From Acidobacteriota bacterium (GTDB taxonomy: Bacteria; Acidobacteriota; Thermoanaerobaculia; Multivoradales; Multivoraceae), in contig JAPPCR010000005.1 of NCBI GenBank assembly GCA_028875725.1, positions 7,501 through 71,500 on the forward strand: a stretch of 64,000 nt of DNA, in the 5' to 3' direction. The notes below the pieces were generated by a model. The model was not told where the DNA came from and did no database searches. It worked only from the letters and a program-made list of their open reading frames with translations. This document shows, in pieces, positions 1-64,000 of this stretch (positions are counted from its first letter, which is position 1; each line of letters starts with the position of its first letter). The position numbers were made by a program, and so were the translations under genes.

Positions 1-773
1 GATTGCGCCACGGTATCGGAAAACACCTCACTGTCCGGACGCGAGAAGTACACATGCTCGAAGACGCAGCGGGAAGCCCTCGCGACCGGCGGCAAGCGGT
101 AGCTCTCGATCTGATCGCCCCGGGCCAGAACGACTTCGCCGCGGTCCAGCTCGCGGAGCGGTCGAGCCTCCAACAGGTCGAAGGCGCAGGTTTCGGACGC
201 GAAGCAGGGCTGTCCGTCGAGTTCCCCCAGAATCAGCGGCCTGAAACCGTGAGGGTCCCGGGCCGCGATCAGACCTTCCCGAGTGATGAGCAGCAGGGAG
301 TAGGCGCCCCTGACGTCGCCCAGCACCCGTAGCAGCGACTCGACGACTTCGTGATGCGGCCGGGTGGCCATCAGGTGGAGAAAGACCTCCGAGTCGCTGG
401 TCGTCTGGAAGATGGATCCCGCCGCCTCCAGCTCGTGGCGCGTCGCCAGGGCGCTCACGAGGTTGCCGTTGTGCACGATGCCGAGCGGGCCCATCGAGGT
501 CATGACGACGATCGGCTGCGCATTCGCGATGACGCTCGAGCCGGCCGTCGAATAGCGGGTATGGCCGATCGCACGATCTCCCACGAGCTCGCTCAGCTTG
601 CGCTCGTCGAAGATCTCGGCGACCTTCCCCATGCCGCGTTCCGCATGGAGCTGCTCACCATCCCACGAGACGATCCCCGCGCTCTCCTGGCCCCGGTGCT
701 GCTGGGCGTAGAGGCCCAAGTATGTGAGGTTCGCCGCGTCCGGCGCGCCCTCAATACCGAAGATGCCGCACAT
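1..773 (-). CDS. purF: Amidophosphoribosyltransferase (PurF), C-terminus outside window
   Basis: Catalyses the first committed step of purine synthesis, making phosphoribosylamine from PRPP and glutamine. About 257 codons are visible, running off the left edge, so the PRPP-binding half is missing. The protein opens MCGIFGIEG: Cys2 becomes the N-terminal nucleophile of the class II glutamine amidotransferase once Met is removed, and there is no propeptide. Further family motifs are QQHRGQESAG, GHTRYSTAG and HNGNL. It starts 6 bases beyond the purL stop (780-782) and is the last visible gene of the purS-purQ-purL-purF series on this strand. Identification is secure; only the missing 3' part is unknown. 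Confidence 0.95.
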   Translation of the reverse strand, partial: MCGIFGIEGAPDAANLTYLGLYAQQHRGQESAGIVSWDGEQLHAERGMGKVAEIFDERKLSELVGDRAIGHTRYSTAGSSVIANAQPIVVMTSMGPLGIVHNGNLVSALATRHELEAAGSIFQTTSDSEVFLHLMATRPHHEVVESLLRVLGDVRGAYSLLLITREGLIAARDPHGFRPLILGELDGQPCFASETCAFDLLEARPLRELDRGEVVLARGDQIESYRLPPVARASRCVFEHVYFSRPDSEVFSDTVAQ

Positions 774-779
774 CCCGGC

Positions 780-3032
780 CTAGCCTACCGCTCGCGGCAG
801 GGCTTCCGTCCAGACCCGCCGCAAGTCGTCGATCGCGCTATCGACCGTGCCGCCGTCGAAGCCCAGCACCAGGCGATCACCTCCCACGTCGCCGATCTCC
901 CTGGCCGGTACTCCACGCGCCTCCGCCGCCGCCAGAAGCTCTTCCGTCCCCGCGGCCGGAACGGTGACGATCGCTCGCGCCTGACTCTCCGAGAACAGTG
1001 CGAGGGGGCCGCAACCGACCGCGCCCCGAAGGCCGATGCCCCGGGCCATCGCACACTCTGCCAACGCGACGAGCAAGCCGCCGTCAGCCAGATCGTGACA
1101 GCCGCTCAGCCAGCCGGCGCGCCGCGAGTACCGAAGCAGCGCGCACAGAGCCGCTTCGGCTTCCAGGTCGACCGCGGGGGGACACCCCGCTTCGACTCCA
1201 TGGAGCAGACGCTGATAGGCCGAGCCCCCGTATTCGCGGCTGTCGGAACCGAGCAGCACCACCCGGTCGCCCGGCCGCCAGAAGCCGCACCCCAGCACCA
1301 GGTGGAGGTCTCCCTCCGCGCCGACGTCCTCCAGCCGATCGATGACGCCGACGATCGCCACCGTGGGGGTCGGGTGGACCGCTTCACCCTCCGTCTCGTT
1401 GTACAGCGACACGTTGCCCGAGATCACCGGCACGTCGAAAGCCCGGCAGGCCTCAGCCATTCCCTCGATGCACTCCCGGAGTTGCCAGGCGATTCCGGGG
1501 TTCTCCGGCGAACCGAAGTTGAGACAGTTCGTCATGCCCACCGGCTCCGCGCCGACCGTCGCCAGGTTGCGAACCGCCTCGGCCACGGCCTGCCGCCCGC
1601 CCATCCGCGGCTCGAGCCAGCAGTAGGACGGGTTGACGTCCGACGTCAGCGCCAGGGCCGAAGGGGTTCCCTTGAGCCGCAGCACGGCGGCGTCGGAGCC
1701 CGGACCGACGATCGTGTTCGACCGCACGGTCGAGTCGTACTGCCGGTGGATCCACCTCTTGTCGCCGAGTTCCGGCGTCCCGAGAAGACTCTTGAGCGCC
1801 CGAAGCGGATCCTCCGGTCCTTCGCAGTCGACGAGCCGCTGGCGCTCGCGAAGGTCCGCGGGAGGGGCCGCCGGCCGATCGTAGACCGGCGCTCCGTCGA
1901 CCAGCGGCTCGACCGGCATGTCCGCAACGGTACGGCCGCGAAACGTGAGACGTGCACGCCCGCTATCGGTTACCCGGCCGATCTTCGACGCTTCGAGGCC
2001 CCATCGGGACAGGATCTCGACCACCGCCTCCTCCTGGCCTCGCTGGGTGACGAAGACCATCCGTTCCTGCGACTCGGAGAGCATGATCTCGTAGGGAGTC
2101 AGAGAGGCCTCGCGCAGCGGCACCAGGTCCAGGTCGAGCTCCACCCCCGCGCCGCCGCGGGCGGCCATCTCGAAGCAGGAGCTGGTCAGTCCGGCGGCGC
2201 CCATGTCCTGGACCCCGAGCACGACCCCGCTCCTCATCGCCTCCAGGCTCGCCTCGAGCAGGACCTTCTCCGTGAACGGATCGCCCACCTGCACCGTGGG
2301 CCTCTTCGCCTCGCTCTCGGCGTCGAACGCCTCCGACGCCATCGTGGCGCCGTGAATGCCGTCACGGCCCGTGCGGCTGCCCGCGTAGAGAATCGGGTTG
2401 CCGGCGCCCGAAGCCGTGGCGGTGAAGATCCTGTCCTCCCGGCACACGCCGAGAGCGAACGCGTTGACCAGGATGTTGCCGTTGTAGGACGGGTGGAATC
2501 CGGTCTCGCCCCCGACGGTCGGGATGCCGACGCAGTTGCCGTAGTCCCCGATGCCGCGCACGACGCCGTCGACGAGATGCCGCATCCGCCCGCCCCGTTC
2601 TCCTTCGATCTCGCCGAACCTCAGCGAATCCAGGCAGGCGATCGGCCGCGCGCCCATCGTGAACACGTCGCGCAGGATTCCACCCACGCCGGTGGCGGCG
2701 CCCTGGTAAGGCTCGATGAAGCTGGGGTGATTGTGGCTCTCCATCTTGAAGGCCGCGACCCAGCCGTGGCCTATGTCGACCACTCCGGCGTTCTCGCCCG
2801 GCCCGTGGACGACCCGCCGGCTCCGCGTCGGGAACCGTCGCAGGTGGATCTTTGACGACTTGTAGGAGCAGTGCTCCGAGTAGAGGGCCGAGGCGATCCC
2901 CAGCTCGGTCCAGGTCGGACTGCGACCCAGCAGCTCGCAGAGTCCGCCGAACTCCTCCCCGGTCAGGCCGTGATCGACCGCGAGGGCCGAATCGACGACC
3001 GGTTCGCCTGCTGCAGAATCCGGCGTCGTCAC
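780..3032 (-). CDS. purL: Phosphoribosylformylglycinamidine synthase subunit PurL (small, PurSQL type)
   Basis: Synthetase subunit of FGAM synthase; it aminates FGAR with ammonia delivered by PurQ. The 750-aa length matches the small PurL used with separate PurS and PurQ, not the 1,300-aa proteobacterial fusion. Motifs include [12 protein letters not shown] near the N-terminus, [16 protein letters not shown], and a glycine-rich PurM-like segment (GGETGFHPS). The frame stays open upstream to an ATG at 3140, but that extension lies over the purQ 3' end and is low-complexity Arg/Gly sequence. The GTG at 3032, a few bases past the purQ stop (3038-3040), is therefore preferred. Translational coupling to purQ is likely. 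Confidence 0.95.
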
Positions 3033-3037
3033 CGGCC

Positions 3038-3757
3038 TTACCCGCCCGCCGCCGCCAGCGCGCCGAGCCGGCCGCCACCAGCCACCGCGCCAGCCAGGAG
3101 ACCCAGACCGTCCCGGTTGCCCAGCATCTCTTCCGCACATCGCTCGGGATGCGGCATCAGGCCCAGCACGTTGCCGCCAGCGTTACAGATACCGGCGATC
3201 GCCCGCTCCGATCCGTTCAGGTTCGCGGTCGGCTCGCGCCGGCCGGCGCCGTCCACGTAGCGGAACACGACCTGACCGCACCGCTCCAGCTCGTCAAGCG
3301 CCCCCTCGGTGTCCACGTAGTTGCCCTCTGCGTGGGCGACCGGCATCCGCAGCACGTCGCCCTGCCGGTAGTTGGAGCACCAAACCAGATCGTCCCGCTC
3401 GACCCGCAAGTGGACGTCGACGCTCAGGAAACGCAGATCCCGATTCCGCCGCATCGCGCCCGGCAGCAGACCCGTTTCCAACAGCATCTGGAACCCGTTG
3501 CAGATACCAAGCACCCGTCCTCCGGCCTCGGCGTGGCGCCGCACTGCGGCCATGATCGGCGAATGCGCGGCCATGGAACCCGCCCGGAGGTAGTCGCCGT
3601 AGGAGAAACCGCCCGGCAGCACGACCAGTTCGCATCCCTCGAGCGACGTCTCCTGGTGCCACAGGAACGTCGTCTCCTGCTCGAGCACGTGACCCAGCAC
3701 GTGGTACACGTCGTGGTCGCAGTTGCTCCCGGGGAAGACCACGATCCCGCACTTCAT
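3038..3757 (-). CDS. purQ: Phosphoribosylformylglycinamidine synthase glutaminase subunit PurQ
   Basis: Class I glutamine amidotransferase that supplies ammonia to PurL. The 239-aa product begins [16 protein letters not shown], a typical PurQ start, and carries the nucleophile elbow GICNGFQML and a C-terminal catalytic region with MPHPER. An upstream in-frame ATG at 3817 would add 20 residues inside purS and is rejected. The chosen ATG (3755-3757) overlaps the purS TGA as ATGA, so the two genes are translationally coupled. PurS, PurQ and PurL form one complex. Confidence 0.96.
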
Positions 3758-4044
3758 TCCGAGACCCACTCCACGGTGTAGTCCTCGACGATCGGGTTGG
3801 CCAGTAGCTGCCGGCACATCCGGTCGACCGCCTCGGTCGCCTGTTCCTCGTCCGCGGCCTCGAGCGCGACCTCGAAGCTCTTGCCGGCGCGGATGCGGCG
3901 TACGCCATCGAATCCGATCCGACCGAGAGCGTCCTCGATCGCCCGCCCCTGGGGGTCGAGCACCTCGGCGCGCGGGTAGACCAGAACCCGAGCCACGAAA
4001 CGGCCTTCCGGTCCTTTTCCGTGGCGACTCGTCTGCGACGTCAA
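3754..4044 (-). CDS. purS: Phosphoribosylformylglycinamidine synthase subunit PurS
   Basis: Small structural subunit that brings PurQ and PurL together in the FGAM synthase complex. The 96-aa frame contains the family core (VYPRAEVLDPQGRAIEDAL, a KSFEVALEA strand, and NPIVEDYTVEW at the end). Most PurS proteins are about 80 aa, so the first 17 residues (MTSQTSRHGKGPEGRFV) may be untranslated and an internal GTG may be the true start. Its TGA overlaps the purQ ATG. It is the first gene of the visible purine operon. Confidence 0.92.
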   Translation of the reverse strand: MTSQTSRHGKGPEGRFVARVLVYPRAEVLDPQGRAIEDALGRIGFDGVRRIRAGKSFEVALEAADEEQATEAVDRMCRQLLANPIVEDYTVEWVSE

Positions 4045-4065
4045 CTCAATCCCTCCCCCCGGCGC

Positions 4066-4944
4066 TCAGCCGCCAACCTCCAGCCAGGGTCCAGGCCGAT
4101 GCTGCTCGGCCACCAGCAGCTTCGCCCGTGAGCGCCGCCGATCGAGCACCGGCTGCACCGCCGCGACCGCGAACGCCGGCGAGTTGTTCGTTTCCGAGAG
4201 ATGACAAAGGACGACCCAGGACAGACGATCCGAAAGCAGAGCCTCGACTCCGGCGGCGGCTTCCTCGTTGCTGAGGTGCCCCCGATTCGACGCGACTCGC
4301 TCCTTCAGGCGCCAAGGGTATGGTCCCGTGCGCAGCATGTCGAGATCGTGATTCGACTCGAGCACCAGAATGTCGAGATCCTGGAGGTTTCGCCACGCTT
4401 CCGGCGTCCGGCAGCCCAGATCCGTCGCCAGCCCAAAGCGATACCCACCGGCGCTCTCGACCACGATCCCGACCGGTTCCCGCGCATCGTGTGACACCGG
4501 GAACACGTCAATCCGGAAGCCGGCGGCGACAAGCGGAACGCCGGGCGCCATCGGACGGGCGAAAGAGCCGAGACCGCGCAACAGCGGCCCCTTGTACGTG
4601 CCGCGCGTGCCGTAGACCGGAACCTGGTGCCGCCTGGCGAAACGGTCGATTCCCCGGCAGTGATCGTCGTGCTCGTGGGTCAGAAGCACCGCGTCGACGT
4701 CGGCGGCGGAACGGCCCACCGCCTCCAGCCTGCGTTCGAGTTCCCGGCACGAGAATCCCGCATCGAGCAGCAGGCAGCCTTCGCCACACTCGACAATCGT
4801 GCTGTTGCCGCCGCTACCGGAGCCAAGCACGGCAACCCGCAGACCCGTGCCTCCGTCCGTCTTACGGCGGCGCGACCGCAGCTTCGATTCGCGGCCGGCG
4901 GCGGCCAGCGCACCGTCGCCGAAGAGCGGAAGTTGCCGGCTCAA
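4066..4944 (-). CDS. YycJ/WalJ-like metallo-beta-lactamase-fold hydrolase
   Basis: A cytoplasmic MBL-fold metal-dependent hydrolase. The zinc motif LLTHEHDDHCRG is at about residues 87-98, after the glycine-rich GSGSGGNST segment; further metal ligands are expected in SHDAREP and LCHLSE. This order and the 292-aa length fit the YycJ/WalJ family, members of which have been proposed to act as 5'-exonucleases in mismatch repair. The first about 34 residues (basic, SRRRKTDGG) precede the usual family start LRVAVLGSGS, so the true start may be internal. It lies between purS and the Omp85 fusion on the same strand, with short gaps on either side. Substrate cannot be read from sequence. Confidence 0.85.
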   Translation of the reverse strand: MSRQLPLFGDGALAAAGRESKLRSRRRKTDGGTGLRVAVLGSGSGGNSTIVECGEGCLLLDAGFSCRELERRLEAVGRSAADVDAVLLTHEHDDHCRGIDRFARRHQVPVYGTRGTYKGPLLRGLGSFARPMAPGVPLVAAGFRIDVFPVSHDAREPVGIVVESAGGYRFGLATDLGCRTPEAWRNLQDLDILVLESNHDLDMLRTGPYPWRLKERVASNRGHLSNEEAAAGVEALLSDRLSWVVLCHLSETNNSPAFAVAAVQPVLDRRRSRAKLLVAEQHRPGPWLEVGG

Positions 4945-4950
4945 GCTCCT

Positions 4951-7863
4951 TTAGAACCGCTGGCCGATCCAGAACGTCGTGCGGCTGTCGGCCGACTCCT
5001 TGAAGTCCCACTGGGTCGCGAAGTCCCAGTGCAGATCGAGGCCGAGCATGCGCACCGTGAGGCCGAAGCCGTAGGCCGCGATCGCGTTGTCCAGCCGGCT
5101 GTTCTCGGAGTCCCAGACGTTGAAGTCCTGGACATCGTCGAACCAGGCGCCGGCGATATCGAGGAAGAAGCGCCCCTGGATCCCCTGGAAAGTCCAGATC
5201 GGCGTCACGAAGAAGTCGATCAGGGGGAAGCGCAGCTCGAGATTCGTGAAAAAGCCGTGGTCGCCGACCATGTCGCGGAAGTCGACTCCCCGCACCGTAT
5301 CCAGGCCGCCGAAGTACACCGGATTGGGGAAGTTGCCGGTTCTCATGCTGCCGAAGAAGCGGGTCGCGAAGACGCTGCGCCGCGTTAGCGGGAAGTACTT
5401 GCGCGCGTCGAGCTGGAAGGTCTGCGTCAGTGCGCCGGACTCCTCGAGGTCCGGGGCGTACTCCGCCGACAGGCGGTAGCGGTGCCCGCTTGAGGGCCCG
5501 GCGGGTCCGAACACCGTCGTGTCGCCGACCAGGGCGGTCTGGATCACCGGGTAGTCATCCTCGCGCGGGGAGATGGTCGGAATCGGCCGTCCGAAATCAT
5601 CCAGCACGAGGTTGAAGTCGTGGTCCCGCGCATACGCCTGATAGTCCAGCTTGCGGCGGATGTAGCCAGCACCCAGCTCGAACCTCCGGTAGAAGCTCAT
5701 CGGATAGGAGATCGAGAAGATGGCGCCGGTCTGCTGGAAGAACGACCGGCCGCGCTCGTAGTACCCGTAGTTGTAGTCGTAGCCGATGTAGAAGGCCCGG
5801 TCGTCGAACAGCGACACCTGCCATTGCAGCCGGTTCGAGAGGTTCAGGTAGGTCACGTTGAACTGGGAGAAGCTCTCGACCGAGGCGAACGTCGTGAACA
5901 GCCGCCGGTCACCCAGGAAGTCCGAGAACTGCAGGTAGACCTGACCCAGGAACGTCTGGTTGTCGTCAACGCCGACCGCGGTCTGGGCATCCTCCAGGAA
6001 CAGTCGCCAACCTCGCTTGTCCTCCTTGTTCGACTCGTCGATCGAGACCTGGATGTCCGGTTCAAAAAGGTCGATCGCCGGGATCGGCTCGGACGTCTCG
6101 CCCAGGTCGACGACCTGGACTTCCCCGATCGGTTCGTCGACGTCCGTCTCGTAGAGGTCGAACCGGCCCTGCCAGAAACCCGTGTACACCAGCCGGTCGT
6201 CGCTCCCGGCCCTGCCCAGCACGGTGGGCTGGAAGCAGCCGGTGATCGCGTTCGTGTACTGGCGAAGCTCGCCCGTCTCGACGTTCAGCCCAAAGATGTT
6301 CTCGGCACCCGTGCGGTCCGACGTGAAGTACACCGTCCGGTCGTCGCTCGAGAAGACCGGGTCCGTGTTGTGGTGCTCGTCGCTGCCCAGGCGAACCCGC
6401 TCCATCGTCTCCAGGTTGAGCCGGAAGAGCTGCCCGTTCTCCCCAGGCAACGAAGAGAACACGAGCCACTGGCCGTCGTGCGAATAGGACGGAGAGCCGT
6501 CGAAGACCTCGTCGTTGGTCAGGTTCCGGATCTCCAGCGATTGCAGATCGAGCTGGAAGATGTCGTACTGCCCGTTCTGGTTGCCGGCGAACGCGATGCT
6601 CCGGCCGTCCGGGCTCCAGGCGGGCGCCGTCTGCTGCTCGATCTCCATGTCGATGACGCGGCGCACTCCCCCGCCCAGGACATTGACGATGGCGAGGGAG
6701 TAGCCCGCCTCCTTGCGTACAAAGGCCGCCAGCGAGTTGCCGTCGGGCGAGAAGGCCAGGTCGCTGCCGTGTTTGCGCCCCAGCGTCAGCATCTGGGCGA
6801 CGTAGTGGCGGAAGTCCGCCGTGTATCCCCGCGTCAGGTTGCGGACCGGCTCGCGCTCCTGGGTGTCGAAGAGAACGATGTCGACGTCGCCCTGGAAGGT
6901 CGAGAACGCCGCCACGAGGTCGCCCGAAGGAGAGGCCACCGGCGACGTCTCCTGGCTACCCTGGGGACGGGTGCGGAACGGCCGCCCGAAGTCGCTCGGC
7001 TCTCCTGTCGCCACCAGTTCGGGCAGGTACCGGTTGCGGAGCCAGCGGCGGAACTCGAGGTCGAAGTCCTCGGGCTCCATGCGGAAGGCCCGTTCGATCG
7101 CCCGGCCCACCCGCGATCCGATCGTGTTTCGGAACTCGAACAGGAAGTCGATTACCCCGTCCGCCCCCCAGCGCTCCTCCATGAAGTCGAAAGCGGCGTG
7201 GCCGTAGCGGTAGGCGAAGAAGCCGCTCGCCTGGCCCGAGGTGATCGGCGGCAGTCGATCGTTGACCACGGCGTCTCGCAGATACATCCGGTCAGACGCG
7301 CTCTCATCCTCTGCGAAGTAGCTCGCCATGCCCTCCATCAACCACTGCGGCGGACTGTTCGTCATGGCCCGCCCCAGGCTTCCGCCGAACAGGATGTGGT
7401 ACTGGAAGATATGCGTCAGCTCGTGCAGGATGAGCTCGTAGAGTTCGACGTCCGGCAGGTCGATGGGCAGGACCATCCGGAACCGCGCTGAGGTGGCGAA
7501 AGCCGCGACTCCCTCCGGGATGAAGTTGATGATCACGTTGTTCTGGAGGAAATCGGAGTGCGTGTTGTAGATGATCAGCGGCGTCGGCTCCTGGATCTGG
7601 TAGTCCAGGTCGAGCGACAACTGGTCGTACGCGCTCTCCGCGAGTGACGCCACCTTCTGCAACTGGGGTTCGCTCTCGGAGTAGTAGTAGATGTCGAAGT
7701 GAGTCGAGTGGTAGATCCGCCAGTCGAAGTCCTCGTAGCGGATCTTGTTCTTGCCGAAGCCCTGCGCCTGCAGGCCGGCGGCCGCGCAGACCAGGAGCGC
7801 ACAGACCAGGGCGGTGACGCGGAGGGCCGGCATGCCGTCCGGTCGGAGTGCTGCTGAACTCAC
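4951..7863 (-). CDS. Exported gluzincin-like peptidase / TolB-propeller / Omp85-type barrel fusion
   Basis: A 970-aa exported protein with three modules. After a signal peptide (hydrophobic VTALVCALLVCAAA, cleavage near LQAQ) comes a peptidase-MA-like domain with HELTH at residues 147-151 and a downstream WLMEGMASYFAE that supplies the third zinc ligand. About residues 290-590 are TolB/PD40 propeller blades (repeated AFSPDGNSLAAF, AWSPDGRSIAF, FSSDDRTVYFTSDR). The rest is a beta-barrel of the Omp85/surface-antigen type, with GGLDTVRGVDFRDMVGDHGFFTN and a terminal aromatic (IGQRF), as expected for an outer-membrane protein. The GTG start at 7863 has a strong AAGGAGG site just upstream, overlapping the previous gene's stop. 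The likely role is a surface- or periplasm-facing protease or assembly factor; this is inferred. Confidence 0.85.
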   Translation of the reverse strand: MSSAALRPDGMPALRVTALVCALLVCAAAGLQAQGFGKNKIRYEDFDWRIYHSTHFDIYYYSESEPQLQKVASLAESAYDQLSLDLDYQIQEPTPLIIYNTHSDFLQNNVIINFIPEGVAAFATSARFRMVLPIDLPDVELYELILHELTHIFQYHILFGGSLGRAMTNSPPQWLMEGMASYFAEDESASDRMYLRDAVVNDRLPPITSGQASGFFAYRYGHAAFDFMEERWGADGVIDFLFEFRNTIGSRVGRAIERAFRMEPEDFDLEFRRWLRNRYLPELVATGEPSDFGRPFRTRPQGSQETSPVASPSGDLVAAFSTFQGDVDIVLFDTQEREPVRNLTRGYTADFRHYVAQMLTLGRKHGSDLAFSPDGNSLAAFVRKEAGYSLAIVNVLGGGVRRVIDMEIEQQTAPAWSPDGRSIAFAGNQNGQYDIFQLDLQSLEIRNLTNDEVFDGSPSYSHDGQWLVFSSLPGENGQLFRLNLETMERVRLGSDEHHNTDPVFSSDDRTVYFTSDRTGAENIFGLNVETGELRQYTNAITGCFQPTVLGRAGSDDRLVYTGFWQGRFDLYETDVDEPIGEVQVVDLGETSEPIPAIDLFEPDIQVSIDESNKEDKRGWRLFLEDAQTAVGVDDNQTFLGQVYLQFSDFLGDRRLFTTFASVESFSQFNVTYLNLSNRLQWQVSLFDDRAFYIGYDYNYGYYERGRSFFQQTGAIFSISYPMSFYRRFELGAGYIRRKLDYQAYARDHDFNLVLDDFGRPIPTISPREDDYPVIQTALVGDTTVFGPAGPSSGHRYRLSAEYAPDLEESGALTQTFQLDARKYFPLTRRSVFATRFFGSMRTGNFPNPVYFGGLDTVRGVDFRDMVGDHGFFTNLELRFPLIDFFVTPIWTFQGIQGRFFLDIAGAWFDDVQDFNVWDSENSRLDNAIAAYGFGLTVRMLGLDLHWDFATQWDFKESADSRTTFWIGQRF

Positions 7864-7872
7864 TGCTCCTCC

Positions 7873-8619
7873 TTAGGGCGTGAAGATCACGCGCGAGACT
7901 TCAATGTCCTTCTGCGTGAAGACGCCCAGGATGCGGTCCTCCAGCGCGTACAGGTTCTCGAACATCCCCTGCAACGGGTCCGCCTGCTCGCCCTCGAAGC
8001 TCTTGAAGTCCTTGAAGTTGTCGTTGTAAATCAGTTCGCCGGTCGAGCCGTCGAAGACCATGACGACGATGTCGTACTCGAAGCCTGTCTGCTCGACGAG
8101 TACCTGCCGGTACATGGTGCGGCCGTCGAAGGGCGAGATGTACTCCTCGGTCCGGTAGCCGGACCGATCCTGGATGTCGAAGTCGAGAGTGCCGGCCAGA
8201 ATGAGGTCCGACTGCGTCGTCTCGCCGAGATTGCGCCAGAAGTCCTCGTCCCTGGCCAGCATCTCCAGGTCGTACGTCGGGTAGTCGATCCGCCCCGCCT
8301 CGACGATCCGCAGGTCCGTCTCGCGACGGAGCACCTTGTTCAGGTAACGCTCGAACTCCCCCTGGACGTCGATGTCCGACCCTTCGATCCGGCCTTCGCC
8401 TTCCTGGCTGACAACCAGGAAGGGCGCCGGCAGCAGCGTGTCGCGGCCGGCCAGGTCGATCCGCGCCCGCATCGGCAGTGTCAGCCTCACCTCAACCGTC
8501 CCTTGGGCACTCGCCGGAGTCGCCGTCAGCGGTGCCAGCAGGCCGGCCAGAAGGCCAGTCGAGGCCACGATCGCCAATCCTCTACTGACGGCCCATCCTC
8601 TACTGGCAGCTTGCGTCAC
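7873..8619 (-). CDS. Exported protein of unknown function, partner of the Omp85 fusion
   Basis: About 248 aa with a signal peptide ending near TPASAQ, followed by a soluble alpha/beta domain. Segments such as DLILAGTLDFDIQD and YDIVVMVFDGSTGELIYND recall periplasmic CsgG/LpoB-like folds, but the resemblance is weak and unproven. The frame is open to a TTG at 8646. The GTG at 8619 is preferred because GGAGGT lies 7 bases upstream of it. Its stop is 9 bases before the start of the Omp85 fusion and overlaps that gene's ribosome-binding site, so the two are probably co-translated and act together in the envelope. Confidence 0.75.
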   Translation of the reverse strand: MTQAASRGWAVSRGLAIVASTGLLAGLLAPLTATPASAQGTVEVRLTLPMRARIDLAGRDTLLPAPFLVVSQEGEGRIEGSDIDVQGEFERYLNKVLRRETDLRIVEAGRIDYPTYDLEMLARDEDFWRNLGETTQSDLILAGTLDFDIQDRSGYRTEEYISPFDGRTMYRQVLVEQTGFEYDIVVMVFDGSTGELIYNDNFKDFKSFEGEQADPLQGMFENLYALEDRILGVFTQKDIEVSRVIFTP

Positions 8620-8701
8620 GCGCGTCACCTCCAACCATCGGGGCAAGCAAGAACCATTCCATGACCTCCAGGCCGACCACTACCGCGAGCCGGGAGAGGA
8701 G

Positions 8702-9187
8702 TCACCGCGCATCGGCAAACGGTCCGCTCGCGCCGCCTCCACCGCTCTCCGGGGAGGTGGGCTGGGCGGCTTCTTCCGCCACGGACGACACCTCTTCGTC
8801 CTCCTCCCGGTCTCCCTTGAAGTTCTGGTAGTACTCGACGAAGCGCGAGTAGTTCCGCCGAACGTCCCGCTCGCGGGGCGCCAGCCGCAGGGCCTGACGG
8901 TAGTAGCCCAGGGCTTCCTCGAACAGACCCAGTGCCTCGTGCGCGACCGCGATGTTGCTCAGGATCGCCGGATGTTCCGGCTCGATCCGGCGAGCCTGCT
9001 CGAACCGGAAAAGAGCCTCGCTCCAGAGGCCCCGGTCGGCCATGTCCACACCGAACTGCCACTGCTGTTTGGCCTCGGGGGCCACCTTGCGCTTCTGCGC
9101 TTCGGCGGCGCCCGAGATCGTCGCCAGGACCAGCACTCCCGCGATCAACGCCAGAACGCGCGGCCGACGGTAAGCAGTGCGCGTCAT
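8702..9187 (-). CDS. Exported TPR-repeat protein
   Basis: A 161-aa protein with an N-terminal signal peptide (RVLALIAGVLVLATISGAAEAQ) and at least two tetratricopeptide repeats: WSEALFRFEQARRIEPEHPA and the following block ending EALGYYRQALRLAPRERD. The C-terminus is acidic, then Gly/Ser-rich and probably disordered. The ATG at 9187 is chosen; the frame runs on to 9397, but that extension crosses dprA. It heads the run of envelope genes leading to the Omp85 fusion, so a periplasmic adaptor role is plausible. It is divergent from dprA, with 90 bases between the starts. Confidence 0.78.
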   Translation of the reverse strand: MTRTAYRRPRVLALIAGVLVLATISGAAEAQKRKVAPEAKQQWQFGVDMADRGLWSEALFRFEQARRIEPEHPAILSNIAVAHEALGLFEEALGYYRQALRLAPRERDVRRNYSRFVEYYQNFKGDREEDEEVSSVAEEAAQPTSPESGGGGASGPFADAR

Positions 9188-9277
9188 CGAGCCAGTATAG
9201 ATCACGGACCTGGAATCCGTCTCTGTCTCTGAGCGCCGTTCCAGGAGAGCCGCGCGATCCGGAAGGAAGGCAGCGCG

Positions 9278-10447
9278 ATGGCAGGAGAACCGGTCCCGAA
9301 CGGGAACATCCCCAGAGACGGAGACGATGTCCGACAGGCCCTCGTCGCACTGAATCTGGTTCACGGAAACCGCGGTGTCATCTGCGCCCTCGCCCAACGG
9401 CTCAACACGGCCGGGGAACTCCGGAACGACCGCTTCGCCGAGGAGGCGGCCCGCAGCCTCGAAGCGCCGCTCGACAGTGTTCGGACCATTCTGCTCGCGG
9501 CGCGCGGCCGCCTCGACGACGCCAGCGCCGAGATGGCCCGAGCAGGCAAGAACGGCATCGAGATCGTCACCCTGGTCGATCGTGACTACCCACCGGCCCT
9601 CGCCGACCTCGGACTGCAGGCGCCTCCCGTTCTCTACGTCCGCGGCCGCTTGAATCAGGCACCCGGTATCTCGATCGTCGGTTCACGCAAGGCGGACGCG
9701 TACGGTCTCGAGGTGGCGGCCTGGTTCGCACGCCGCCTGGCCGCGGCCGGCCTGGTCGTCATCTCCGGATTCGCTCGCGGCATCGACCAGGCGGCCCACC
9801 GCAGCGCGCTGGCGGCCCGTGCCGGCACAGGCAGCACCGCCGCCGTGCTCGGTTGCGGCATCGACGTCGACTATCCCCGCAACAGCCGCCGGACCGCGGC
9901 CGAGATCGCACGGCACGGCTGTCTGATCACCGAGTTCCCGCTCGGCCGGCAGCCTCGTCCCAACCACTTTCCGATCCGAAATCGCCTCATTGCCGCCCTC
10001 GGTTTCGCTTCGGTCGTGGTCCGCGCCGCTCGGCGCTCGGGCTCCCTGATCACCGCCCGCCTGGCCCTCGACCTCGGCCGCGACGTCTACGCGGTTCCAG
10101 GTTCCGTCCTCTCCCGGGAGTCCGCCGGCGCCCACCTGCTGCTGCGGGATGGAGCGATTCCCGCCCTGGACCCCGACGCGATGCTCGAAACCCTGCCCAC
10201 CTCGATCCTGGCCCGGCTCGAGCGGGCGTCGGAAGACACGGCCGAGCCGACGCGATCCGCCTCCGCCGGCGTATCCGAGGTCGACGACCTCCTGGGCGCC
10301 CTCAGGGAAGGCGCCCGAACCCCGGAGGAACTCGCATCCCGACTCCAGCGACCGGTGCCCGGCGTCCTCGCCACCCTCGCCCGCCTGGAAGTCGACGGAC
10401 TCGTGCGACGCTACGAGGGCGCGAACTACGCCTTGGCGTCCCGCTAG
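9278..10447 (+). CDS. dprA: DNA-processing protein DprA
   Basis: Binds incoming single-stranded DNA and loads RecA during natural transformation. The Rossmann-like DprA core shows SIVGSRKADAYG (about 132-143), VISGFARGID (161-170), a NHFPIRNR segment and AARRSGSLITARLALDLGRDVYAVPG. Before the core is a helical SAM-like N-terminal region, and the last 70 residues form a winged-helix domain (DLLGALREGARTPEELA...). The 389-aa length is normal. The ATG has a purine-rich GGAAGGAAGG about 10 bases upstream. It converges on topA with only 6 bases between the stops. Confidence 0.95.
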   Translation: MAGEPVPNGNIPRDGDDVRQALVALNLVHGNRGVICALAQRLNTAGELRNDRFAEEAARSLEAPLDSVRTILLAARGRLDDASAEMARAGKNGIEIVTLVDRDYPPALADLGLQAPPVLYVRGRLNQAPGISIVGSRKADAYGLEVAAWFARRLAAAGLVVISGFARGIDQAAHRSALAARAGTGSTAAVLGCGIDVDYPRNSRRTAAEIARHGCLITEFPLGRQPRPNHFPIRNRLIAALGFASVVVRAARRSGSLITARLALDLGRDVYAVPGSVLSRESAGAHLLLRDGAIPALDPDAMLETLPTSILARLERASEDTAEPTRSASAGVSEVDDLLGALREGARTPEELASRLQRPVPGVLATLARLEVDGLVRRYEGANYALASR

Positions 10448-10453
10448 CGCCGC

Positions 10454-13147
10454 CTAGCGCCGCGTCGTCTTCTTCTTCGCCGCTCTCCGCTTCCGCGCCG
10501 GCCGGGGGCGGGCCGCCCTTGGGTTCTTGCCCTGGGCCACCATCTTCGCCTCGCGTGCCGCCAGGAGATCGACCGCCTCATCGAGGCCGACGTCCTGCGG
10601 ATCCTTGCCCTTGGGCACCGTCGCGTTGACCTGACCATCCGTCACGTAGGGACCGAAGCGCCCCGTCTTGATGGAGAGGGCGAGGCCGCTCCGGGGGTGT
10701 TCGCCCAGCTCCTTGAGCACCGACGAGGAACCCCGGCGGCGTTTCGGCTGGCGTAGCAGCGCCAGAGCCTCGTCGAGCCCGATCGTCGCCATCTGCTCCT
10801 GGCTCTCGAGGCTGCGGCTCTCCTTGCCGCAACGGACGTAGGCGCCGTACCTTCCGTCCTGGACAGTGACGACCTCATCGCTCTCGGGATGACGACCGAG
10901 CTCGCGCGGAAAGGAAAGCAGCAGGAGCGCTTCGTCGAGGGTGAGGCTCGCTCGATTCATCGACGGCCAAAGACTGGCCATCTTCGGCTTGGCCGCCCCG
11001 CTCCCACGCTTCCTGCCCGGTCCGCCCGCGACGGCGTCGCCCAACTGGACGTAGTCGCCGTAACGTCCCGTCTTCACGTAGACCGGTTCGCCGGTCTCGG
11101 GGTGGTGGCCGAGCGGGCCCTTGCCTTCGGCCGCGCTCTCGAGCAGGGAAAGCGCCTTCTCCACCGTCATCTCGTCCGGCGGCAGGTTGTCCTCCAGCGA
11201 GACCCGCTCCCCGTCGTCGCCGGCCTGGACGTACGGACCGTAGCGGCCGACCCGGACGGCGACTTCGCGGCCCTGGTCGTCCTCACCCAGCAGCAGCGAA
11301 CACACCGCGCGGGCGTCGATCTCGTCGACCCCCTCGCCGACCAGCGACTGCAGGCCCTTGCGACCGGCGCCTCCCGGCCCCGGCTCGCGGCCGAAGTAGA
11401 AGTTCCGCAGCCACGGCCTGGCCTCCCGCTCTCCGCCGGCGATCGCGTCGAGATCGCTCTCCATTCGCGCCGTGAAGTCCAGGTCGACCAGATCCCCCAG
11501 GTGCTCCTCCAGGAGCCGGGTCACGGCGAAGGCGAGGAAGGTCGGCACCAGGGCCGACCCCTTCTTCCAGACGTAACCCCGGTCCACGATCGTCTGCAGG
11601 ATGGCGGCGTAGGTCGACGGCCGGCCCACCCCCTGCTTCTCCAGTTCGCGGACCAGACTGGCTTCGGTGTAGCGCGCGGGCGGCTGCGTGGTGTGGCCGT
11701 TCGGCTCGGCGCTCGCCACTTCGACCCTCTCGCCATGGCTCAGCTTCGGCAGGAACCGCTCCTCGTCCTCCGCCCGGGTCCGGGGATCGTCGCTGCCCTC
11801 GACGTAGACACGCAGGAAACCGGCGAAGCGCAGCACCCGGCCGGAGGCGGTCAGCCGGACCTCGCCGGCCCCCGGGGTCGACGTGTCCAGCCTGACCGAC
11901 GTGCTGGTGCCCTTGGCGTCCTTCATTTGGGACGCCAGCGTCCGCTTCCAGATCAACTCGTAGAGGCGCAGCGAGTCCCGGTCGAGGGCTCCCCGCAACT
12001 GGTCCGGCGTGCGGAAACTGGTGCCGGCCGGCCGGATCGCCTCGTGCGCCTCCTGGGCGTTCGCTCTCCGGGCATAGACACGCGCCTTGCCCGGCAGGTA
12101 CTCGGAGCCATAGAGATCGGCGACCTGCCGCCGCGCGGCGGCGATCGCCTGCCCGGAGAGAGCGGTCGAGTCCGTGCGCATGTAGGTGATGTAGCCGTTC
12201 TCGTACAGCCCCTGGGCCACCCTCATCGTGCGCTGGGCCGTGTACCTGAGCTTGCGTGCGGCCTCCTGCTGGAGGGTCGAAGTGATGAAGGGCGCGTAGG
12301 GACGGCGGGTGAACGGCTGCTCCTTCACCTCGGCGACCACCGGGCGGGTCGACGGCAGTTCCTCGCCCAGCGTTTCCGCCTCGGCCTGCTGCAGCAGGTG
12401 GGCCTTGGTCTTCAGCTTGCCCGTTGTCCGGTCGAAGTCCCGCCCGCGAGCCACCGTCCTGCCGCCGATCGCCGACACCCTCGCGGGAAAGCGTCGCGCC
12501 TGCCCGTTCTCCGTCTCGAGCTCCACCTCGACGGTCCAGTAACCCGCGGGCACGAAAGCCATCCGCTCGCGCTCCCGCTCGACGACGATCCGGGTCGCGA
12601 CGCTCTGCACGCGGCCGGCGGACAGGCGCGGCTGAACCTTCTTCCACAGCACCGGGGAGACCTCGTAGCCGTAGAGCCGGTCCAGCACCCGCCGCGCTTC
12701 CTGGGCGTCGACCAGACGGCGGTCGATGTCCCGGGTCTCGCCGAGCGCCGCCTCGACCGCCGATTTGGTGATCTCGTGGAAGACCATCCGGCGCACCGGC
12801 ACCTTGGGCCGGAGCACCTCCTTCAGATGCCACGCGATCGCCTCCCCCTCGCGGTCCTCATCCGTCGCGAGGACGAGTTCGTCAGCGTTCCTGAGCGCCT
12901 TTCGGAGCTTGGTGATCTGCTCCTTCTTTTCGCGCGGGATCACGTAGAGCGGATCGAATCCGCCTTCGATGTCGACGCCGAGGCGGGCCCATGGCCGCCC
13001 GCGGTACTTCTGCGGCACCTCCGCGGCGGTCCGGGGCAGGTCACGGATGTGGCCGATCGACGACTCCACCCGGTAGCCGGGCCCGAGGTAGCGCTCGATC
13101 GTCCGGGCCTTGGCCGGCGACTCGACGATGACGAGGGAGTTGCTCAT
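10454..13147 (-). CDS. topA: DNA topoisomerase I (type IA) with Topo_C repeats and basic tail
   Basis: Relaxes negative supercoils. The Toprim domain starts at SLVIVESPAKARTIERYLG and carries ATDEDREGEAIAWH. The catalytic tyrosine is Y322 in GYITYMRTDS. Beyond the core, instead of Cys4 zinc fingers there are repeated G-x-x-x-R-x-G-R-Y-G-x-Y-V-x units (VRVGRYGPYVQAG, VKTGRYGDYVQLG, VQDGRYGAYVRCG, IKTGRFGPYVTDG), the C-terminal repeat type best known in actinobacteria. The protein ends in a Lys/Arg-rich tail (RKRRAAKKKTTRR). Complete at 897 aa; divergent from trmFO with a 65-base gap. Confidence 0.96.
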   Translation of the reverse strand: MSNSLVIVESPAKARTIERYLGPGYRVESSIGHIRDLPRTAAEVPQKYRGRPWARLGVDIEGGFDPLYVIPREKKEQITKLRKALRNADELVLATDEDREGEAIAWHLKEVLRPKVPVRRMVFHEITKSAVEAALGETRDIDRRLVDAQEARRVLDRLYGYEVSPVLWKKVQPRLSAGRVQSVATRIVVERERERMAFVPAGYWTVEVELETENGQARRFPARVSAIGGRTVARGRDFDRTTGKLKTKAHLLQQAEAETLGEELPSTRPVVAEVKEQPFTRRPYAPFITSTLQQEAARKLRYTAQRTMRVAQGLYENGYITYMRTDSTALSGQAIAAARRQVADLYGSEYLPGKARVYARRANAQEAHEAIRPAGTSFRTPDQLRGALDRDSLRLYELIWKRTLASQMKDAKGTSTSVRLDTSTPGAGEVRLTASGRVLRFAGFLRVYVEGSDDPRTRAEDEERFLPKLSHGERVEVASAEPNGHTTQPPARYTEASLVRELEKQGVGRPSTYAAILQTIVDRGYVWKKGSALVPTFLAFAVTRLLEEHLGDLVDLDFTARMESDLDAIAGGEREARPWLRNFYFGREPGPGGAGRKGLQSLVGEGVDEIDARAVCSLLLGEDDQGREVAVRVGRYGPYVQAGDDGERVSLEDNLPPDEMTVEKALSLLESAAEGKGPLGHHPETGEPVYVKTGRYGDYVQLGDAVAGGPGRKRGSGAAKPKMASLWPSMNRASLTLDEALLLLSFPRELGRHPESDEVVTVQDGRYGAYVRCGKESRSLESQEQMATIGLDEALALLRQPKRRRGSSSVLKELGEHPRSGLALSIKTGRFGPYVTDGQVNATVPKGKDPQDVGLDEAVDLLAAREAKMVAQGKNPRAARPRPARKRRAAKKKTTRR

Positions 13148-13212
13148 ACGCGCGGGACCATAGTAGAGCGGCGCACCTTGTCAAGCCGGCACGGCCTTGC
13201 CATGATGCGGCA

Positions 13213-14610
13213 ATGACCGCGCCCGTCGTAGTCGTTGGCGGCGGGCTCGCCGGTAGCGAGTGCGCCTTTCAGCTGGCCTCCCGGGGCCGGGCGGTGACGC
13301 TGTACGAGATGCGGCCACGGCGGTCGACGCCGGCCCATGCGAGCGCGGACCTCGCCGAACTCGTGTGCTCGAACTCGCTGCGCAGCGACGACCCGCACCA
13401 TGCCGCCGGCCTGCTGAAGCGGGAGATGGAGTACTTCGGCTCCCTGATCATCGCCGCGGCCCGCAGAAACGCCGTTCCCGCAGGCGGAGCGCTGGCCGTG
13501 GACCGGACCCGCTTCGCCGCCGACGTCACGGCCGCGGTCGAATCGCAACCGCTGATCGAACTGCGGCGCGAGGAACTGACGGCCCTGCCCGAAGCAGACG
13601 CGGGCGGCGACTGCGTCATCGCCACCGGCCCCCTGACGTCGGAAGCCCTGACCCGGGAAATCGAGAACCTGATCGGTGCGGGCCATCTCTACTTCTATGA
13701 CGCGATCGCGCCCATCGTTACGGGAGAGAGCCTCGACCACGACCGGCTGTTCCGGGCCTCGCGATACGGCAAGGGAGGCGACGACTACCTGAACTGTCCG
13801 CTCAGCGAGGAAGAGTACCGGCGCTTTCGCCGCGCCCTGCTGGAGGCGGAGACGATCGAGCTGCGCGAGTTCGAGCGGCCGCTGTTCTTCGAAGGCTGCC
13901 TGCCGATCGAGGAACTCGCCCGCCGCGGCGAGGACACCCTGCGCTTCGGACCGATGAAGCCCGTAGGCCTCCGGCCGCCGGACGGCACGCGCCCCCACGC
14001 CGTGGTCCAGCTTCGCCAGGAGGACCTCGCCCGCAGCCAGTACAACATGGTCGGCTTCCAGTCCCGGATGACGTGGCCCGAGCAGCGCCGCGTGCTCCGC
14101 ACCCTGCCGGGACTCGCATCCGCCCGCTTCGTCCGCCACGGCCAGGTCCATCGCAACACCTTCATCAACGCCCCCCTCCACCTCGATCGCTGGTACCGCT
14201 TCGCCGGGCGGTCCAACCTGCGCCTGGCCGGCCAGATGACCGGCGTCGAGGGCTACCTCGAATCGGCCGCCACCGGTCTCGCCATCGCCCTCTACCTCAT
14301 GCTCCAGGACGGAGACCGGCAGCCGTCTCCGCTTCCCGACACGACCGCCCTCGGCGCCCTGGCCCGACACCTCACCGAGTCGAACCCGAAGCGCTACCAG
14401 CCCACGAACATCAACTACGGCCTGCTCGAGCCCCTCGCCGGACGCGTGCGGAAACGCGACCGACGCGCCGCCTACGCCGACCGGGCGCACCAGGCACTCG
14501 CGGCCTGGGCCGGTAACATGGGGATCGCGGGAGCGCCTTCGTGGGAACCACCATCGACCATGCCGAGCCAGGAAGACGAGCCGAACGGCGCGGCGCGCTC
14601 GCCCGCCTGA
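13213..14610 (+). CDS. trmFO: Methylenetetrahydrofolate--tRNA-(uracil-54-C5)-methyltransferase TrmFO
   Basis: Folate- and FAD-dependent enzyme that makes m5U54 in the tRNA T-loop. It begins with the dinucleotide-binding VVVGGGLAGSECAFQLA, followed by the family motifs CSNSLRSDDPHHAAGLLKREM and MVGFQSRMTWPEQRRV, and near the end GQMTGVEGYLESAATGL and NINYGLLEPL. The 465-aa length is normal. The 3' end overlaps the start of xerC by 70 bases, so the two are probably co-transcribed, an arrangement also seen in other phyla. Confidence 0.96.
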   Translation: MTAPVVVVGGGLAGSECAFQLASRGRAVTLYEMRPRRSTPAHASADLAELVCSNSLRSDDPHHAAGLLKREMEYFGSLIIAAARRNAVPAGGALAVDRTRFAADVTAAVESQPLIELRREELTALPEADAGGDCVIATGPLTSEALTREIENLIGAGHLYFYDAIAPIVTGESLDHDRLFRASRYGKGGDDYLNCPLSEEEYRRFRRALLEAETIELREFERPLFFEGCLPIEELARRGEDTLRFGPMKPVGLRPPDGTRPHAVVQLRQEDLARSQYNMVGFQSRMTWPEQRRVLRTLPGLASARFVRHGQVHRNTFINAPLHLDRWYRFAGRSNLRLAGQMTGVEGYLESAATGLAIALYLMLQDGDRQPSPLPDTTALGALARHLTESNPKRYQPTNINYGLLEPLAGRVRKRDRRAAYADRAHQALAAWAGNMGIAGAPSWEPPSTMPSQEDEPNGAARSPA

Positions 14611-15518
14611 TCCCGGACTTCCTGGAATACCTGGAACTGGAGCGGAATTGCTCCGAACACACCGTGCGGGCGTACGGCCGGGATCTCGCGGCCTTCGCCG
14701 AGTTCCGAACCGCCAGCGGCAACAGCGACCAGAACCTCCATGACATCGACCCACTGCTGGTCCGGTCCTTCGTGGCCTCTCTCAACCAGCGTCGACTGGC
14801 CCGGCGCACCCAGGGCCGTCACCTCTCGGCGCTGCGCGGCCTGTTCCGCTACGCCTGTCTGATGGGCCGGATGCAGTCGAACCCGGCCGAGTCGGTGCCC
14901 ACGCCGAAGGTCGAGAAGACCCTGCCGCGCCACCTGCGTCCGGGCGAGATCGAGGCCCTGCTCGAGGCTCCCGCCGGCCGCGAGGGACCGCTCGGCCTGC
15001 GGGACCGCGCGTTGCTCGAACTGCTCTACGCCTCGGGTCTCCGGGTCGGTGAGCTGGTCGCGCTGAACTGGCGCGATATCGACCTCGGGGCCAGGGTGCT
15101 CCGCGTCGTCGGCAAGGGAGACCGCGAACGGATGACGCCCTTCGGCGGGCCGGCCGAGCAGGCGCTCCGCCAGTGGCTCGACGCCTGGGAAGAGGTGTTC
15201 CGGCCTCGGGACGGCACCGACGACGGGAACTTGGAACCGGTCTTCCTGAACCGTAGCGGGGGCCGACTCTCGGCACGATCGGTGCGCCGCATCATCGACC
15301 GCTACGTCGAAGAGACCGCACAGGCGGCCGGGGCTCATCCTCATGCCCTGCGCCACAGCTTCGCGACCCACCTGCTCGAATCGGGCGCCGACCTGCGTTC
15401 GATCCAGGAACTCCTCGGCCATGCCTCGCTCTCGACCACTCAACGCTACATGCATGTGGATACCGGACGCCTGCTACAGGTCTACCGCGAAAGCCATCCC
15501 AGGGCGAAGGGCGCCTGA
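14541..15518 (+). CDS. xerC: Tyrosine recombinase XerC/XerD
   Basis: Site-specific recombinase for resolving chromosome dimers. The N-terminal SAM-like core-binding domain is at about 21-115 (FLEYLELERNCSEHTVRAYGRDL). The catalytic set is complete: R168 (ASGLRVGEL), K192 (VGKGDRER), H268 and R271 (HALRHSFATHLLESG), H294 (LLGHASLSTT) and the nucleophile Y303 (QRYMHV). The start is a GTG inside trmFO; no ATG lies in frame before the core-binding domain. Linkage to trmFO and hslVU is that of a housekeeping Xer protein, not a mobile-element integrase. XerC versus XerD cannot be settled without knowing whether a second copy exists. Confidence 0.93.
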   Translation: MGTTIDHAEPGRRAERRGALARLIPDFLEYLELERNCSEHTVRAYGRDLAAFAEFRTASGNSDQNLHDIDPLLVRSFVASLNQRRLARRTQGRHLSALRGLFRYACLMGRMQSNPAESVPTPKVEKTLPRHLRPGEIEALLEAPAGREGPLGLRDRALLELLYASGLRVGELVALNWRDIDLGARVLRVVGKGDRERMTPFGGPAEQALRQWLDAWEEVFRPRDGTDDGNLEPVFLNRSGGRLSARSVRRIIDRYVEETAQAAGAHPHALRHSFATHLLESGADLRSIQELLGHASLSTTQRYMHVDTGRLLQVYRESHPRAKGA

Positions 15519-15553
15519 GCTCCTTCCCGACAGTTCAAGAAGAGGATTCTCGA

Positions 15554-16372
15554 ATGAAACTCCCTGCCGCCCGCCGGGCGATCTCGTCCCTGCTCGCGAC
15601 GGTCGCGCTCCTGACCGTCTCCGGCGCCGCCATCGCCCAGGACGACCTGCGCGGCTTCCAGCTCGTCGGTGACTACCAGCTCTTCCTGCAGGGCGAGGAA
15701 GCGCCTGACGCCCAGCTCTACCTCTCCCGCACCGCGGGCGCCTTCCTCGTCGTGGCCGACGGCCTGCCGTCCCCGGTGCTGCTGAGCGCCCGCAACCAGA
15801 TGACCCGCAAGGTGCAACTGCTCAAGATCTCCCCCGTCGGCGAGGACACGCTCGACCTGTTGCCCGGCGCCCTGTTCGGTCCTCCGATGCCCTTCCGGCC
15901 CATTCCGAAGGGACTCGAGTTCGCCGTCGATGGCGTCCTGGCCCAGCTCCGGCAGCGACCCTCGTGGGCCGGCGAGGCGACGCTCGCGGACCTCTACTCC
16001 CACGAACCGGGCTATCGCCGCGACGCCAGGTCCTACGAGAGCGATCCCGCGGCGATGGCCGAGGTGGCCGCCCTCGGCGCCGGCGTCGAGGTCCGCGTCG
16101 TATTCGGATCCTGGTGCCACGTCTGCGAGCGCTTCATGCCGCGCGGCCTGAAGGTCCACGAGGAACTCGAGGACTCGCCCGTGCGCTTCACGTACTACGG
16201 CCTCGGGGACGACAACCCCTGGGGCGACGCCGAGGTGGATCGTCTCGCCGTCACGGAACTCCCGACGGCGATCGTCTACCGGAACGGCGAGGAGATCGGC
16301 CGTTTCATCGGCGGCCCCGGATGGACGAGTCCCGAAGAGTCCCTACTCAACATTCTGCGAGAGAATCCGTAG
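15554..16372 (+). CDS. Exported thioredoxin-fold protein
   Basis: A 272-aa protein with an N-terminal signal peptide (SSLLATVALLTVSGAAIAQ). About 130 residues of unassigned sequence follow, then a thioredoxin-like domain with a CxxC active site at C188/C191 in GSWCHVCERFMP, later a cis-proline-type segment (TELPTAIVYRNGEEIGRFIG). It is probably a periplasmic thiol oxidoreductase. The ATG has AGAGGA about 9 bases upstream. It sits between xerC and hslVU on the same strand; a functional link to the protease is not evident. A DsbD-like thiol supplier lies elsewhere in the window (38777-40666). Confidence 0.8.
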   Translation: MKLPAARRAISSLLATVALLTVSGAAIAQDDLRGFQLVGDYQLFLQGEEAPDAQLYLSRTAGAFLVVADGLPSPVLLSARNQMTRKVQLLKISPVGEDTLDLLPGALFGPPMPFRPIPKGLEFAVDGVLAQLRQRPSWAGEATLADLYSHEPGYRRDARSYESDPAAMAEVAALGAGVEVRVVFGSWCHVCERFMPRGLKVHEELEDSPVRFTYYGLGDDNPWGDAEVDRLAVTELPTAIVYRNGEEIGRFIGGPGWTSPEESLLNILRENP

Positions 16373-16421
16373 ACGGGCTGCGACCGCCCCGCGACGGGAA
16401 GCCCGGAGACCCCAGTAGACG

Positions 16422-16970
16422 ATGACGACGATCCTGCTCGTGCGCCGCGGCGGCACGACGTGCATGGCCAGTGACGACCAGGTCACCAACGGCGCCGCGA
16501 ACACGGTGGTCAAGGCCCGGGCCCGCAAGGTCCAGCGCGCCGCCAAGGGGCGGGTTCTGGTCGGCTTCGCGGGCGGCGGCGCGGACGCTCTGGCCCTCTT
16601 CTCGCGGTTCGAGGCGAAGCTCGACGAGTACCAGGGGAACTTCGAGCGCGCCGTGGTCGAACTGGCGATGGACTGGAGGACGGATCGCGCCCTGCGGCGG
16701 CTCGAGGCCCAGATGATCGTGACCGACGGCCGAAAGAGCTTTCTGGCGATGGGCAACGGCGACCTGCTGGAACCGGACAGCGACATGCCGCTGGCGATCG
16801 GCTCGGGCGGGAACTACGCGCTGGCGGCGGCTCGCGCGCTGCTGGAGCACACCGAACTCGACGCGGAACAGATCGCGCTCGAGGCGATGCGGCTCACCGC
16901 GGATCTCTGCATCTACACGAACGACGAGATCACCGTCGAACGCCTCGAAACCGGCGGGGACGGCGCATGA
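16422..16970 (+). CDS. hslV: ATP-dependent protease peptidase subunit HslV
   Basis: Proteolytic subunit of the HslVU (ClpQY) proteasome-like protease. The start MTTILLVRR leaves Thr as the N-terminal nucleophile after Met removal. Further family matches are GFAGGGADALALFSRFEAKL, VELAMDWRTDRALRRLEA, AIGSGGNYALAAARALLEHTEL and CIYTND. Two oddities: the usual GDGQ near the active site reads SDDQ (the Asp is kept), and two extra residues follow before the catalytic-region Lys. Its TGA overlaps the hslU ATG as ATGA. GGAG is about 12 bases upstream of the start. Confidence 0.93.
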   Translation: MTTILLVRRGGTTCMASDDQVTNGAANTVVKARARKVQRAAKGRVLVGFAGGGADALALFSRFEAKLDEYQGNFERAVVELAMDWRTDRALRRLEAQMIVTDGRKSFLAMGNGDLLEPDSDMPLAIGSGGNYALAAARALLEHTELDAEQIALEAMRLTADLCIYTNDEITVERLETGGDGA

Positions 16971-18340
16971 CGCTTGCTCCCGCGCCGGACGCTCCCTTCG
17001 TCGAGGACCTCACGCCGCGCGAGATCGTCGCCGCGCTCGACCGCCACGTCGTCGGCCAGAAGGACGCCAAGCGCGCGGTGGCCATCGCCATGCGCAACCG
17101 CTGGCGGCGGCAGCAGCTCGACCCGGAGACCGCCGAAGACATCGCGCCCAAGAACATCCTGATGATGGGCCCCACCGGCGTCGGCAAGACGGAGATCGCG
17201 CGCCGGCTGGCCAAACTCGCTCGCGCTCCCTTCCTCAAGATCGAGGCAAGCAAGTTCACCGAGGTCGGCTACGTCGGCCGCGACGTCGAGTCGATCGTCC
17301 GCGATCTGATGGAGCTCGCGGTGGTGATGGTGGGAGAGGAGAAACGGGAGGCGGTCGAGGCCGACGCCGCGTCCCGGGCCGACGAGAGGCTGCTCCAGAT
17401 CCTCGTCCCCCAGGCGCCGCCGCCGGCCAGCGAGTCCGGCGACCCCGCCGACCAGGCGGCGCCCACCGAGACCCGCGAATGTTTCCGCCAGTGGCTCGAA
17501 GAGGGCCGTCTCGACCACCGGATGGTCGAGATCGAGGTGGACGACGCCTCGCCCCAGCAGTTCGAGATGGTCACTCCCCAGGGCGTCGAGGCCGTGGGCA
17601 TCAACCTGAAGGAGATGCTCCCCGGCCTGTTCGGCAAGCGCAAGCGCCAGATGGTCGAGGTGAGCGAGGCGCGGGAGATCCTGAGGCGGCAGGAAGCCGA
17701 AGCGCTGATCGACCGCCAGGATGTCGCCGAGGAAGCCCGGCTGCGGGTCGAGCAGGCCGGCATCGTCTTCCTCGACGAGATCGACAAGGTCGCCGGCCGC
17801 GACGGCGGCCACGGTCCCGACGTGTCGCGCGAGGGGGTTCAGCGCGATCTCCTGCCGATCGTCGAAGGGACGACGGTGACGACGAAGTACGGACCGGTCA
17901 AGACCGACCACGTGCTGTTCATCGGCGCCGGCGCCTTCCACGTGGCCAAGCCATCGGACCTGATCCCCGAGCTCCAGGGCCGCTTCCCCATCCGGGTCGA
18001 GCTGGGAGCGCTGGGCGAGGAGGAGTTCGTCCGCATCCTGACCGAGCCGGACAGCGCCCTGACCACCCAGTACCGCGCGCTCCTCGGCGCCGAGGGCCTC
18101 GATCTCTCCTTCCGCGACGACGCCGTGCGGGAAGTCGCCCGGCTCGCGGTGCAGGTCAACTCGCATACCGAGAACATCGGCGCCCGCCGTCTGGCCACCT
18201 TGATGGAACGTCTGCTGGAAGAGGTCTCCTTCGAGGCGCCGGACATGAACGGGGTGACTCTGGAAGTCGACGCCGGCTACGTCAACCGGGCGCTCGCCGA
18301 CGTCGTGGAAGACCGTGACCTCAGCCGCTATGTCCTCTGA
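16967..18340 (+). CDS. hslU: ATP-dependent protease ATPase subunit HslU
   Basis: AAA+ unfoldase that feeds substrates to HslV. It has the N-terminal HslU signature (LTPREIVAALDRHVVGQKDA), Walker A GPTGVGKT at 68-75, pore-loop segment EVGYVGRDVESIV, Walker B IVFLDEIDKVAG, sensor region GAFHVAKPSDLIPELQGRFPI and a C-terminal SRYVL, close to the hydrophobic tail that inserts into HslV. The acidic I-domain lies between. The 457-aa length is normal. Coupled to hslV by ATGA and overlapping the next gene by 11 bases. Confidence 0.96.
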   Translation: MTLAPAPDAPFVEDLTPREIVAALDRHVVGQKDAKRAVAIAMRNRWRRQQLDPETAEDIAPKNILMMGPTGVGKTEIARRLAKLARAPFLKIEASKFTEVGYVGRDVESIVRDLMELAVVMVGEEKREAVEADAASRADERLLQILVPQAPPPASESGDPADQAAPTETRECFRQWLEEGRLDHRMVEIEVDDASPQQFEMVTPQGVEAVGINLKEMLPGLFGKRKRQMVEVSEAREILRRQEAEALIDRQDVAEEARLRVEQAGIVFLDEIDKVAGRDGGHGPDVSREGVQRDLLPIVEGTTVTTKYGPVKTDHVLFIGAGAFHVAKPSDLIPELQGRFPIRVELGALGEEEFVRILTEPDSALTTQYRALLGAEGLDLSFRDDAVREVARLAVQVNSHTENIGARRLATLMERLLEEVSFEAPDMNGVTLEVDAGYVNRALADVVEDRDLSRYVL

Positions 18341-18626
18341 GTCCGGAGGGCCCTCTGCCTCCCGGAACCGTCGCCCGCTTCGGCTGGCCGCGCTTGCCGT
18401 GGTCCTGGCGGTCCTGCTCGCCAGCCTGGGCTGCGGCCTGAAGGGCGATCCCCTACCGCCGATCCGGCCGCCCGAGCCGGAAGCCGAAGCGGACACCGCC
18501 GCAGCCGAACCGGAAGAAGCGGAAAGCGCGGAGGACGCGGGCGAGGAACCCGAGACCGACGACGGCAACGGCGAGGAGGACGGCGACGACGAGGAGGACG
18601 GCGACGGCGCCCAGAGGCCACGATGA
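18330..18626 (+). CDS. lptM: LptM (YifL)-like outer-membrane lipoprotein with long acidic tail
   Basis: A small lipoprotein: basic N-terminus, hydrophobic stretch and lipobox LGCGLKGDPLPPIRPP. The sequence CGLKGxPLPP directly after the lipidated Cys is the hallmark of LptM/YifL, which assists LptD assembly in E. coli. In E. coli yifL also lies next to dapF, and here dapF follows with a 4-base overlap. Unusually, the mature protein continues into about 60 residues dominated by Glu, Asp and Ala. The ATG at 18330 overlaps the hslU stop; an in-frame ATG at 18315 is an alternative. Confidence 0.8.
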   Translation: MSSESGGPSASRNRRPLRLAALAVVLAVLLASLGCGLKGDPLPPIRPPEPEAEADTAAAEPEEAESAEDAGEEPETDDGNGEEDGDDEEDGDGAQRPR

Positions 18627-19447
18627 CCGAGCAGGACGGAACGCCGTTCCTCCTCGTGTCCGGCGCCGGCAACGACTTCATCGCCCTCGTCGAGCGACCG
18701 GCGCCGGCCCCTGAGACGATCAGGGCGTGGTGCCGGCGCGGAGTATCGGTCGGCGCCGACGGCCTGTTCACGCTGCATCGACTAGCCAGGGAGCGCTACG
18801 CCCTCGACTACGCGAACGCCGACGGCGCCCGCGCTGCACTGTGCCTGAACGCCGCCCGCTGCGCGGCCCGGCTCGCTTTCGAACAGGAACCGGACGCCCG
18901 GAGACTGACGATCGAGACCGGCGCCGGCGCCCTGGTCGCCGAGCCCGTCGACGGCAGACGCACCGCGGTCAGCGTGGCCGTTCCGGAAGCGGGCCAGGCG
19001 ATGACGCTGCACGCGAACGGCGAGGACCACCGGGGATGCCGGATCGACGCCGGCGTTCCCCACTTCGTCCTCCGGTGGCCGGGAGACCTGGACCAGGCGC
19101 CGGTGGCGTCGCTGGGCCCGGCCCTGCGCGCACACCCGGACCTCGGCCCGGAAGGCGCGAACGTCCACTTCGTCCGCCTCTACCCGCCCGGACGCCTCGG
19201 CATCCGGTCCTACGAGCGCGGCGTGGAAGCGGAGACCCTCGCCTGCGGCACCGGCGTCGTGGCGGCAGCCGCCTCCGCGATCGCCGAGGGCCGGCTCTCG
19301 CTGCCTGTTGCGGCCGCCACCCGGGGCGGCTTCGAACTGCAGCTCGAGGCCGCTCCGGACGGACCCGACGGCGCCGGCCGCTGGCGGCTGTCCGGGGACG
19401 CCAGGATCGTCGCCAGGGGCCGCATCGCCGCGTCCGCCGAGGCGTAA
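18623..19447 (+). CDS. dapF: Diaminopimelate epimerase
   Basis: Interconverts LL- and meso-diaminopimelate for lysine and peptidoglycan synthesis. The two catalytic cysteines are C74 (in NADGARAALCLNAARC) and C208 (ETLACGTG). SGAGNDFI near the N-terminus and ERGVEAETLACGTGVVA near the end are family-typical. The substrate-binding CGNG that normally begins at the first Cys reads CLNA here, a departure from the consensus. The ATG overlaps the lptM stop (ATGA). Length (274 aa) is normal. Function is probable but the changed motif deserves a check. Confidence 0.9.
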   Translation: MTEQDGTPFLLVSGAGNDFIALVERPAPAPETIRAWCRRGVSVGADGLFTLHRLARERYALDYANADGARAALCLNAARCAARLAFEQEPDARRLTIETGAGALVAEPVDGRRTAVSVAVPEAGQAMTLHANGEDHRGCRIDAGVPHFVLRWPGDLDQAPVASLGPALRAHPDLGPEGANVHFVRLYPPGRLGIRSYERGVEAETLACGTGVVAAAASAIAEGRLSLPVAAATRGGFELQLEAAPDGPDGAGRWRLSGDARIVARGRIAASAEA

Positions 19448-19471
19448 GAGCGGCTTGCTACCCTCCGCCCA

Positions 19472-20707
19472 ATGAGCAGCGGCTTTCCTCCCCCGGACGA
19501 GCAGATGGAACTGCTATTGCGCGGCGCGGTCGACGTGGTCGAAGAAGACGCCCTGCGGCAGCGGCTCGAGCAGTCCCGCAAGGAGAACCGTCCCCTGCTC
19601 ATCAAGACCGGCTTCGACCCCACCGCGCCGGACCTGCACCTCGGCCACGCCGTGCTGCTGCGGAAGATGGCCCACTTCCAGCAACTCGGGCACCGGGTCG
19701 TCTTCCTCGTCGGCGACTTCACCGCGATGATCGGCGACCCGACCGGCAAAAAGGCCACCCGACCCCAGCTTTCGCGCGACGAGGTCCTGGCCAACGCCGA
19801 GACCTACCAGGAACAGGCCTGGCAGGTCCTCGACCGGGAACGCACCGAGATCCAGCACAACAGCGAGTGGCTCGGAGCCCTGGGCGCCGAGGGCCTGGTC
19901 CGCCTGGCCGGCTCCTACACGCTGGCGCGGATGATGGAGCGGGAGGACTTCCGGGACCGCTTCGAGAAACACGAGCCGATCTCGATCCACGAGCTGCTCT
20001 ATCCCCTGACCCAGGGCTACGACTCCGTCGTCATGGAGGCCGACGTCGAACTCGGCGGCCACGACCAGTTGCTCAACCTCCTGGTGGGCCGCGACCTGAT
20101 GCGTGCCCGCGGCATGGAGCCCCAGATCGCGCTCACCGTGCCGCTCCTGGTCGGCACCGACGGCACCCAGAAGATGTCGAAGAGCCTGGGCAACGCGATC
20201 GCGTTCGAGGACTCGCCACGCGAGATGTTCGGCCGCACGATGTCGATCCCCGACGACCTGATGTGGGACTGGCGGCTGCTGCTCACCGACATGGACGAGA
20301 CCGAGATCGAGCGGCAGAAGGCCGACGCGGAGAGGGGGCGGGCCAGTCCACGCGACCTGAAGGCCGACCTCGCCCACGACCTCGTGAAGCGCTTCCACGG
20401 TCCCGAAGCCGCCGACGAGGCGCGCACCGAGTTCGACCGCATGTTCCGCAGCGGCGGCGTGCCCGACGAGATCGAAACCCGCGTCGTTCCGTCCGGCCAG
20501 GCGCTCTTCACCCTGATCGCCGACACCGGCCTCACGGGGAGCCGGGCCGAAGCCCGGCGCCTGATCCAGCAGGGAGCCGTCTCCCTCGACGGCGAGAAGA
20601 TCGGCGATCCCTACTTCACCCTGCCGGATGGAGCAAACGTGCTGCTGAAGGTGGGCAAGCGTCGCTTCCTGCAGGTTGTAGCCCTAGCCGCCGATGCCGC
20701 AGACTGA
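19472..20707 (+). CDS. tyrS: Tyrosyl-tRNA synthetase
   Basis: Class Ic aminoacyl-tRNA synthetase. It carries TGFDPTAPDLHLGHAV with HLGH at 56-59, KMSKS at 234-238 (DGTQKMSKSLGNAI), the tyrosine-pocket segment YDSVVMEADVELGGHDQ, and a C-terminal S4 RNA-binding domain (SRAEARRLIQQGAVSLDGEKI). The HLGH form and about 411-aa length match the TyrZ-like branch. It follows dapF after 24 bases and overlaps the next gene by 14 bases. Confidence 0.96.
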   Translation: MSSGFPPPDEQMELLLRGAVDVVEEDALRQRLEQSRKENRPLLIKTGFDPTAPDLHLGHAVLLRKMAHFQQLGHRVVFLVGDFTAMIGDPTGKKATRPQLSRDEVLANAETYQEQAWQVLDRERTEIQHNSEWLGALGAEGLVRLAGSYTLARMMEREDFRDRFEKHEPISIHELLYPLTQGYDSVVMEADVELGGHDQLLNLLVGRDLMRARGMEPQIALTVPLLVGTDGTQKMSKSLGNAIAFEDSPREMFGRTMSIPDDLMWDWRLLLTDMDETEIERQKADAERGRASPRDLKADLAHDLVKRFHGPEAADEARTEFDRMFRSGGVPDEIETRVVPSGQALFTLIADTGLTGSRAEARRLIQQGAVSLDGEKIGDPYFTLPDGANVLLKVGKRRFLQVVALAADAAD

Positions 20708-21002
20708 GCGTCACCCGGAACTGCAAGCGCACCCCCTCGGCGACGAGGAACTGCCGCCGCTGCAGGTCGGAGTACGCATTCTCCTGTTCGCCCTAGGCAC
20801 CTTTCTCGTCCTCTTCGGTCTCATCTTCGGCCCGCTGCCCCTGATACCCGCCATCGTTCTCGTGCCCGCGGGTGTGGCTCTGCTGTCACTAGCCAGCAAC
20901 CGGTTGAACCTCCGGCTCAGAGCCTTCATCATGCGCCGCTGGCCCAACGCGTGGCATCGGATCCAGCGCGTCCGTGCCTGGCTGCACCGCCGCCTGAGCT
21001 GA
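20694..21002 (+). CDS. Small membrane protein
   Basis: A 102-aa protein with one long or two closely spaced hydrophobic segments at about 26-67 (VRILLFALGTFLVLFGLI, then PLIPAIVLVPAGVALLSLAS), followed by a basic amphipathic tail (RRWPNAWHRIQRVRAWLHRR). It resembles small putative transmembrane proteins of the PGPGW type in having a Pro/Gly-rich turn between the helices. Its ATG overlaps the tyrS 3' end by 14 bases and it closes the plus-strand operon. No function can be assigned. Confidence 0.65.
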   Translation: MPQTERHPELQAHPLGDEELPPLQVGVRILLFALGTFLVLFGLIFGPLPLIPAIVLVPAGVALLSLASNRLNLRLRAFIMRRWPNAWHRIQRVRAWLHRRLS

Positions 21003-21085
21003 CGTCCCCTTCTGGCCAACCCGGCAAACGCGCCAACCCGGACCGCACAACGACAGTGCTCAGCCTGGTCAGGGTCTAAGCAGGA

Positions 21086-21099
21086 CCGCTCCCGAGCGG
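21086..21099 (+). terminator. Possible hairpin terminator after the tyrS operon
   Basis: CCGCT (21086-21090) pairs with AGCGG (21095-21099) around a 4-base loop, about 85 bases after the last plus-strand gene. There is no following T-run, so intrinsic termination is uncertain; such T-poor hairpins are common in GC-rich genomes. Confidence 0.25.
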
Positions 21100-21294
21100 G
21101 GGCGAAGCGAGCGATACACGCCGTCACTTCCCTAGTGGTTCCTCGCCCTCGCGGAGCCAGAGGCGTTGAACTGACGCCGATGAAGCTCAAGAAGCGGGTC
21201 TACATCGCGCGCGGGGAGCCTCTGGGGTTGTACGACAAGTCTCTCGGCTCAGAGATTGCGTAGGCGTGGAAGTGTGGGCCAGGCTTCTCGACCT

Positions 21295-21648
21295 CTACAA
21301 CGCAACTAAGCACCAGGGGAACCGTCCGATCAGAGAGCCTGTGCGGGACTGATTGGGATTAAGAGTAGGTGCCGCCTGTTCCGTGCAGAGGCTCGTTCGG
21401 CAGCGCACCCACACCGGCTCGCAGAGCGGCAGGGCTTCGTGCGCCTTCTGCCACTTCTCGATCGTCTGGCCGGTGACCTCGAGCACGCTTGCCAGGTCTC
21501 TCGACCGCGAAGCGGCCTCTTCTTGAGGTGGTTGCACTGCACCGGCCTCAGTCCCTAGCGCCAAGCCCGTGAGCAGAGGGATGGGGATCTTGTTCGTGGT
21601 TGCCGATGCTCCTTGGATGTGACCTCTTTGTCCGTGCACGATGAACAC
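21295..21648 (-). CDS. Doubtful small exported-type ORF downstream of the PDZ pseudogene
   Basis: An open frame of 117 codons from a GTG at 21648, lying in the same orientation just downstream of the frameshifted PDZ gene. The first 17 residues look random. From residue 18 the sequence NKIPIPLLTGLALGTEAGAV resembles a short signal peptide, and AAGGAG stands 11 bases before the ACG codon at 21597, where an ATG would be expected. It may therefore be a gene whose start codon has decayed. The rest contains SRDLASVLEVTGQTIEKWQ and three Cys. No family recognised; it could equally be a chance frame. Confidence 0.2.
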   Translation of the reverse strand: MFIVHGQRGHIQGASATTNKIPIPLLTGLALGTEAGAVQPPQEEAASRSRDLASVLEVTGQTIEKWQKAHEALPLCEPVWVRCRTSLCTEQAAPTLNPNQSRTGSLIGRFPWCLVAL

Positions 21649-21808
21649 GGCCGCTTCCTGCGGCTAGAACGTGCACGAACTCCTTTCGCGGCTCTTCAAA
21701 CCCACCTCCAAACGCAAACGGCCGCGCCTTTCCAAGGGAAGGCGTGTGAGCAGGCTCTCGGATCGTCAACTTGCCGCCGCCGGCGTGGGCCGTGACGAAT
21801 CTGACGCG

Positions 21809-22241
21809 TCAGGGCGGCAGGTCCTCGATTCCATTGGTCAGCGCAGAGTCCGCGCAGGGCAGCGCCGCTTCATTCTTCGCCGCTAGGTCTTTCGGGGGCT
21901 CTACAGGCACCACGACCGCGGAGAGGTTCCTTCCTTCGCGTCGGAAGGCAAGCTCGACCGGAACCCCTACCCTTACCGTGCGCCGCGCGGTGTCGAGCGC
22001 CTCGCGATGTGACGCGAATCGCACCTCGGTTCCCGAGATCATCGTCAGGACATCAAACTCCATGATGCCGGCTGTTTCAGCAAGGACTATCCGGCACCAC
22101 GTACGCGACGGTAAGCAGCCCCGAGGTCGGATCGACGTGGAACCCGAACCCCAGGTAACCCGGCTTCTCGGATGCCCCGACAGCCTGTGCCACAAGGCAC
22201 AGACCGAGAGTCAGAACAAGACCAGTCAAGCGCTTCCGCAT
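21809..22241 (-). pseudogene. Secreted PDZ-domain protein, disrupted by a single-base frameshift
   Basis: The ATG at 22241 follows AAAGGAG and opens a signal peptide (MRKRLTGLVLTLGLCLVAQA), then KPGYLGFGFHVDP and LLTVAYVVPDSP. That frame stops at 22077-22079. An overlapping frame continues exactly where the first leaves off: AETAGIMEFDVLTMISGTEV, then GVPVELAFRREGRNLSAVVV, ending at 21809. Joined, these give a 143-aa protein with one PDZ domain (VVPDSPAE-x-AGI-x-x-x-DVL is the usual carboxylate-loop region). The span is 433 bases (3n+1). One extra base, most simply one of the two As at 22082-22083, explains it. It is either a true pseudogene or a sequencing error. Confidence 0.75.
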
Positions 22242-22253
22242 CGAATTTCTCCT

Positions 22254-24500
22254 TTACTGATCTATTTGGTTTTCTGCCCATGGCACGACGGTGGCCGGTA
22301 TACATGCCTCACGGTCAGACGGACACCACTGGTACGTTCCGGGGGACAGATCGCGGACGACGATCTCGTCGCCATCATCCACGACGGCACTAGTGAGGCT
22401 CCTGAGCCGATCCAGTTCGATTCCGACTCCCGAATCGGTAAGGAGTCGGCCACCCAATGGTCGCCTCGGTAGCCGGAGATCACCTCTGATCTGGTCCAGC
22501 TTCACGGTGATCACGCCGCCAGTCACCTCCTGCCGCACACCTGTCGCGCCAAACTCGTTTGACCAAACGAAGATATCCACCGTCGAAGTCGGAGCAGGAA
22601 GCCAGAACACACCTTGTCCGTCCAAGGACATCGGCGACTTCCCAGCTACGGCCGATCCGGACCGAACCCACACCGCCGCTCTTCTTATCGGAGCACTGCC
22701 TGAATGGACCGCCACCCGGACCTCTTGCTGCTCTCGTAGGCGCAACTCCACTTCGGGAGCCGTGAGACCCTCGTCGACGCGGAACTGTACATTGCCGGAC
22801 GCGAGCATCACTTCCCCTCGCCTTGACACCTCGGCAGATGCCAAGAAGTTCCCGGCGGGCAGCCCCTCGACTGAGAAACCACCGGATTCCTCCGATCGCG
22901 TCACCCAAGGCCCGATGCCGAGGTCTCCCTCTTCAAATGTCCTCTGCGTACGCCTGATCCTTACCTGGACACCCTCGACTCCGCGGAGAACATCTTCCTC
23001 GAGGGCGACAACGCGACCGTTCACTCGACCTGCTGGTAGATCGATGTCGATGCGGGCAACGCCGTCGTCATCCGCTTTGGCCTCGATGAATCCGACGTGC
23101 TCGACAGTCGCCGCGTCGAGTCCCTGCCAACCTCGTTCCCACGGCCCCTCGCAGGGGTCGCACTGCGGCTCAGCCGTAAGCTCCAGCCACCAGTCGCTCT
23201 CTCGAGGCAAAAACCCTTGGAAGACGCCATCTTCCCGACTCCGCATCGCCACTCGCTCGACACCGGACATGCCCCCGAACCACAGCATGGCACCTTCCAC
23301 CGGGTCACCACCACGGCGTAGGATGCCGTCGACGGGTAGCAACTCGAGTTCCAGGACGGTGTAGTCCATCCCAAGGAACCTGATCAGCTCCTTGTGGTAG
23401 CGGTCCCCCTGTTGGTTCGACACTTCAAGTTCGTAGTACCCCTGCGGCAAGCCAGCCCAGATGAAGAGGCCGCCTTCGGATAACTCCCCTCCAACAGGAG
23501 TACCGTAACTTGCGACTTCGTCCTCATCATCCAACTCAACAGGCACAGCGTTTACGGCAAGGCCAGTCAGTGCGCCTCCCTGCTTGCCCCTGAGTTCGAC
23601 AGTCAAACGGTTCAGGGCCGAACCCTGCAGGTCGCCCAAGTCGATCCAATCCCCAAGAGACTCGATGTGAACTGGCCACCGGTCCAGTGGCGAATCCACG
23701 AGCCTCAAAGAGAATCGCCCAGGAGAGAGCCCCTCGAACAAGAACGAACCATCTGCCGAATCGGTCCACGTTGCCACCGGAATGCGCCCGTCATCCGCGG
23801 CCAAGTAGACCGCCGACGCCGGAGAGCCGGCCACCCGACCAATGACTGTCGTGCCGATCCTCGGTTCGTCCAACTCGAAGGTCAGATCCTCGGAGTTATC
23901 CGTGACGGTCGTCGTCCACGCCTGGAACGGACCCATCCAAACACGAAGGGTCACTGTCTCACCCGCGGCAAACGGACACGTGACGAGCAACTCCCTCCCG
24001 CCCTCCGTCCACTCACCATCGCACGGGCCACGGTAGAGGCCGGGTGGCAGCCACCTTCCTGGCGTCCACACCCGACCAAGGACGTAGAGATTCTCGCGAG
24101 CAAGCCGCTCCAATGCCCGTTGTGAACTGCGGACCCGTAGGACGATCCTGCGCTCTGGAACCAGGAATAGTGGGTCCAGCGCACCTCCGGGCGGCACATA
24201 CACCGATGGGGACCAAGCCCCTGGGGCTGTCGCCCGAACTACCACGCCGACCTCTGAAGCGGGAACCTCGACCCTGAATCCTTCCAACGCCAACCCGTAA
24301 GCGGATTCCCATGAAGCGATCACTTCGCGGGTGATCGGGTCGAGTACCTGGAACGTCGCCGACTGCAAGTCCGCCAACTCCCGGCTAGCAACCCCGGCGA
24401 CCTTCAACTCGATCTGCGCCAGAGTCGGAGACGATGACCAGAAGAGCGGGATCAAGCAAAACGCGGCCAGTGCGGCAGGTCCTGCAGCTCGGTACTGCAT
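22254..24500 (-). CDS. Exported multi-domain protein with carboxypeptidase-regulatory-like beta-sandwich repeats
   Basis: About 748 aa. The signal peptide is AALAAFCLIPLFWSSSPTLAQ. The mature protein is a series of beta-rich, Ig-like or CarboxypepD_reg-like modules, recognisable by repeated DGSFLFEGLSPGRFSLRL, GGLFIWAGLPQGYYELEV and GGFSVEGLPAGNFLASAEV units. No catalytic motif is visible. Such modules usually mediate binding or form scaffolds on secreted and surface proteins. The frame extends to an ATG at 24638, but that N-terminal part is an out-of-frame reading of the preceding small gene; the ATG at 24500 before the signal peptide is chosen. It lies 14 bases after the upstream peptide gene and 12 bases before the PDZ pseudogene, so one transcript is likely. 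Confidence 0.75.
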   Translation of the reverse strand: MQYRAAGPAALAAFCLIPLFWSSSPTLAQIELKVAGVASRELADLQSATFQVLDPITREVIASWESAYGLALEGFRVEVPASEVGVVVRATAPGAWSPSVYVPPGGALDPLFLVPERRIVLRVRSSQRALERLARENLYVLGRVWTPGRWLPPGLYRGPCDGEWTEGGRELLVTCPFAAGETVTLRVWMGPFQAWTTTVTDNSEDLTFELDEPRIGTTVIGRVAGSPASAVYLAADDGRIPVATWTDSADGSFLFEGLSPGRFSLRLVDSPLDRWPVHIESLGDWIDLGDLQGSALNRLTVELRGKQGGALTGLAVNAVPVELDDEDEVASYGTPVGGELSEGGLFIWAGLPQGYYELEVSNQQGDRYHKELIRFLGMDYTVLELELLPVDGILRRGGDPVEGAMLWFGGMSGVERVAMRSREDGVFQGFLPRESDWWLELTAEPQCDPCEGPWERGWQGLDAATVEHVGFIEAKADDDGVARIDIDLPAGRVNGRVVALEEDVLRGVEGVQVRIRRTQRTFEEGDLGIGPWVTRSEESGGFSVEGLPAGNFLASAEVSRRGEVMLASGNVQFRVDEGLTAPEVELRLREQQEVRVAVHSGSAPIRRAAVWVRSGSAVAGKSPMSLDGQGVFWLPAPTSTVDIFVWSNEFGATGVRQEVTGGVITVKLDQIRGDLRLPRRPLGGRLLTDSGVGIELDRLRSLTSAVVDDGDEIVVRDLSPGTYQWCPSDREACIPATVVPWAENQIDQ

Positions 24501-24514
24501 TTCGGGCGCAACCT

Positions 24515-24826
24515 TCACATTTCGAGTGGGCCGAAGTCTCCACATGCTCCGGTGATGGTCTCGCAGGTTGTGGTCGTCGTGCACACTATCCGCGGGACGA
24601 GGAAACCGGCGACCATCATCCAACCCTTGATCTCGCACTCCTTGTCGACCCGTTCCATGCAGCTAGCTTGGCCCGCTACAGTCGAACCTTGTGAGCATCC
24701 ATTCTCGTTGCATTCGGCGTTGCATTCACTTCCAACGGCTGGCTGCGTAGGCACCAGGAGCCCAAAGAACAGGATGGCCAATGCTGCGTCACGTACTGGC
24801 GTGGACCTCTTGAAGAACGCCCGCAT
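24515..24826 (-). CDS. Small secreted 8-cysteine protein, copy 2
   Basis: A 103-aa protein with a signal peptide (MRAFFKRSTPVRDAALAILF..., cleavage near AVGS). Its mature part of about 70 residues has 8 cysteines spaced C-x3-C-x4-C-x11-C-x7-C-x17-C-x5-C-x6-C and ends in CTTTTTCETITGACGDFG. It is a tandem paralogue of 24895-25188. The main difference is a longer, hydrophobic fifth loop (KGWMMVAGFLVPRIV). An even Cys count and export suggest a disulfide-stabilised extracellular peptide. No family is recognised, so function is unknown. The ATG at 24826 matches the start of the paralogue. Confidence 0.7.
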   Translation of the reverse strand: MRAFFKRSTPVRDAALAILFFGLLVPTQPAVGSECNAECNENGCSQGSTVAGQASCMERVDKECEIKGWMMVAGFLVPRIVCTTTTTCETITGACGDFGPLEM

Positions 24827-24894
24827 GGTGGAAGCCCCTTCCTCTCGAGTTGACCGTCGATGGCGTCTCCGCGCTACTTCGGTTCCCGCGAAAG

Positions 24895-25188
24895 TCACAT
24901 TTCGAGTGGGCCAAAGTCCCCACATGCCCCGGTGATCGTATCGCAGGTTGTGGTCGTCGTGCATACCGGCCCAGGCTTCTCTGGATCGTCGACACATACC
25001 TTCCTGGATGTCGTCCTGCAGCCGCCTTGGCCCGTTACGGTTGAACCTGCTGACGTGCATCCACGCTCGTTGCATTCGTAGGAGCAGTCTCCTGCAACGG
25101 CGATCTGGGTGGGCACCAAGAGCCCAAAGAATAGGATGGCCAAGGCCGCGTCACGCAGCGGCGTGGACCTCTTGAAGAACACCCGCAT
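24895..25188 (-). CDS. Small secreted 8-cysteine protein, copy 1
   Basis: A 97-aa protein with a signal peptide (MRVFFKRSTPLRDAALAILF..., cleavage near AVAG). The mature region has cysteines spaced C-x3-C-x4-C-x12-C-x7-C-x10-C-x5-C-x6-C and the same terminal CTTTTTCDTITGACGDFG as the downstream copy. Signal peptide and C-terminus are almost identical between copies while the middle has diverged, including NERGC and DDPEKPGPVC here. It is the first gene of the cluster. GGGAGG lies about 9 bases before the ATG, and an inverted repeat lies further upstream (25215-25259). Function unknown. Confidence 0.7.
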   Translation of the reverse strand: MRVFFKRSTPLRDAALAILFFGLLVPTQIAVAGDCSYECNERGCTSAGSTVTGQGGCRTTSRKVCVDDPEKPGPVCTTTTTCDTITGACGDFGPLEM

Positions 25189-25214
25189 GGTCGAAAGCCT
25201 CCCTCTTGTGGATG

Positions 25215-25259
25215 CTACAGCCCGTCGCCGACGGCTCATCCGCAACGATCCGGCTGTAG
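25215..25259. promoter_or_regulatory. Nested inverted repeat upstream of the 8-Cys peptide cluster
   Basis: CTACAGCC (25215-25222) and GGCTGTAG (25252-25259) are perfect 8-base inverted arms. Between them CCGTC (25222-25226) and GACGG (25230-25234) form an inner hairpin. It lies 27-71 bases before the ATG of the first peptide gene, so it could be an operator or a leader structure. No clear -35/-10 pair was identified near it. Confidence 0.35.
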
Positions 25260-25510
25260 ACTGGGGTGAACCTACTCCATGCCAAGACCACCGGTCACCC
25301 CCAATTTGCAGGTGGTCATTCGTAGGGGTCTGGGCATGAACGCCGAGGTGTTTCCGTCAGCGCGTCGTCGTTCTTCGCACAGCGGACACTTCGCCGTACT
25401 TGGAGCGGGAAGAAGTGAGTGCCCACTCCCCATTACCCGACCGAGCGCCCCAAGGTCCGCTGGGAGCCCTCCCCCTGAGCCCCTCCGCGGGCGGGTGCGC
25501 ACCGACGCCG
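25260..25510. other. Intergenic stretch without a recognised feature
   Basis: Lies between the Cys-rich cluster promoter region and the 3' end of the transporter gene; both genes are read on the minus strand. Several short frames exist, but they have no start signals or protein-like composition. A small GAGT/ACTC hairpin occurs near 25424-25435 but has no T-run. Confidence 0.4.
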
Positions 25511-26944
25511 CTACGCCTTCGACGCGCGCTTCCTCAATCCGCGCAGGAAGACGCCGTTGAGCGCGATCAGCACCGCGGCAACGACGATCCACTGCGCGAA
25601 CATGTTGCCCACGCCAAGCGGGCCCCAGAGCGGCTCGTTGCGGACGCTCCAGATCATCCAGACGACGAGCACCAGGGCTTCGACCACGATCAGCCGGATC
25701 ACCCAGTCCCACCACGCGCCGATCCTCATGTCCTGGTCGCCGGTGTTGATCATCTCGGCACGGAAGCGGGTGACGCCGTAGCGGATCACGATCAGGGCGA
25801 AGGAGAGTCCGCAGAGCATCAGGGCGACGCTCCAGACGTTGTCCTGGTTCGACCAGAATGGCTGCCAGAGCGCCGAGGGCACGCCGAGCACGAAGGCGGC
25901 GACCGCGATCGAGACGATGGCCTTGCGCCGTTCGAGCCCCGCCTCCTCGAGTGCCAGGCCGACCAGTTGGAACATCGCGACCAGGGACGTCCAGGCGGCG
26001 AAAACCAGGGCCATGAAGAACAGGATCATGAAGAACGAGCCGCCCGGCATCGCGTTGAAGAGCTGGGGTATCCAGACGAACGTCAGGCCCTCGTTGCCGG
26101 CGCCAACGATCTGGTCGCGAGCCCCGGGCATGATCGAGAAGACGGTGCAGAGCACCATGATGCCGGCCAGCAGGGAGACGCTGTTGTTGCCGAACGCGAG
26201 CAGGAAGGAGTTCAGGTTCGTGTCCTCCCGGCGACGCGAGAACACGGCGTAGGTCAGCACCAGGCCCCAGCCGGCGCCGGTGTCCCAGGCGTTCTGGGTC
26301 AGCGCCTGCAGCCAGATGTTGACGTCGAGCAGGTCGCTCCAGTTGGGCCTGAACAGGAACTCGAGACCGTTCACCGCACCCGGCAACGTCACCGCCCGGA
26401 TGGCGAGCACCACGACCAGCACCAGCAGCGCCGGCATCAGGATCCGCACGACCGCCTCGATCCCCCGGATCCCCTTGAGCACGACGACCACGGCCATCGC
26501 CAGGGCCAGAGCGTGGAAAACGAGCACCTGGGGCGTATAGGAGAACTGGTCCCAGAGTTCGCTCGAGGCTTCGCCCCTGAGCTGCATCGTGATGGCGGCC
26601 AGCAGGTAGCGCAGCGTCCAGCCCATGACCACCGCGTAGTAGAAGCCGATCGCCGCGGCCACCCAGGCGATCCAGGCGCCCATCCAGGCGAACCGTTCGC
26701 CCAGCATCGCGGCGAAGGTACCCACCGTGCCGCTGCGCATCTTCTTGCCCAGGGCGAACTCGGCCAGGATCAGCGGCACCGACCAGAGCAACAGGAAGAC
26801 GACCCAGGCCACGAGGAAGGACCCGCCGCCGTTGGAAGCCGCGATCCGCGGGAATCGCCAGATGTTGCCGGTGCCGACGGCCATGCCGAGCATGGCGAGC
26901 ATCAGGCCCCACCGGCTGGAAAATAGTTGGGTCGCCGTGGTCAA
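25511..26944 (-). CDS. Neurotransmitter:sodium symporter (NSS/SLC6-type) family transporter
   Basis: A 477-aa integral membrane protein with about 11-12 hydrophobic segments. The N-terminal GLMLAMLGMAVGTGNIWRFP is the NSS signature (unwound TM1 substrate/Na+ site), and GAGWGLVLTYAVFS and NSVSLLAGIMVLC fit TM6/TM7 of LeuT-like proteins. Bacterial members take up amino acids with Na+; the substrate here cannot be told. The start is a TTG at 26944, as no ATG or GTG precedes the first membrane segment. It lies 75 bases downstream of ndk in the same orientation. Confidence 0.88.
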   Translation of the reverse strand: MTTATQLFSSRWGLMLAMLGMAVGTGNIWRFPRIAASNGGGSFLVAWVVFLLLWSVPLILAEFALGKKMRSGTVGTFAAMLGERFAWMGAWIAWVAAAIGFYYAVVMGWTLRYLLAAITMQLRGEASSELWDQFSYTPQVLVFHALALAMAVVVVLKGIRGIEAVVRILMPALLVLVVVLAIRAVTLPGAVNGLEFLFRPNWSDLLDVNIWLQALTQNAWDTGAGWGLVLTYAVFSRRREDTNLNSFLLAFGNNSVSLLAGIMVLCTVFSIMPGARDQIVGAGNEGLTFVWIPQLFNAMPGGSFFMILFFMALVFAAWTSLVAMFQLVGLALEEAGLERRKAIVSIAVAAFVLGVPSALWQPFWSNQDNVWSVALMLCGLSFALIVIRYGVTRFRAEMINTGDQDMRIGAWWDWVIRLIVVEALVLVVWMIWSVRNEPLWGPLGVGNMFAQWIVVAAVLIALNGVFLRGLRKRASKA

Positions 26945-27019
26945 GCCCTGTTCCGCACTGGTCCCATCGTGCCGACCCGGGACCCTATCAGCGGGGTCGG
27001 GCCGACAAGTGGGCCGCTG

Positions 27020-27436
27020 CTACTCGACCAGGTCGCAGGCGGCGAAGAAGAAGGCGCGTTCGATCGCGGCGTTCTCCGGCGAATCGCTGCCGTGGATCGC
27101 GTTGTTCTGGATGTTCGTCCCGTAGAGGTTGCGGATCGTCCCCTCGGCGGCCTGGGTCGAGTCGGTGGCGCCCATCGTGTCGCGGAGATGAGCAACCGCG
27201 TTCTCGCGCGCCAGCGCGATCGCCACCACGGGACCGCTCGTCATGAAGGCGACCAGGTCGGCGTAGAACGGCCGCTCCCGGTGCACCGCGTAGAAGGCCT
27301 CCGCCTGCGCCTGCGACAGGCGCATCCGGCGCATCGCCTGAATCGCGAATCCCGCGTCCTCCAGGTGGGCGATGACCCGGCCGGTGTTGCCGGCCCGGAC
27401 GGCGTCCGGCTTGATGATCGTCAGCGTCTCTTCCAT
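27020..27436 (-). CDS. ndk: Nucleoside-diphosphate kinase
   Basis: Transfers the gamma phosphate of ATP to NDPs through a phosphohistidine, here H115 in NNAIHGSDSPENAAIE. The start METLTIIKPDAV-like segment (METT-type, actual MEETLTIIKPDAV) and 138-aa length are typical. The frame is open to 27514, but that is overlap with sucD coding sequence; the ATG at 27436 is used. It follows sucD by 4 bases, so it belongs to the icd-sucC-sucD-ndk operon and can recycle the GTP or ATP made by succinyl-CoA synthetase. Confidence 0.96.
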   Translation of the reverse strand: MEETLTIIKPDAVRAGNTGRVIAHLEDAGFAIQAMRRMRLSQAQAEAFYAVHRERPFYADLVAFMTSGPVVAIALARENAVAHLRDTMGATDSTQAAEGTIRNLYGTNIQNNAIHGSDSPENAAIERAFFFAACDLVE

Positions 27437-27440
27437 GCCG

Positions 27441-28313
<873 letters not shown>

Positions 28314-28317
28314 CGGC

Positions 28318-29493
28318 TCAGCCTCCCAGGGCCTCGACCGCGCGCTCGGCGGCGGTCGCCATGCCGTCGGCGACGAGGAAGTCGAAGTCCGCCCGCTCCA
28401 GCACCTCTCGGCCCTCCTCGACGTTCGTGCCCTCGAGCCGGACCACCACCGGCACCTCCACCGGCGTGGCCTCGGCGGCCAGCTCGTCGATCGCCGCGAC
28501 CACGCCGCGCGCGATGCGGTCGGTGCGCGCGATGCCGCCGAAGATGTTGATCAGCACGGCCTTGACCGCCGGATCGGAGAGGATGATCCGGAAAGCGCTC
28601 GCCACCGCCTCCTGGGAAGCCGAGCCGCCGACATCCAGGAAGTTGGCGGGTTCGGCACCGTAGAGCTTGATGATGTCCATCGTCGCCATCGCCAGGCCAG
28701 CACCGTTGACCATGCAGCCGATGCTGCCGTCCAGTTTGATGTAGCTGATGCCGTGCTCGGAGGCCTCGACCTCCAGCGGATTCTCCTCGTGCACGTCCCG
28801 CAGCTCGGCGACGTCCCACTGCCGGAACATCGCGTTGTCGTCGAAGTTCATCTTCGCGTCCAGGGCGTAGACATCGCCCTTCGAGTCCACCATCAGCGGG
28901 TTGATCTCGACCAGGGAAGCGTCGGTCTCGAGGTAGGCCGCGACCACGCTGGAGACGATCGACTGGATCTGGCGCGCCGTGCCGCCTTCGAATCCGAGCC
29001 CGGACGCGATCCGCCGGCACTGGAACGGCAACACGCCGAGAAGCGGATCGATCAGCTCACGCAGGATCGCGTCGGGATCCGACTGGGCCACTTCCTCGAT
29101 GTCCATGCCGCCCGAGCGCGATGCCATCAGGAGGGGGCATTCGGCGGCCCGGTCGAGGGTCACGCCCAGGTAGAGCTCCCGGTCGATCTCCAGGGCTTCC
29201 TCGATCAGCACCTGGCGCACCTGCTGGCCTTCGGGGCCGGTCTGGTGCGTCACCAGTTGCATGCCCAGGATCTCACCGGCCAGCCGTTCCGCCTCGCTCG
29301 GACTCGAAGCCACCTTGACGCCGCCGCCCTTGCCGCGGCCGCCGGCGTGAATCTGCGCCTTGACCACGCAGCGGCCGCCGAAGTCCTCGCAGATGGGCCC
29401 GGCCTGAGCGGGGTCGTCGATCACCTTGCCCTGGGGCACGGCAGCCCCGAACCGGCGCAGTATCCCCTTGGCCTGAAACTCGTGGATCTTCAC
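28318..29493 (-). CDS. sucC: Succinyl-CoA synthetase beta subunit
   Basis: ATP-grasp subunit that sets nucleotide specificity. It starts [16 protein letters not shown], has the ATP-grasp loop [17 protein letters not shown], and ends with the CoA-ligase domain ([31 protein letters not shown]). Length 391 aa. Located 13 bases after icd and directly before sucD. ADP versus GDP preference cannot be decided by eye. Confidence 0.97.
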
Positions 29494-29506
29494 GGGCGGC
29501 GGCTCT

Positions 29507-30769
29507 TCAGTCGAGGTTTTCGATGATCGCCTGGCCGAATTCGGAGGTCTTCAGCAGCGTCGCGCCCTCCATCTGGCGCTCCAGGTCGTAGGTCACGCGC
29601 TTCTGCCGGATGGCTCGGCTGATCGCGTTCTCGATCGACCGGCCAGCCTCGTTCCAGCCCAGCCAGTTCAGCATCATCACGCCCGACAGGATGACCGAGC
29701 AGGGGTTCACCTTGTCCTGGCCGGCGTACTTCGGCGCCGTGCCGTGCGTGGCCTCGAACAGCGCGACGCCGTCGCCCTCGTTGGCGCCCGGCGCCATGCC
29801 CAGACCACCGACCTGGGCCGCCAGGGCGTCCGAGAGATAGTCGCCGTTCAGGTTGGTCGTCGCGATCACGTCGTACTCGTCGGCCCGCAACAGCACCTGC
29901 TGGAACATGGCGTCCGAGATCCGGTCCTTGACCAAAATCCGCCCGTTCGGCATGCGGCCATCGTGCTTCGACCACAGGTCGTCCTCGGAGATGGTGCAGT
30001 CGGCGAACTCCTCGGCCGCCAGTTCGTAGCCCCATTCCTTGAACGCGCCCTCGGTGAACTTCATGATGTTGCCCTTGTGCACCAGAGTCACGCTGTTGCG
30101 GCCCTGGGCACGGGCGTACTCAATCGCCTTGCGGACAAGCCGCTTGCTCCCGGTCACCGAGACCGGCTTGATCCCGATGCCGGAGTCGGCGCGGATATCG
30201 CGGCCGAGCTTCTGCTGAACGAAGTCGATCAGCGCCTTCGTCTCCGGCGTCCCCTGCTGCCACTCGTGGCCCGCGTAAACGTCCTCCGTGTTCTCCCGGA
30301 AGAGGACCATGTCGACCTTCTCCGGCTCGCGCATCGGCGAGGGCACGCCGTCGAAGTAGCGGACCGGCCGGACGCAGGCATAGAGGTCGAGCAACTGCCG
30401 GAGCGCCACGTTCAGGCTGCGGATGCCGCCGCCGACGGGCGTCGTCAGCGGGCCCTTGATCGCGACCCGGTAGTAGCGGATGGCGTCGACCGTGGCGGCC
30501 GGCAGCCACTCTCCGGTCTCGTCCAGGGCCTTCTCGCCGGCCAGGATCTCGAGCCAGGCGACGGCGCGCTCGCCCGAGTACGCCTTCTCCACGGCGGCGT
30601 CCATCACCGCCTGAGCCGCCCGCCAGATGTCGGGCCCGATGCCGTCGCCCTCAATGAAGGGAACGATCGGTCGATCCGGGACGACCAGAACGCCGTCCTG
30701 CCAGCCGACCTCCTGACCGCCGGCTGGCGGCTCGACTGGGGGTTCGCTCACGGCGGCGCAGGGTATCAC
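29507..30769 (-). CDS. icd: Isocitrate dehydrogenase, NADP-type
   Basis: Converts isocitrate to 2-oxoglutarate. Family motifs are [34 protein letters not shown] (substrate-serine region), [31 protein letters not shown] and the metal-binding [30 protein letters not shown] near the C-terminus is the adenine-binding segment of the NADP-dependent bacterial enzyme. The GTG at 30769 is preferred because GGAGG lies 8 bases upstream; a second GTG is 18 bases further in. First gene of the TCA operon; divergent from cdd with a 56-base gap. Confidence 0.95.
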
Positions 30770-30825
30770 GTTCCGCGCCTCCAGTCCGAGCCAGGGGGCA
30801 TGGCGGGGCTGCTAGGGTTTCAACG

Positions 30826-31293
30826 ATGAGCGCGGAACCCGTCTTCCACCTGCCGACGCCGGATCGCGGCGCCACGTGGGAGGGCATCGACTGGGAGACT
30901 CTGGTCGACGCCGCCGTCAGTTGCCGGGAACGCGCCCACGCGCCCTACAGCCATTTCCGGGTCGGCGCCGCGCTGCTGGCCGCCAACGGCAACGTCTACG
31001 TCGGCTGCAACGTGGAGAACCGTCTGCTCGGCCTGACCCTCTGTGCCGAACGCGGCGCGTTGTCGGCCGCGGTAGCGGACGGCCAGACATCGTTTGTGGC
31101 GCTGGCCATCGCCACGGGCTCCGCGCCACCCTGCGCGCCCTGCGGGCAGTGCCGCGACGCCCTGGCCGAGTTCTGTCGCGACCTGCCGGTCGTGTCGGTC
31201 ACCGCCGGGACCCACGACCCGGCCAACTGGAGCCGGTTCACGCTGCAGGAACTGCTGCCGGAAGCCTTCGTCCTCGACCCGCCCGAAGGCTGA
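30826..31293 (+). CDS. cdd: Cytidine deaminase
   Basis: Deaminates cytidine and deoxycytidine for pyrimidine salvage. The zinc site is of the tetrameric type: C73 with catalytic E75 (TLCAERGAL), and C106/C109 in PCGQCRD. APYSHFRVGAAL and GCNVENRLLGLTLCAER are family signatures. The 155-aa product is slightly longer than the usual about 130 aa because of a short N-terminal extension before the first helix. It converges on the STAS gene. Confidence 0.92.
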   Translation: MSAEPVFHLPTPDRGATWEGIDWETLVDAAVSCRERAHAPYSHFRVGAALLAANGNVYVGCNVENRLLGLTLCAERGALSAAVADGQTSFVALAIATGSAPPCAPCGQCRDALAEFCRDLPVVSVTAGTHDPANWSRFTLQELLPEAFVLDPPEG

Positions 31294-31342
31294 TCCGTCT
31301 TCAGGCCGCCATGAGCGCCGGCACGGGCGCCCCCATCTCCGT

Positions 31343-31690
31343 TCAGGTCCCGCCGGCCTCCGCCGCGAGGGCATCCTCCACCGTGTCGTAGGTCGGGAAC
31401 AGCGACGCGACGCCGGCCACGGTCAGCAACTGAACGATCCGTTCAGAAGGCCGGACCAGGATGAGTTTCCGTTCCTCCGCGCGGAGCCTGACCAGGTACC
31501 CGACGAGCTCGCCGATGCCGGTCGAGTCCATGTAGTTGACGTCGGAGAGGTCGAGCAGGACATGGCCGTCGCCCTCCGCGAGGCTTCGCTTCAACGCATC
31601 GGCCAGGAACCGGGCGCTCTCTCCGAGCTTGATCACGCCCTCCACCGCCAGCAGGCTGGCGTCGCCGATCTGCTGCTTGTTGATGATCAT
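31343..31690 (-). CDS. STAS-domain anti-sigma factor antagonist-like protein
   Basis: A single STAS domain (115 aa), as in SpoIIAA/RsbV. The regulatory serine is S56 in DVNYMDSTGIGELVGY. In such systems it is phosphorylated by a serine kinase/anti-sigma factor to break the complex. No partner kinase or phosphatase gene is present in the window. It lies 35 bases downstream of an exported protein gene at the end of the molybdoenzyme run, and whether it is part of that transcript is unclear. Confidence 0.88.
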   Translation of the reverse strand: MIINKQQIGDASLLAVEGVIKLGESARFLADALKRSLAEGDGHVLLDLSDVNYMDSTGIGELVGYLVRLRAEERKLILVRPSERIVQLLTVAGVASLFPTYDTVEDALAAEAGGT

Positions 31691-31725
31691 CAGTGGGACG
31701 CCGGGCGCGGCGACGGCTCTTGGTG

Positions 31726-32388
31726 CTAGCGGCTGAACCGACCCACGAAGGTGCTCCGCTTGCCGGGGCTCTTCCAGGTGGCGCCCAGGCCCGGACCCTG
31801 CCAGGTGTGCTCGATGGCGACGCCGGGGACGACTCCGTCCGTCGGCGCCAGCGGTGGATAGAAGACCGTCTCGTTGCCGCAGAGGTGGTCCCGGTGGTCG
31901 AGCGGCCGCGTCTTCACCGTGGCCAGCCTGCCCGCCGAGACCGAGGCAGCCCCGTTTGGCCGCAGATCGAACGTGACGTCCGCCGCTTCCACCAGGGCCA
32001 CATCCGCAAGGAGGACGCCCCCCATGCCGCGCGCGAACCCTTCGAGCGCCGAGCGCTGCGGCCCGTCCGCGGCCGCGTCCACGATCAGCACGGACTCCGT
32101 GGCCCGCGACTCGGCGTACGGATCGCCCAGAGTCGCATCGGACCGTACGACCGCGAGCACCGAGAGGCCCGAAAGATCGACGCCGTCCCAGCCGCCCGTT
32201 TCGATCCGCCAGGCCATGATCGCCTCGTTGCCGACCAGCCCGACTTCGGAGTTCGCGAAACAGGGACCGGTGTAGACGTCGGCGGTCCGGGCTTCGACGT
32301 ACATACCCGAGACTCCGGCCGCCATCGCGGCGGCGGGCACGACCATCAGAAACAGAGCGGGGAAGAGAACTCGTGAAGTGAATCTCAT
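31726..32388 (-). CDS. Exported protein of unknown function (DUF1326-like)
   Basis: 220 aa with a signal peptide (RVLFPALFLMVVPAAAMAAG). The mature start GMYVEARTADVYTGPCFANSE, then AWRIETGGWDGVDLSGLSVLAVV, has the layout of DUF1326 proteins (YxE near the start, W-x-I-x-x-G-x-x-x-GVxLxGL) although the usual Cys cluster is reduced; this family call is tentative. A second Cys occurs late (HLCGNETVFYPP). The ATG at 32388 overlaps the stop of the 91-aa gene upstream (ATGA), so it is coupled to the molybdoenzyme operon and may be a periplasmic accessory or partner. Confidence 0.65.
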   Translation of the reverse strand: MRFTSRVLFPALFLMVVPAAAMAAGVSGMYVEARTADVYTGPCFANSEVGLVGNEAIMAWRIETGGWDGVDLSGLSVLAVVRSDATLGDPYAESRATESVLIVDAAADGPQRSALEGFARGMGGVLLADVALVEAADVTFDLRPNGAASVSAGRLATVKTRPLDHRDHLCGNETVFYPPLAPTDGVVPGVAIEHTWQGPGLGATWKSPGKRSTFVGRFSR

Positions 32389-32660
32389 GTCGGCAGGTCT
32401 CCGTGGGCCAGGTTTCGGGGGTTTGGGCCGTAACTCTCGAAGCAGCGCCTGCCTTCCCGGCAGTCCTCCCGGGAGGCCACCGCGCCGTCGGGTCCGAGAC
32501 AGTTCATGCTGTGCGTACACCAGACGAAGCCGTCGTCGATCTCGTGCTGCGGGTCGACGTCCGTACCCGGCTCCACCGGCGCCAGGGCCATGAACATCGT
32601 CTTCCAGCGCAGCCTCCGGCAGAGTTGCGGCGCCTGGGGAATGCGCGGACGGTCGGCCAT
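32385..32660 (-). CDS. Small Cys-containing protein of the molybdoenzyme operon
   Basis: 91 aa, no signal peptide. The C-terminal half contains a compact four-Cys group: WCTHSMNC, then EDCREGRRCFE. This suggests a metal site or disulfides. It lies 5 bases after the FAD-subunit gene and overlaps the next gene by 4 bases, so it is almost certainly translated. No family was recognised. Confidence 0.6.
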   Translation of the reverse strand: MADRPRIPQAPQLCRRLRWKTMFMALAPVEPGTDVDPQHEIDDGFVWCTHSMNCLGPDGAVASREDCREGRRCFESYGPNPRNLAHGDLPT

Positions 32661-32665
32661 CGCGT

Positions 32666-33640
32666 TCAGATCTCCATCCCGGCGGCGCGGCCGAGCGCTC
32701 GCCGTACCGCGGTTCGGGCAAGCTGGACCTTGTACCGGTTGCCGCTCATCGGCCGGGCGCCCTCCACCGCCGCATTCGCGGCCGCGGCGACCGTCTCCGG
32801 CGTCAGTTCCCGCCCGGACAACAGGTCGCCTGCCGCCGTCGCCACGTGGGGCACGGGCGCGGCGTGGCCGAGCACGATCCGCGCACGCTCCGTTCGCGGT
32901 CCCGAGCCGGTGAGGGACACGGCGGCCGCCATCAGCGGCCAGTCCAGCGCGCGGCGCTGGCGGACTTCGTACACGGCCGACCGAGATCCCTCGACGGTGG
33001 CTTCGACGCCGACCAGGAGCTCGCCCGGCGCCAGCGTGTTCTCACGCTCTCCCGAGCTCAGGGGCGCACGGTACAGCGCCTCCACCGGCAGCCGGCGCTC
33101 ACCGGCCGGCCCGTGAACGACTGCTTCCGCCCCGAGCGCGACCAGCAGCGGCGCCAGGCTGGACGGACTGACGAAACGCGCTTCGCCTTCCGGGAAGATA
33201 GCGTGGTAGCGATTGTCGCCGGCCGTCACCATCGAGCGGCCGTCTGCGGCCAGCGCCAGCAGGCCGTAGCCCCGGCGGTAGTACCAGCACCGGGGCCGCT
33301 GGAGCAGATCGCCGCCGACCGTGCCCATCGCCCGCAACTGCGGGCTGGCGACGCCGTCGATCGCAACGGCCAGAGCGGGCAGGGCCGCGATCGCGCCGTC
33401 GTGGTCCCTCAGTTCCTGCAGGGTCGTCATGGCGCCGACGCGGAGCATGCCGCCGTCGAGCTCGATTCCGGAGAGACCCGGCACGCCGCGAAGCGCGACC
33501 AGCCGATCGACCCGTTCGACATCGTCCTTGAGCAGACTCAGAAGATCCGTGCCGCCGGCCAGCGCCTCGCTGCCCTCCGCTTCCAGCAGGCCGACCGCCT
33601 GGTCGACGGTCGCCGGCGCGGCGTAACCGAACGGACGCAT
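32666..33640 (-). CDS. Xanthine dehydrogenase-family FAD-binding subunit
   Basis: CoxM/PaoB-type FAD subunit of a three-subunit molybdenum hydroxylase (324 aa). FAD-binding motifs are LAGGTDLLSLLK near residues 27-38 and TVGGDLLQRPRCWYYRRG. The Cys-containing LLQRPRCWYYR and DNRYHAIFPEG are typical of periplasmic PaoB-like forms. The C-terminal CO-dehydrogenase flavoprotein domain follows. ATGA overlap with the Mo subunit gene. The substrate is unknown; aldehydes or N-heterocycles are the usual ones. Confidence 0.92.
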   Translation of the reverse strand: MRPFGYAAPATVDQAVGLLEAEGSEALAGGTDLLSLLKDDVERVDRLVALRGVPGLSGIELDGGMLRVGAMTTLQELRDHDGAIAALPALAVAIDGVASPQLRAMGTVGGDLLQRPRCWYYRRGYGLLALAADGRSMVTAGDNRYHAIFPEGEARFVSPSSLAPLLVALGAEAVVHGPAGERRLPVEALYRAPLSSGERENTLAPGELLVGVEATVEGSRSAVYEVRQRRALDWPLMAAAVSLTGSGPRTERARIVLGHAAPVPHVATAAGDLLSGRELTPETVAAAANAAVEGARPMSGNRYKVQLARTAVRRALGRAAGMEI

Positions 33641-35769
33641 CAGGCCGGTCCTCCCCGTCCGGCCAGCGCGTCCAGCACGCGGTCGGGGGTCAACGGCAGG
33701 TAGGGCACGCGGACGCCGATCGCGTTCGCCACCGCGTTGCTGATCGCGGCGCCCGGCGAGATGACCGGCGGTTCGCCCAGGCCGATCACGCCGCGCTCGT
33801 CGTAGCCCGGGCCGGTCATCATGTGAACCTCGAGCGACCCCACATCAACGAGACCGGCGAGCTTGTAGAACTCCATGTCCGCGTTCAGGAGCCTGCCGCT
33901 CACCGGATCCGGAATCCACTCCTCGTAGAGCGCGTAGCCGACGCCCATGATCAGGCCGCCGTAGACCTGGCTCTCCGCCAGCCGGCGATTGATGATCAGG
34001 CCGCAATCCTGGACCGCGATCATCCGCTCGACCTGCACGACACCGGTCTCGATGTCGACTTCCACCTCGGCGATCTGCACGCCGCCCACGCCGCTGGAGA
34101 TCAGCCGGCCGGGGCCGGGATTGCGGCCCTGAACGCTGATCGGCGCGCCGCCGATCTGGGCCGCCGCCTCGCGCCAGGACATCCCCCGAGCCGAATCCCC
34201 GTCCACGAACACACGGCCACCCCCGGCGACCAATTGCTCCGGCTCGGCCTCGAGCCGCGGCGCCACGTGGACGAGCACCTCGCGCAGGGCGTCCTGCGCG
34301 GCCCGCCGGGTAGAGGCGGTGACTCCGCCGACCGTTGAACTGCCGCCGGACGGGCCGGACTGCGGGTACACGTTGTCGCCAAGAGACACCCGTACCTGGC
34401 TGAGTTCGAGGCCGAAGGTCTCGGCGAGCACCTGGGCCACGATCGTGCGCGTCCCGGTGCCGATGTCCTGGCTGCCGATCCGCGCTTCGACCGCGCCGTC
34501 GGGATGGACGGTCACGTCGCAGTTGCTCGAGTGGCCGCGGCCGCCCCAGGTGTGGACGGAGACGCCGAGCCCACGGTGGACGGCGCCCTCGCGCGCTCGC
34601 CCACGCGGCTGCCAGCGCTCCTTCCAGGACGTCATCTCGCCGGCGATCGCCAGTTGCTCCCGGTAGGTGTCGGCCCGGCCGGTCAGGTCCAGGTTGCGTT
34701 CGAGAAAGTCGATCGGGTCGAGACCCAGCTCGTCGGCCAGGTCGTCCAGGACGGCCATCGTCAGGAAGCACGCCTGCGGATGGTTGGGCGCCCGCCAGGC
34801 CCTGGAACCAGCCAGGTTCGTCGGCACGGAGGTGTGGCGGGTGCGGCGGTTCGGCAGCCTGCTGAAGACGTACGGCAGGGGCGTCTGGCCCGTGCCCGGA
34901 AGGCCTCCGGAACCCCAGGAGTCCGAGTCCCAGGCCACGAGCCGGCCCTGCTCGTCGGCCGCCGCCCGGATGCGGGCGAAAGCGGACGGCCGGCTGCCCG
35001 CAACGGTCACTTCCTGGTCCCTCTCGAGGAAGAGCTTCACCGGCGCTCCCGCCTTGCGCGCCAGCTCGGCGCCGACGATGCCCCAGCGGTCGGGCGAGAA
35101 CTTCGAACCGAAGCCGCCGCCCATGTACTCGGTCCGGATCCGTACCTGGCTCGCGGGCACGCCGAGCTCCGTCGCGAACTGCCCGGCCAGGGTCGAGACC
35201 GCCTGCGTCGAGGCGTGAACCTCCAGCTCGTCGCCGTCCCAGGAACAGACCTGGCCATGCGGCTCCAGGCACATGTGGGCCATCTGGGGCATGCCCAGTG
35301 TCCGCTCCACCGTGCGATGGGCGGCGGCGAAGGCGGCGTCAGGGTCGCCTTCGGTCCTCTCACCGGCGGCCCTGGCATCGGGCGCGCCATCGCGGTTCTC
35401 TTCGGTGACGAAGTGCGGAAGCACCTCGTAGTCGACCCGAATCGCCCGCAGCGCGTCGCGCGCCACCTCCTCGGTGACGGCGGCGACGGCCGCGACCTCG
35501 TCGCCGGCCCACTGGATCTCGGCGCCCTCTCCCTGGATCACGTGGACCACGCGTACGCCGGACATCGCCTCGGCCGCGGACGTGTCGATCCCGACGATCC
35601 GGGCATGGGCATGCGGGCAGGTCAGGATCTTCGCCGCCAGCAGGCCACTCGGGTTCTGGTCGGACGGGTACTTCGCGAAACCGGTCGACTTGACCGGGCC
35701 GTCGAGCCGCGCCGGCCGCGACCCGATCAGCGCCCTCCGGTCCGCCTCGGGCCAAGAGTAGTCAGCCAC
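33640..35769 (-). CDS. Xanthine dehydrogenase-family molybdopterin-binding subunit
   Basis: Catalytic Mo-cofactor subunit (709 aa). It has the Ald_Xan_dh hammerhead N-terminal domain (DGPVKSTGFAKYPSDQNPSG), then MGGGFGSKFSPDRWGIVGAELARKAG, the cofactor-binding RAPNHPQACFLTM, and IGSQDIGTGTRTIVAQVLAE and PSGGSSTVGGVTAS. A glutamate in LGEPPVISPGAAISNA near the C-terminus corresponds to the catalytic base. It has no signal peptide, so export would be by hitchhiking on the Tat-bearing Fe-S subunit. GTG start at 35769 overlaps the Fe-S gene stop. Confidence 0.94.
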   Translation of the reverse strand: MADYSWPEADRRALIGSRPARLDGPVKSTGFAKYPSDQNPSGLLAAKILTCPHAHARIVGIDTSAAEAMSGVRVVHVIQGEGAEIQWAGDEVAAVAAVTEEVARDALRAIRVDYEVLPHFVTEENRDGAPDARAAGERTEGDPDAAFAAAHRTVERTLGMPQMAHMCLEPHGQVCSWDGDELEVHASTQAVSTLAGQFATELGVPASQVRIRTEYMGGGFGSKFSPDRWGIVGAELARKAGAPVKLFLERDQEVTVAGSRPSAFARIRAAADEQGRLVAWDSDSWGSGGLPGTGQTPLPYVFSRLPNRRTRHTSVPTNLAGSRAWRAPNHPQACFLTMAVLDDLADELGLDPIDFLERNLDLTGRADTYREQLAIAGEMTSWKERWQPRGRAREGAVHRGLGVSVHTWGGRGHSSNCDVTVHPDGAVEARIGSQDIGTGTRTIVAQVLAETFGLELSQVRVSLGDNVYPQSGPSGGSSTVGGVTASTRRAAQDALREVLVHVAPRLEAEPEQLVAGGGRVFVDGDSARGMSWREAAAQIGGAPISVQGRNPGPGRLISSGVGGVQIAEVEVDIETGVVQVERMIAVQDCGLIINRRLAESQVYGGLIMGVGYALYEEWIPDPVSGRLLNADMEFYKLAGLVDVGSLEVHMMTGPGYDERGVIGLGEPPVISPGAAISNAVANAIGVRVPYLPLTPDRVLDALAGRGGPA

Positions 35770-36400
35770 CGCTCACTCCTCCACCCACGGCGCCCTCGAC
35801 CACGGCGCGAATGCCCTTGTAGGTCCCGCAGCGGCAGAGATTGCCGCCCAAGCCAGCTTCGATCTCCTGTTCGGATGGCGCCGGGTGACGCGCGAGCAAG
35901 GCCGCGGTCGCCACGACGAAGCCGGGCGTGCAGTACCCGCACTGCTGCGCGTCGTTCTCGACGAAGGCCTGCTGCACGTCGTGCATGGCGTCCGGCGAAC
36001 CCAGTCCCTCCACCGTCGTGATGCTGCGTCCCGCGGACTCGATCATCAGGCGGCTGCACGCGTAGATCGGACGGCCGTCCTCGAGGACGGTGCAGGCGCC
36101 GCAGGTGCCGCGGTCGCAGACCCGTTTCGGACCCGTCACGTCGAGCCGGTCGCGCAGGCCGTCGAGCAGGGTGACACGCGGCTCCACCGCCAGCCGGCGG
36201 GCGACGCCGTTCACCTCGAGTTCAACCTCCACTGGGCCCGGACCGACCGTTTCCGGCGCTTCCGCGTCGGTCGCGGCCGCGGCGCCGGCGGCCTCACCGG
36301 TCAGGAGGCCCGCGGCCAGACCGCCCGAGAGGGCGCCCGCGGCGCCGCTGCGCAGGAACGATCGGCGAGAGAGTCCTGACCGCTTTGCGTCGTCCGTCAC
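35762..36400 (-). CDS. Xanthine dehydrogenase-family 2Fe-2S subunit with Tat signal
   Basis: Electron-transfer subunit of the same enzyme. The twin-arginine motif SRRSFLR is at residues 11-17, with a hydrophobic Ala/Gly stretch after it. Two [2Fe-2S] clusters follow: plant-type ferredoxin ligands C95, C100, C103 and C115 (CDRGTCGACTV... YAC), and the helical-domain ligands C154, C157, C189 and C191 (QCGYCTPGF... NLCRCGTY). This makes the complex periplasmic, like PaoABC. GTG start at 36400. First gene of the operon; 57 bases upstream is the M50 gene's stop. Confidence 0.93.
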   Translation of the reverse strand: MTDDAKRSGLSRRSFLRSGAAGALSGGLAAGLLTGEAAGAAAATDAEAPETVGPGPVEVELEVNGVARRLAVEPRVTLLDGLRDRLDVTGPKRVCDRGTCGACTVLEDGRPIYACSRLMIESAGRSITTVEGLGSPDAMHDVQQAFVENDAQQCGYCTPGFVVATAALLARHPAPSEQEIEAGLGGNLCRCGTYKGIRAVVEGAVGGGVSGG

Positions 36401-36457
36401 GCGCCCACCCTCAGTTCATGCGAATCGGAAGCCGCCACTCTACCAGTTGGAGGCGAC

Positions 36458-37579
36458 TCAGGTGCTTGCTCCCGCGTCGCGATGTCGCAGCCGGCGACAC
36501 ACCTCGACGAATTGCGAAAGCCCGTCCGCCGTGAGCATCCCCTGCAGCTCGTGGTCGCGAACGACCCAGAGCGCCCGAGCCGGACTCTGCAGTTCCCGGA
36601 GCACGTCCAGCAGGTCGCAGTCCTCCGCCACCGTCAGCGGGTCCCGGTTCATGAGCTCCAGCAGGGGCGTGTCGGCCGGGAAGCGGGTCACCGACTCGAG
36701 CAGGCGCTCCCGATCCACTTCGCCGGCCACCCTGCCCCAGCCGTCGACCACCGGGAACTGGCGCTGCGTGGTCGAGAGCAGCAGGCGCACCGCCCACTCG
36801 ATCGTGTCCTGGGGCGCCAGGCGCTCGCAGCGGGTCATCATCGCCTCGGCCGCCCGGCGGCCCTGCAGCACCTGGAGGGTCTTGACCAGGGAGGACTCGC
36901 GGCTCGCGCCCAGCAGGATGAAGAACGCCGTCAGGAACAGGAACAGGTTGAACGCCACGCCGAACTGCCAGGGGACGATGGCCGCCAGGCCGATCAGACC
37001 GGCAACGACCATGCCCAGACGGGTGGCGACCTTGGTCGCCCGCTCCTGGCCCATGGCGAACGAGAGAGCCGAGCGGAGGATGCGCCCGCCGTCGAGCGGG
37101 AACGCGGGGAGCAGATTCAGCGCGAACAGGCAGAGGTTGCCGACCAGCAGCCACTGGAGCGCCGACGCCACGTCGACCACCGCTCCGGCGCCCACCGGCG
37201 GGAGCCCCGCGACCGTCAGCCCGACGAAGAGCACGACCGCCAGGACCAGGTTGAGCAGCGGACCGGCGGCGGCGATTGCCAGTTCGACCTTGCCCTTGGG
37301 ATAGCCGTCCAGACGGGCCACTCCGCAGACCGGCGTGAGGACGATGTCACGGGTCTCGATGCCGAACCGCCGCGCCATGAGGGCATGGCCGAGTTCGTGG
37401 ACGATGACGCTCATCAACAGGCCCACGACGACAAAGGTCAGCAGCAGCGCGCTGCTGCCCATGTCGGGCGCCAGCACGGCGAGCCAGACGAACAGGAGGA
37501 TGAACGTGAAGTGGATCCGCACCCTGATTCCGAACAGCGTCAGCATGTGAAAGGCGAGGCCGCGCGCCAGGGGTCTCAT
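36458..37579 (-). CDS. Site-2 protease family (M50) membrane metalloprotease with CBS pair
   Basis: 373 aa. Several membrane helices contain HELGH at 61-65, and the third ligand is in NLLPAFPLDGGRILRSAL. The C-terminal 130 residues form two CBS domains (MTRCERLAPQDTIEWAVRLL; MNRDPLTVAEDCDLLDVLREL), which usually sense adenine nucleotides. This is the group III S2P architecture found in many bacteria and archaea. Its ATG at 37579 overlaps the aminotransferase TGA (ATGA). The frame is open upstream but that is aminotransferase sequence. Substrate unknown. Confidence 0.9.
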   Translation of the reverse strand: MRPLARGLAFHMLTLFGIRVRIHFTFILLFVWLAVLAPDMGSSALLLTFVVVGLLMSVIVHELGHALMARRFGIETRDIVLTPVCGVARLDGYPKGKVELAIAAAGPLLNLVLAVVLFVGLTVAGLPPVGAGAVVDVASALQWLLVGNLCLFALNLLPAFPLDGGRILRSALSFAMGQERATKVATRLGMVVAGLIGLAAIVPWQFGVAFNLFLFLTAFFILLGASRESSLVKTLQVLQGRRAAEAMMTRCERLAPQDTIEWAVRLLLSTTQRQFPVVDGWGRVAGEVDRERLLESVTRFPADTPLLELMNRDPLTVAEDCDLLDVLRELQSPARALWVVRDHELQGMLTADGLSQFVEVCRRLRHRDAGAST

Positions 37580-38778
37580 CCCACTCGACCCCCCGCGGCA
37601 ACGGACGGAACGACCCGCCCGATCGATCGGCCGAGGACCCGGACCAGGCCGTCGAGCCCTGCAGCCAGCTCTTCGTCGCTGCAGGCGAAGGAGAGGCGGA
37701 TGTGGCCTTCGCAGCCGAAGGCGGAGCCGGGTGTGGTGGCGACGCGAGCCTCCTCCAACAGGCGGCGGCAGAGGGAAGCCGAGTCGGGACACGCCTCGTC
37801 GAGACAGGCTCTCACGTCCGGAAACGCGTAGAAGGCGCCGGCCGGCGGCGGGCAGACGACTCCGGGCACCCGTTCCAGCTCCCGGAGCACGACCTGCCGG
37901 CGGCGCGCGCAGGCCGCGACCAGCGCCGCCGACTCGGGCGGCTCCTCCGCCAGGATCGCCTCAGCCCCCGCCATCGCGAAGGAGGTCGCGTTCGAGGTCA
38001 CATGGCTCTGGACGGCGGCCGCGGCCGCGACCACCTCGGCCGAACCGAGCAGGTAGCCCACCCGCCAGCCGGTCATGGCGTAGCTCTTCGAGAAGGAACC
38101 GACCAGTACCGCCGTGTCCGGGTAGCGGGCGGCCAGCGCCGCGACGCTGGCGTGCCGCCGGCCGTCGTACACGAAGCGCTCGTAGGTTTCGTCGGAGACC
38201 AGGAGCGCGCCCCGCTCTGCGCAGGCTGAAGCCAGGCGCTCGAGATCGAGGATGGAGGCGACGGCGCCGGTGGGGTTGCACGGCGTGTTCACGATCACCG
38301 CCCGCGTCCGCTCCGTCATTGCCGCGATGAGTGGCTGCGCCCGGATGGCGAATCCGTCCTCCGCCGCCATCGGCACGGTGACGGCTTCGGCCCCCGCGAG
38401 TCGCACCTGGGCCGGAATACTGACCCAGGCCGGGGTGTGCACGACAGCCTCGTCGCCGGGCGAAAGGAACGCGCGGGCAAGCTGGTACAGGGCCGCCTTG
38501 GCGCCCACCGTGACCAGCGTGTTGGCGGCGCTCCACGGCGCGCCCTGCGCACTGTAGCGATCGGCCAGCAAGGCTCTCAGCTCGGCCGTGCCCTCCAGCA
38601 CCGTATACTTCGTCCGGCCCTCGTCCAGAGCCCGTTGCGCAGCCTTCACGGCTGTCCCGGGCGAGGGAAAGTCGGGCTCTCCGGCACCCAGGTCGAGGAC
38701 CTCGATTCCCTCACGGCGAAGCTCGGCTACCCGCCGGGTAACCGCCATCGTGGCCGACTCGCGCTCACCGGAAGGCAT
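37576..38778 (-). CDS. Class I pyridoxal-phosphate aminotransferase (aspartate aminotransferase-like)
   Basis: 400 aa, fold type I. SATMAVTRRVAELRREG and LDLGAGEPDFPSPG are typical of the I-gamma/1b aspartate aminotransferases. PLP lysine lies in GSFSKSYAMTGWRVGYL; NTPCNPTGAV and the C-terminal arginine region (GHIRLSFACSDEEL) are conserved. The ATG at 38778 overlaps, base for base, the ATG of the divergent DsbD-like gene (CATG at 38776-38779); the frame is open upstream to 38913, so a start inside the neighbour is possible. Confidence 0.9.
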   Translation of the reverse strand: MPSGERESATMAVTRRVAELRREGIEVLDLGAGEPDFPSPGTAVKAAQRALDEGRTKYTVLEGTAELRALLADRYSAQGAPWSAANTLVTVGAKAALYQLARAFLSPGDEAVVHTPAWVSIPAQVRLAGAEAVTVPMAAEDGFAIRAQPLIAAMTERTRAVIVNTPCNPTGAVASILDLERLASACAERGALLVSDETYERFVYDGRRHASVAALAARYPDTAVLVGSFSKSYAMTGWRVGYLLGSAEVVAAAAAVQSHVTSNATSFAMAGAEAILAEEPPESAALVAACARRRQVVLRELERVPGVVCPPPAGAFYAFPDVRACLDEACPDSASLCRRLLEEARVATTPGSAFGCEGHIRLSFACSDEELAAGLDGLVRVLGRSIGRVVPSVAAGGRVG

Positions 38779-40666
38779 GAAACAGGATCGTAACAGCAGC
38801 AAGGCGCTCGGAACGGCCGTCCTTCTCACGGCTGGACTGGCGCTGGCCGTGGCGGCGAACGGCCAGTTCAGAACGCCGCAAATGGCTTCGCTCGAGGCCT
38901 TTGCCGATCTCACTTCCTACGCCCCCGGCGACTTCGTGCGCATCGCCGCAGTGATCAACATTGAGGACGGCTGGCACATCCAGAGCCACACACCGACTTT
39001 CGATTACCTGATCGCCACCGAGATCGCCTTCGAGCTGCCCGTCGACTGGCCGCAGCCGGATGTCCGCTATCCCGACCACATCATGTGGCAGTTCGGGTTC
39101 TCGGAGGATCTCCTCGCGGTCTATGAGCACGAAGCGGTGATCCACGCGGGATTCGATCTGCCCACGAACGCGACAGCCGGTGTCGTCGACGTGTCGGCCG
39201 AACTCCTCTATCAGGCCTGTGACGACATCCAGTGCCTGCCGCCGATCACGGCCGAGGCAACGGTCTCGCTCGAGATCGGAACCACCGGCGAGCCGACCGG
39301 GCATCCCGCCTTCGCGGCCCCGCCAACGCCGCCACCCGACAACGCGGGGGGCCTGAGCCTCTTCGCCGCGCTGATCCCGGCACTGCTGGGCGGCCTGATC
39401 CTGAACGGCATGCCGTGCGTCCTGCCGATCGTCTCGCTCAAGCTCTTCGGGTTCGCTCAGGCGTCCGGCAAGCCACGCCGGGAGATCGTCGGCGGCGCCC
39501 TGATGACGACCCTGGGCATCCTGGTCTCGTTCTGGGCGCTGGCCGGAGCGACGCTGCTCGCCCGCTCCGCCGGGCAGGCGGTCGGATGGGGCATCCAGTT
39601 CCAGAACCCCGTGTTCGTGACCTTCCTGGCCCTGGTGCTCACCCTGTTCAGCCTGAACGTCTGGGGCCTGTTCGAGATCCAGTTGCCGCACGCACTCGCC
39701 AACCGGCTAGGCGGCCACACGCATTCGGCGGACGAGGGGCACTCGCACTCGCACTCGCACTCGCACTCCGCGCCCGCCGCCAACCACCAGGCCGGAGGCG
39801 GAGCTGGCTACTCCGGGCATTTCTTCTCCGGCGTGTTCGCCACCCTGATGGCCACGCCCTGCTCGGCGCCCTTTCTGGGCACCGCGGTCGGCTTCGCGCT
39901 GAGCCAGCCGGCGGCCACGATCGTCTTCGTGTTCACCGCGGTCGGCATCGGCCTCGCCACTCCCTACCTGCTGTTGGCCGCCATGCCACGCGCCACGCGG
40001 CTGCTGCCACGGCCCGGCGAGTGGATGGCGACGCTGCGCGGCGTCATGGGCTTTCTGATCGCCGGCACGACGATCTGGCTGCTCTACGTGCTCGCGGCCC
40101 AGATGGACAGCGCCCGGCTCGCCTTCCTGGAGATCGGCCTGCTCACCCTGGCCCTGTTCATCTGGCTGCAGAGCCGCAGCCAGAAGACGGGTCTGCGCGT
40201 CTTCGGTCGCGCCGGCGCGGTCGCAGCGGCCCTCCTGGTGCTGCTGCTCGCGAACGGCGCGACCGCCCAATCCCGCGGCCCCGGCGCCACGGCAGGCGGC
40301 GTGCAGGTCCTGGACTGGGTGCCGTTCGACCCGGTCCAGGCCGAGACGCTTGCCGCCGAAGGCCGGCTGGTCTTCGTCGACGTCACCGCGGACTGGTGCG
40401 CGACCTGCAAAGTGAACGAGCGCCTCGTGCTCGAGACCGACGAGACGGCCGAGCTCTTCGACCGCTACGAAGTGGTCGCGATGAAGGCCGACTGGACCAA
40501 CCGGAACGACGACATCGCCCGTTACCTGGCGAGCTTCGGCCGCTACGGCATCCCGTTCTACGCCCTCTACCGCCCCGGACAGGAGCCCCACGTGTTCAGC
40601 GAACTGCTGCGCGGCGGCAGGCTGGAGGAAGCGATCAGGAACTCAGCCGGCGACGCGGCCGGCTGA
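38777..40666 (+). CDS. dsbD: DsbD/ScsB-like thiol:disulfide interchange protein with His-rich loop
   Basis: 629 aa carrying reducing equivalents from the cytoplasm to the periplasm. Order: signal peptide; periplasmic DsbD-alpha domain with C148/C153 (YQACDDIQCLPP); eight-helix transporter domain with redox Cys C214 (NGMPCVLPIVSLK) and C362 (ATPCSAPFLG); C-terminal thioredoxin domain with C541/C544 (ADWCATCK). Between membrane helices, residues 314-337 form a loop with about ten His, including repeated His-Ser, likely to bind metal. The chosen ATG gives a good signal peptide. Likely clients are exported Trx-like proteins such as 15554-16372. Confidence 0.92.
   Translation: MKQDRNSSKALGTAVLLTAGLALAVAANGQFRTPQMASLEAFADLTSYAPGDFVRIAAVINIEDGWHIQSHTPTFDYLIATEIAFELPVDWPQPDVRYPDHIMWQFGFSEDLLAVYEHEAVIHAGFDLPTNATAGVVDVSAELLYQACDDIQCLPPITAEATVSLEIGTTGEPTGHPAFAAPPTPPPDNAGGLSLFAALIPALLGGLILNGMPCVLPIVSLKLFGFAQASGKPRREIVGGALMTTLGILVSFWALAGATLLARSAGQAVGWGIQFQNPVFVTFLALVLTLFSLNVWGLFEIQLPHALANRLGGHTHSADEGHSHSHSHSHSAPAANHQAGGGAGYSGHFFSGVFATLMATPCSAPFLGTAVGFALSQPAATIVFVFTAVGIGLATPYLLLAAMPRATRLLPRPGEWMATLRGVMGFLIAGTTIWLLYVLAAQMDSARLAFLEIGLLTLALFIWLQSRSQKTGLRVFGRAGAVAAALLVLLLANGATAQSRGPGATAGGVQVLDWVPFDPVQAETLAAEGRLVFVDVTADWCATCKVNERLVLETDETAELFDRYEVVAMKADWTNRNDDIARYLASFGRYGIPFYALYRPGQEPHVFSELLRGGRLEEAIRNSAGDAAG
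39740..39769 (+). repeat. Hexanucleotide microsatellite (CACTCG) in the DsbD-like gene
   Basis: Four perfect copies and one imperfect copy of CACTCG in tandem, encoding alternating His-Ser. Six-base units keep the frame, so slippage would lengthen or shorten the metal-binding loop without breaking the gene. Confidence 0.9.
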
Positions 40667-40673
40667 GGCGGGC

Positions 40674-41774
40674 TCAGAACGGTCGCCCCGGCGCCGCCAC
40701 GAAGACATCCCCCTCGCCTTCTTCGTTCACGGTGAAGATCCGGTCGAGCCGGCGCACAGTGGCGCCGGCGTCGAAGTCCAGGCACAGGTCCGCGCCGTCC
40801 AGCATCCCGACGGCGCCCTCGGCGCTGTCCGCGAACAGGACGGCCCAACGGTCGCCGACATGAACGAGATCACCCGGCGCCGGCGAACCCCCGCCCGGAG
40901 CGCTCCACGCGGTGCTGCCGTCGAGCGGCGCGAGTTCCCATGTCAGGTCCTCCCAGGTGACGCCGCCCGCGGCGAGAATGTCCCGCAGCACGGAAACCTG
41001 GCTGAAGGCGAGCCGGTCGTCGTGAAGCTGCTGCAGCCGGGCGACGGCCGAAGGGTCCCATCCGTCCCCCTCCCGCTGGATTCCAGGCAGACCGAAGACC
41101 GCCGACGGGGTACCCAGCGCCCCCGCCAACCGCGCCTCGAGCCGGGTGCCGTCGGGGGGAGCGGGTGACTTCACGCGCTGATCCGGGACCAGGGCGTCCT
41201 CGTCGATCGCGGCCTCGACCCAGACCTGGTAGCGGAGGGTGCCGAAGTCCCGGTCGATGTCGGGACCGTCGTTCTCGAGCCAACCGTCGAAGTGGGCGTC
41301 GAGCGTGCCGTCGATCGACCAGGCACTGCCCCACTCGGGCCGGAAGAAGGGCTCGTAGGCGAAACGCTCGACATCGGCGGCTTCTTCCAGCTCCCGGAAC
41401 GGAACGCCGTGCTCGACGCTGAACCAGAGCATCCGCACCCAGCCCAGACCTCCGATCCGTTCCGGGGGAAGCGCCTCGAACCGGCGACCGTCGATCTCGA
41501 CCTGGGGAACGGCGCTGTAGTAAACGGGTTCGCCCGCTTCGTCGCCGCGGCGCGGCTCCGTGGCCAGCACGGCGTGCAGACGAAAGCCCTGGCCGGCGGC
41601 CATCTCGATGTCGCCCGTCCTGGCCACGCCGTCGCCCCCGACCTCGACGCCGACCCAGGCGGCCGACAGGGTCGGCGCACGCAACCGCTCCGCCCGCGGC
41701 AGGAACCAGAGAACCGCCGCCGCCACCGCGACGATCACGCCGATGATCAGGAACAGCAGGCGATTCCCTTGCAT
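40674..41774 (-). CDS. Membrane-anchored protein of unknown function
   Basis: 366 aa with one N-terminal transmembrane helix (LLFLIIGVIVAVAAAVLWFL) and a long periplasmic region. The latter is acidic, Trp-rich and of mixed alpha/beta composition (for example FRPEWGSAWSIDGTLDAHF and LRYQVWVEAAIDED). There are no Cys pairs or catalytic motifs. It converges on the DsbD-like gene with a 7-base gap. No family recognised; coding is supported by the ATG start, length and hydrophobic anchor. Confidence 0.65.
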   Translation of the reverse strand: MQGNRLLFLIIGVIVAVAAAVLWFLPRAERLRAPTLSAAWVGVEVGGDGVARTGDIEMAAGQGFRLHAVLATEPRRGDEAGEPVYYSAVPQVEIDGRRFEALPPERIGGLGWVRMLWFSVEHGVPFRELEEAADVERFAYEPFFRPEWGSAWSIDGTLDAHFDGWLENDGPDIDRDFGTLRYQVWVEAAIDEDALVPDQRVKSPAPPDGTRLEARLAGALGTPSAVFGLPGIQREGDGWDPSAVARLQQLHDDRLAFSQVSVLRDILAAGGVTWEDLTWELAPLDGSTAWSAPGGGSPAPGDLVHVGDRWAVLFADSAEGAVGMLDGADLCLDFDAGATVRRLDRIFTVNEEGEGDVFVAAPGRPF

Positions 41775-41786
41775 AAGGGGATCCTA

Positions 41787-41834
41787 GGAGCTTGCGCCGC
41801 AGAACGCTACGCGTGAGCTCAAGGCGCAAGCTCC
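41787..41834. terminator. Long inverted repeat between rnhB and the 366-aa gene
   Basis: GGAGCTTGCGCC (41787-41798) and GGCGCAAGCTCC (41823-41834) are perfect 12-base inverted arms around a 24-base loop that holds a smaller ACGC/GCGT hairpin. It lies just past the rnhB stop and before the next gene on the same strand, where a terminator of the ribosomal/ffh cluster would be. It has no T-run, so a REP-type element or processing signal is an alternative. Confidence 0.5.
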
Positions 41835-41887
41835 CGGGAGAGGACGGGATGGGCCGAAACACCGAGCCTGCGAGGGGTTTCGGGGCG

Positions 41888-42517
41888 CTAGCCTCTGGTC
41901 TCTTCCCCCCGCTCGGGCAGCACGGAGCGGAAGGTGAGGCGATGAAGCGGCGTCGGCCCCAGCTCGCGCAGCGCGGCGCGATGACGTTCCGAGGCGTAGC
42001 CCTTGTGGCTGGCGAAGCCGAAGCCCGGGTACTGCCGGTCGTACGCCCTCATCATCCGGTCCCGGTCCGTCTTGGCGATGATCGAGGCGCAGGCGACCGC
42101 GAAGCTGAGCGAATCCGCCCGCACCAGCGGCAGCGTCGGGACGGCGGCGCCGCGGACTTCCACCTCGTCAAGCGGCACGGCATCGACCAGGGCGACCGCG
42201 GGTCGAACGGCCAGCGACCGCAGGGCCAGCCGCATCGCCCGGCGCGTCGCTTCGAGCACGTTGACGCGGTCGATCAACGCCGCGTCGCCGACGCCCGTGG
42301 CCCAGGCCACCGCCCTCTGCTTGATCGTCCGCGCCAGCCGTTCCCGCTGTTTCCGGGAGAGCCGCTTGCTGTCGTTGACGCCGGGAATCAGGCAGTCCGG
42401 ACCCACGACGACAGCCGCCGCCACGACCGGACCGGCGAGACAGCCGCGCCCCGCTTCGTCGATCCCGGCAACGAGTTCATAGCCGGCCGCCGCGAACTGA
42501 TCCTCGAGCCCGCGCAT
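41888..42517 (-). CDS. rnhB: Ribonuclease HII
   Basis: Removes ribonucleotides from RNA:DNA hybrids. The DEDD active site is seen in VAGIDEAGRGCLAGPVVAAAVV (first Asp and Glu), VDAVPLDEVEV and SIIAKTDRDRMM. Length 209 aa. It is the last gene of the ffh-rpsP-khpA-rimM-trmD-rplS-rnhB cluster, a gene order conserved across many bacteria. 41 bases separate it from rplS. Confidence 0.95.
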   Translation of the reverse strand: MRGLEDQFAAAGYELVAGIDEAGRGCLAGPVVAAAVVVGPDCLIPGVNDSKRLSRKQRERLARTIKQRAVAWATGVGDAALIDRVNVLEATRRAMRLALRSLAVRPAVALVDAVPLDEVEVRGAAVPTLPLVRADSLSFAVACASIIAKTDRDRMMRAYDRQYPGFGFASHKGYASERHRAALRELGPTPLHRLTFRSVLPERGEETRG

Positions 42518-42558
42518 CAGGCGCAGGCGATACGTCTCGGTGAGTAGCGCCGCCGCCT

Positions 42559-42906
42559 TCAGCGGTCGCGACGCTCCTCGATCCGGGCGGCGCGTCCGCG
42601 GAGCTTCCGCAGGTAGTAGAGCTTCGCGCGCCGGACCTTGCCGCGGCGAACGACCTCGATCTGGCCGATCACCGGCGAATGGAGCGGGAAGATGCGCTCG
42701 ACCCCGATTCCGCCCGAGACCTTGCGCACGGTGAAGGTCTCCCGGGTGCCGCTGCCGCGCCGGGAGATGACCACGCCCTGGAAGATCTGGATGCGCTCCT
42801 TGGCGCCCTCCCGGACCCGGACGTGGACCTTGACCGTGTCTCCGGCCCGGAAGTCCGGCAGGCCATCCCGCACGTACTCCTGCTCAACCTGCTGTAGATC
42901 GTGCAT
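42559..42906 (-). CDS. rplS: 50S ribosomal protein L19
   Basis: 115 aa at the 30S-50S interface. Matches include [59 protein letters not shown] and [15 protein letters not shown]. Start ATG at 42906; a 125-base gap separates it from trmD, longer than the others in this cluster, so it may have its own promoter or leader. Confidence 0.97.
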
Positions 42907-43031
42907 TGCGTGTCACCTGTACCTCGGCCGCGAGTCCTGTCCCGCGCCCTGTTGTCTCCTGGCGAACTTCACTCCCCTCATCCCGCGGCCGGTCGCTGCT
43001 GACCGCGGATCGCGAAGCGGCAGGAGGCGGA

Positions 43032-43754
43032 TTATCGCCTGTTCGACGCCCCGGGCGCAACCTCTTGACCGCCAGGGTCTCCAGCCAGCAGGTCCGGCCG
43101 CTTGCGGCGCGTCGCTTCGAGCGCCTGCTCGCGCCGCCAGGCGTCGATGCGCGCATGGTCGCCGGATCGCAGCACCTCGGGCACGTCGATTCCCTCGACG
43201 GTCCGCGGGCGGGTGTAGTGCGGATGGTCGAGCAGGCCCGAGCGGAAGCTCTCGTTCTCGACGGATTCCGGCCGGCCGACCACACCGGGGATGTGCCGCG
43301 ACACCGCCTCGATGACCGTCATGGCCGGCACCTCGCCGCCGGAAAGAACGTAGTCGCCGACGGAAAGCTCGGAGTCGACGACCAGCATCCGCACCCGCTC
43401 GTCGATCGCCTCGTAGCGTCCGCACAGGAGCATCAGCCGCTCCTCACCCGCCAGGCTGCGCACCCTGGCGTCGTCCAGGCGCTCACCCTGCGGCGAGAGC
43501 AGGATGCGGTGAGGCCGCGGGCCGTCGCCGGCAATCGCGCGCACGGCATGGAGCCAGGGAGGCGCGGTCATCACCATTCCGCCGCCGCCGCCGTACGGCT
43601 CGTCGTCGACGCTCCGGTGCGGATCGTCCGTGTAGTCGCGGAGGTCGTGGACGTGAACCTCGAGCAGGCCGGCGGCGATCGCCCGGCCGATCAGGCTCGC
43701 CGCCAGGAACTCCCGGAAGACGGCGGGGAAGATCGTTATGACGTCGATCCGCAT
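43032..43754 (-). CDS. trmD: tRNA (guanine-37-N1)-methyltransferase
   Basis: SPOUT-class methyltransferase for m1G37. MRIDVITIFPAVFREF start, RDYTDDPHRSVDDEPYGGGGGMVM, the knot segment LLCGRYEAIDERV and YVLSGGEVPAMTVIEAVSRHIPGVVG are all family-typical. 240 aa. Its start overlaps the rimM 3' end by 19 bases. Confidence 0.97.
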   Translation of the reverse strand: MRIDVITIFPAVFREFLAASLIGRAIAAGLLEVHVHDLRDYTDDPHRSVDDEPYGGGGGMVMTAPPWLHAVRAIAGDGPRPHRILLSPQGERLDDARVRSLAGEERLMLLCGRYEAIDERVRMLVVDSELSVGDYVLSGGEVPAMTVIEAVSRHIPGVVGRPESVENESFRSGLLDHPHYTRPRTVEGIDVPEVLRSGDHARIDAWRREQALEATRRKRPDLLAGDPGGQEVAPGASNRR

Positions 43755-44296
43755 ACCTCGATCAGTCCCTCCGGCAGGTCGCTCTTGATCAGGCCTGCGC
43801 CGATATCGATCTCCGGCAGCAGCGCGCCGGCGAACGGAACCAGCACCGAGCCGCCGTCACGCGCCGCCACGTCGAGCAGGACGCCGCCACCGTCCTCCAC
43901 CACCGCGGCGACCTCCCCGAGTTCTCCAAGCCTCCTGTCGACGACCCGGCAGCCCACGAGCTGGAAGTAGTAGAACGTGCCGTCCTCGGCCGCAGGAACC
44001 TGGTCCTCCGGCACCTCGAGCAGGGCGCCGCGGAGCGCCTCCGCGCCGTCGCGGTCCGTCACGTCGGCGAAGCGCACGAGCTGCATGCCGCGATGCGGCC
44101 GGCTCGACGCCACCTCCAGCCGCCGGACCTGGCCCCCTACCTCGGCGAGAAGCCTGGAGCCCTTCCGGAACCGGTCCGGATTCTCGCTGTCCGCGTCGAC
44201 CAGCACCTCGCCCCGCAGTCCGTGGGCACGCAGGACGGCGCCGACCGTCACCATCTCCGCTCCTTCGCTACCGGTCGACTGCGGCGGCTGTTTCAT
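43736..44296 (-). CDS. rimM: 16S rRNA processing protein RimM
   Basis: Helps 30S head maturation near S19. It has the N-terminal RimM beta-barrel (TVGAVLRAHGLRGEVLV) and the C-terminal PRC-barrel (YYFQLVGCRVVD, VLVPFAGALLPEIDIG). The frame gives 186 aa from an ATG at 44296; a second ATG at 44254 lies directly before the conserved VTVGAV start and may be the real one. Overlaps trmD. Confidence 0.93.
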   Translation of the reverse strand: MKQPPQSTGSEGAEMVTVGAVLRAHGLRGEVLVDADSENPDRFRKGSRLLAEVGGQVRRLEVASSRPHRGMQLVRFADVTDRDGAEALRGALLEVPEDQVPAAEDGTFYYFQLVGCRVVDRRLGELGEVAAVVEDGGGVLLDVAARDGGSVLVPFAGALLPEIDIGAGLIKSDLPEGLIEVCGSTS

Positions 44297-44337
44297 CTCT
44301 GGCCCTTCGGGAGTGCGGACCGCCCGCCACCTGACTG

Positions 44338-44583
44338 TCAGTCGGGTTCGACGATCTCGACCTCGTAGTACTCGCCGGCCTCGGCGCCCCGGACTTCCAG
44401 CAGGGCGCGCAGCGACCTGACGCTCCGTCCCTGGCGGCCGATCACGCGTCCGAGTTCCTCCGGCGCGACCTCGACCTGCAGGACGATCGCGTCCTCCTCC
44501 TCGATCTCCTCGACGCGGACCGCGTCCCCGCGATCCACCATCGACCGGACGACGCAGGCGAGCTGATCGGCGACCTCCGACAT
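44338..44583 (-). CDS. khpA: KH-domain RNA-binding protein KhpA
   Basis: A lone type-II KH domain of 81 aa. The nucleic-acid-binding GxxG loop is GRQG in ELGRVIGRQGRSVRSLRALLE. Position between rpsP and rimM is the conserved one for KhpA (formerly YlqC), which acts with KhpB in RNA binding and cell-size control in Gram-positives. Stop at 44338 is 41 bases before rimM. Confidence 0.93.
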   Translation of the reverse strand: MSEVADQLACVVRSMVDRGDAVRVEEIEEEDAIVLQVEVAPEELGRVIGRQGRSVRSLRALLEVRGAEAGEYYEVEIVEPD

Positions 44584-44597
44584 GACCGCGGACCGCT

Positions 44598-44852
44598 CTA
44601 CGATTCCGCGGCGCTCGCCGCGGCCGCCCGCCGCACCAGGCCGCGGACGGTGTCAGTGAGCTGCGCTCCGCGCGCCACCCAATGGTCGATGCGGTCCGAC
44701 TTCAGCCGGATGACCGCCGGGTCCTTGCAGGGGTCGTAGTGCCCGACCTCCTCGATCACCGCCGACGTCGGCACCTTGCGGCTGTCCGACACCACGATGC
44801 GGTAGAAGGGTCTGTGGCGCGAACCCATGCGCCGGAGTCGTATCTTCACCAT
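44598..44852 (-). CDS. rpsP: 30S ribosomal protein S16
   Basis: 84 aa. MVKIRLRRMGSRHRPFYRIVVSDSR and GHYDPCKDPAVIRLKSDRIDHWVARGAQLTDTVRGLVRR are classic S16. Followed by khpA after 14 bases. The 134 bases upstream, to the ffh stop, contain no gene. Confidence 0.97.
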   Translation of the reverse strand: MVKIRLRRMGSRHRPFYRIVVSDSRKVPTSAVIEEVGHYDPCKDPAVIRLKSDRIDHWVARGAQLTDTVRGLVRRAAAASAAES

Positions 44853-44986
44853 GTCAGGATCTTCCAGAGTTCAGGATTCTTCCGGGTCGTTCAGGCGCCC
44901 GCTCCACGGCAGTGCCGGGGCCGAGGCAGCGGCGCAGTCTAGCAGCAGAACGGCGTGCGGGAAGGCAAGCGCTGCGCCGCATCCAC

Positions 44987-46300
44987 TTACGTCCCGCGGA
45001 TCCCCTGCATCCACTTGCCCCGGGTGCGCTTCATCAGCTTCCGCATCTGGCGGTACTGCCGGAGCAACTGGTTCAGTTCCTGGACGGTGCGGCCGGAGCC
45101 GCGGGCGATGCGGCGGCGCCGGCTGGCGTTCAGGATCGCGGGCTTGCGGCGTTCGCGCGGCGTCATCGAGTCGATCAGCGCGGTGATGGCGACCAGGCGG
45201 CTCTCGTCCACCGCGCCCGCCAGGTCGGCGCCGCGGAACTGACCGGGAAGAAGCTCCAGGAGCTGGGACAGCGGCCCCATGCGTCGCAGTTGGCGCAACT
45301 GGTCGCGCAGGTCCTCGAGGGTGAACTCCTGGCGCGCAATGCGCTCGGCGAGGCGCTCCGTTTCCTCGCGGTCGACGACCCGCTCGGCCTTCTCGATCAG
45401 GGACAGCACATCGCCCATGCCGAGGATGCGGGAAGCGATGCGGTCCGGCGCGAAGGACTCCAGGTCTTCGAGCTTCTCGCCGACGCCGACGAAGCGGAGC
45501 GGCACCTCGGTGACGACCCGGAGCGACAGCGCGGCGCCGCCGCGGGCGTCGCCGTCGAGCTTGGTCATCACCGCGCCGGTGAGCGGAGCGCCCTCGGCGA
45601 AGGCGGCCGCACTCCGCACCGCGTCCTGCCCGGTCATCGCGTCGCAGACGAAAAGGGTCTCGCAGGGGTCGACGCGGTCCGCCAGCGCCACGAGTTCGGC
45701 CATCGACTCCGCGTCCACGTGCAGGCGGCCCGCGGTGTCGAAGATCAGCGTGTCGAAGCCGCCGTCGCGAGCCGCCGCCAGAGCACGGCTCGAGAAGGCC
45801 GGCAGATCCTCCCCGGCCCCGGGTTCGATGACCGTGGCGCCGGCCGCGGCGCCGACCTGCCTGAGCTGCTCCACCGCCGCGGCCCGCTGAAGGTCTCCGG
45901 CCGCCAGCACCGGGTTCCTGCCCTGCCCGCGAAGCCGCACCGCCAGCTTGCCGGCGGTCGTCGTCTTGCCCGAGCCCTGGAGGCCGCAGAGCAGCACCAC
46001 CGCCGGCCGGCCCGTGAGCTCGAGCTCCGCGCCCGGCTCCCCCAGCACCGCGATCAGCTCATCGCGGACGATCCGGATCATTTGCTGGTCCGGGGTCAGG
46101 CTGCTCAACACCTCCTCGCCCAGCGCCAACTCCTGGACCCGGGCGATGAAGGAGCGGACCACCCGGACGTGGACGTCGGCCTCCAGGAGCGCGAGGCGGA
46201 TCTGCCGCACGGCCCGCCGCACCTGATCCTCCGAGATCCGGCCTTCCGAGCGCAGGGAGCGGAAGACTCCCTGGAGCTTGTCCTGCAGACCCTCGAACAT
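44987..46300 (-). CDS. ffh: Signal recognition particle protein Ffh
   Basis: SRP GTPase that targets nascent membrane proteins. N domain, then G domain with GLQGSGKTTTAGKLA (P-loop), DTAGRLHVD and TKLDGDARGGAALS; C-terminal methionine-rich M domain (LRQYRQMRKLMKRTRGKWMQG) binding SRP RNA and signal sequences. 437 aa. The start ATG shares one base with the upstream exporter's stop (TGATG). Confidence 0.97.
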   Translation of the reverse strand: MFEGLQDKLQGVFRSLRSEGRISEDQVRRAVRQIRLALLEADVHVRVVRSFIARVQELALGEEVLSSLTPDQQMIRIVRDELIAVLGEPGAELELTGRPAVVLLCGLQGSGKTTTAGKLAVRLRGQGRNPVLAAGDLQRAAAVEQLRQVGAAAGATVIEPGAGEDLPAFSSRALAAARDGGFDTLIFDTAGRLHVDAESMAELVALADRVDPCETLFVCDAMTGQDAVRSAAAFAEGAPLTGAVMTKLDGDARGGAALSLRVVTEVPLRFVGVGEKLEDLESFAPDRIASRILGMGDVLSLIEKAERVVDREETERLAERIARQEFTLEDLRDQLRQLRRMGPLSQLLELLPGQFRGADLAGAVDESRLVAITALIDSMTPRERRKPAILNASRRRRIARGSGRTVQELNQLLRQYRQMRKLMKRTRGKWMQGIRGT

Positions 46301-48876
46301 CAGGTTCCCCGCGCCGCGCGCCGTCGCCAGCCGAGCGCCACCAGGGCCGGCAGCAGCGTGATCGAGACCAGGGCCGTGGCCACCGCGCCGAGGATGGCGA
46401 CAATGCCCATCGAGCGAAGTCCCGGGTAGTGCGACAGCGCCAGCGAGCCGAAGCCGACGCTCGTCGAGGCGGCGGCGAGCACGATCGCCTTGCCGGTCTC
46501 GCCCAGGGCCTCTACCAGCCGCTCGCCCTCGAGCGCCGCCGGGCCGAAGCCGATCTCACGCCAGCGGTGCACCATGTGGACGCCGTAGTCGACGCCGATG
46601 CCGATGATCATCGTGACGACGAAGACGTTGAAGAAGTTCATGTCGAGCCCGGCCAGGACCATGACCCCGAGCATCCATACCACGCCGACCGACAACGGCA
46701 ACAGGGACAGAAGAGTGCTCAGCAGCCAGCGATAGTCCAGGAAGAGAAGCAGCGCCACCAGGACGAAGCCGAGGATCGAGGCGGTGACGGCGTCGATCCG
46801 GATGCCGTTCCGGAGCCTCTCGCCCACCACGTTGACCCCCGACAGGGCCGCCTGGGGACCTAGGCGCTCGACCATCTCCGAAGCCCCGGGCGGCGCGCTG
46901 CGACGCCACTGACCCGGTGGCGGATACAGGTAGACGACGAGCTTCGGCTCGCTCTCGTTCCGGCTCATGTAGCGCTCCAGCAGCCGCTCTATCCCCGGGT
47001 CGGCACGCAGCGAGGACAGCGTCACCGTTGTCCGGTCCGCCGCGGCGTCGGCGAGGAGGTCGATGCCCGCCTGGAACGGCGCCGCCCGAAGACCCTCTTC
47101 CGTCGCGTACCGCTCGAACAGGGACTGCAGCCGCTGCCGCTCGAAGAGGTCCCGGCGCTCGTCCAGCCACTCGTGTGCCGCCGCCTGCCGGCCTGGCAGC
47201 GGAACCAGGCTGCCGATGCCGTTCACGCCGGTCAGGATGCCGCTGTCGACCAGGGTTCCGGCCTCCTCTTCGGCCCGGTGCGAGAGCTCCATGACTTCCT
47301 GCTCTGTCGCGCCCGAAAGCACGACCATCGTCGGTCGGAGCCCCGAGCCGAAGTACTCGGAAACCTCGTCCTCCACCTCGACGCCCGGGTTTCCCTCCGG
47401 GCGAAGCTCCCGGATCGCGTCCTCGAACTCCAGCCGGGGAGCGACGGCGCCGGCGGCCGCCGTGACCGCCACGCAACAGCAGATGACGGTGAGCGGCCGC
47501 TGGAAGCTCCAGCGCACGAGGCGGCGAGCGCCCAGCCCATGAAGAACCAGCCGGGGCTGCCTTCCCGAAGCCGGGCGGTGATCTTCCCGCCAGGCGAGCA
47601 TCGCCGGCAGCAGCAGGAGGACCGAAACCATGCAGAACAGGATGCCGGTGCCGGTCAGGAGGCCCATCTGACGAAGCCCCACGAAATCGGTCACCAGGAA
47701 CGCGTAGAACGTCGCCGCCGTAGTGATCGCGCCGGTCCAGACCGCCCTGCCCGAGGAGCGGCTCATCGCCACCAGCGCCGCATCCAGGCCGGCGCCCCGG
47801 CGCCGTTCCTCGACGTAGCGGCCGTAGGAGACGATGACGAAGTCGATCCCGAGACCGACCAGGAGCGCCGCGAAGCCGCTGGTCAGTGCGTTCAGCTCAC
47901 CCAGCACCGTGCCGGCGAAGCCGAAAGCGAGCACCAGACCGAAGGCGAGCGGAACGAAGGCATAGGCGATGAGGCCGACACGCCGGAACGCAAGAGCGAA
48001 CAGGAGCAGGACGCCGATCAGCGAAGTGGCCATGTTCGAGATCAGCCCGGTCACGATCGTGCCCGCGTCCGAGACCGCCGTCACATAGGTGCCGCCGAAG
48101 GCCACGTCGGGGAGCGGCAGCAGTTCGCCGTCCCGATCCTCACCTCCGATCTCGGGCCAGCGCCTCCCGAGGTCGGCGGCCAGCTCTTCCACCTCCGCCA
48201 GCAGTCGGCGGCCGAACTCGACCTCCTGCGCCGGTTCGGCCGGCCGCGCGATCAGGAGCGCGCGCGACCGGTCGTCGGACAGGAAGTAGCCCGTCGCCCA
48301 GTCGAAGGGTGGGCCGCCGCGGGTGAGTTCGAACTGATCGAGGAACACCTCGTGGATGCCCAGCGGATCGAGCAGGAACAGTTCGCGAAGCGCCAGGCCC
48401 TCCGGCGTGGCCAGCCGGCGGCTCAGCTCCTCGACCTTTCGCCTGAGTCCGTCATCGGTCAGCCGACTCGCCACCTCCTCGCGCCCCTTCTCGTCGAGAT
48501 AGACGAACGCGTGGGCGAAGAAGGTCTCGGCCAGCTCCTCCACATCCAGGGTGTAGTCGACGTAATCGATCTCCTCGAGCGCCTCCATCGAGGAGCCCAG
48601 CTCCTCCACGAACGACAGGTACGGATCAAGCGGCACGTCCGGCGGCAGGCGGACCAGAACGAGCAGGTAGTCGAGGCTGCCGAAGTCTTCGATGGTCGAC
48701 CGGAAGGTCGTGACCACCGGGTCGTCCTTCGGCAGCAGATTCAGGATCTCCGTGTCGAACCGGAGTCGCGTCGCCGACCACACGGAGAGGACGACCAGCA
48801 CGGCCCCAGCCAGGAACACGGCCCGATGGCGGCGCCGGGCGAAGGCGGCCAGCCAGGCCAGGACGGACTGGATCAT
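46300..48876 (-). CDS. RND/MMPL-family membrane exporter
   Basis: About 858 aa with two matching halves, each with one helix, a large periplasmic domain, then five helices. RFDTEILNLLPKDDPVV after the first helix and LLVGLGIDFVIVSYGRYVEE and IIGIGVDYGVHMVHRWRE in the two SSD-like cores are typical of the MMPL/HpnN branch, which moves lipids such as hopanoids rather than drugs. The ATG at 48876 is preferred over one at 48927, whose extension is basic and not membrane-like. It lies between pgsA (upstream) and ffh. Its exact cargo is unknown. Confidence 0.88.
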   Translation of the reverse strand: MIQSVLAWLAAFARRRHRAVFLAGAVLVVLSVWSATRLRFDTEILNLLPKDDPVVTTFRSTIEDFGSLDYLLVLVRLPPDVPLDPYLSFVEELGSSMEALEEIDYVDYTLDVEELAETFFAHAFVYLDEKGREEVASRLTDDGLRRKVEELSRRLATPEGLALRELFLLDPLGIHEVFLDQFELTRGGPPFDWATGYFLSDDRSRALLIARPAEPAQEVEFGRRLLAEVEELAADLGRRWPEIGGEDRDGELLPLPDVAFGGTYVTAVSDAGTIVTGLISNMATSLIGVLLLFALAFRRVGLIAYAFVPLAFGLVLAFGFAGTVLGELNALTSGFAALLVGLGIDFVIVSYGRYVEERRRGAGLDAALVAMSRSSGRAVWTGAITTAATFYAFLVTDFVGLRQMGLLTGTGILFCMVSVLLLLPAMLAWREDHRPASGRQPRLVLHGLGARRLVRWSFQRPLTVICCCVAVTAAAGAVAPRLEFEDAIRELRPEGNPGVEVEDEVSEYFGSGLRPTMVVLSGATEQEVMELSHRAEEEAGTLVDSGILTGVNGIGSLVPLPGRQAAAHEWLDERRDLFERQRLQSLFERYATEEGLRAAPFQAGIDLLADAAADRTTVTLSSLRADPGIERLLERYMSRNESEPKLVVYLYPPPGQWRRSAPPGASEMVERLGPQAALSGVNVVGERLRNGIRIDAVTASILGFVLVALLLFLDYRWLLSTLLSLLPLSVGVVWMLGVMVLAGLDMNFFNVFVVTMIIGIGVDYGVHMVHRWREIGFGPAALEGERLVEALGETGKAIVLAAASTSVGFGSLALSHYPGLRSMGIVAILGAVATALVSITLLPALVALGWRRRAARGT

Positions 48877-48931
48877 CGCCGCCGCTCCACGCCGGCGACG
48901 GGAAGCGCCGGCGTGGCCGGGGAGCACACGG

Positions 48932-49564
48932 TCATTGCTCCGGGGATGCCCCGAACGCTTCGAGCACGCGCCGGCCGTTGCGCACGAAGTACTCGATGCC
49001 GGAGTAGAGCGTCGCGACCAGGGCCACCCACAGCGACACGGGCGCCAGCAGGTCGAACGAACCGAGCTGGTCCGAGATGATCAGCAGCGAGATGGCGACG
49101 ATCTGGGTCACCGTCTTCACCTTGCCCGCGAAGCTCGCCGCGAGGACGACGTCCTGGGCCGCCGCCAGCGAACGCAGCGACGAGACGGCGAACTCACGCG
49201 CGATGACTACGACGACCATCCAGGCCGGCGCCAGACCGAGACCGACCAGGGAGATGAACGCGGCCGAGGTGAGGATCTTGTCCGCCGCCGGGTCGAGGAG
49301 CTTGCCGAGCGCCGTCACCTCCTTGCGCCGGCGGGCGAGGAAGCCGTCCAGGAAGTCGGTCAGCGAAGCGACCAGGAACAGTCCCAGGCCGATGAACTCC
49401 CGGCCCTCGATCTGCGTCAGCAGGACGACGACGAGCAGCGGGACGATCAGGATACGGCTCAGCGTCAGCGCGTTCGGCAGGTTGAGCCCGGCGCGCAGCA
49501 ACGCCCCCGTCGCGGGCCGCTGCCGTTCCGCTTCCCGCCCGGTCACGTTTCCTGCCTCCGGCAC
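48932..49564 (-). CDS. pgsA: CDP-diacylglycerol--glycerol-3-phosphate 3-phosphatidyltransferase
   Basis: Membrane enzyme committing CDP-DAG to phosphatidylglycerol. The CDP-alcohol phosphotransferase motif DG-x2-AR-x8-G-x3-D-x3-D is intact in LDGFLARRRKEVTALGKLLDPAADK. Several hydrophobic helices; the N-terminal LNLPNALTLSRILIVPLL is typical of PgsA. 210 aa. Only 2 bases separate it from alaS upstream. Confidence 0.94.
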   Translation of the reverse strand: MPEAGNVTGREAERQRPATGALLRAGLNLPNALTLSRILIVPLLVVVLLTQIEGREFIGLGLFLVASLTDFLDGFLARRRKEVTALGKLLDPAADKILTSAAFISLVGLGLAPAWMVVVVIAREFAVSSLRSLAAAQDVVLAASFAGKVKTVTQIVAISLLIISDQLGSFDLLAPVSLWVALVATLYSGIEYFVRNGRRVLEAFGASPEQ

Positions 49565-49566
49565 CC

Positions 49567-52257
49567 TTAGGAGTTCGCGCTGCTCAGGCTGTCTTCGATG
49601 AGCCGTTCGGCGGCGGCGAAGGCCGAATTCAGGTTGTCGGCCCGGCCTCCCGCCTGGGCGAAGTCACGGCGGCCGCCGCCGCTTCCCGAGATCGCAGATC
49701 CCATGGCTCGCGCCACGGCCGCCGCGTCGATCCGGTCCTGGAGGTCCTTCGTTACCGAGGCGACGAGTTTCACCTTGCCGTCGTCCCGGGCGCCGAGCAC
49801 GACGACACCGGATCCCAAACGGCCCCGCAGCACATCAGCGAGGCTGCGAAGCTCGCCCACGTTCGAGACCGGCACTTCGCGCAGGACGACCTCGACGCCG
49901 CGAATGGACCGCGTGTCGCCGCCGTCTTCCTGACCGGGAGCTGGCTTGCCTCCGCCGGCGAGCACGCCGAGCCTGAGTTGGGACAGCTCCCGTTCGACCT
50001 CGCGCAGCCGCTCCTTGAGCGCTCGCACCTCGGCCGCGGCGTGTTCTCCGTCGGCGCCGATCTCGCGTTCGAGTGTCGCCAGCAAGTGCGCCTGACTCCG
50101 GCGCAACCGGTCGGCGCGGTCGCCGGCGAGCGCCTCGATCCGGCGGACCCCGGCCGCCACGCCGCGCTCGCCGACCAGGGCCACCGGGCCAATCTCGCCC
50201 GTGTTACCGACGTGACAGCCGCCACAGAGCTCGAGGCTGAACCCCGGCACTTCGACGGTGCGCACGCGGTCGCCGTACTTCTCGCCGAACAGGGCCATCG
50301 CGCCGGCCGCCACCGCCTCGTCGTACGAACGCTCGCCGATCTCAAGCGGCACGGCGCGCCGCACCCACTCGTTGACGGTGTCCTCGATCGCTTCCTGCTG
50401 CTCTTCCGTGACCGGGGCGCCGTGCGTGAAATCGAAGCGCAACCGGTCCGGGTGAACCAGGGAACCTGCCTGACGCACCCCGGCGCCGAGGTGCTGGCGC
50501 AGGGCCGCGTGCAGGAGGTGGGTCGCGGTGTGGTGGCGCTGTGTGGCTTCCCTCTTTTCGCGGTTGACCTCGAGTTTCACGTCGGTACCGGCTTCGATGG
50601 CGCCGTCTGTGATCTCTAACTGATGCAGGACGTAGGGACCCTGACGCTGCGTATCCACGACTCGCGCCTCGCCATCGGGTCCCGTCACCAATCCGACATC
50701 GCCGACCTGTCCACCTGCCTCGGCATAGAAAGGAGTCCGATCGAACACGGCAAACCCAGAACCGGCGAGTTGTTGAGTGGCTTCCGTTTGCACCTCCCGA
50801 GTCGCCATGAAGCCCAGGACTTGGGCCTCCGCTTCCAACTGCCCATAGCCGACGAACTCGATCTCAGGCTGAACCGTCTTCACGGCGATGCTCGTACTTC
50901 CCGCCGCCCCCGCTAGCGGTGGGAGCTTGATTTCGACGACACCCGCTGCCTTCGTCCCAGCCCGCGAGCGCTCCCGCTGCTGCGCCAGCGCCGCCTCGAA
51001 CCCCTCCTCGTCGATCGAGAACTGCTCCTCCTCGGCAATCTCCCGTACCGACTCGATCGGCAGGCCGAACGTGTCGTAGAGGCGGAAGACCTGCTCGCCG
51101 CCGAGCACGGACCCGCCATCGGCACGCGCCTCCTCGATCGCCTGCTGGACCTTCCCGGCGCCGACCGCGACCGTCTCCAGGAACCGGGTCTCCTCGGCGG
51201 TGACCGTGGCCGAGGACGGTTCGCGGGCCTTCTCCAGTTCCGGGTAGTGGCCGGCGAACGTCTCCTCGAGCGACGGCAGCAGCGAGGCCATGAAGGGCTC
51301 CTCGAAGCCCAGCTTCATGCCGTGGCGCGAGGCGCGGCGAAGAAGCCGGCGTAGCACGTAGCCCCGCCCCTCGTTGCTCGGCAGGACGCCGTCGCCGAGC
51401 AGGAAGCCGACCGCCCGGAGGTGGTCGGCGACCACCCGCATGGACACGTCCGCCTCCGGATCCCGGCCGTAGTCGCTCCCCGCCGCGCCCGCCACCGCGG
51501 TCAGAATCGGGCCGAACAGATCCGTGTCGTAGTTGGAGTCGACGCCCTGAAGCACCGCGGCCACCCGCTCGAGCCCCGCGCCGGTGTCGATCGACGGGTT
51601 CGGCAGCGGCTCGCTCCGGCCGTCCTCGTGACGCTCGAACTGCATGAAGACGAGGTTCCAGATCTCGAGATAGCGCCCCGAACCTTCTCCCTCCTCCCAG
51701 CCGACCTTGGGGAGATCCGGCGCCGTGTCGACGAAGATCTCGCTGCACGGACCGCAGGGTCCGGTTTCGCCCATCGCCCAGAAGTTGTCCTTCTCGCCGC
51801 AGCGCAGGACCCGCTCCGGCGGCAGGCCGGAGATCCGCAGCCACAGGTCCTCGGCTTCGTCGTCGTCCTCGAACACGGTGGCGAACAGGTGCTCCGGCCT
51901 GAGGCCCCACGGACCGGTGACCAGCTCCCAGGCCGACGCGATCGCCTCTTCCTTGAAGTAGTCGCCGAAGGAGAAGTTCCCCAGCATCTCGAAGAACGTG
52001 TGGTGCCGGGGACTGGGCCCGACGTTCTCCAGGTCGTTGTGCTTGCCGGACACCCGGAGGCACTTCTGCGAGGTCACCGCGCGCGGCGAGTCCGGCTGCT
52101 CGACGCCGAGAAAGTAGTTCTTGAACTGGACCATCCCGGCATTGACGAACAGCAGGGTCGGATCGTCGCGCGGCACGAGGGGCGAACTCGCCACCTCCGC
52201 GTGTGCGCGACCGCCGTAGAAGTCGATGAAGCTTCGCCTGATGTCCCGACTCAACAT
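49567..52257 (-). CDS. alaS: Alanyl-tRNA synthetase
   Basis: 896 aa. Class II catalytic domain (RRSFIDFYGGRAHAEVASSPLVPRDDPTLLFVNAGM), the FKNYFLG segment, the editing-domain zinc motif HHTATHLLHAALRQHLG with later CGGCH, and a C-terminal DHHA1-type end (GSGGGRRDFAQAGG). Complete. Overlaps recX by 7 bases; alaS-recX adjacency also occurs in other bacteria. Confidence 0.97.
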   Translation of the reverse strand: MLSRDIRRSFIDFYGGRAHAEVASSPLVPRDDPTLLFVNAGMVQFKNYFLGVEQPDSPRAVTSQKCLRVSGKHNDLENVGPSPRHHTFFEMLGNFSFGDYFKEEAIASAWELVTGPWGLRPEHLFATVFEDDDEAEDLWLRISGLPPERVLRCGEKDNFWAMGETGPCGPCSEIFVDTAPDLPKVGWEEGEGSGRYLEIWNLVFMQFERHEDGRSEPLPNPSIDTGAGLERVAAVLQGVDSNYDTDLFGPILTAVAGAAGSDYGRDPEADVSMRVVADHLRAVGFLLGDGVLPSNEGRGYVLRRLLRRASRHGMKLGFEEPFMASLLPSLEETFAGHYPELEKAREPSSATVTAEETRFLETVAVGAGKVQQAIEEARADGGSVLGGEQVFRLYDTFGLPIESVREIAEEEQFSIDEEGFEAALAQQRERSRAGTKAAGVVEIKLPPLAGAAGSTSIAVKTVQPEIEFVGYGQLEAEAQVLGFMATREVQTEATQQLAGSGFAVFDRTPFYAEAGGQVGDVGLVTGPDGEARVVDTQRQGPYVLHQLEITDGAIEAGTDVKLEVNREKREATQRHHTATHLLHAALRQHLGAGVRQAGSLVHPDRLRFDFTHGAPVTEEQQEAIEDTVNEWVRRAVPLEIGERSYDEAVAAGAMALFGEKYGDRVRTVEVPGFSLELCGGCHVGNTGEIGPVALVGERGVAAGVRRIEALAGDRADRLRRSQAHLLATLEREIGADGEHAAAEVRALKERLREVERELSQLRLGVLAGGGKPAPGQEDGGDTRSIRGVEVVLREVPVSNVGELRSLADVLRGRLGSGVVVLGARDDGKVKLVASVTKDLQDRIDAAAVARAMGSAISGSGGGRRDFAQAGGRADNLNSAFAAAERLIEDSLSSANS

Positions 52258-52775
52258 GAGCTTTGGCCCTGCATCTCCGGTTCCGCGACCGCGTCGTCGG
52301 CCGCGTCGAACAGGACGGCGCCAATAGTACGGGGAAGGAAGCCCCGGCGTTCCAGGTGCCGGGCCAGGGCGGCGGTATCGCGGGAAGGATGACTCGACCG
52401 GAAGCGGGCCGCCACGCCCGCTGCCCGCTCCAGTTCGTCCTCGTCGTCCACCGTCTCGAGCGCCGCACTGGCCGCCGCCTCGTCCGCGCCACGCCTCCGC
52501 AGATCGAGTTCGAGACGCCGCCGACCGTAGCCCCGGCGCTTCAGCGACCGCACGAGCATCTGCGCGGTCTCGCCTTCGTTCAGGTGACCGCCATCCGTCA
52601 GCCGTTCGACCGCGCTCTCCACCTCGGCCGCCGTGTAGCCACGCTGCCTGAGCTTCGCGCCCAGTTCGGCCGCAAAGTGCGCACGCCGCGCCAGCAGATC
52701 GAGCGCGCGGTCGTACGCCGGCTTCGGCGCCCGCTTTCGATTGGGCGTTCCTCGAGTGGACTGGGAGTTCCGCAC
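52251..52775 (-). CDS. recX: Regulatory protein RecX
   Basis: Inhibitor or modulator of RecA filaments. Three-helix RecX repeats are visible: DRALDLLARRAHFAAELGAKLRQRGY, GHLNEGETAQMLVRSLKRRGYGRRRLELDLRRRG and the C-terminal SRDTAALARHLERRGFLPRTI. 174 aa with a basic, probably disordered N-terminus. recA is not in the window. Confidence 0.88.
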   Translation of the reverse strand: MRNSQSTRGTPNRKRAPKPAYDRALDLLARRAHFAAELGAKLRQRGYTAAEVESAVERLTDGGHLNEGETAQMLVRSLKRRGYGRRRLELDLRRRGADEAAASAALETVDDEDELERAAGVAARFRSSHPSRDTAALARHLERRGFLPRTIGAVLFDAADDAVAEPEMQGQSSC

Positions 52776-52803
52776 GTCATTCCTCCAGCGGAGAATAGCG
52801 CCG

Positions 52804-53490
52804 TCACGGCGTCGCGGTCAGGGCAGCGGCGAGCGCGGCCACCGCGGCCGTCTCTGTCCGCAGCACGCGGGGTCCGAGGTGCGCTGGAATCGCACCGCGC
52901 CCGGCCAGTTCCTCCATCTCCCGCTCGCTGAAGCCGCCCTCGGGGCCCACCACGACCGCTTCCGCTGATCCCGCGACGGCCATGAACGGCGTCGCGGCGC
53001 CGGGATGCAGCGCCACCGACCCGGCCCCGATCGGCGCCTCCCCGAGCGGGACGGGCGCGCCGATCTCGGGCAGCCAGGCGCCTCCGCTCTGTTCGAGCGC
53101 CGACTTCGCGACCCGGCGCTGACGCTCCAGAGCCCGTTCCGGCAAGGAACGGCTGGTGCGCTCCGAGACCAGCCACCGCAGTTCGCGCAATCCCAGTTCC
53201 GTCGCCTTCTCGACCAGCCAGGCGGCCCGCTCCGGCCGCACGGCGGCCACGAACAGCGCCACGCGCCGGGGCGGCTCGAACACCGGCGCCGCGCCTTCGA
53301 CCCGCAGGACCGCCCGCCGCGCGGTCACCTCGTTCACCACGGACCAGCGAGCCGATCCGCGACCATCGACGAGGCGCACCTGGTCGCCGACCTTCAGCCG
53401 GCGGGCTCGGAACAGATGGCGGTAGTCGGCGCCTTCGACCTCGATCGTTCCACGAGCGAGATCAGAGGCTTCGGTCAGCAGGTGGATCAT
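52804..53490 (-). CDS. rsmE: 16S rRNA (uracil-1498-N3)-methyltransferase
   Basis: SPOUT-class methyltransferase modifying U1498. N-terminal PUA-like domain (HLFRARRLKVGDQVRLVDGRG), then the knot: RPERAAWLVEKATELGLRELRWL, SERTSRSL, VVVGPEGGFSEREMEEL and LGPRVLRTETAAVAALA. 228 aa. Positioned downstream of dnaJ with a 10-base gap, a frequent neighbour. Confidence 0.95.
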   Translation of the reverse strand: MIHLLTEASDLARGTIEVEGADYRHLFRARRLKVGDQVRLVDGRGSARWSVVNEVTARRAVLRVEGAAPVFEPPRRVALFVAAVRPERAAWLVEKATELGLRELRWLVSERTSRSLPERALERQRRVAKSALEQSGGAWLPEIGAPVPLGEAPIGAGSVALHPGAATPFMAVAGSAEAVVVGPEGGFSEREMEELAGRGAIPAHLGPRVLRTETAAVAALAAALTATP

Positions 53491-53500
53491 GTCCGAGGGT

Positions 53501-54670
53501 TCAGGCCTCGGAACCTCGCTCCGCCTTCCCGCCGCCGCCGGCCGCGGGATCCGTATCCGACTCGTGTCCGGAGAAGAGGTCCTTCACTCGACTGAACAGG
53601 CCACGGTCGTCGCGGATCGTGCCGTCGCCGTGCCCGGAGAGTTCGGCCAGCGCCCGCAGGTGCTCGAGCTCATCCTCGGAGAGGTCCCGCGGCCTCGGCA
53701 CGTTGAGCCGCACCTCGACGATGTGGTTCCCGCGGCCGCGGCCATCGATCCGGGGGATTCCCTCGGACCGCAGCACGAAGGTCGAACCGTGGGGGGTGGC
53801 CGGCGGAACCTCCAGCTCGGACGTGCCATGGAGGGTCTCCACGTCCACCGTGCAGCCGAGAACCGCCTGCGGAAAGCCGATGGTGACCGAGCTCAGGACG
53901 TCGGCATCGCGCCGGCTGAACCGCTCGTGCGGCTCGACTCCGATCACCACGTAGAGGTCGCCCGGCGGACCGCCGTTCCGGCCGTGCTCCCCCTCGCCGG
54001 GAAGTCGGAGGCGGGAGCCGGTATCGACGCCGGCAGGCACCCGAACCTGGATCGAGCGCTGCCGCTCGCTCCGCCCCTGGCCCCGACAATCGGGGCAGGG
54101 ATCCCGGATGACGCTCCCCGCCCCGCGGCAGTCGGGACAGGTGCGAGCGACGGAGAAGAAGCCCTGGCTGTACTGGACCTGGCCGCGGCCGCCGCACATG
54201 CGGCAGGCGATGGGACCGGTCCCGGGGGCCGCGCCGCTGCCGCCGCAGGTCTCGCAGCGCTCGAGCCGCGGAATGCGCAGCTTCGGCTCCACTCCGAAGG
54301 CCGCCTCCTCGAACGAAATCCGCAGGTCGTAGCGAAGATCCGCGCCGGCGCGCCGGCGGCGGCCGCCGGTGCGACCGCCGAAGCCGAAGACGTCTCCCAA
54401 GATGTCCGAGAAGTCGGCGAAGATCGTGGGGTCGAAGCCGCCGCCGCCCGGAGTGGCCTGGTGCCCGAAGCGGTCGTAGCGTTGCCGCTTGTCGACATCC
54501 GAGAGCACGGCGTACGCGTCGGCCGCCTCCTTGAACTTCTCTTCGGCGGCGCTGTCGCCCGGGTTGCGATCGGGGTGGTAGCGGACGGCCAGCTTGCGAT
54601 ACGCCGACTTGATCTCCTGCAGGGTTGCCGAACGGTCGAGGCCCAGGACCTCGTAGTAGTCACGCGGCAT
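53501..54670 (-). CDS. dnaJ: Chaperone protein DnaJ
   Basis: Hsp40 co-chaperone. J domain at 1-70 with HPD at 32-34, a Gly/Phe-rich linker (GGGGFDPTIFADFSDILGDVFGFGG), four zinc-finger repeats (CETCGGSG, CRMCGGRG, CPDCRGAG, CPDCRGQG) and two beta-barrel substrate-binding domains. 389 aa. Third gene of the hrcA-grpE-dnaJ heat-shock run. dnaK is not in the window. Confidence 0.97.
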   Translation of the reverse strand: MPRDYYEVLGLDRSATLQEIKSAYRKLAVRYHPDRNPGDSAAEEKFKEAADAYAVLSDVDKRQRYDRFGHQATPGGGGFDPTIFADFSDILGDVFGFGGRTGGRRRRAGADLRYDLRISFEEAAFGVEPKLRIPRLERCETCGGSGAAPGTGPIACRMCGGRGQVQYSQGFFSVARTCPDCRGAGSVIRDPCPDCRGQGRSERQRSIQVRVPAGVDTGSRLRLPGEGEHGRNGGPPGDLYVVIGVEPHERFSRRDADVLSSVTIGFPQAVLGCTVDVETLHGTSELEVPPATPHGSTFVLRSEGIPRIDGRGRGNHIVEVRLNVPRPRDLSEDELEHLRALAELSGHGDGTIRDDRGLFSRVKDLFSGHESDTDPAAGGGGKAERGSEA

Positions 54671-54678
54671 GACGTGTC

Positions 54679-55317
54679 TCAGGCGCCGCCGCCGGTCGCC
54701 GCGTCCGCCTCAGCCCCGGTGTCCTCCTCGGGGCCTGCTTCCCGGGAAGCCGCCGGCGACGACGGCACGGCGACCCGGACCATCGCGGCGCGCAGCAGCC
54801 GTGACTCCATCGTGTAGCCGGCCTGCAACTCCTGCACGACGGTGGGCTCCTCGACATCGGCGCTCTCTTCCCGCGCCACCGCCTGGTGGACGTTCGGATC
54901 GAAGGGCGCGTTCACACCCTCCACCGGCTCGACTGCGAACCGTCGCAGGAGGTCCGCCATCTGACGCCGGATCATCTCGACTCCTGCGCGCAGATCGTCC
55001 GCCGACGCCTCAGCCTGAAGCGCCCGGTCCAGGTTGTCGACCACGCCGAGGAACTCGCGCAGCGGACCGGCAGCCGTGTTCCAGCGCGACTCGAGCCGCT
55101 CCCGCTCGGCGCGCTTGCGCAGATTGTCGAACTCGGCCGCAGCGCGCCGCAGCCGGTCGACTTCCTCGCTCGCCGCCGCGAGTGCGGCCCGAAGCTCGCT
55201 CTCGACATCCGGCGCGGCGTCGTCACGATCCACCGGGGTCTCCTCGCCCGCGAGCGTCCCGTCGCGGCCCTGGTCCTCCACGTGAGAGTCCGGGCTCTCC
55301 TTCGCCTCGATCGTCAT
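54679..55317 (-). CDS. grpE: Nucleotide exchange factor GrpE
   Basis: 212 aa DnaK exchange factor. Acidic N-terminus, long coiled coil (ALAAASEEVDRLRRAAAEFDNLRKRAERE), then the beta domain with NPNVHQAV-type sequence (DPNVHQAVAREE) and VVQELQAGYTMESRLLRAAMVRVA, the GrpE signature. 8 bases before dnaJ. Confidence 0.95.
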   Translation of the reverse strand: MTIEAKESPDSHVEDQGRDGTLAGEETPVDRDDAAPDVESELRAALAAASEEVDRLRRAAAEFDNLRKRAERERLESRWNTAAGPLREFLGVVDNLDRALQAEASADDLRAGVEMIRRQMADLLRRFAVEPVEGVNAPFDPNVHQAVAREESADVEEPTVVQELQAGYTMESRLLRAAMVRVAVPSSPAASREAGPEEDTGAEADAATGGGA

Positions 55318-55332
55318 CGGCCAGGTCCCTGT

Positions 55333-56373
55333 TTACAGCCGCCGGGTCAACGCCTCGGACAGGCGTTCGCCCAGGTAGTTCACCAAGGGCACCATCCGCG
55401 GATACTCCATGCGCGCCGGCCCGACAACGGCGACCGATCCGGCGACGCCGTCGCCCGCCTTGTAGCTCCGCACGACCAGACCGAAGCCGAGCTCCTCGGT
55501 CAGCCTCGAATCCTGGCCCAGGACCACCCGCACGCCGTCCGCGTCGAGGCAGCGGTTGAGCAGACCGGCCAGCCGGGCGCGCTCGGCGAACATCTGGAAC
55601 ATCCCCTCGATCCGCGACATGCCGGGTCCCGCATCGAACAGGCTGTGCGTCCCGTCCACCACGAGCGACGGTGCGTGGCCGATGTTCATGCCGTCCCGGG
55701 CGAGCTCGATCGCCCGCCGAAGCAACTCGTCGAGCCGTGCGCGTTCGTCGCTCATCAGTCGCAGCAGTTCCTCCCTGATCTCGAAGAGGGTCCGTCCGCT
55801 GTAGTTCTCGGTCAGGTAGTTCGAAATGCGCACCAGGTCTTCGCGCGGGATCGGCTCGTCCGTGACGACGAGCTTGTTATCGACGAATCCGGTTTCGGCG
55901 ACCACCACGCAGAGCACCTTGCGCCCGCTGAGCGGCACGAACTCAATCGCCTTCATCACCGCCGAACCGAGGGCGGGTGTCAGGACGACGCCGACGTGGT
56001 GGGAGAGCTGGGACAGCAGCCTCGACGTCTCCTCGGTCAGTTCCTGGCCGGTACTCCCCGCGGTCGTCAGCCGATCGTCGATCAGCCGCCGGTCGTCGTC
56101 GCTCACCACCTCCGCCGACATCAGGTCGTCGATGAACAGGTGGAAGCCGGCCTCGGTCGGCAGCCGACCCGCCGAGACGTGCGGCTGCCGCAGGTAGCCC
56201 ATGTCCTCGAGGTCCGCCATCACGTTGCGAATCGTGGCGGCGGACAACTGGATCTGGCGGTCCTTCGCGACCCGCCGCGAGGACACGGGTTCACCCGACG
56301 ACAGGTACGTCTGGATCACCTCCCGCAGAATCTCGCGGTCCCGGTCGCTGAGCTGGTCGTTGACGCGGCTCAT
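55333..56373 (-). CDS. hrcA: Heat-inducible transcription repressor HrcA
   Basis: 346 aa. N-terminal winged helix (SDRDREILREVIQTYLSSGEPVSSRRVAK, LSAATIRNVMADLEDMGYLRQPHVSAGRLPTE...), central GAF-like dimerisation region, and the C-terminal VNYLGERLSEALTRRL. It normally represses groE and dnaK operons through CIRCE. No CIRCE consensus was seen upstream of hrcA here, so autoregulation is not evident. It leads the operon hrcA-grpE-dnaJ and is divergent from nrdR (41-base gap). Confidence 0.95.
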   Translation of the reverse strand: MSRVNDQLSDRDREILREVIQTYLSSGEPVSSRRVAKDRQIQLSAATIRNVMADLEDMGYLRQPHVSAGRLPTEAGFHLFIDDLMSAEVVSDDDRRLIDDRLTTAGSTGQELTEETSRLLSQLSHHVGVVLTPALGSAVMKAIEFVPLSGRKVLCVVVAETGFVDNKLVVTDEPIPREDLVRISNYLTENYSGRTLFEIREELLRLMSDERARLDELLRRAIELARDGMNIGHAPSLVVDGTHSLFDAGPGMSRIEGMFQMFAERARLAGLLNRCLDADGVRVVLGQDSRLTEELGFGLVVRSYKAGDGVAGSVAVVGPARMEYPRMVPLVNYLGERLSEALTRRL

Positions 56374-56414
56374 GGGAGCGGCATTCTACCCGGTGGTAGC
56401 GTTCCGGGGTCGGC
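56374..56414. promoter_or_regulatory. hrcA/nrdR divergent intergenic region
   Basis: On the minus strand TAGAAT (56383-56388) resembles a sigma-70 -10 box and would place hrcA transcription almost at its ATG, that is, leaderless. On the plus strand TTGACG (56360-56365) and ATTCTA (56383-56388) are 17 bases apart, a possible nrdR promoter reaching into the hrcA 5' end. CTACC (56386-56390) and GGTAG (56395-56399) form a short inverted repeat. None is conclusive. Confidence 0.3.
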
Positions 56415-56879
56415 ATGAGATGTCCATTCTGCGGCGCCAACGATGACCGCGTGGTCGACTCGCGGGACGTGCGTGGCGGCGAGACGGTCCGTCGCCGGCG
56501 GGAGTGCCTGAACTGCGGCCGTAGGTTCACTTCCTACGAGCAGATCGAGAACATCGCCTACCGTGTCGTCAAGTCGGACGGCCGGCGCCAGGAGTTCGAC
56601 CGGCAGAAGCTCCTCGGCGGCCTCCTCAAGGCGTGCGAAAAGCGGCCGGTTGGCCTGCCGGCGCTGGAAGAGATCGTCGACGAGGCCGAAGCCCTGCTTC
56701 ACCGCAAGGAGGACCGGGAGATCTCCACCTCGGAGCTGGGCAACTTCGTCATCGACCGTCTGAAGACGCTCGACCAGGTGGCCTACGTCCGCTTCGCTTC
56801 CGTCTACCGGAAGTTCGAGGACGTGGACGAGTTCATGGAAGAGCTGCGGGTGCTCCTCGAAGCGTCACGCAAGGACTGA
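56415..56879 (+). CDS. nrdR: Transcriptional repressor NrdR
   Basis: ATP-cone repressor of ribonucleotide reductase genes. Zinc ribbon with C3, C6, C31 and C34 (MRCPFCG, ECLNCGRRFTSYE), then the ATP-cone (VVKSDGRRQEFDRQKLLGGLLKACEKRPV). 154 aa, complete. It is 55 bases upstream of lon on the same strand. No ribonucleotide reductase gene or NrdR-box pair is in the window. Confidence 0.96.
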   Translation: MRCPFCGANDDRVVDSRDVRGGETVRRRRECLNCGRRFTSYEQIENIAYRVVKSDGRRQEFDRQKLLGGLLKACEKRPVGLPALEEIVDEAEALLHRKEDREISTSELGNFVIDRLKTLDQVAYVRFASVYRKFEDVDEFMEELRVLLEASRKD

Positions 56880-56934
56880 AGAGCGGCATCCGCAGACCGT
56901 CCCGCGGCGTGCCTGGGGCTGGTAGCGTGACCCC

Positions 56935-59306
<2,372 letters not shown>

Positions 59307-59331
<25 letters not shown>

Positions 59332-60296
59332 TCGCCTGGCTCGCGGGTTACGCGGGCGCCGGAGATCGAATCGGCGACGACGCCGTCCTGCTCACGCTCG
59401 GCGAGCGGCAGTACGCGTTCAGCGTCGACACGCAGCGCGCCGGCGTCCACATTCCGATCGATCTCGATCCCGCGGTCGCCGCCCGCAGACTGCTCGCCGT
59501 CAGTCTCTCGGACCTCGCCGCCACCGGGGCCGTGCCGCGGTGGATGCTCGTCGCGCTCGGCATCGACGAAGAGCACGCCGCCCGTCGTTTCCTCGCCGCC
59601 CTCGTCCGCGCCGGCCGCCGGTACGAAGTCGAACTGATCGGCGGCGACACCGCCAGGCCGACGACGACGGGCCGGCTCGACGCCAGTCTCACCGTCGTCG
59701 GCGAGATACCCGAAGGAGGCTCGCCCCTGACCCGCGACGCGGCCCGTGCCGATGACGGCCTCTGGATCGGTGGACCGGTCGGAGAGTCTGCCCTGGGACT
59801 CGAGCTGGTCCGCCTCGGCGCCCGGATCGCGGGGCGCCGCGCCAACCTGCCGGAGGGGCTAACCGACGGGCGGAGCCGCGTCGCCAGCCGGGTCCTTCGC
59901 CGCCACCTGGAGCCGCGGCCCCAGCTCGAACTGGGCCTGGTGCTGGGGCGCCGGTCGCCGGTCGGGGCCGCCATCGACGTGTCGGACGGCCTGGCCACGG
60001 ACGCGGCGCGCCTCTGCCGGCGCAGCGGCGTCGGGTGCGAACTCGAGGAAGGCGCGCTCGCCCTCCGGGCCGATGCCCGCCACCTCGCCCATCACGTGGG
60101 CCGCGATCCACTCGAGCTGGTTCTCGCCGGGGGCGAAGACTACGTTCTTCTCTTCACCCTGCCGCCAGACGCCGACTTCCGCCATCCCCGGTGCCGGCCG
60201 GTCGGCCGTATCACGGCCCAGCCAGGGCTGAGGCTGCGCCGGGTCGACGGAACTCTCGAGCCGTTGCCCGGCGGCGGTTGGGACCACCTGGGCTAG
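59307..60296 (+). CDS. thiL: Thiamine-monophosphate kinase
   Basis: Final step to thiamine diphosphate. PurM-like fold: GDDAVLLTLG, VSLSDLAATGAVPRWMLVALGI, LIGGDTARPTTTGRLDASLTVVGE, AIDVSDGLATDAARLC and LAGGEDYVLLFTLPP are family motifs. 329 aa. The start lies within the lon 3' end. ORF ends 50 bases before the convergent triple-HTH gene. Confidence 0.94.
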
Positions 60297-60301
60297 AGCG
60301 G

Positions 60302-60317
60302 CGGCGGTCGGCCGCCG
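60302..60317. terminator. Hairpin between convergent thiL and triple-HTH genes
   Basis: CGGCGG (60302-60307) and CCGCCG (60312-60317) pair around a TCGG tetraloop directly after the thiL stop. Placed between two convergent genes, it could stop transcription in both directions, but there is no T-run. Confidence 0.4.
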
Positions 60318-60346
60318 GACGGCGGCTGGGACGCTGCCACGCCTGG

Positions 60347-61279
60347 TCAGCGATTGAGCGTGACCGTGATCGGCTGGTCCAGTTTCTGCAGCACCAGGCT
60401 GACCTGGGCCTCGAGCGCCGCCAGCCGCGCCTCCACGCTGCCGGCCGCCGCGGCCGCCGGCTGGCGCCTGACCTTGGCAGCTCTGGCCTTTCGCTTTCTT
60501 CGCACCGGCGTCTTCGCTGCCGCAGCAACCTTGGCCTTCGGCTTCCGGCCGCGCATGCTCCGGGAGCGGATCTCGCGGAAGACCGCCACCGCCTCCGGGT
60601 GGTAGCGCCGCTTGCGGCCCTCGCCCTCATGCGGTATCCGGTCACCGTACAACTTGAGATAGCGCTGCAGCGTCGGACCGGAGATTCCCGTCTGCTGACC
60701 GACCGCCGTAAGCGTCAGGAGCTTCGGAGCGGCGGGCTGAGCCTTCGCCGCCCGCGCCTTTCGCTTCTTCCGGGGCGGCGACTTCTTTCGTGCCGGCGAC
60801 TTCGCCGCCGGCGCCGCCTTCGGCTTGCGGCCAGGCTTGCTCTCCGCGCGAAGCTCGCGGAACACCGCGACGGAATCCGGGTGGTAACGCCGCTTGCGGC
60901 CCTCACCCTCGTGCGGTATCCGATCGCCGAACAGCCGAACGTAACGCTGCAACGTCGGATAGGAGATCTTCGTCTGCTGGCTGATGCTGGACAGCGTCAA
61001 CAGGGAGGGACCGCCAGCCGCGGCCTTCGCCTGGGTTCCTGCCGCTTGCGTCGCGGCCTTCTTCTTCCCCCGGCGCTTCGTTGACCGTTCGTTCTTGAGC
61101 GCCTTGAACTCCCGGACGGCCGCCACCGGATACCGCTGCTTGCGCCCCGTTCCCTCGGACGAAATCCGGTCCTGGTACAGCTTCTTGTACCGCAGCGCCG
61201 TCGCCATCGACACACCGGCCCGACGAGCGACTTCGCCCAACGTCAACAGTTTCTTTCTTCCAGCAGCCGCTGCACTCAC
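60347..61279 (-). CDS. Triple MerR-like helix-turn-helix protein with basic H1-like linkers
   Basis: 310 aa built from three homologous DNA-binding-type repeats at about 11-64, 93-147 and 187-241. Each reads LLTL-x-x-(hydrophobic)-x-x-x-(T/A)-x-(V/I)S-x-x-T-(L/A)-x-RY, then a conserved (D)RI-x-x-EG-x-GRK-x-RY wing and an (A)V-x-x-F helix. This is the helix-turn-helix plus wing layout of MerR-type regulators. Repeats 2 and 3 are nearly identical over GDRIPHEGEGRKRRYHP; repeat 1 is divergent. Linkers are Lys/Ala/Pro-rich (KSPARKKSPPRKKRKARAAK), like histone H1 tails, and residues 280-303 form a short coiled coil. GTG start at 61279 with AAGGAG 7 bases upstream. Probable nucleoid-associated or multi-site DNA-binding protein; targets unknown. 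Confidence 0.75.
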   Translation of the reverse strand: MSAAAAGRKKLLTLGEVARRAGVSMATALRYKKLYQDRISSEGTGRKQRYPVAAVREFKALKNERSTKRRGKKKAATQAAGTQAKAAAGGPSLLTLSSISQQTKISYPTLQRYVRLFGDRIPHEGEGRKRRYHPDSVAVFRELRAESKPGRKPKAAPAAKSPARKKSPPRKKRKARAAKAQPAAPKLLTLTAVGQQTGISGPTLQRYLKLYGDRIPHEGEGRKRRYHPEAVAVFREIRSRSMRGRKPKAKVAAAAKTPVRRKRKARAAKVRRQPAAAAAGSVEARLAALEAQVSLVLQKLDQPITVTLNR

Positions 61280-61335
61280 GAAGTTCTCCTTGCGCCGCCC
61301 TGTGGCGCTCCGGTTCGTTCCCTTACAGGAAGATC

Positions 61336-61350
61336 ACAATCGAAGCGCCA
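61336..61350 (-). promoter_or_regulatory. Candidate degenerate sigma-54 (-24/-12) promoter
   Basis: On the minus strand TGGCGCTTCGATTGT matches the -24/-12 layout TGGC-N8-TTGC except that the final -12 C is T. The GG-to-G spacing is correct. It lies about 57 bases before the GTG of the triple-HTH gene and just after the stop of a sigma-54 activator gene. The changed -12 position makes this a weak call. Confidence 0.3.
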
Positions 61351-61394
61351 CGATAGCAGAAGACCAGAACCGACGGCCCGTAACGAGGGGAAGA

Positions 61395-64000
61395 TCAGTC
61401 TTCCGTCAGAGGCTCGTAGTTGAGCTTTCGCACCAGATACGACAGGGCCTGCCGGCTGATGCCTAGAGCGCGGGCTGCCTTGGCCTGGTTGCCGCCGGAC
61501 TCCTGGAGCGCCTTACCGATCAGTCGACGCCGGTACTGCTCCATCTTCCAGTGGTAGCCGCTTTGTTGAGGCGCGGCTTCCTCGACCGGCTCTTTCGGCA
61601 GTCCGAGCATGTCAACGGAAATCTCCGGACCCTCGGCAAGCGCCACGGCGCCATCGATAGCGTTCTTCAACTCTCTGACGTTGCCGGGCCAGGAGTAGTT
61701 GCGAATCCTCGCGCGTGCCTCGTCGCTGAACTTCAGGTCCTGTCCAAGCGCGCCGGACGTCTCCAGAAAGTGGTGCGCAAGCAACATCACGTCCGCTTCG
61801 CGCTCACGCAACGGTGGTGCTTCCACATACGCTACCCTGAGGCGGTAGTAGAGATCCTGGCGGAACTCGCCGGCCTTCACCATTCCTGCGAGGTCCTTGT
61901 GCGTCGCAGAGACGAGCCGGAAATCGAGCCGCCGCGTCCGGCTCTCACCGACGCGTCGCATCTCGCCCTCCTGTAACAGGCGCAGAAGCATGCCCTGTGC
62001 CGCCCACGGCAGCTCTCCGATTTCGTCGAGAAACACGGTGCCGCCGTCCGCGCTCTCGAACACTCCCACCCGATCACTGTCGGCGCCGGTGAACGCACCC
62101 CGACGGTGGCCGAACAGGTCGGACAGAAGCAGGCCGTCAGGCAGCGCCGCGCAGTTCACCGCCAACCAGGGCCGGGAGGCCCGGGCGCTCGACCGGTGGA
62201 GCTGGCGCGCCAGGAGTTCCTTGCCGGTCCCCGACTCGCCGAGAATCAGCACCGGCAGATCGTGGGCCGCGAACTTGTCGATCCGGGCCTGAACGTCCAG
62301 CAGAGCCTTGCTCTTCCCCACCATGCCGGTAACGGCGGCCCTCCTGGGCTCCGCGAGTTCGGAGGCCGCGCGCCGGCGGCGCGGCGAGGCCGACAGGCGG
62401 GTCGCGACCGCGGCCGTCAACGCCCGGGCAGGTTCATCGATTCCCGTCGCGCTGAGCACGAGTCGTCCCGCCGCCGCGTCGACCGCGAACCGGTCCCCGC
62501 CGCCTGGACCCTGGAGCAGGACTTCCCCACTCGCGTCCAGAGAGCCGAAGCCTCCCGCGGAGCCATGAACCGCGAGTCGGGCCTCCGGATGACCGGCCGC
62601 GGCCATCAGGATCCGATAGGCGTCCGGATCGGGGTCGGGCGTGGCCAGAAAGAGCCGAAGCGCCCGCCAGGGACCGACGCGCGCGCCATCCACACGCTGG
62701 ACGAGCGCTTCGGCGCCGGCGGCCGAGAGGACGCGCACGGCGCTGGCCACCAGTTCCACGGGAACCGTTTCGGCCTCGAGACAGACCAGGTCGTGAACAG
62801 TGAGCGCGGCGCGGAAGGGGCCCTGCGCCTCGACTTGCCGCCAGTCCGCGGAGCTCGGTGACCGCTTCTCGCCGACCGCCCCCCAAAGTCCCTCCTGTGC
62901 CGCGCCGACCGCGACCGCGCGCGCCTCGTCGCGGAGTCCGGCAAGCAGCAGCAGGGGCGACAGGTCGTCCACTTCCGCCGGCGTCCAGGCAGCGAGGGGA
63001 CGTTCGAGCGCCTCCGAGAGCTCCTCCACCGCCTCCTCGCCACGTCCGAGCTGAACCAGGGCACGAGCCGAGAGCAGGCGCAGCGCGCGGAGTTGACGCC
63101 ACCCCGTTCGCCGACCGCGCAGATTCTCCAGGGCGGTTTCGCAGCACTCCAGCACCGATTCCCAGCGTCCCAACGACACGAAGAGACGCGCTTCGAGCAG
63201 GCGCGCCTCCACGACGCCGGGGGCGCTACCCGCCATCAGGCTCTCCCTACGCAGATTCTCGATCGTCTCGGGGACTCCCGTAAACCGTCCGGTCCGAATC
63301 CGGATCTCCGACAGCTTCCCGTGCGCGGCGGCTCTCCCGGCAGGTCCATCGCAACGCCGGAACAGGCTCACCGCGATGCGCGCCGCGCGCTCGGCGCTGG
63401 CGAAGTCGTTCACGGCCAGTCGAACCGTCGCCAACTCGTTCCACAGGAGAGCGCGCTCGTACACGGGAAGACGCTCCCTGAGGCGCCTGAGACCGGCAGC
63501 CAGCAGTCCTTCCGCCTCACTGAACCGACCGTTCGCCGAAGCGAGCCGAGCCCTCGCCAAAACGTCCATCCACTGGTCCGGCTCCCCAACCGCGGGTTCC
63601 AGCAGACTGGCCATTGCGTCAAGCTCGCCGAGCTCCCACTTCGCCAGCGCGCACATGGCTCGACCGTGCGCCGCCTGGGGACCGATCGTGGCATCGAGCA
63701 CCCTCTCCGACCAGCTTCCAAGCTGATCCGAACGCCCCGCAGCCGCCTGGATTCCAATCGCCAGTTCGCACTGTTCCAGTGCGCGCCGACCCGAGAGCGA
63801 CCGGTTCTCCAACGCACTCAGACTGCGCCGCGCGGCAACCGTCCGACCTAGCCGAAGCTGAGCCCGGAGGCGAATCAGGATGTCGTCTGTTCGCCTGGAG
63901 TCCTTGACCAGCCTCAGAGCGGCCTCGAAGCGGCCGTCCTCGAGAAGGAGGCGCGCCAGCGCCGACCGGTCCTCCGGCGCGTCGAGCGGCGGGGATTCGG
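61395..64000 (-). CDS. Sigma-54-dependent transcriptional activator with long TPR-like N-terminal region (5' end outside window)
   Basis: At least 867 residues; the frame is open to the right edge, and the TTG at 63812 is not a real start. The N-terminal part (over 400 residues) is helical repeats of the TPR/MalT type (FSEAEGLLAAGLRRLRERLPVYERALLWNELATV). There is no receiver domain. Then comes the AAA+ domain: Walker A GESGTGKE, the sigma-54-contacting GAFTGAD loop, Walker B GGTVFLDEIGEL, and the WPGNVRELKNAI motif. A Fis-type HTH ends the protein (NQAKAARALGISRQALSYL). TPR input suggests sensing a protein or small ligand rather than a phosphorelay. Its natural target may be the next gene. 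Confidence 0.9.
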   Translation of the reverse strand, partial: ESPPLDAPEDRSALARLLLEDGRFEAALRLVKDSRRTDDILIRLRAQLRLGRTVAARRSLSALENRSLSGRRALEQCELAIGIQAAAGRSDQLGSWSERVLDATIGPQAAHGRAMCALAKWELGELDAMASLLEPAVGEPDQWMDVLARARLASANGRFSEAEGLLAAGLRRLRERLPVYERALLWNELATVRLAVNDFASAERAARIAVSLFRRCDGPAGRAAAHGKLSEIRIRTGRFTGVPETIENLRRESLMAGSAPGVVEARLLEARLFVSLGRWESVLECCETALENLRGRRTGWRQLRALRLLSARALVQLGRGEEAVEELSEALERPLAAWTPAEVDDLSPLLLLAGLRDEARAVAVGAAQEGLWGAVGEKRSPSSADWRQVEAQGPFRAALTVHDLVCLEAETVPVELVASAVRVLSAAGAEALVQRVDGARVGPWRALRLFLATPDPDPDAYRILMAAAGHPEARLAVHGSAGGFGSLDASGEVLLQGPGGGDRFAVDAAAGRLVLSATGIDEPARALTAAVATRLSASPRRRRAASELAEPRRAAVTGMVGKSKALLDVQARIDKFAAHDLPVLILGESGTGKELLARQLHRSSARASRPWLAVNCAALPDGLLLSDLFGHRRGAFTGADSDRVGVFESADGGTVFLDEIGELPWAAQGMLLRLLQEGEMRRVGESRTRRLDFRLVSATHKDLAGMVKAGEFRQDLYYRLRVAYVEAPPLREREADVMLLAHHFLETSGALGQDLKFSDEARARIRNYSWPGNVRELKNAIDGAVALAEGPEISVDMLGLPKEPVEEAAPQQSGYHWKMEQYRRRLIGKALQESGGNQAKAARALGISRQALSYLVRKLNYEPLTED

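Follow-up and report, generated by a model that had tools for sequence, protein, structure and literature searches.

Bacteriocin and microcin operons encode a small exported peptide ahead of a partner gene, and CarboxypepD_reg/prealbumin-like proteins (PF13620; SdrD_B, SpaA) are the described proteins closest to the large partner considered here. The locus lies in a 64,000-nucleotide stretch of an Acidobacteriota genome (hereafter the window) and shares the gene order of the former operons, but differs from them in a predicted Sec signal peptide, a very large partner and the lack of any exporter that we noticed. Its large protein (the scaffold) exceeds the PF13620 (CarboxypepD_reg) gathering cut-off with 39.8 bits against 32.3 (longer-start ORF, whole-protein score), bearing out the CarboxypepD_reg-like domain ascribed to the 748-aa protein in a preliminary description of this DNA, and its Pfam matches to the related folds SdrD_B and SpaA are weak and under cut-off. 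Unlike those proteins, it belongs to a full-length family of ~750 aa that is preceded by a Cys-rich peptide and has its own conserved Gly and Cys, the latter being C160, C175, C726 and C733 only in a class-wide alignment. No paper on the peptide-scaffold module or its parts was found in the open-licence literature searched, and no title there on the host organism looked related to the locus; a further search gave papers on plant receptor kinases.

The gene cluster and its low-GC block

The features of the locus are collected in the table. The gene order, shared strand and gaps of 68, 14 and 12 bases (from peptide 1 to the PDZ start at 22241) given in the preliminary description were reproduced from the reading frames, and both window peptides, 72% identical to each other, carry the 8 Cys claimed for them. 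The cluster had been described as one of four genes; this is true of the peptides and the 748-aa frame, whereas the PDZ gene is split between two frames. Its frame is lost near 22080, where the 5' piece runs into a stop and the PDZ part resumes in another frame. Relatives hold intact copies, L151 among them with a complete trio, and the break may lie in the genome itself or stem from the assembly. The signal peptides claimed earlier were predicted on peptide 1, the scaffold and the PDZ 5' piece, by a home-made rule based on hydropathy and cleavage-like residues and not by a dedicated predictor; export is predicted for both peptides.

Table. Features of the locus in window coordinates
Feature	Positions	Strand	Description
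Peptide 1	24895-25188	minus	97 aa with 8 Cys; signal peptide predicted; ends in GDFGPLEM
Peptide 2	24515-24826	minus	103 aa with 8 Cys; tandem duplicate of peptide 1
Scaffold/partner	22254-24500	minus	748 aa; beta-sandwich domains of CarboxypepD_reg type; signal peptide predicted
PDZ gene, 5' piece	22077-22241	minus	predicted signal peptide and beginning of PDZ domain
PDZ gene, 3' ORF	21809-22195	minus	other frame; 21809-22066 aligns with intact relatives
Low-GC block	21003-25515		~4.5 kb; edges good to ~20 bases
Stretch inside block, no family assigned	21003-21808		no second genome copy

The differing composition of this interval, also noted earlier, is borne out by a GC content of 0.62 in the block against 0.70 in the 10 kb on each side, and by third-position GC of 0.67-0.69 in the genes for the peptides and the large protein, where tyrS, the SNF transporter gene and ndk have 0.91-0.94. 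The tyrS/PGPGW genes flank the block on one side and the SNF transporter gene on the other. It is missing from the same site in 13 of the 17 related genomes fetched, and another related genome (G001) carries a different small-protein/large-protein cassette there. We could not confirm the decayed coding remnants that had been proposed beside the genes, as 21003-21805 occurs only once in the window's genome and three ORFs within it, when compared with Pfam, have no match over cut-off.

Recurrence and coupled divergence of the peptide-scaffold pair

Members of the scaffold family occur in 70 of the 148 class genomes. From 146 scaffold ORFs, 133 were retained for counting linkage (match >=550, with 400 nt available upstream); the window's own scaffold lies outside these 133, at least one retained row (L162, 1253 aa) resembles a TonB-type protein rather than a family member, and two genomes of the non-genus part (L289, L290) lie outside the class. 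A gene for a predicted-exported Cys-rich peptide, ending within -200 to 150 nt of the scaffold match, lies directly upstream of 68 of 112 full-length non-genus scaffolds and 7 of 21 genus scaffolds, but of just 3 among 187 control genes from the non-genus loci, and one of these three is a module peptide itself. Most spacings (59/75) fall between -30 and 60 nt. Leaving aside loci fetched for their PDZ hits, the peptide is upstream of 64 of 106 non-genus scaffolds, and with the limits widened to 330 nt upstream or 160 nt downstream the number rises to 81 of 112. At 44 of the 112 no close upstream peptide was detected, some of these having one farther off or downstream, and 11 of the 21 genus copies lack both the peptide and the PDZ gene. 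The peptide-before-scaffold gene pair recurs across the bacterial class, and the co-occurrence in conserved order that the preliminary description had suggested looking for is found also beyond the genus. By eye, no third gene recurs among the up to two nearest genes downstream of the non-genus scaffolds.

That the peptides match no recognised family holds in both collections searched, with 0 of 14 module peptides over cut-off in Pfam (2 from the window, 10 others and 2 more from the genus) and 0 of 8 in NCBIfam. Homologues of peptide 1 were found upstream of scaffold relatives, and a peptide profile run class-wide gave five weak matches (E 3e-5 to 9e-4), one of them (G001:C184) upstream of a scaffold and the others at G020:C45, G013:C105, G007:C371 and G147:C130. 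In its own genome, a 10320-aa ORF also gave the peptide query weak matches spread along it (E from 0.007 upwards), which were taken as compositional. No scaffold scanned contains a 60-residue stretch with at least 5 Cys, as a fused peptide would, or a fused PDZ domain, and the scaffold profile found no relative in the viral contigs scanned.

Peptide and partner diverge together beyond the relatedness of their genomes. Among 89 pairs from 45 genomes (L053 excluded for its broken peptide frame, internal stops in scaffolds scored as X), peptide and scaffold similarity between genomes correlate with r = 0.51; shuffling partners within genomes gives r of 0.34 +/- 0.024, and none of 1000 shuffles reaches the observed value. 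The locus with the nearest scaffold is also the one with the nearest peptide within its genome in 39 of 65 cases, where 18.6 are expected. Such coupling could also follow, without binding, because operons are inherited as a unit.

The PDZ gene as an occasional member

The PDZ module claimed for this locus stands in the intact relatives and not in the window copy: all five PDZ proteins given from relatives pass at least one PDZ model (PF13180, PF17820 or PF00595), but the window 3' piece scores 12.4 bits against PF13180, under its cut-off of 27, and the 5' piece has no Pfam match. A PDZ gene comes after 7 of the 21 scaffolds of the genus and after 8 of the 112 from outside it, six of the latter coming from loci fetched for a PDZ hit; without such loci the count is 2 of 106, and the PDZ gene was rejected as a core member on this ground. 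It is an occasional third member of the module, and of the four-part system first proposed, it is the linkage of peptide and large protein that extends across the class.

At 11 of the 12 loci with a PDZ gene the peptide ends in a hydrophobic residue (A/V/I/L/M/F/Y/W), as it does at 25 of the other 78, an association first noticed on part of the data later used to test it. Counted by cluster, such an ending is found in 7 of 8 with PDZ and 20 of 60 others (p 0.005); leaving out Ala, the figures are 5 of 8 and 15 of 60 (p 0.043). The 90-row set used here and for the Cys framework excludes L053 and L052 and adds one window peptide; by hand, L067 was scored PDZ-positive (its PDZ piece is truncated) and the 91-aa peptide was taken for L149. 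Against the association, the one PDZ locus with a later-added peptide (L245) has a peptide ending in Ser. Where a small PDZ protein follows the scaffold, it may hold the hydrophobic C-terminus of the peptide, which is the weakest step of the mechanism proposed below.

Interpretation and comparison with known systems

Since the gene pair recurs across the class, its two products likely bind each other outside the cytoplasm, and we propose, with a probability of roughly 0.45, that the window holds one copy of a class-wide pair made of an exported disulfide-rich peptide and its own ~750-aa partner. The location is called extracellular because signal peptides are predicted: the peptide would leave the cytoplasm by Sec, its Cys would pair as disulfides, and the scaffold would bind its cognate peptide directly, the binding being sensed or displayed at the cell surface. 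This reading draws on the fixed gene order with close spacing, the coupled divergence, a Cys framework common to the peptides, the patchy occurrence of the block at its site and the single kinase fusion (L153) described below. With two copies of the peptide gene and a broken PDZ gene in the window, the working unit here would be the peptides and the partner. It can be speculated further, although we regard this as doubtful, that the pairs belong to a class-wide peptide-receptor system and diversify like private channels, some of them wired to kinases, with cassettes swapped at shared sites and a PDZ protein clipping the peptide tail. Each disulfide-rich peptide would then be the ligand of its own ~750-aa ectodomain, and such ligand-receptor pairs would be a bacterial counterpart of peptide-receptor signalling. 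With the frequency of the pair among non-genus scaffolds and peptides outside the family models scanned, these proteins would form a sizeable undescribed part of the exported proteins of these bacteria.

Several other readings draw on the same observations. The peptide could be a small structural or adhesive subunit decorating a wall- or matrix-like scaffold, with no sensing involved; the sub-threshold SdrD_B and SpaA matches agree with this, as do the matches of the scaffold profile to solved chains of a cellulosomal scaffoldin, SdrD and NOMO2 (a comparison by sequence profile only) and the many paralogous pairs held by several genomes, as expected of surface coats. We consider such an assembly somewhat unlikely, given that a single kinase fusion (L153) points to sensing and that no sortase or secretion gene recurs among the downstream genes listed, as judged from their sequence starts. 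An exported bacteriocin-like toxin with an adjoining periplasmic protective or carrier protein would account for the peptide-first order with short or overlapping spacing, and the diverse Cys-rich peptides, tandem copies, orphan partners and presence or absence of the block at one site fit competition genes; if so, the peptides would be a new class of exported peptide. It is nevertheless improbable, as immunity proteins are generally far smaller than a partner of ~750 aa, no gene for an exporter or for lysis recurs by eye among the downstream genes listed, and none of six proteins matches a PADLOC model, which also speaks against anti-phage defence.

Of 81 non-genus peptides, 72% have an early CxxC, where shuffles give 16% and at most 28%. 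This and a CDPC motif conserved in the aligned genus scaffolds would suit a thiol- or metal-handling mini-protein for which the large protein is merely an anchor. That reading is very unlikely, because CDPC is absent from the conserved columns class-wide and the 6-12 Cys in 85 of 92 peptides look structural. Incidental linkage of an abundant CarboxypepD_reg family to unrelated short ORFs deserves mention in view of the many spurious ORFs in high-GC genomes and our home-made detector, but the control counts, the shared Cys framework and the coupled divergence leave it next to no probability.

The preferred reading of an exported peptide bound by its own partner can be set beside two further kinds of known protein. 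PknB-like transmembrane Ser/Thr kinases, which bear a sensor domain on the outer side, are comparable to L153, a single 1038-aa frame that likewise joins a Pkinase domain (PF00069 at 42-289, E 2.2e-50), a membrane-like hydrophobic stretch (313-337) and then the scaffold; they differ from the window scaffold, which has no kinase match in Pfam, and the fusion was seen in one of 146 scaffold ORFs. Two other proteins, P0050 and P0053, differ from the ~750-aa type in their length (886 and 1002 aa) and in their 8-9 CarboxypepD_reg stretches, but in them a single chain leads from these repeats to a C-terminal PDZ domain, mirroring the order of a scaffold gene followed by a PDZ gene.

The peptide-scaffold cluster and the block that carries it

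The cluster opens with two genes for peptides that have 8 Cys apiece and are 72% identical in a pairwise comparison, followed by the gene for the large protein, or scaffold, which scores above the Pfam cut-off for PF13620. Gaps of 68, 14 and 12 bases along the cluster, as given in the preliminary description, agree with the ORF coordinates. That description had counted four genes, of which the two peptide genes and the 748-aa gene stand; the PDZ gene is not intact, being broken by a stop with its remainder in a different frame. Unbroken PDZ relatives were found, and all five intact proteins scanned (two genus, three non-genus) pass a Pfam PDZ cut-off.

Coordinates of the features discussed (window positions unless a locus or contig is named)
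Feature	Coordinates	Strand	Remark
Low-GC block	21003-25515
Peptide gene 1	24895-25188	minus	ORF reading of window
Peptide gene 2	24515-24826	minus	ORF reading of window
Scaffold gene, 748 aa	22254-24500	minus	ORF reading of window
PDZ gene, first piece	start 22241, stop 22077	minus
PDZ gene, remainder	21809-22195	minus	ORF in other frame
Three-gene cassette at block site in genome G001	L303:4148-9032 (G001:C25)	plus	part of the 5.8 kb between the flanks
Kinase-scaffold fusion	L153:7293-10409	minus	single 1038-codon frame
Scaffold relative with 146-aa peptide before it, window's own genome, contig C6	L294:2690-3130	plus
10320-aa open frame, window's own genome	G000:C6 ~191600-213100

The composition of the interval does differ from its surroundings, as had been noted from the sequence: GC of the block is 0.62 vs 0.70 in both flanks, and third-position GC is 0.67-0.69 in block genes vs 0.91-0.94 in three flanking genes. 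Of the 20 other genus genomes, three gave no tyrS match; the tyrS flank was fetched from the remaining 17, and in 13 of these the block is absent, with the flanks only 5-30 bases apart. G019 has 197 bases between the flanks, no right flank was located in the stretch fetched from G014, and the G004 contig runs out. G001 carries different sequence there, with genes for 144-aa, 447-aa and 1037-aa proteins, all in the same orientation as the window cluster; the 1037-aa protein is rich in CarboxypepD_reg and matches the scaffold profile (E 8.8e-35), and the other two have no Pfam match. The block is either an insertion or a stretch retained in one lineage, and insertion is favored because its composition departs from that of the flanks.

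Distribution of scaffold, peptide and PDZ genes

Relatives of the 748-aa protein are present in 17/21 genomes of the genus, many of whose related assemblies presumably come from sponges. The copies in the fetched loci are of two kinds: bare scaffolds adjoining trpA or an ATP-binding protein gene (recognized by eye), without peptide or PDZ, and scaffolds preceded by a peptide gene and often followed by a PDZ gene. The window's own genome also carries one bare copy, L052; peptide and PDZ accompany the scaffold at L053, L054, L059, L060, L067 and L069, the peptide only at L057 and PDZ only at L055, and neither is found at 11/21 full-length genus scaffolds. Among 148 genomes of the class Thermoanaerobaculia, a genus peptide profile gave nine matches with E < 1e-15, each of them upstream of a scaffold in one of seven genomes of the genus, and five further weak matches. 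Damaged copies include the L053 peptide, the L055 scaffold and the PDZ genes of L067 and the window; given that nearly all the genome assemblies consist of several to many contigs, this damage may be assembly error.

Orphan scaffolds at L052, L056, L058, L062 and L065 have neighbor genes with a VEVDVVVT motif in common, which we take to resemble a VWFA-related acidobacterial family. On contig C6 of the window's genome, a scaffold relative is preceded by a Cys-rich peptide with a Lys/Arg-rich tail, and a very long open frame shows numerous weak, repeated matches to the query peptide.

The first scaffold profile partially matched similarly long ORFs from other families, and the contexts of non-genus matches were fetched because a PDZ match adjoined them in two places. 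Complete sets came to light there, such as the peptide-scaffold-PDZ set of L151 with overlaps of 4 bases. Scaffold relatives occur in 70/148 class genomes (profile from a 56-row alignment, E <= 1e-60), with at least 7 in one genome when the best 7 candidates per genome were scored. Outside the class, the best 2 candidates per genome in a 396-genome phylum sample included a full-length relative in G152 and one matching over most of its length in G488, both with peptides upstream. In a subgroup (L283, L284, L287) the peptide gene lies downstream of the scaffold, and the peptide has 13 Cys and ends in a conserved tail that contains PNG.

Co-occurrence of peptide and large protein, proposed earlier as a check, was scored by script on many but not all scaffold matches, taken among the matches listed. 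The script found 146 scaffold ORFs, spread over 136 loci; 133 of the ORFs are full-length and have sufficient sequence upstream. A Cys-rich peptide with a signal predicted by a home-made rule, within -200..150 nt of the scaffold match, was detected upstream of 68/112 non-genus and 7/21 genus scaffolds, vs 3/187 for other genes in non-genus loci, one of these three being a real module peptide. The non-genus count is 64/106 when loci chosen for PDZ are left out, and 81/112 when the search extends further upstream or just downstream. A PDZ gene follows 7/21 genus and 8/112 non-genus scaffolds (2/106 without PDZ-chosen loci).

The 92 scaffold-adjoining peptides, a few of which are probably spurious frames, align on six Cys columns, each common to 88-92 of the 92, although the aligner favors such columns. 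Independently of alignment, an early CxxC is found in 72% of 81 non-genus peptides vs 16% in shuffles. No module peptide scanned rises above a Pfam or NCBIfam cut-off, the window's two having no Pfam match.

Coupled divergence, possible function and related folds

Between-genome similarity of peptides correlates with that of scaffolds (r 0.51); when peptides were shuffled among scaffolds within genomes, r fell to 0.34 +/- 0.024 and the observed value was reached in 0/1000 shuffles. In 39/65 cases, with 18.6 expected, the closest scaffold elsewhere is also the one whose peptide is most similar among the siblings. Therefore, the peptide-scaffold pair is inherited as a unit, which is necessary, not sufficient, for specific binding between the two.

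At L153, a single frame joins a protein kinase domain to a hydrophobic segment and then the scaffold; a PDZ gene follows, and the same locus scan detected no peptide beside this fusion. Here the scaffold would form the outer part of a sensor. Given this single fusion and the coupled pairing, we infer from sequence that the scaffold is a peptide-binding ectodomain. The main rivals to this reading are a surface assembly built of peptide and scaffold, and a peptide toxin for which the scaffold serves as carrier.

Under the ectodomain reading, the PDZ protein may hold the end of the peptide. The last peptide residue is hydrophobic at 11/12 PDZ loci vs 25/78 others (by clusters, 7/8 vs 20/60), counts made partly on the same data from which the idea arose; L245, the one PDZ locus whose peptide was added later, contradicts it.

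Compared with the PDB, the scaffold profile matches only generic beta-sandwich chains, the best being NOMO2 (E 8.3e-18, 110 positions). A precomputed Pfam list holds proteins in which sigma-70 domains are joined to CarboxypepD_reg (P0063, P0071, P0075, P0082, P0088, P0089, P0091, P0094 and P0095), two of the nine being named Planctomycetota or Planctomycetes. Sigma-70 in this arrangement is another output domain on this fold.
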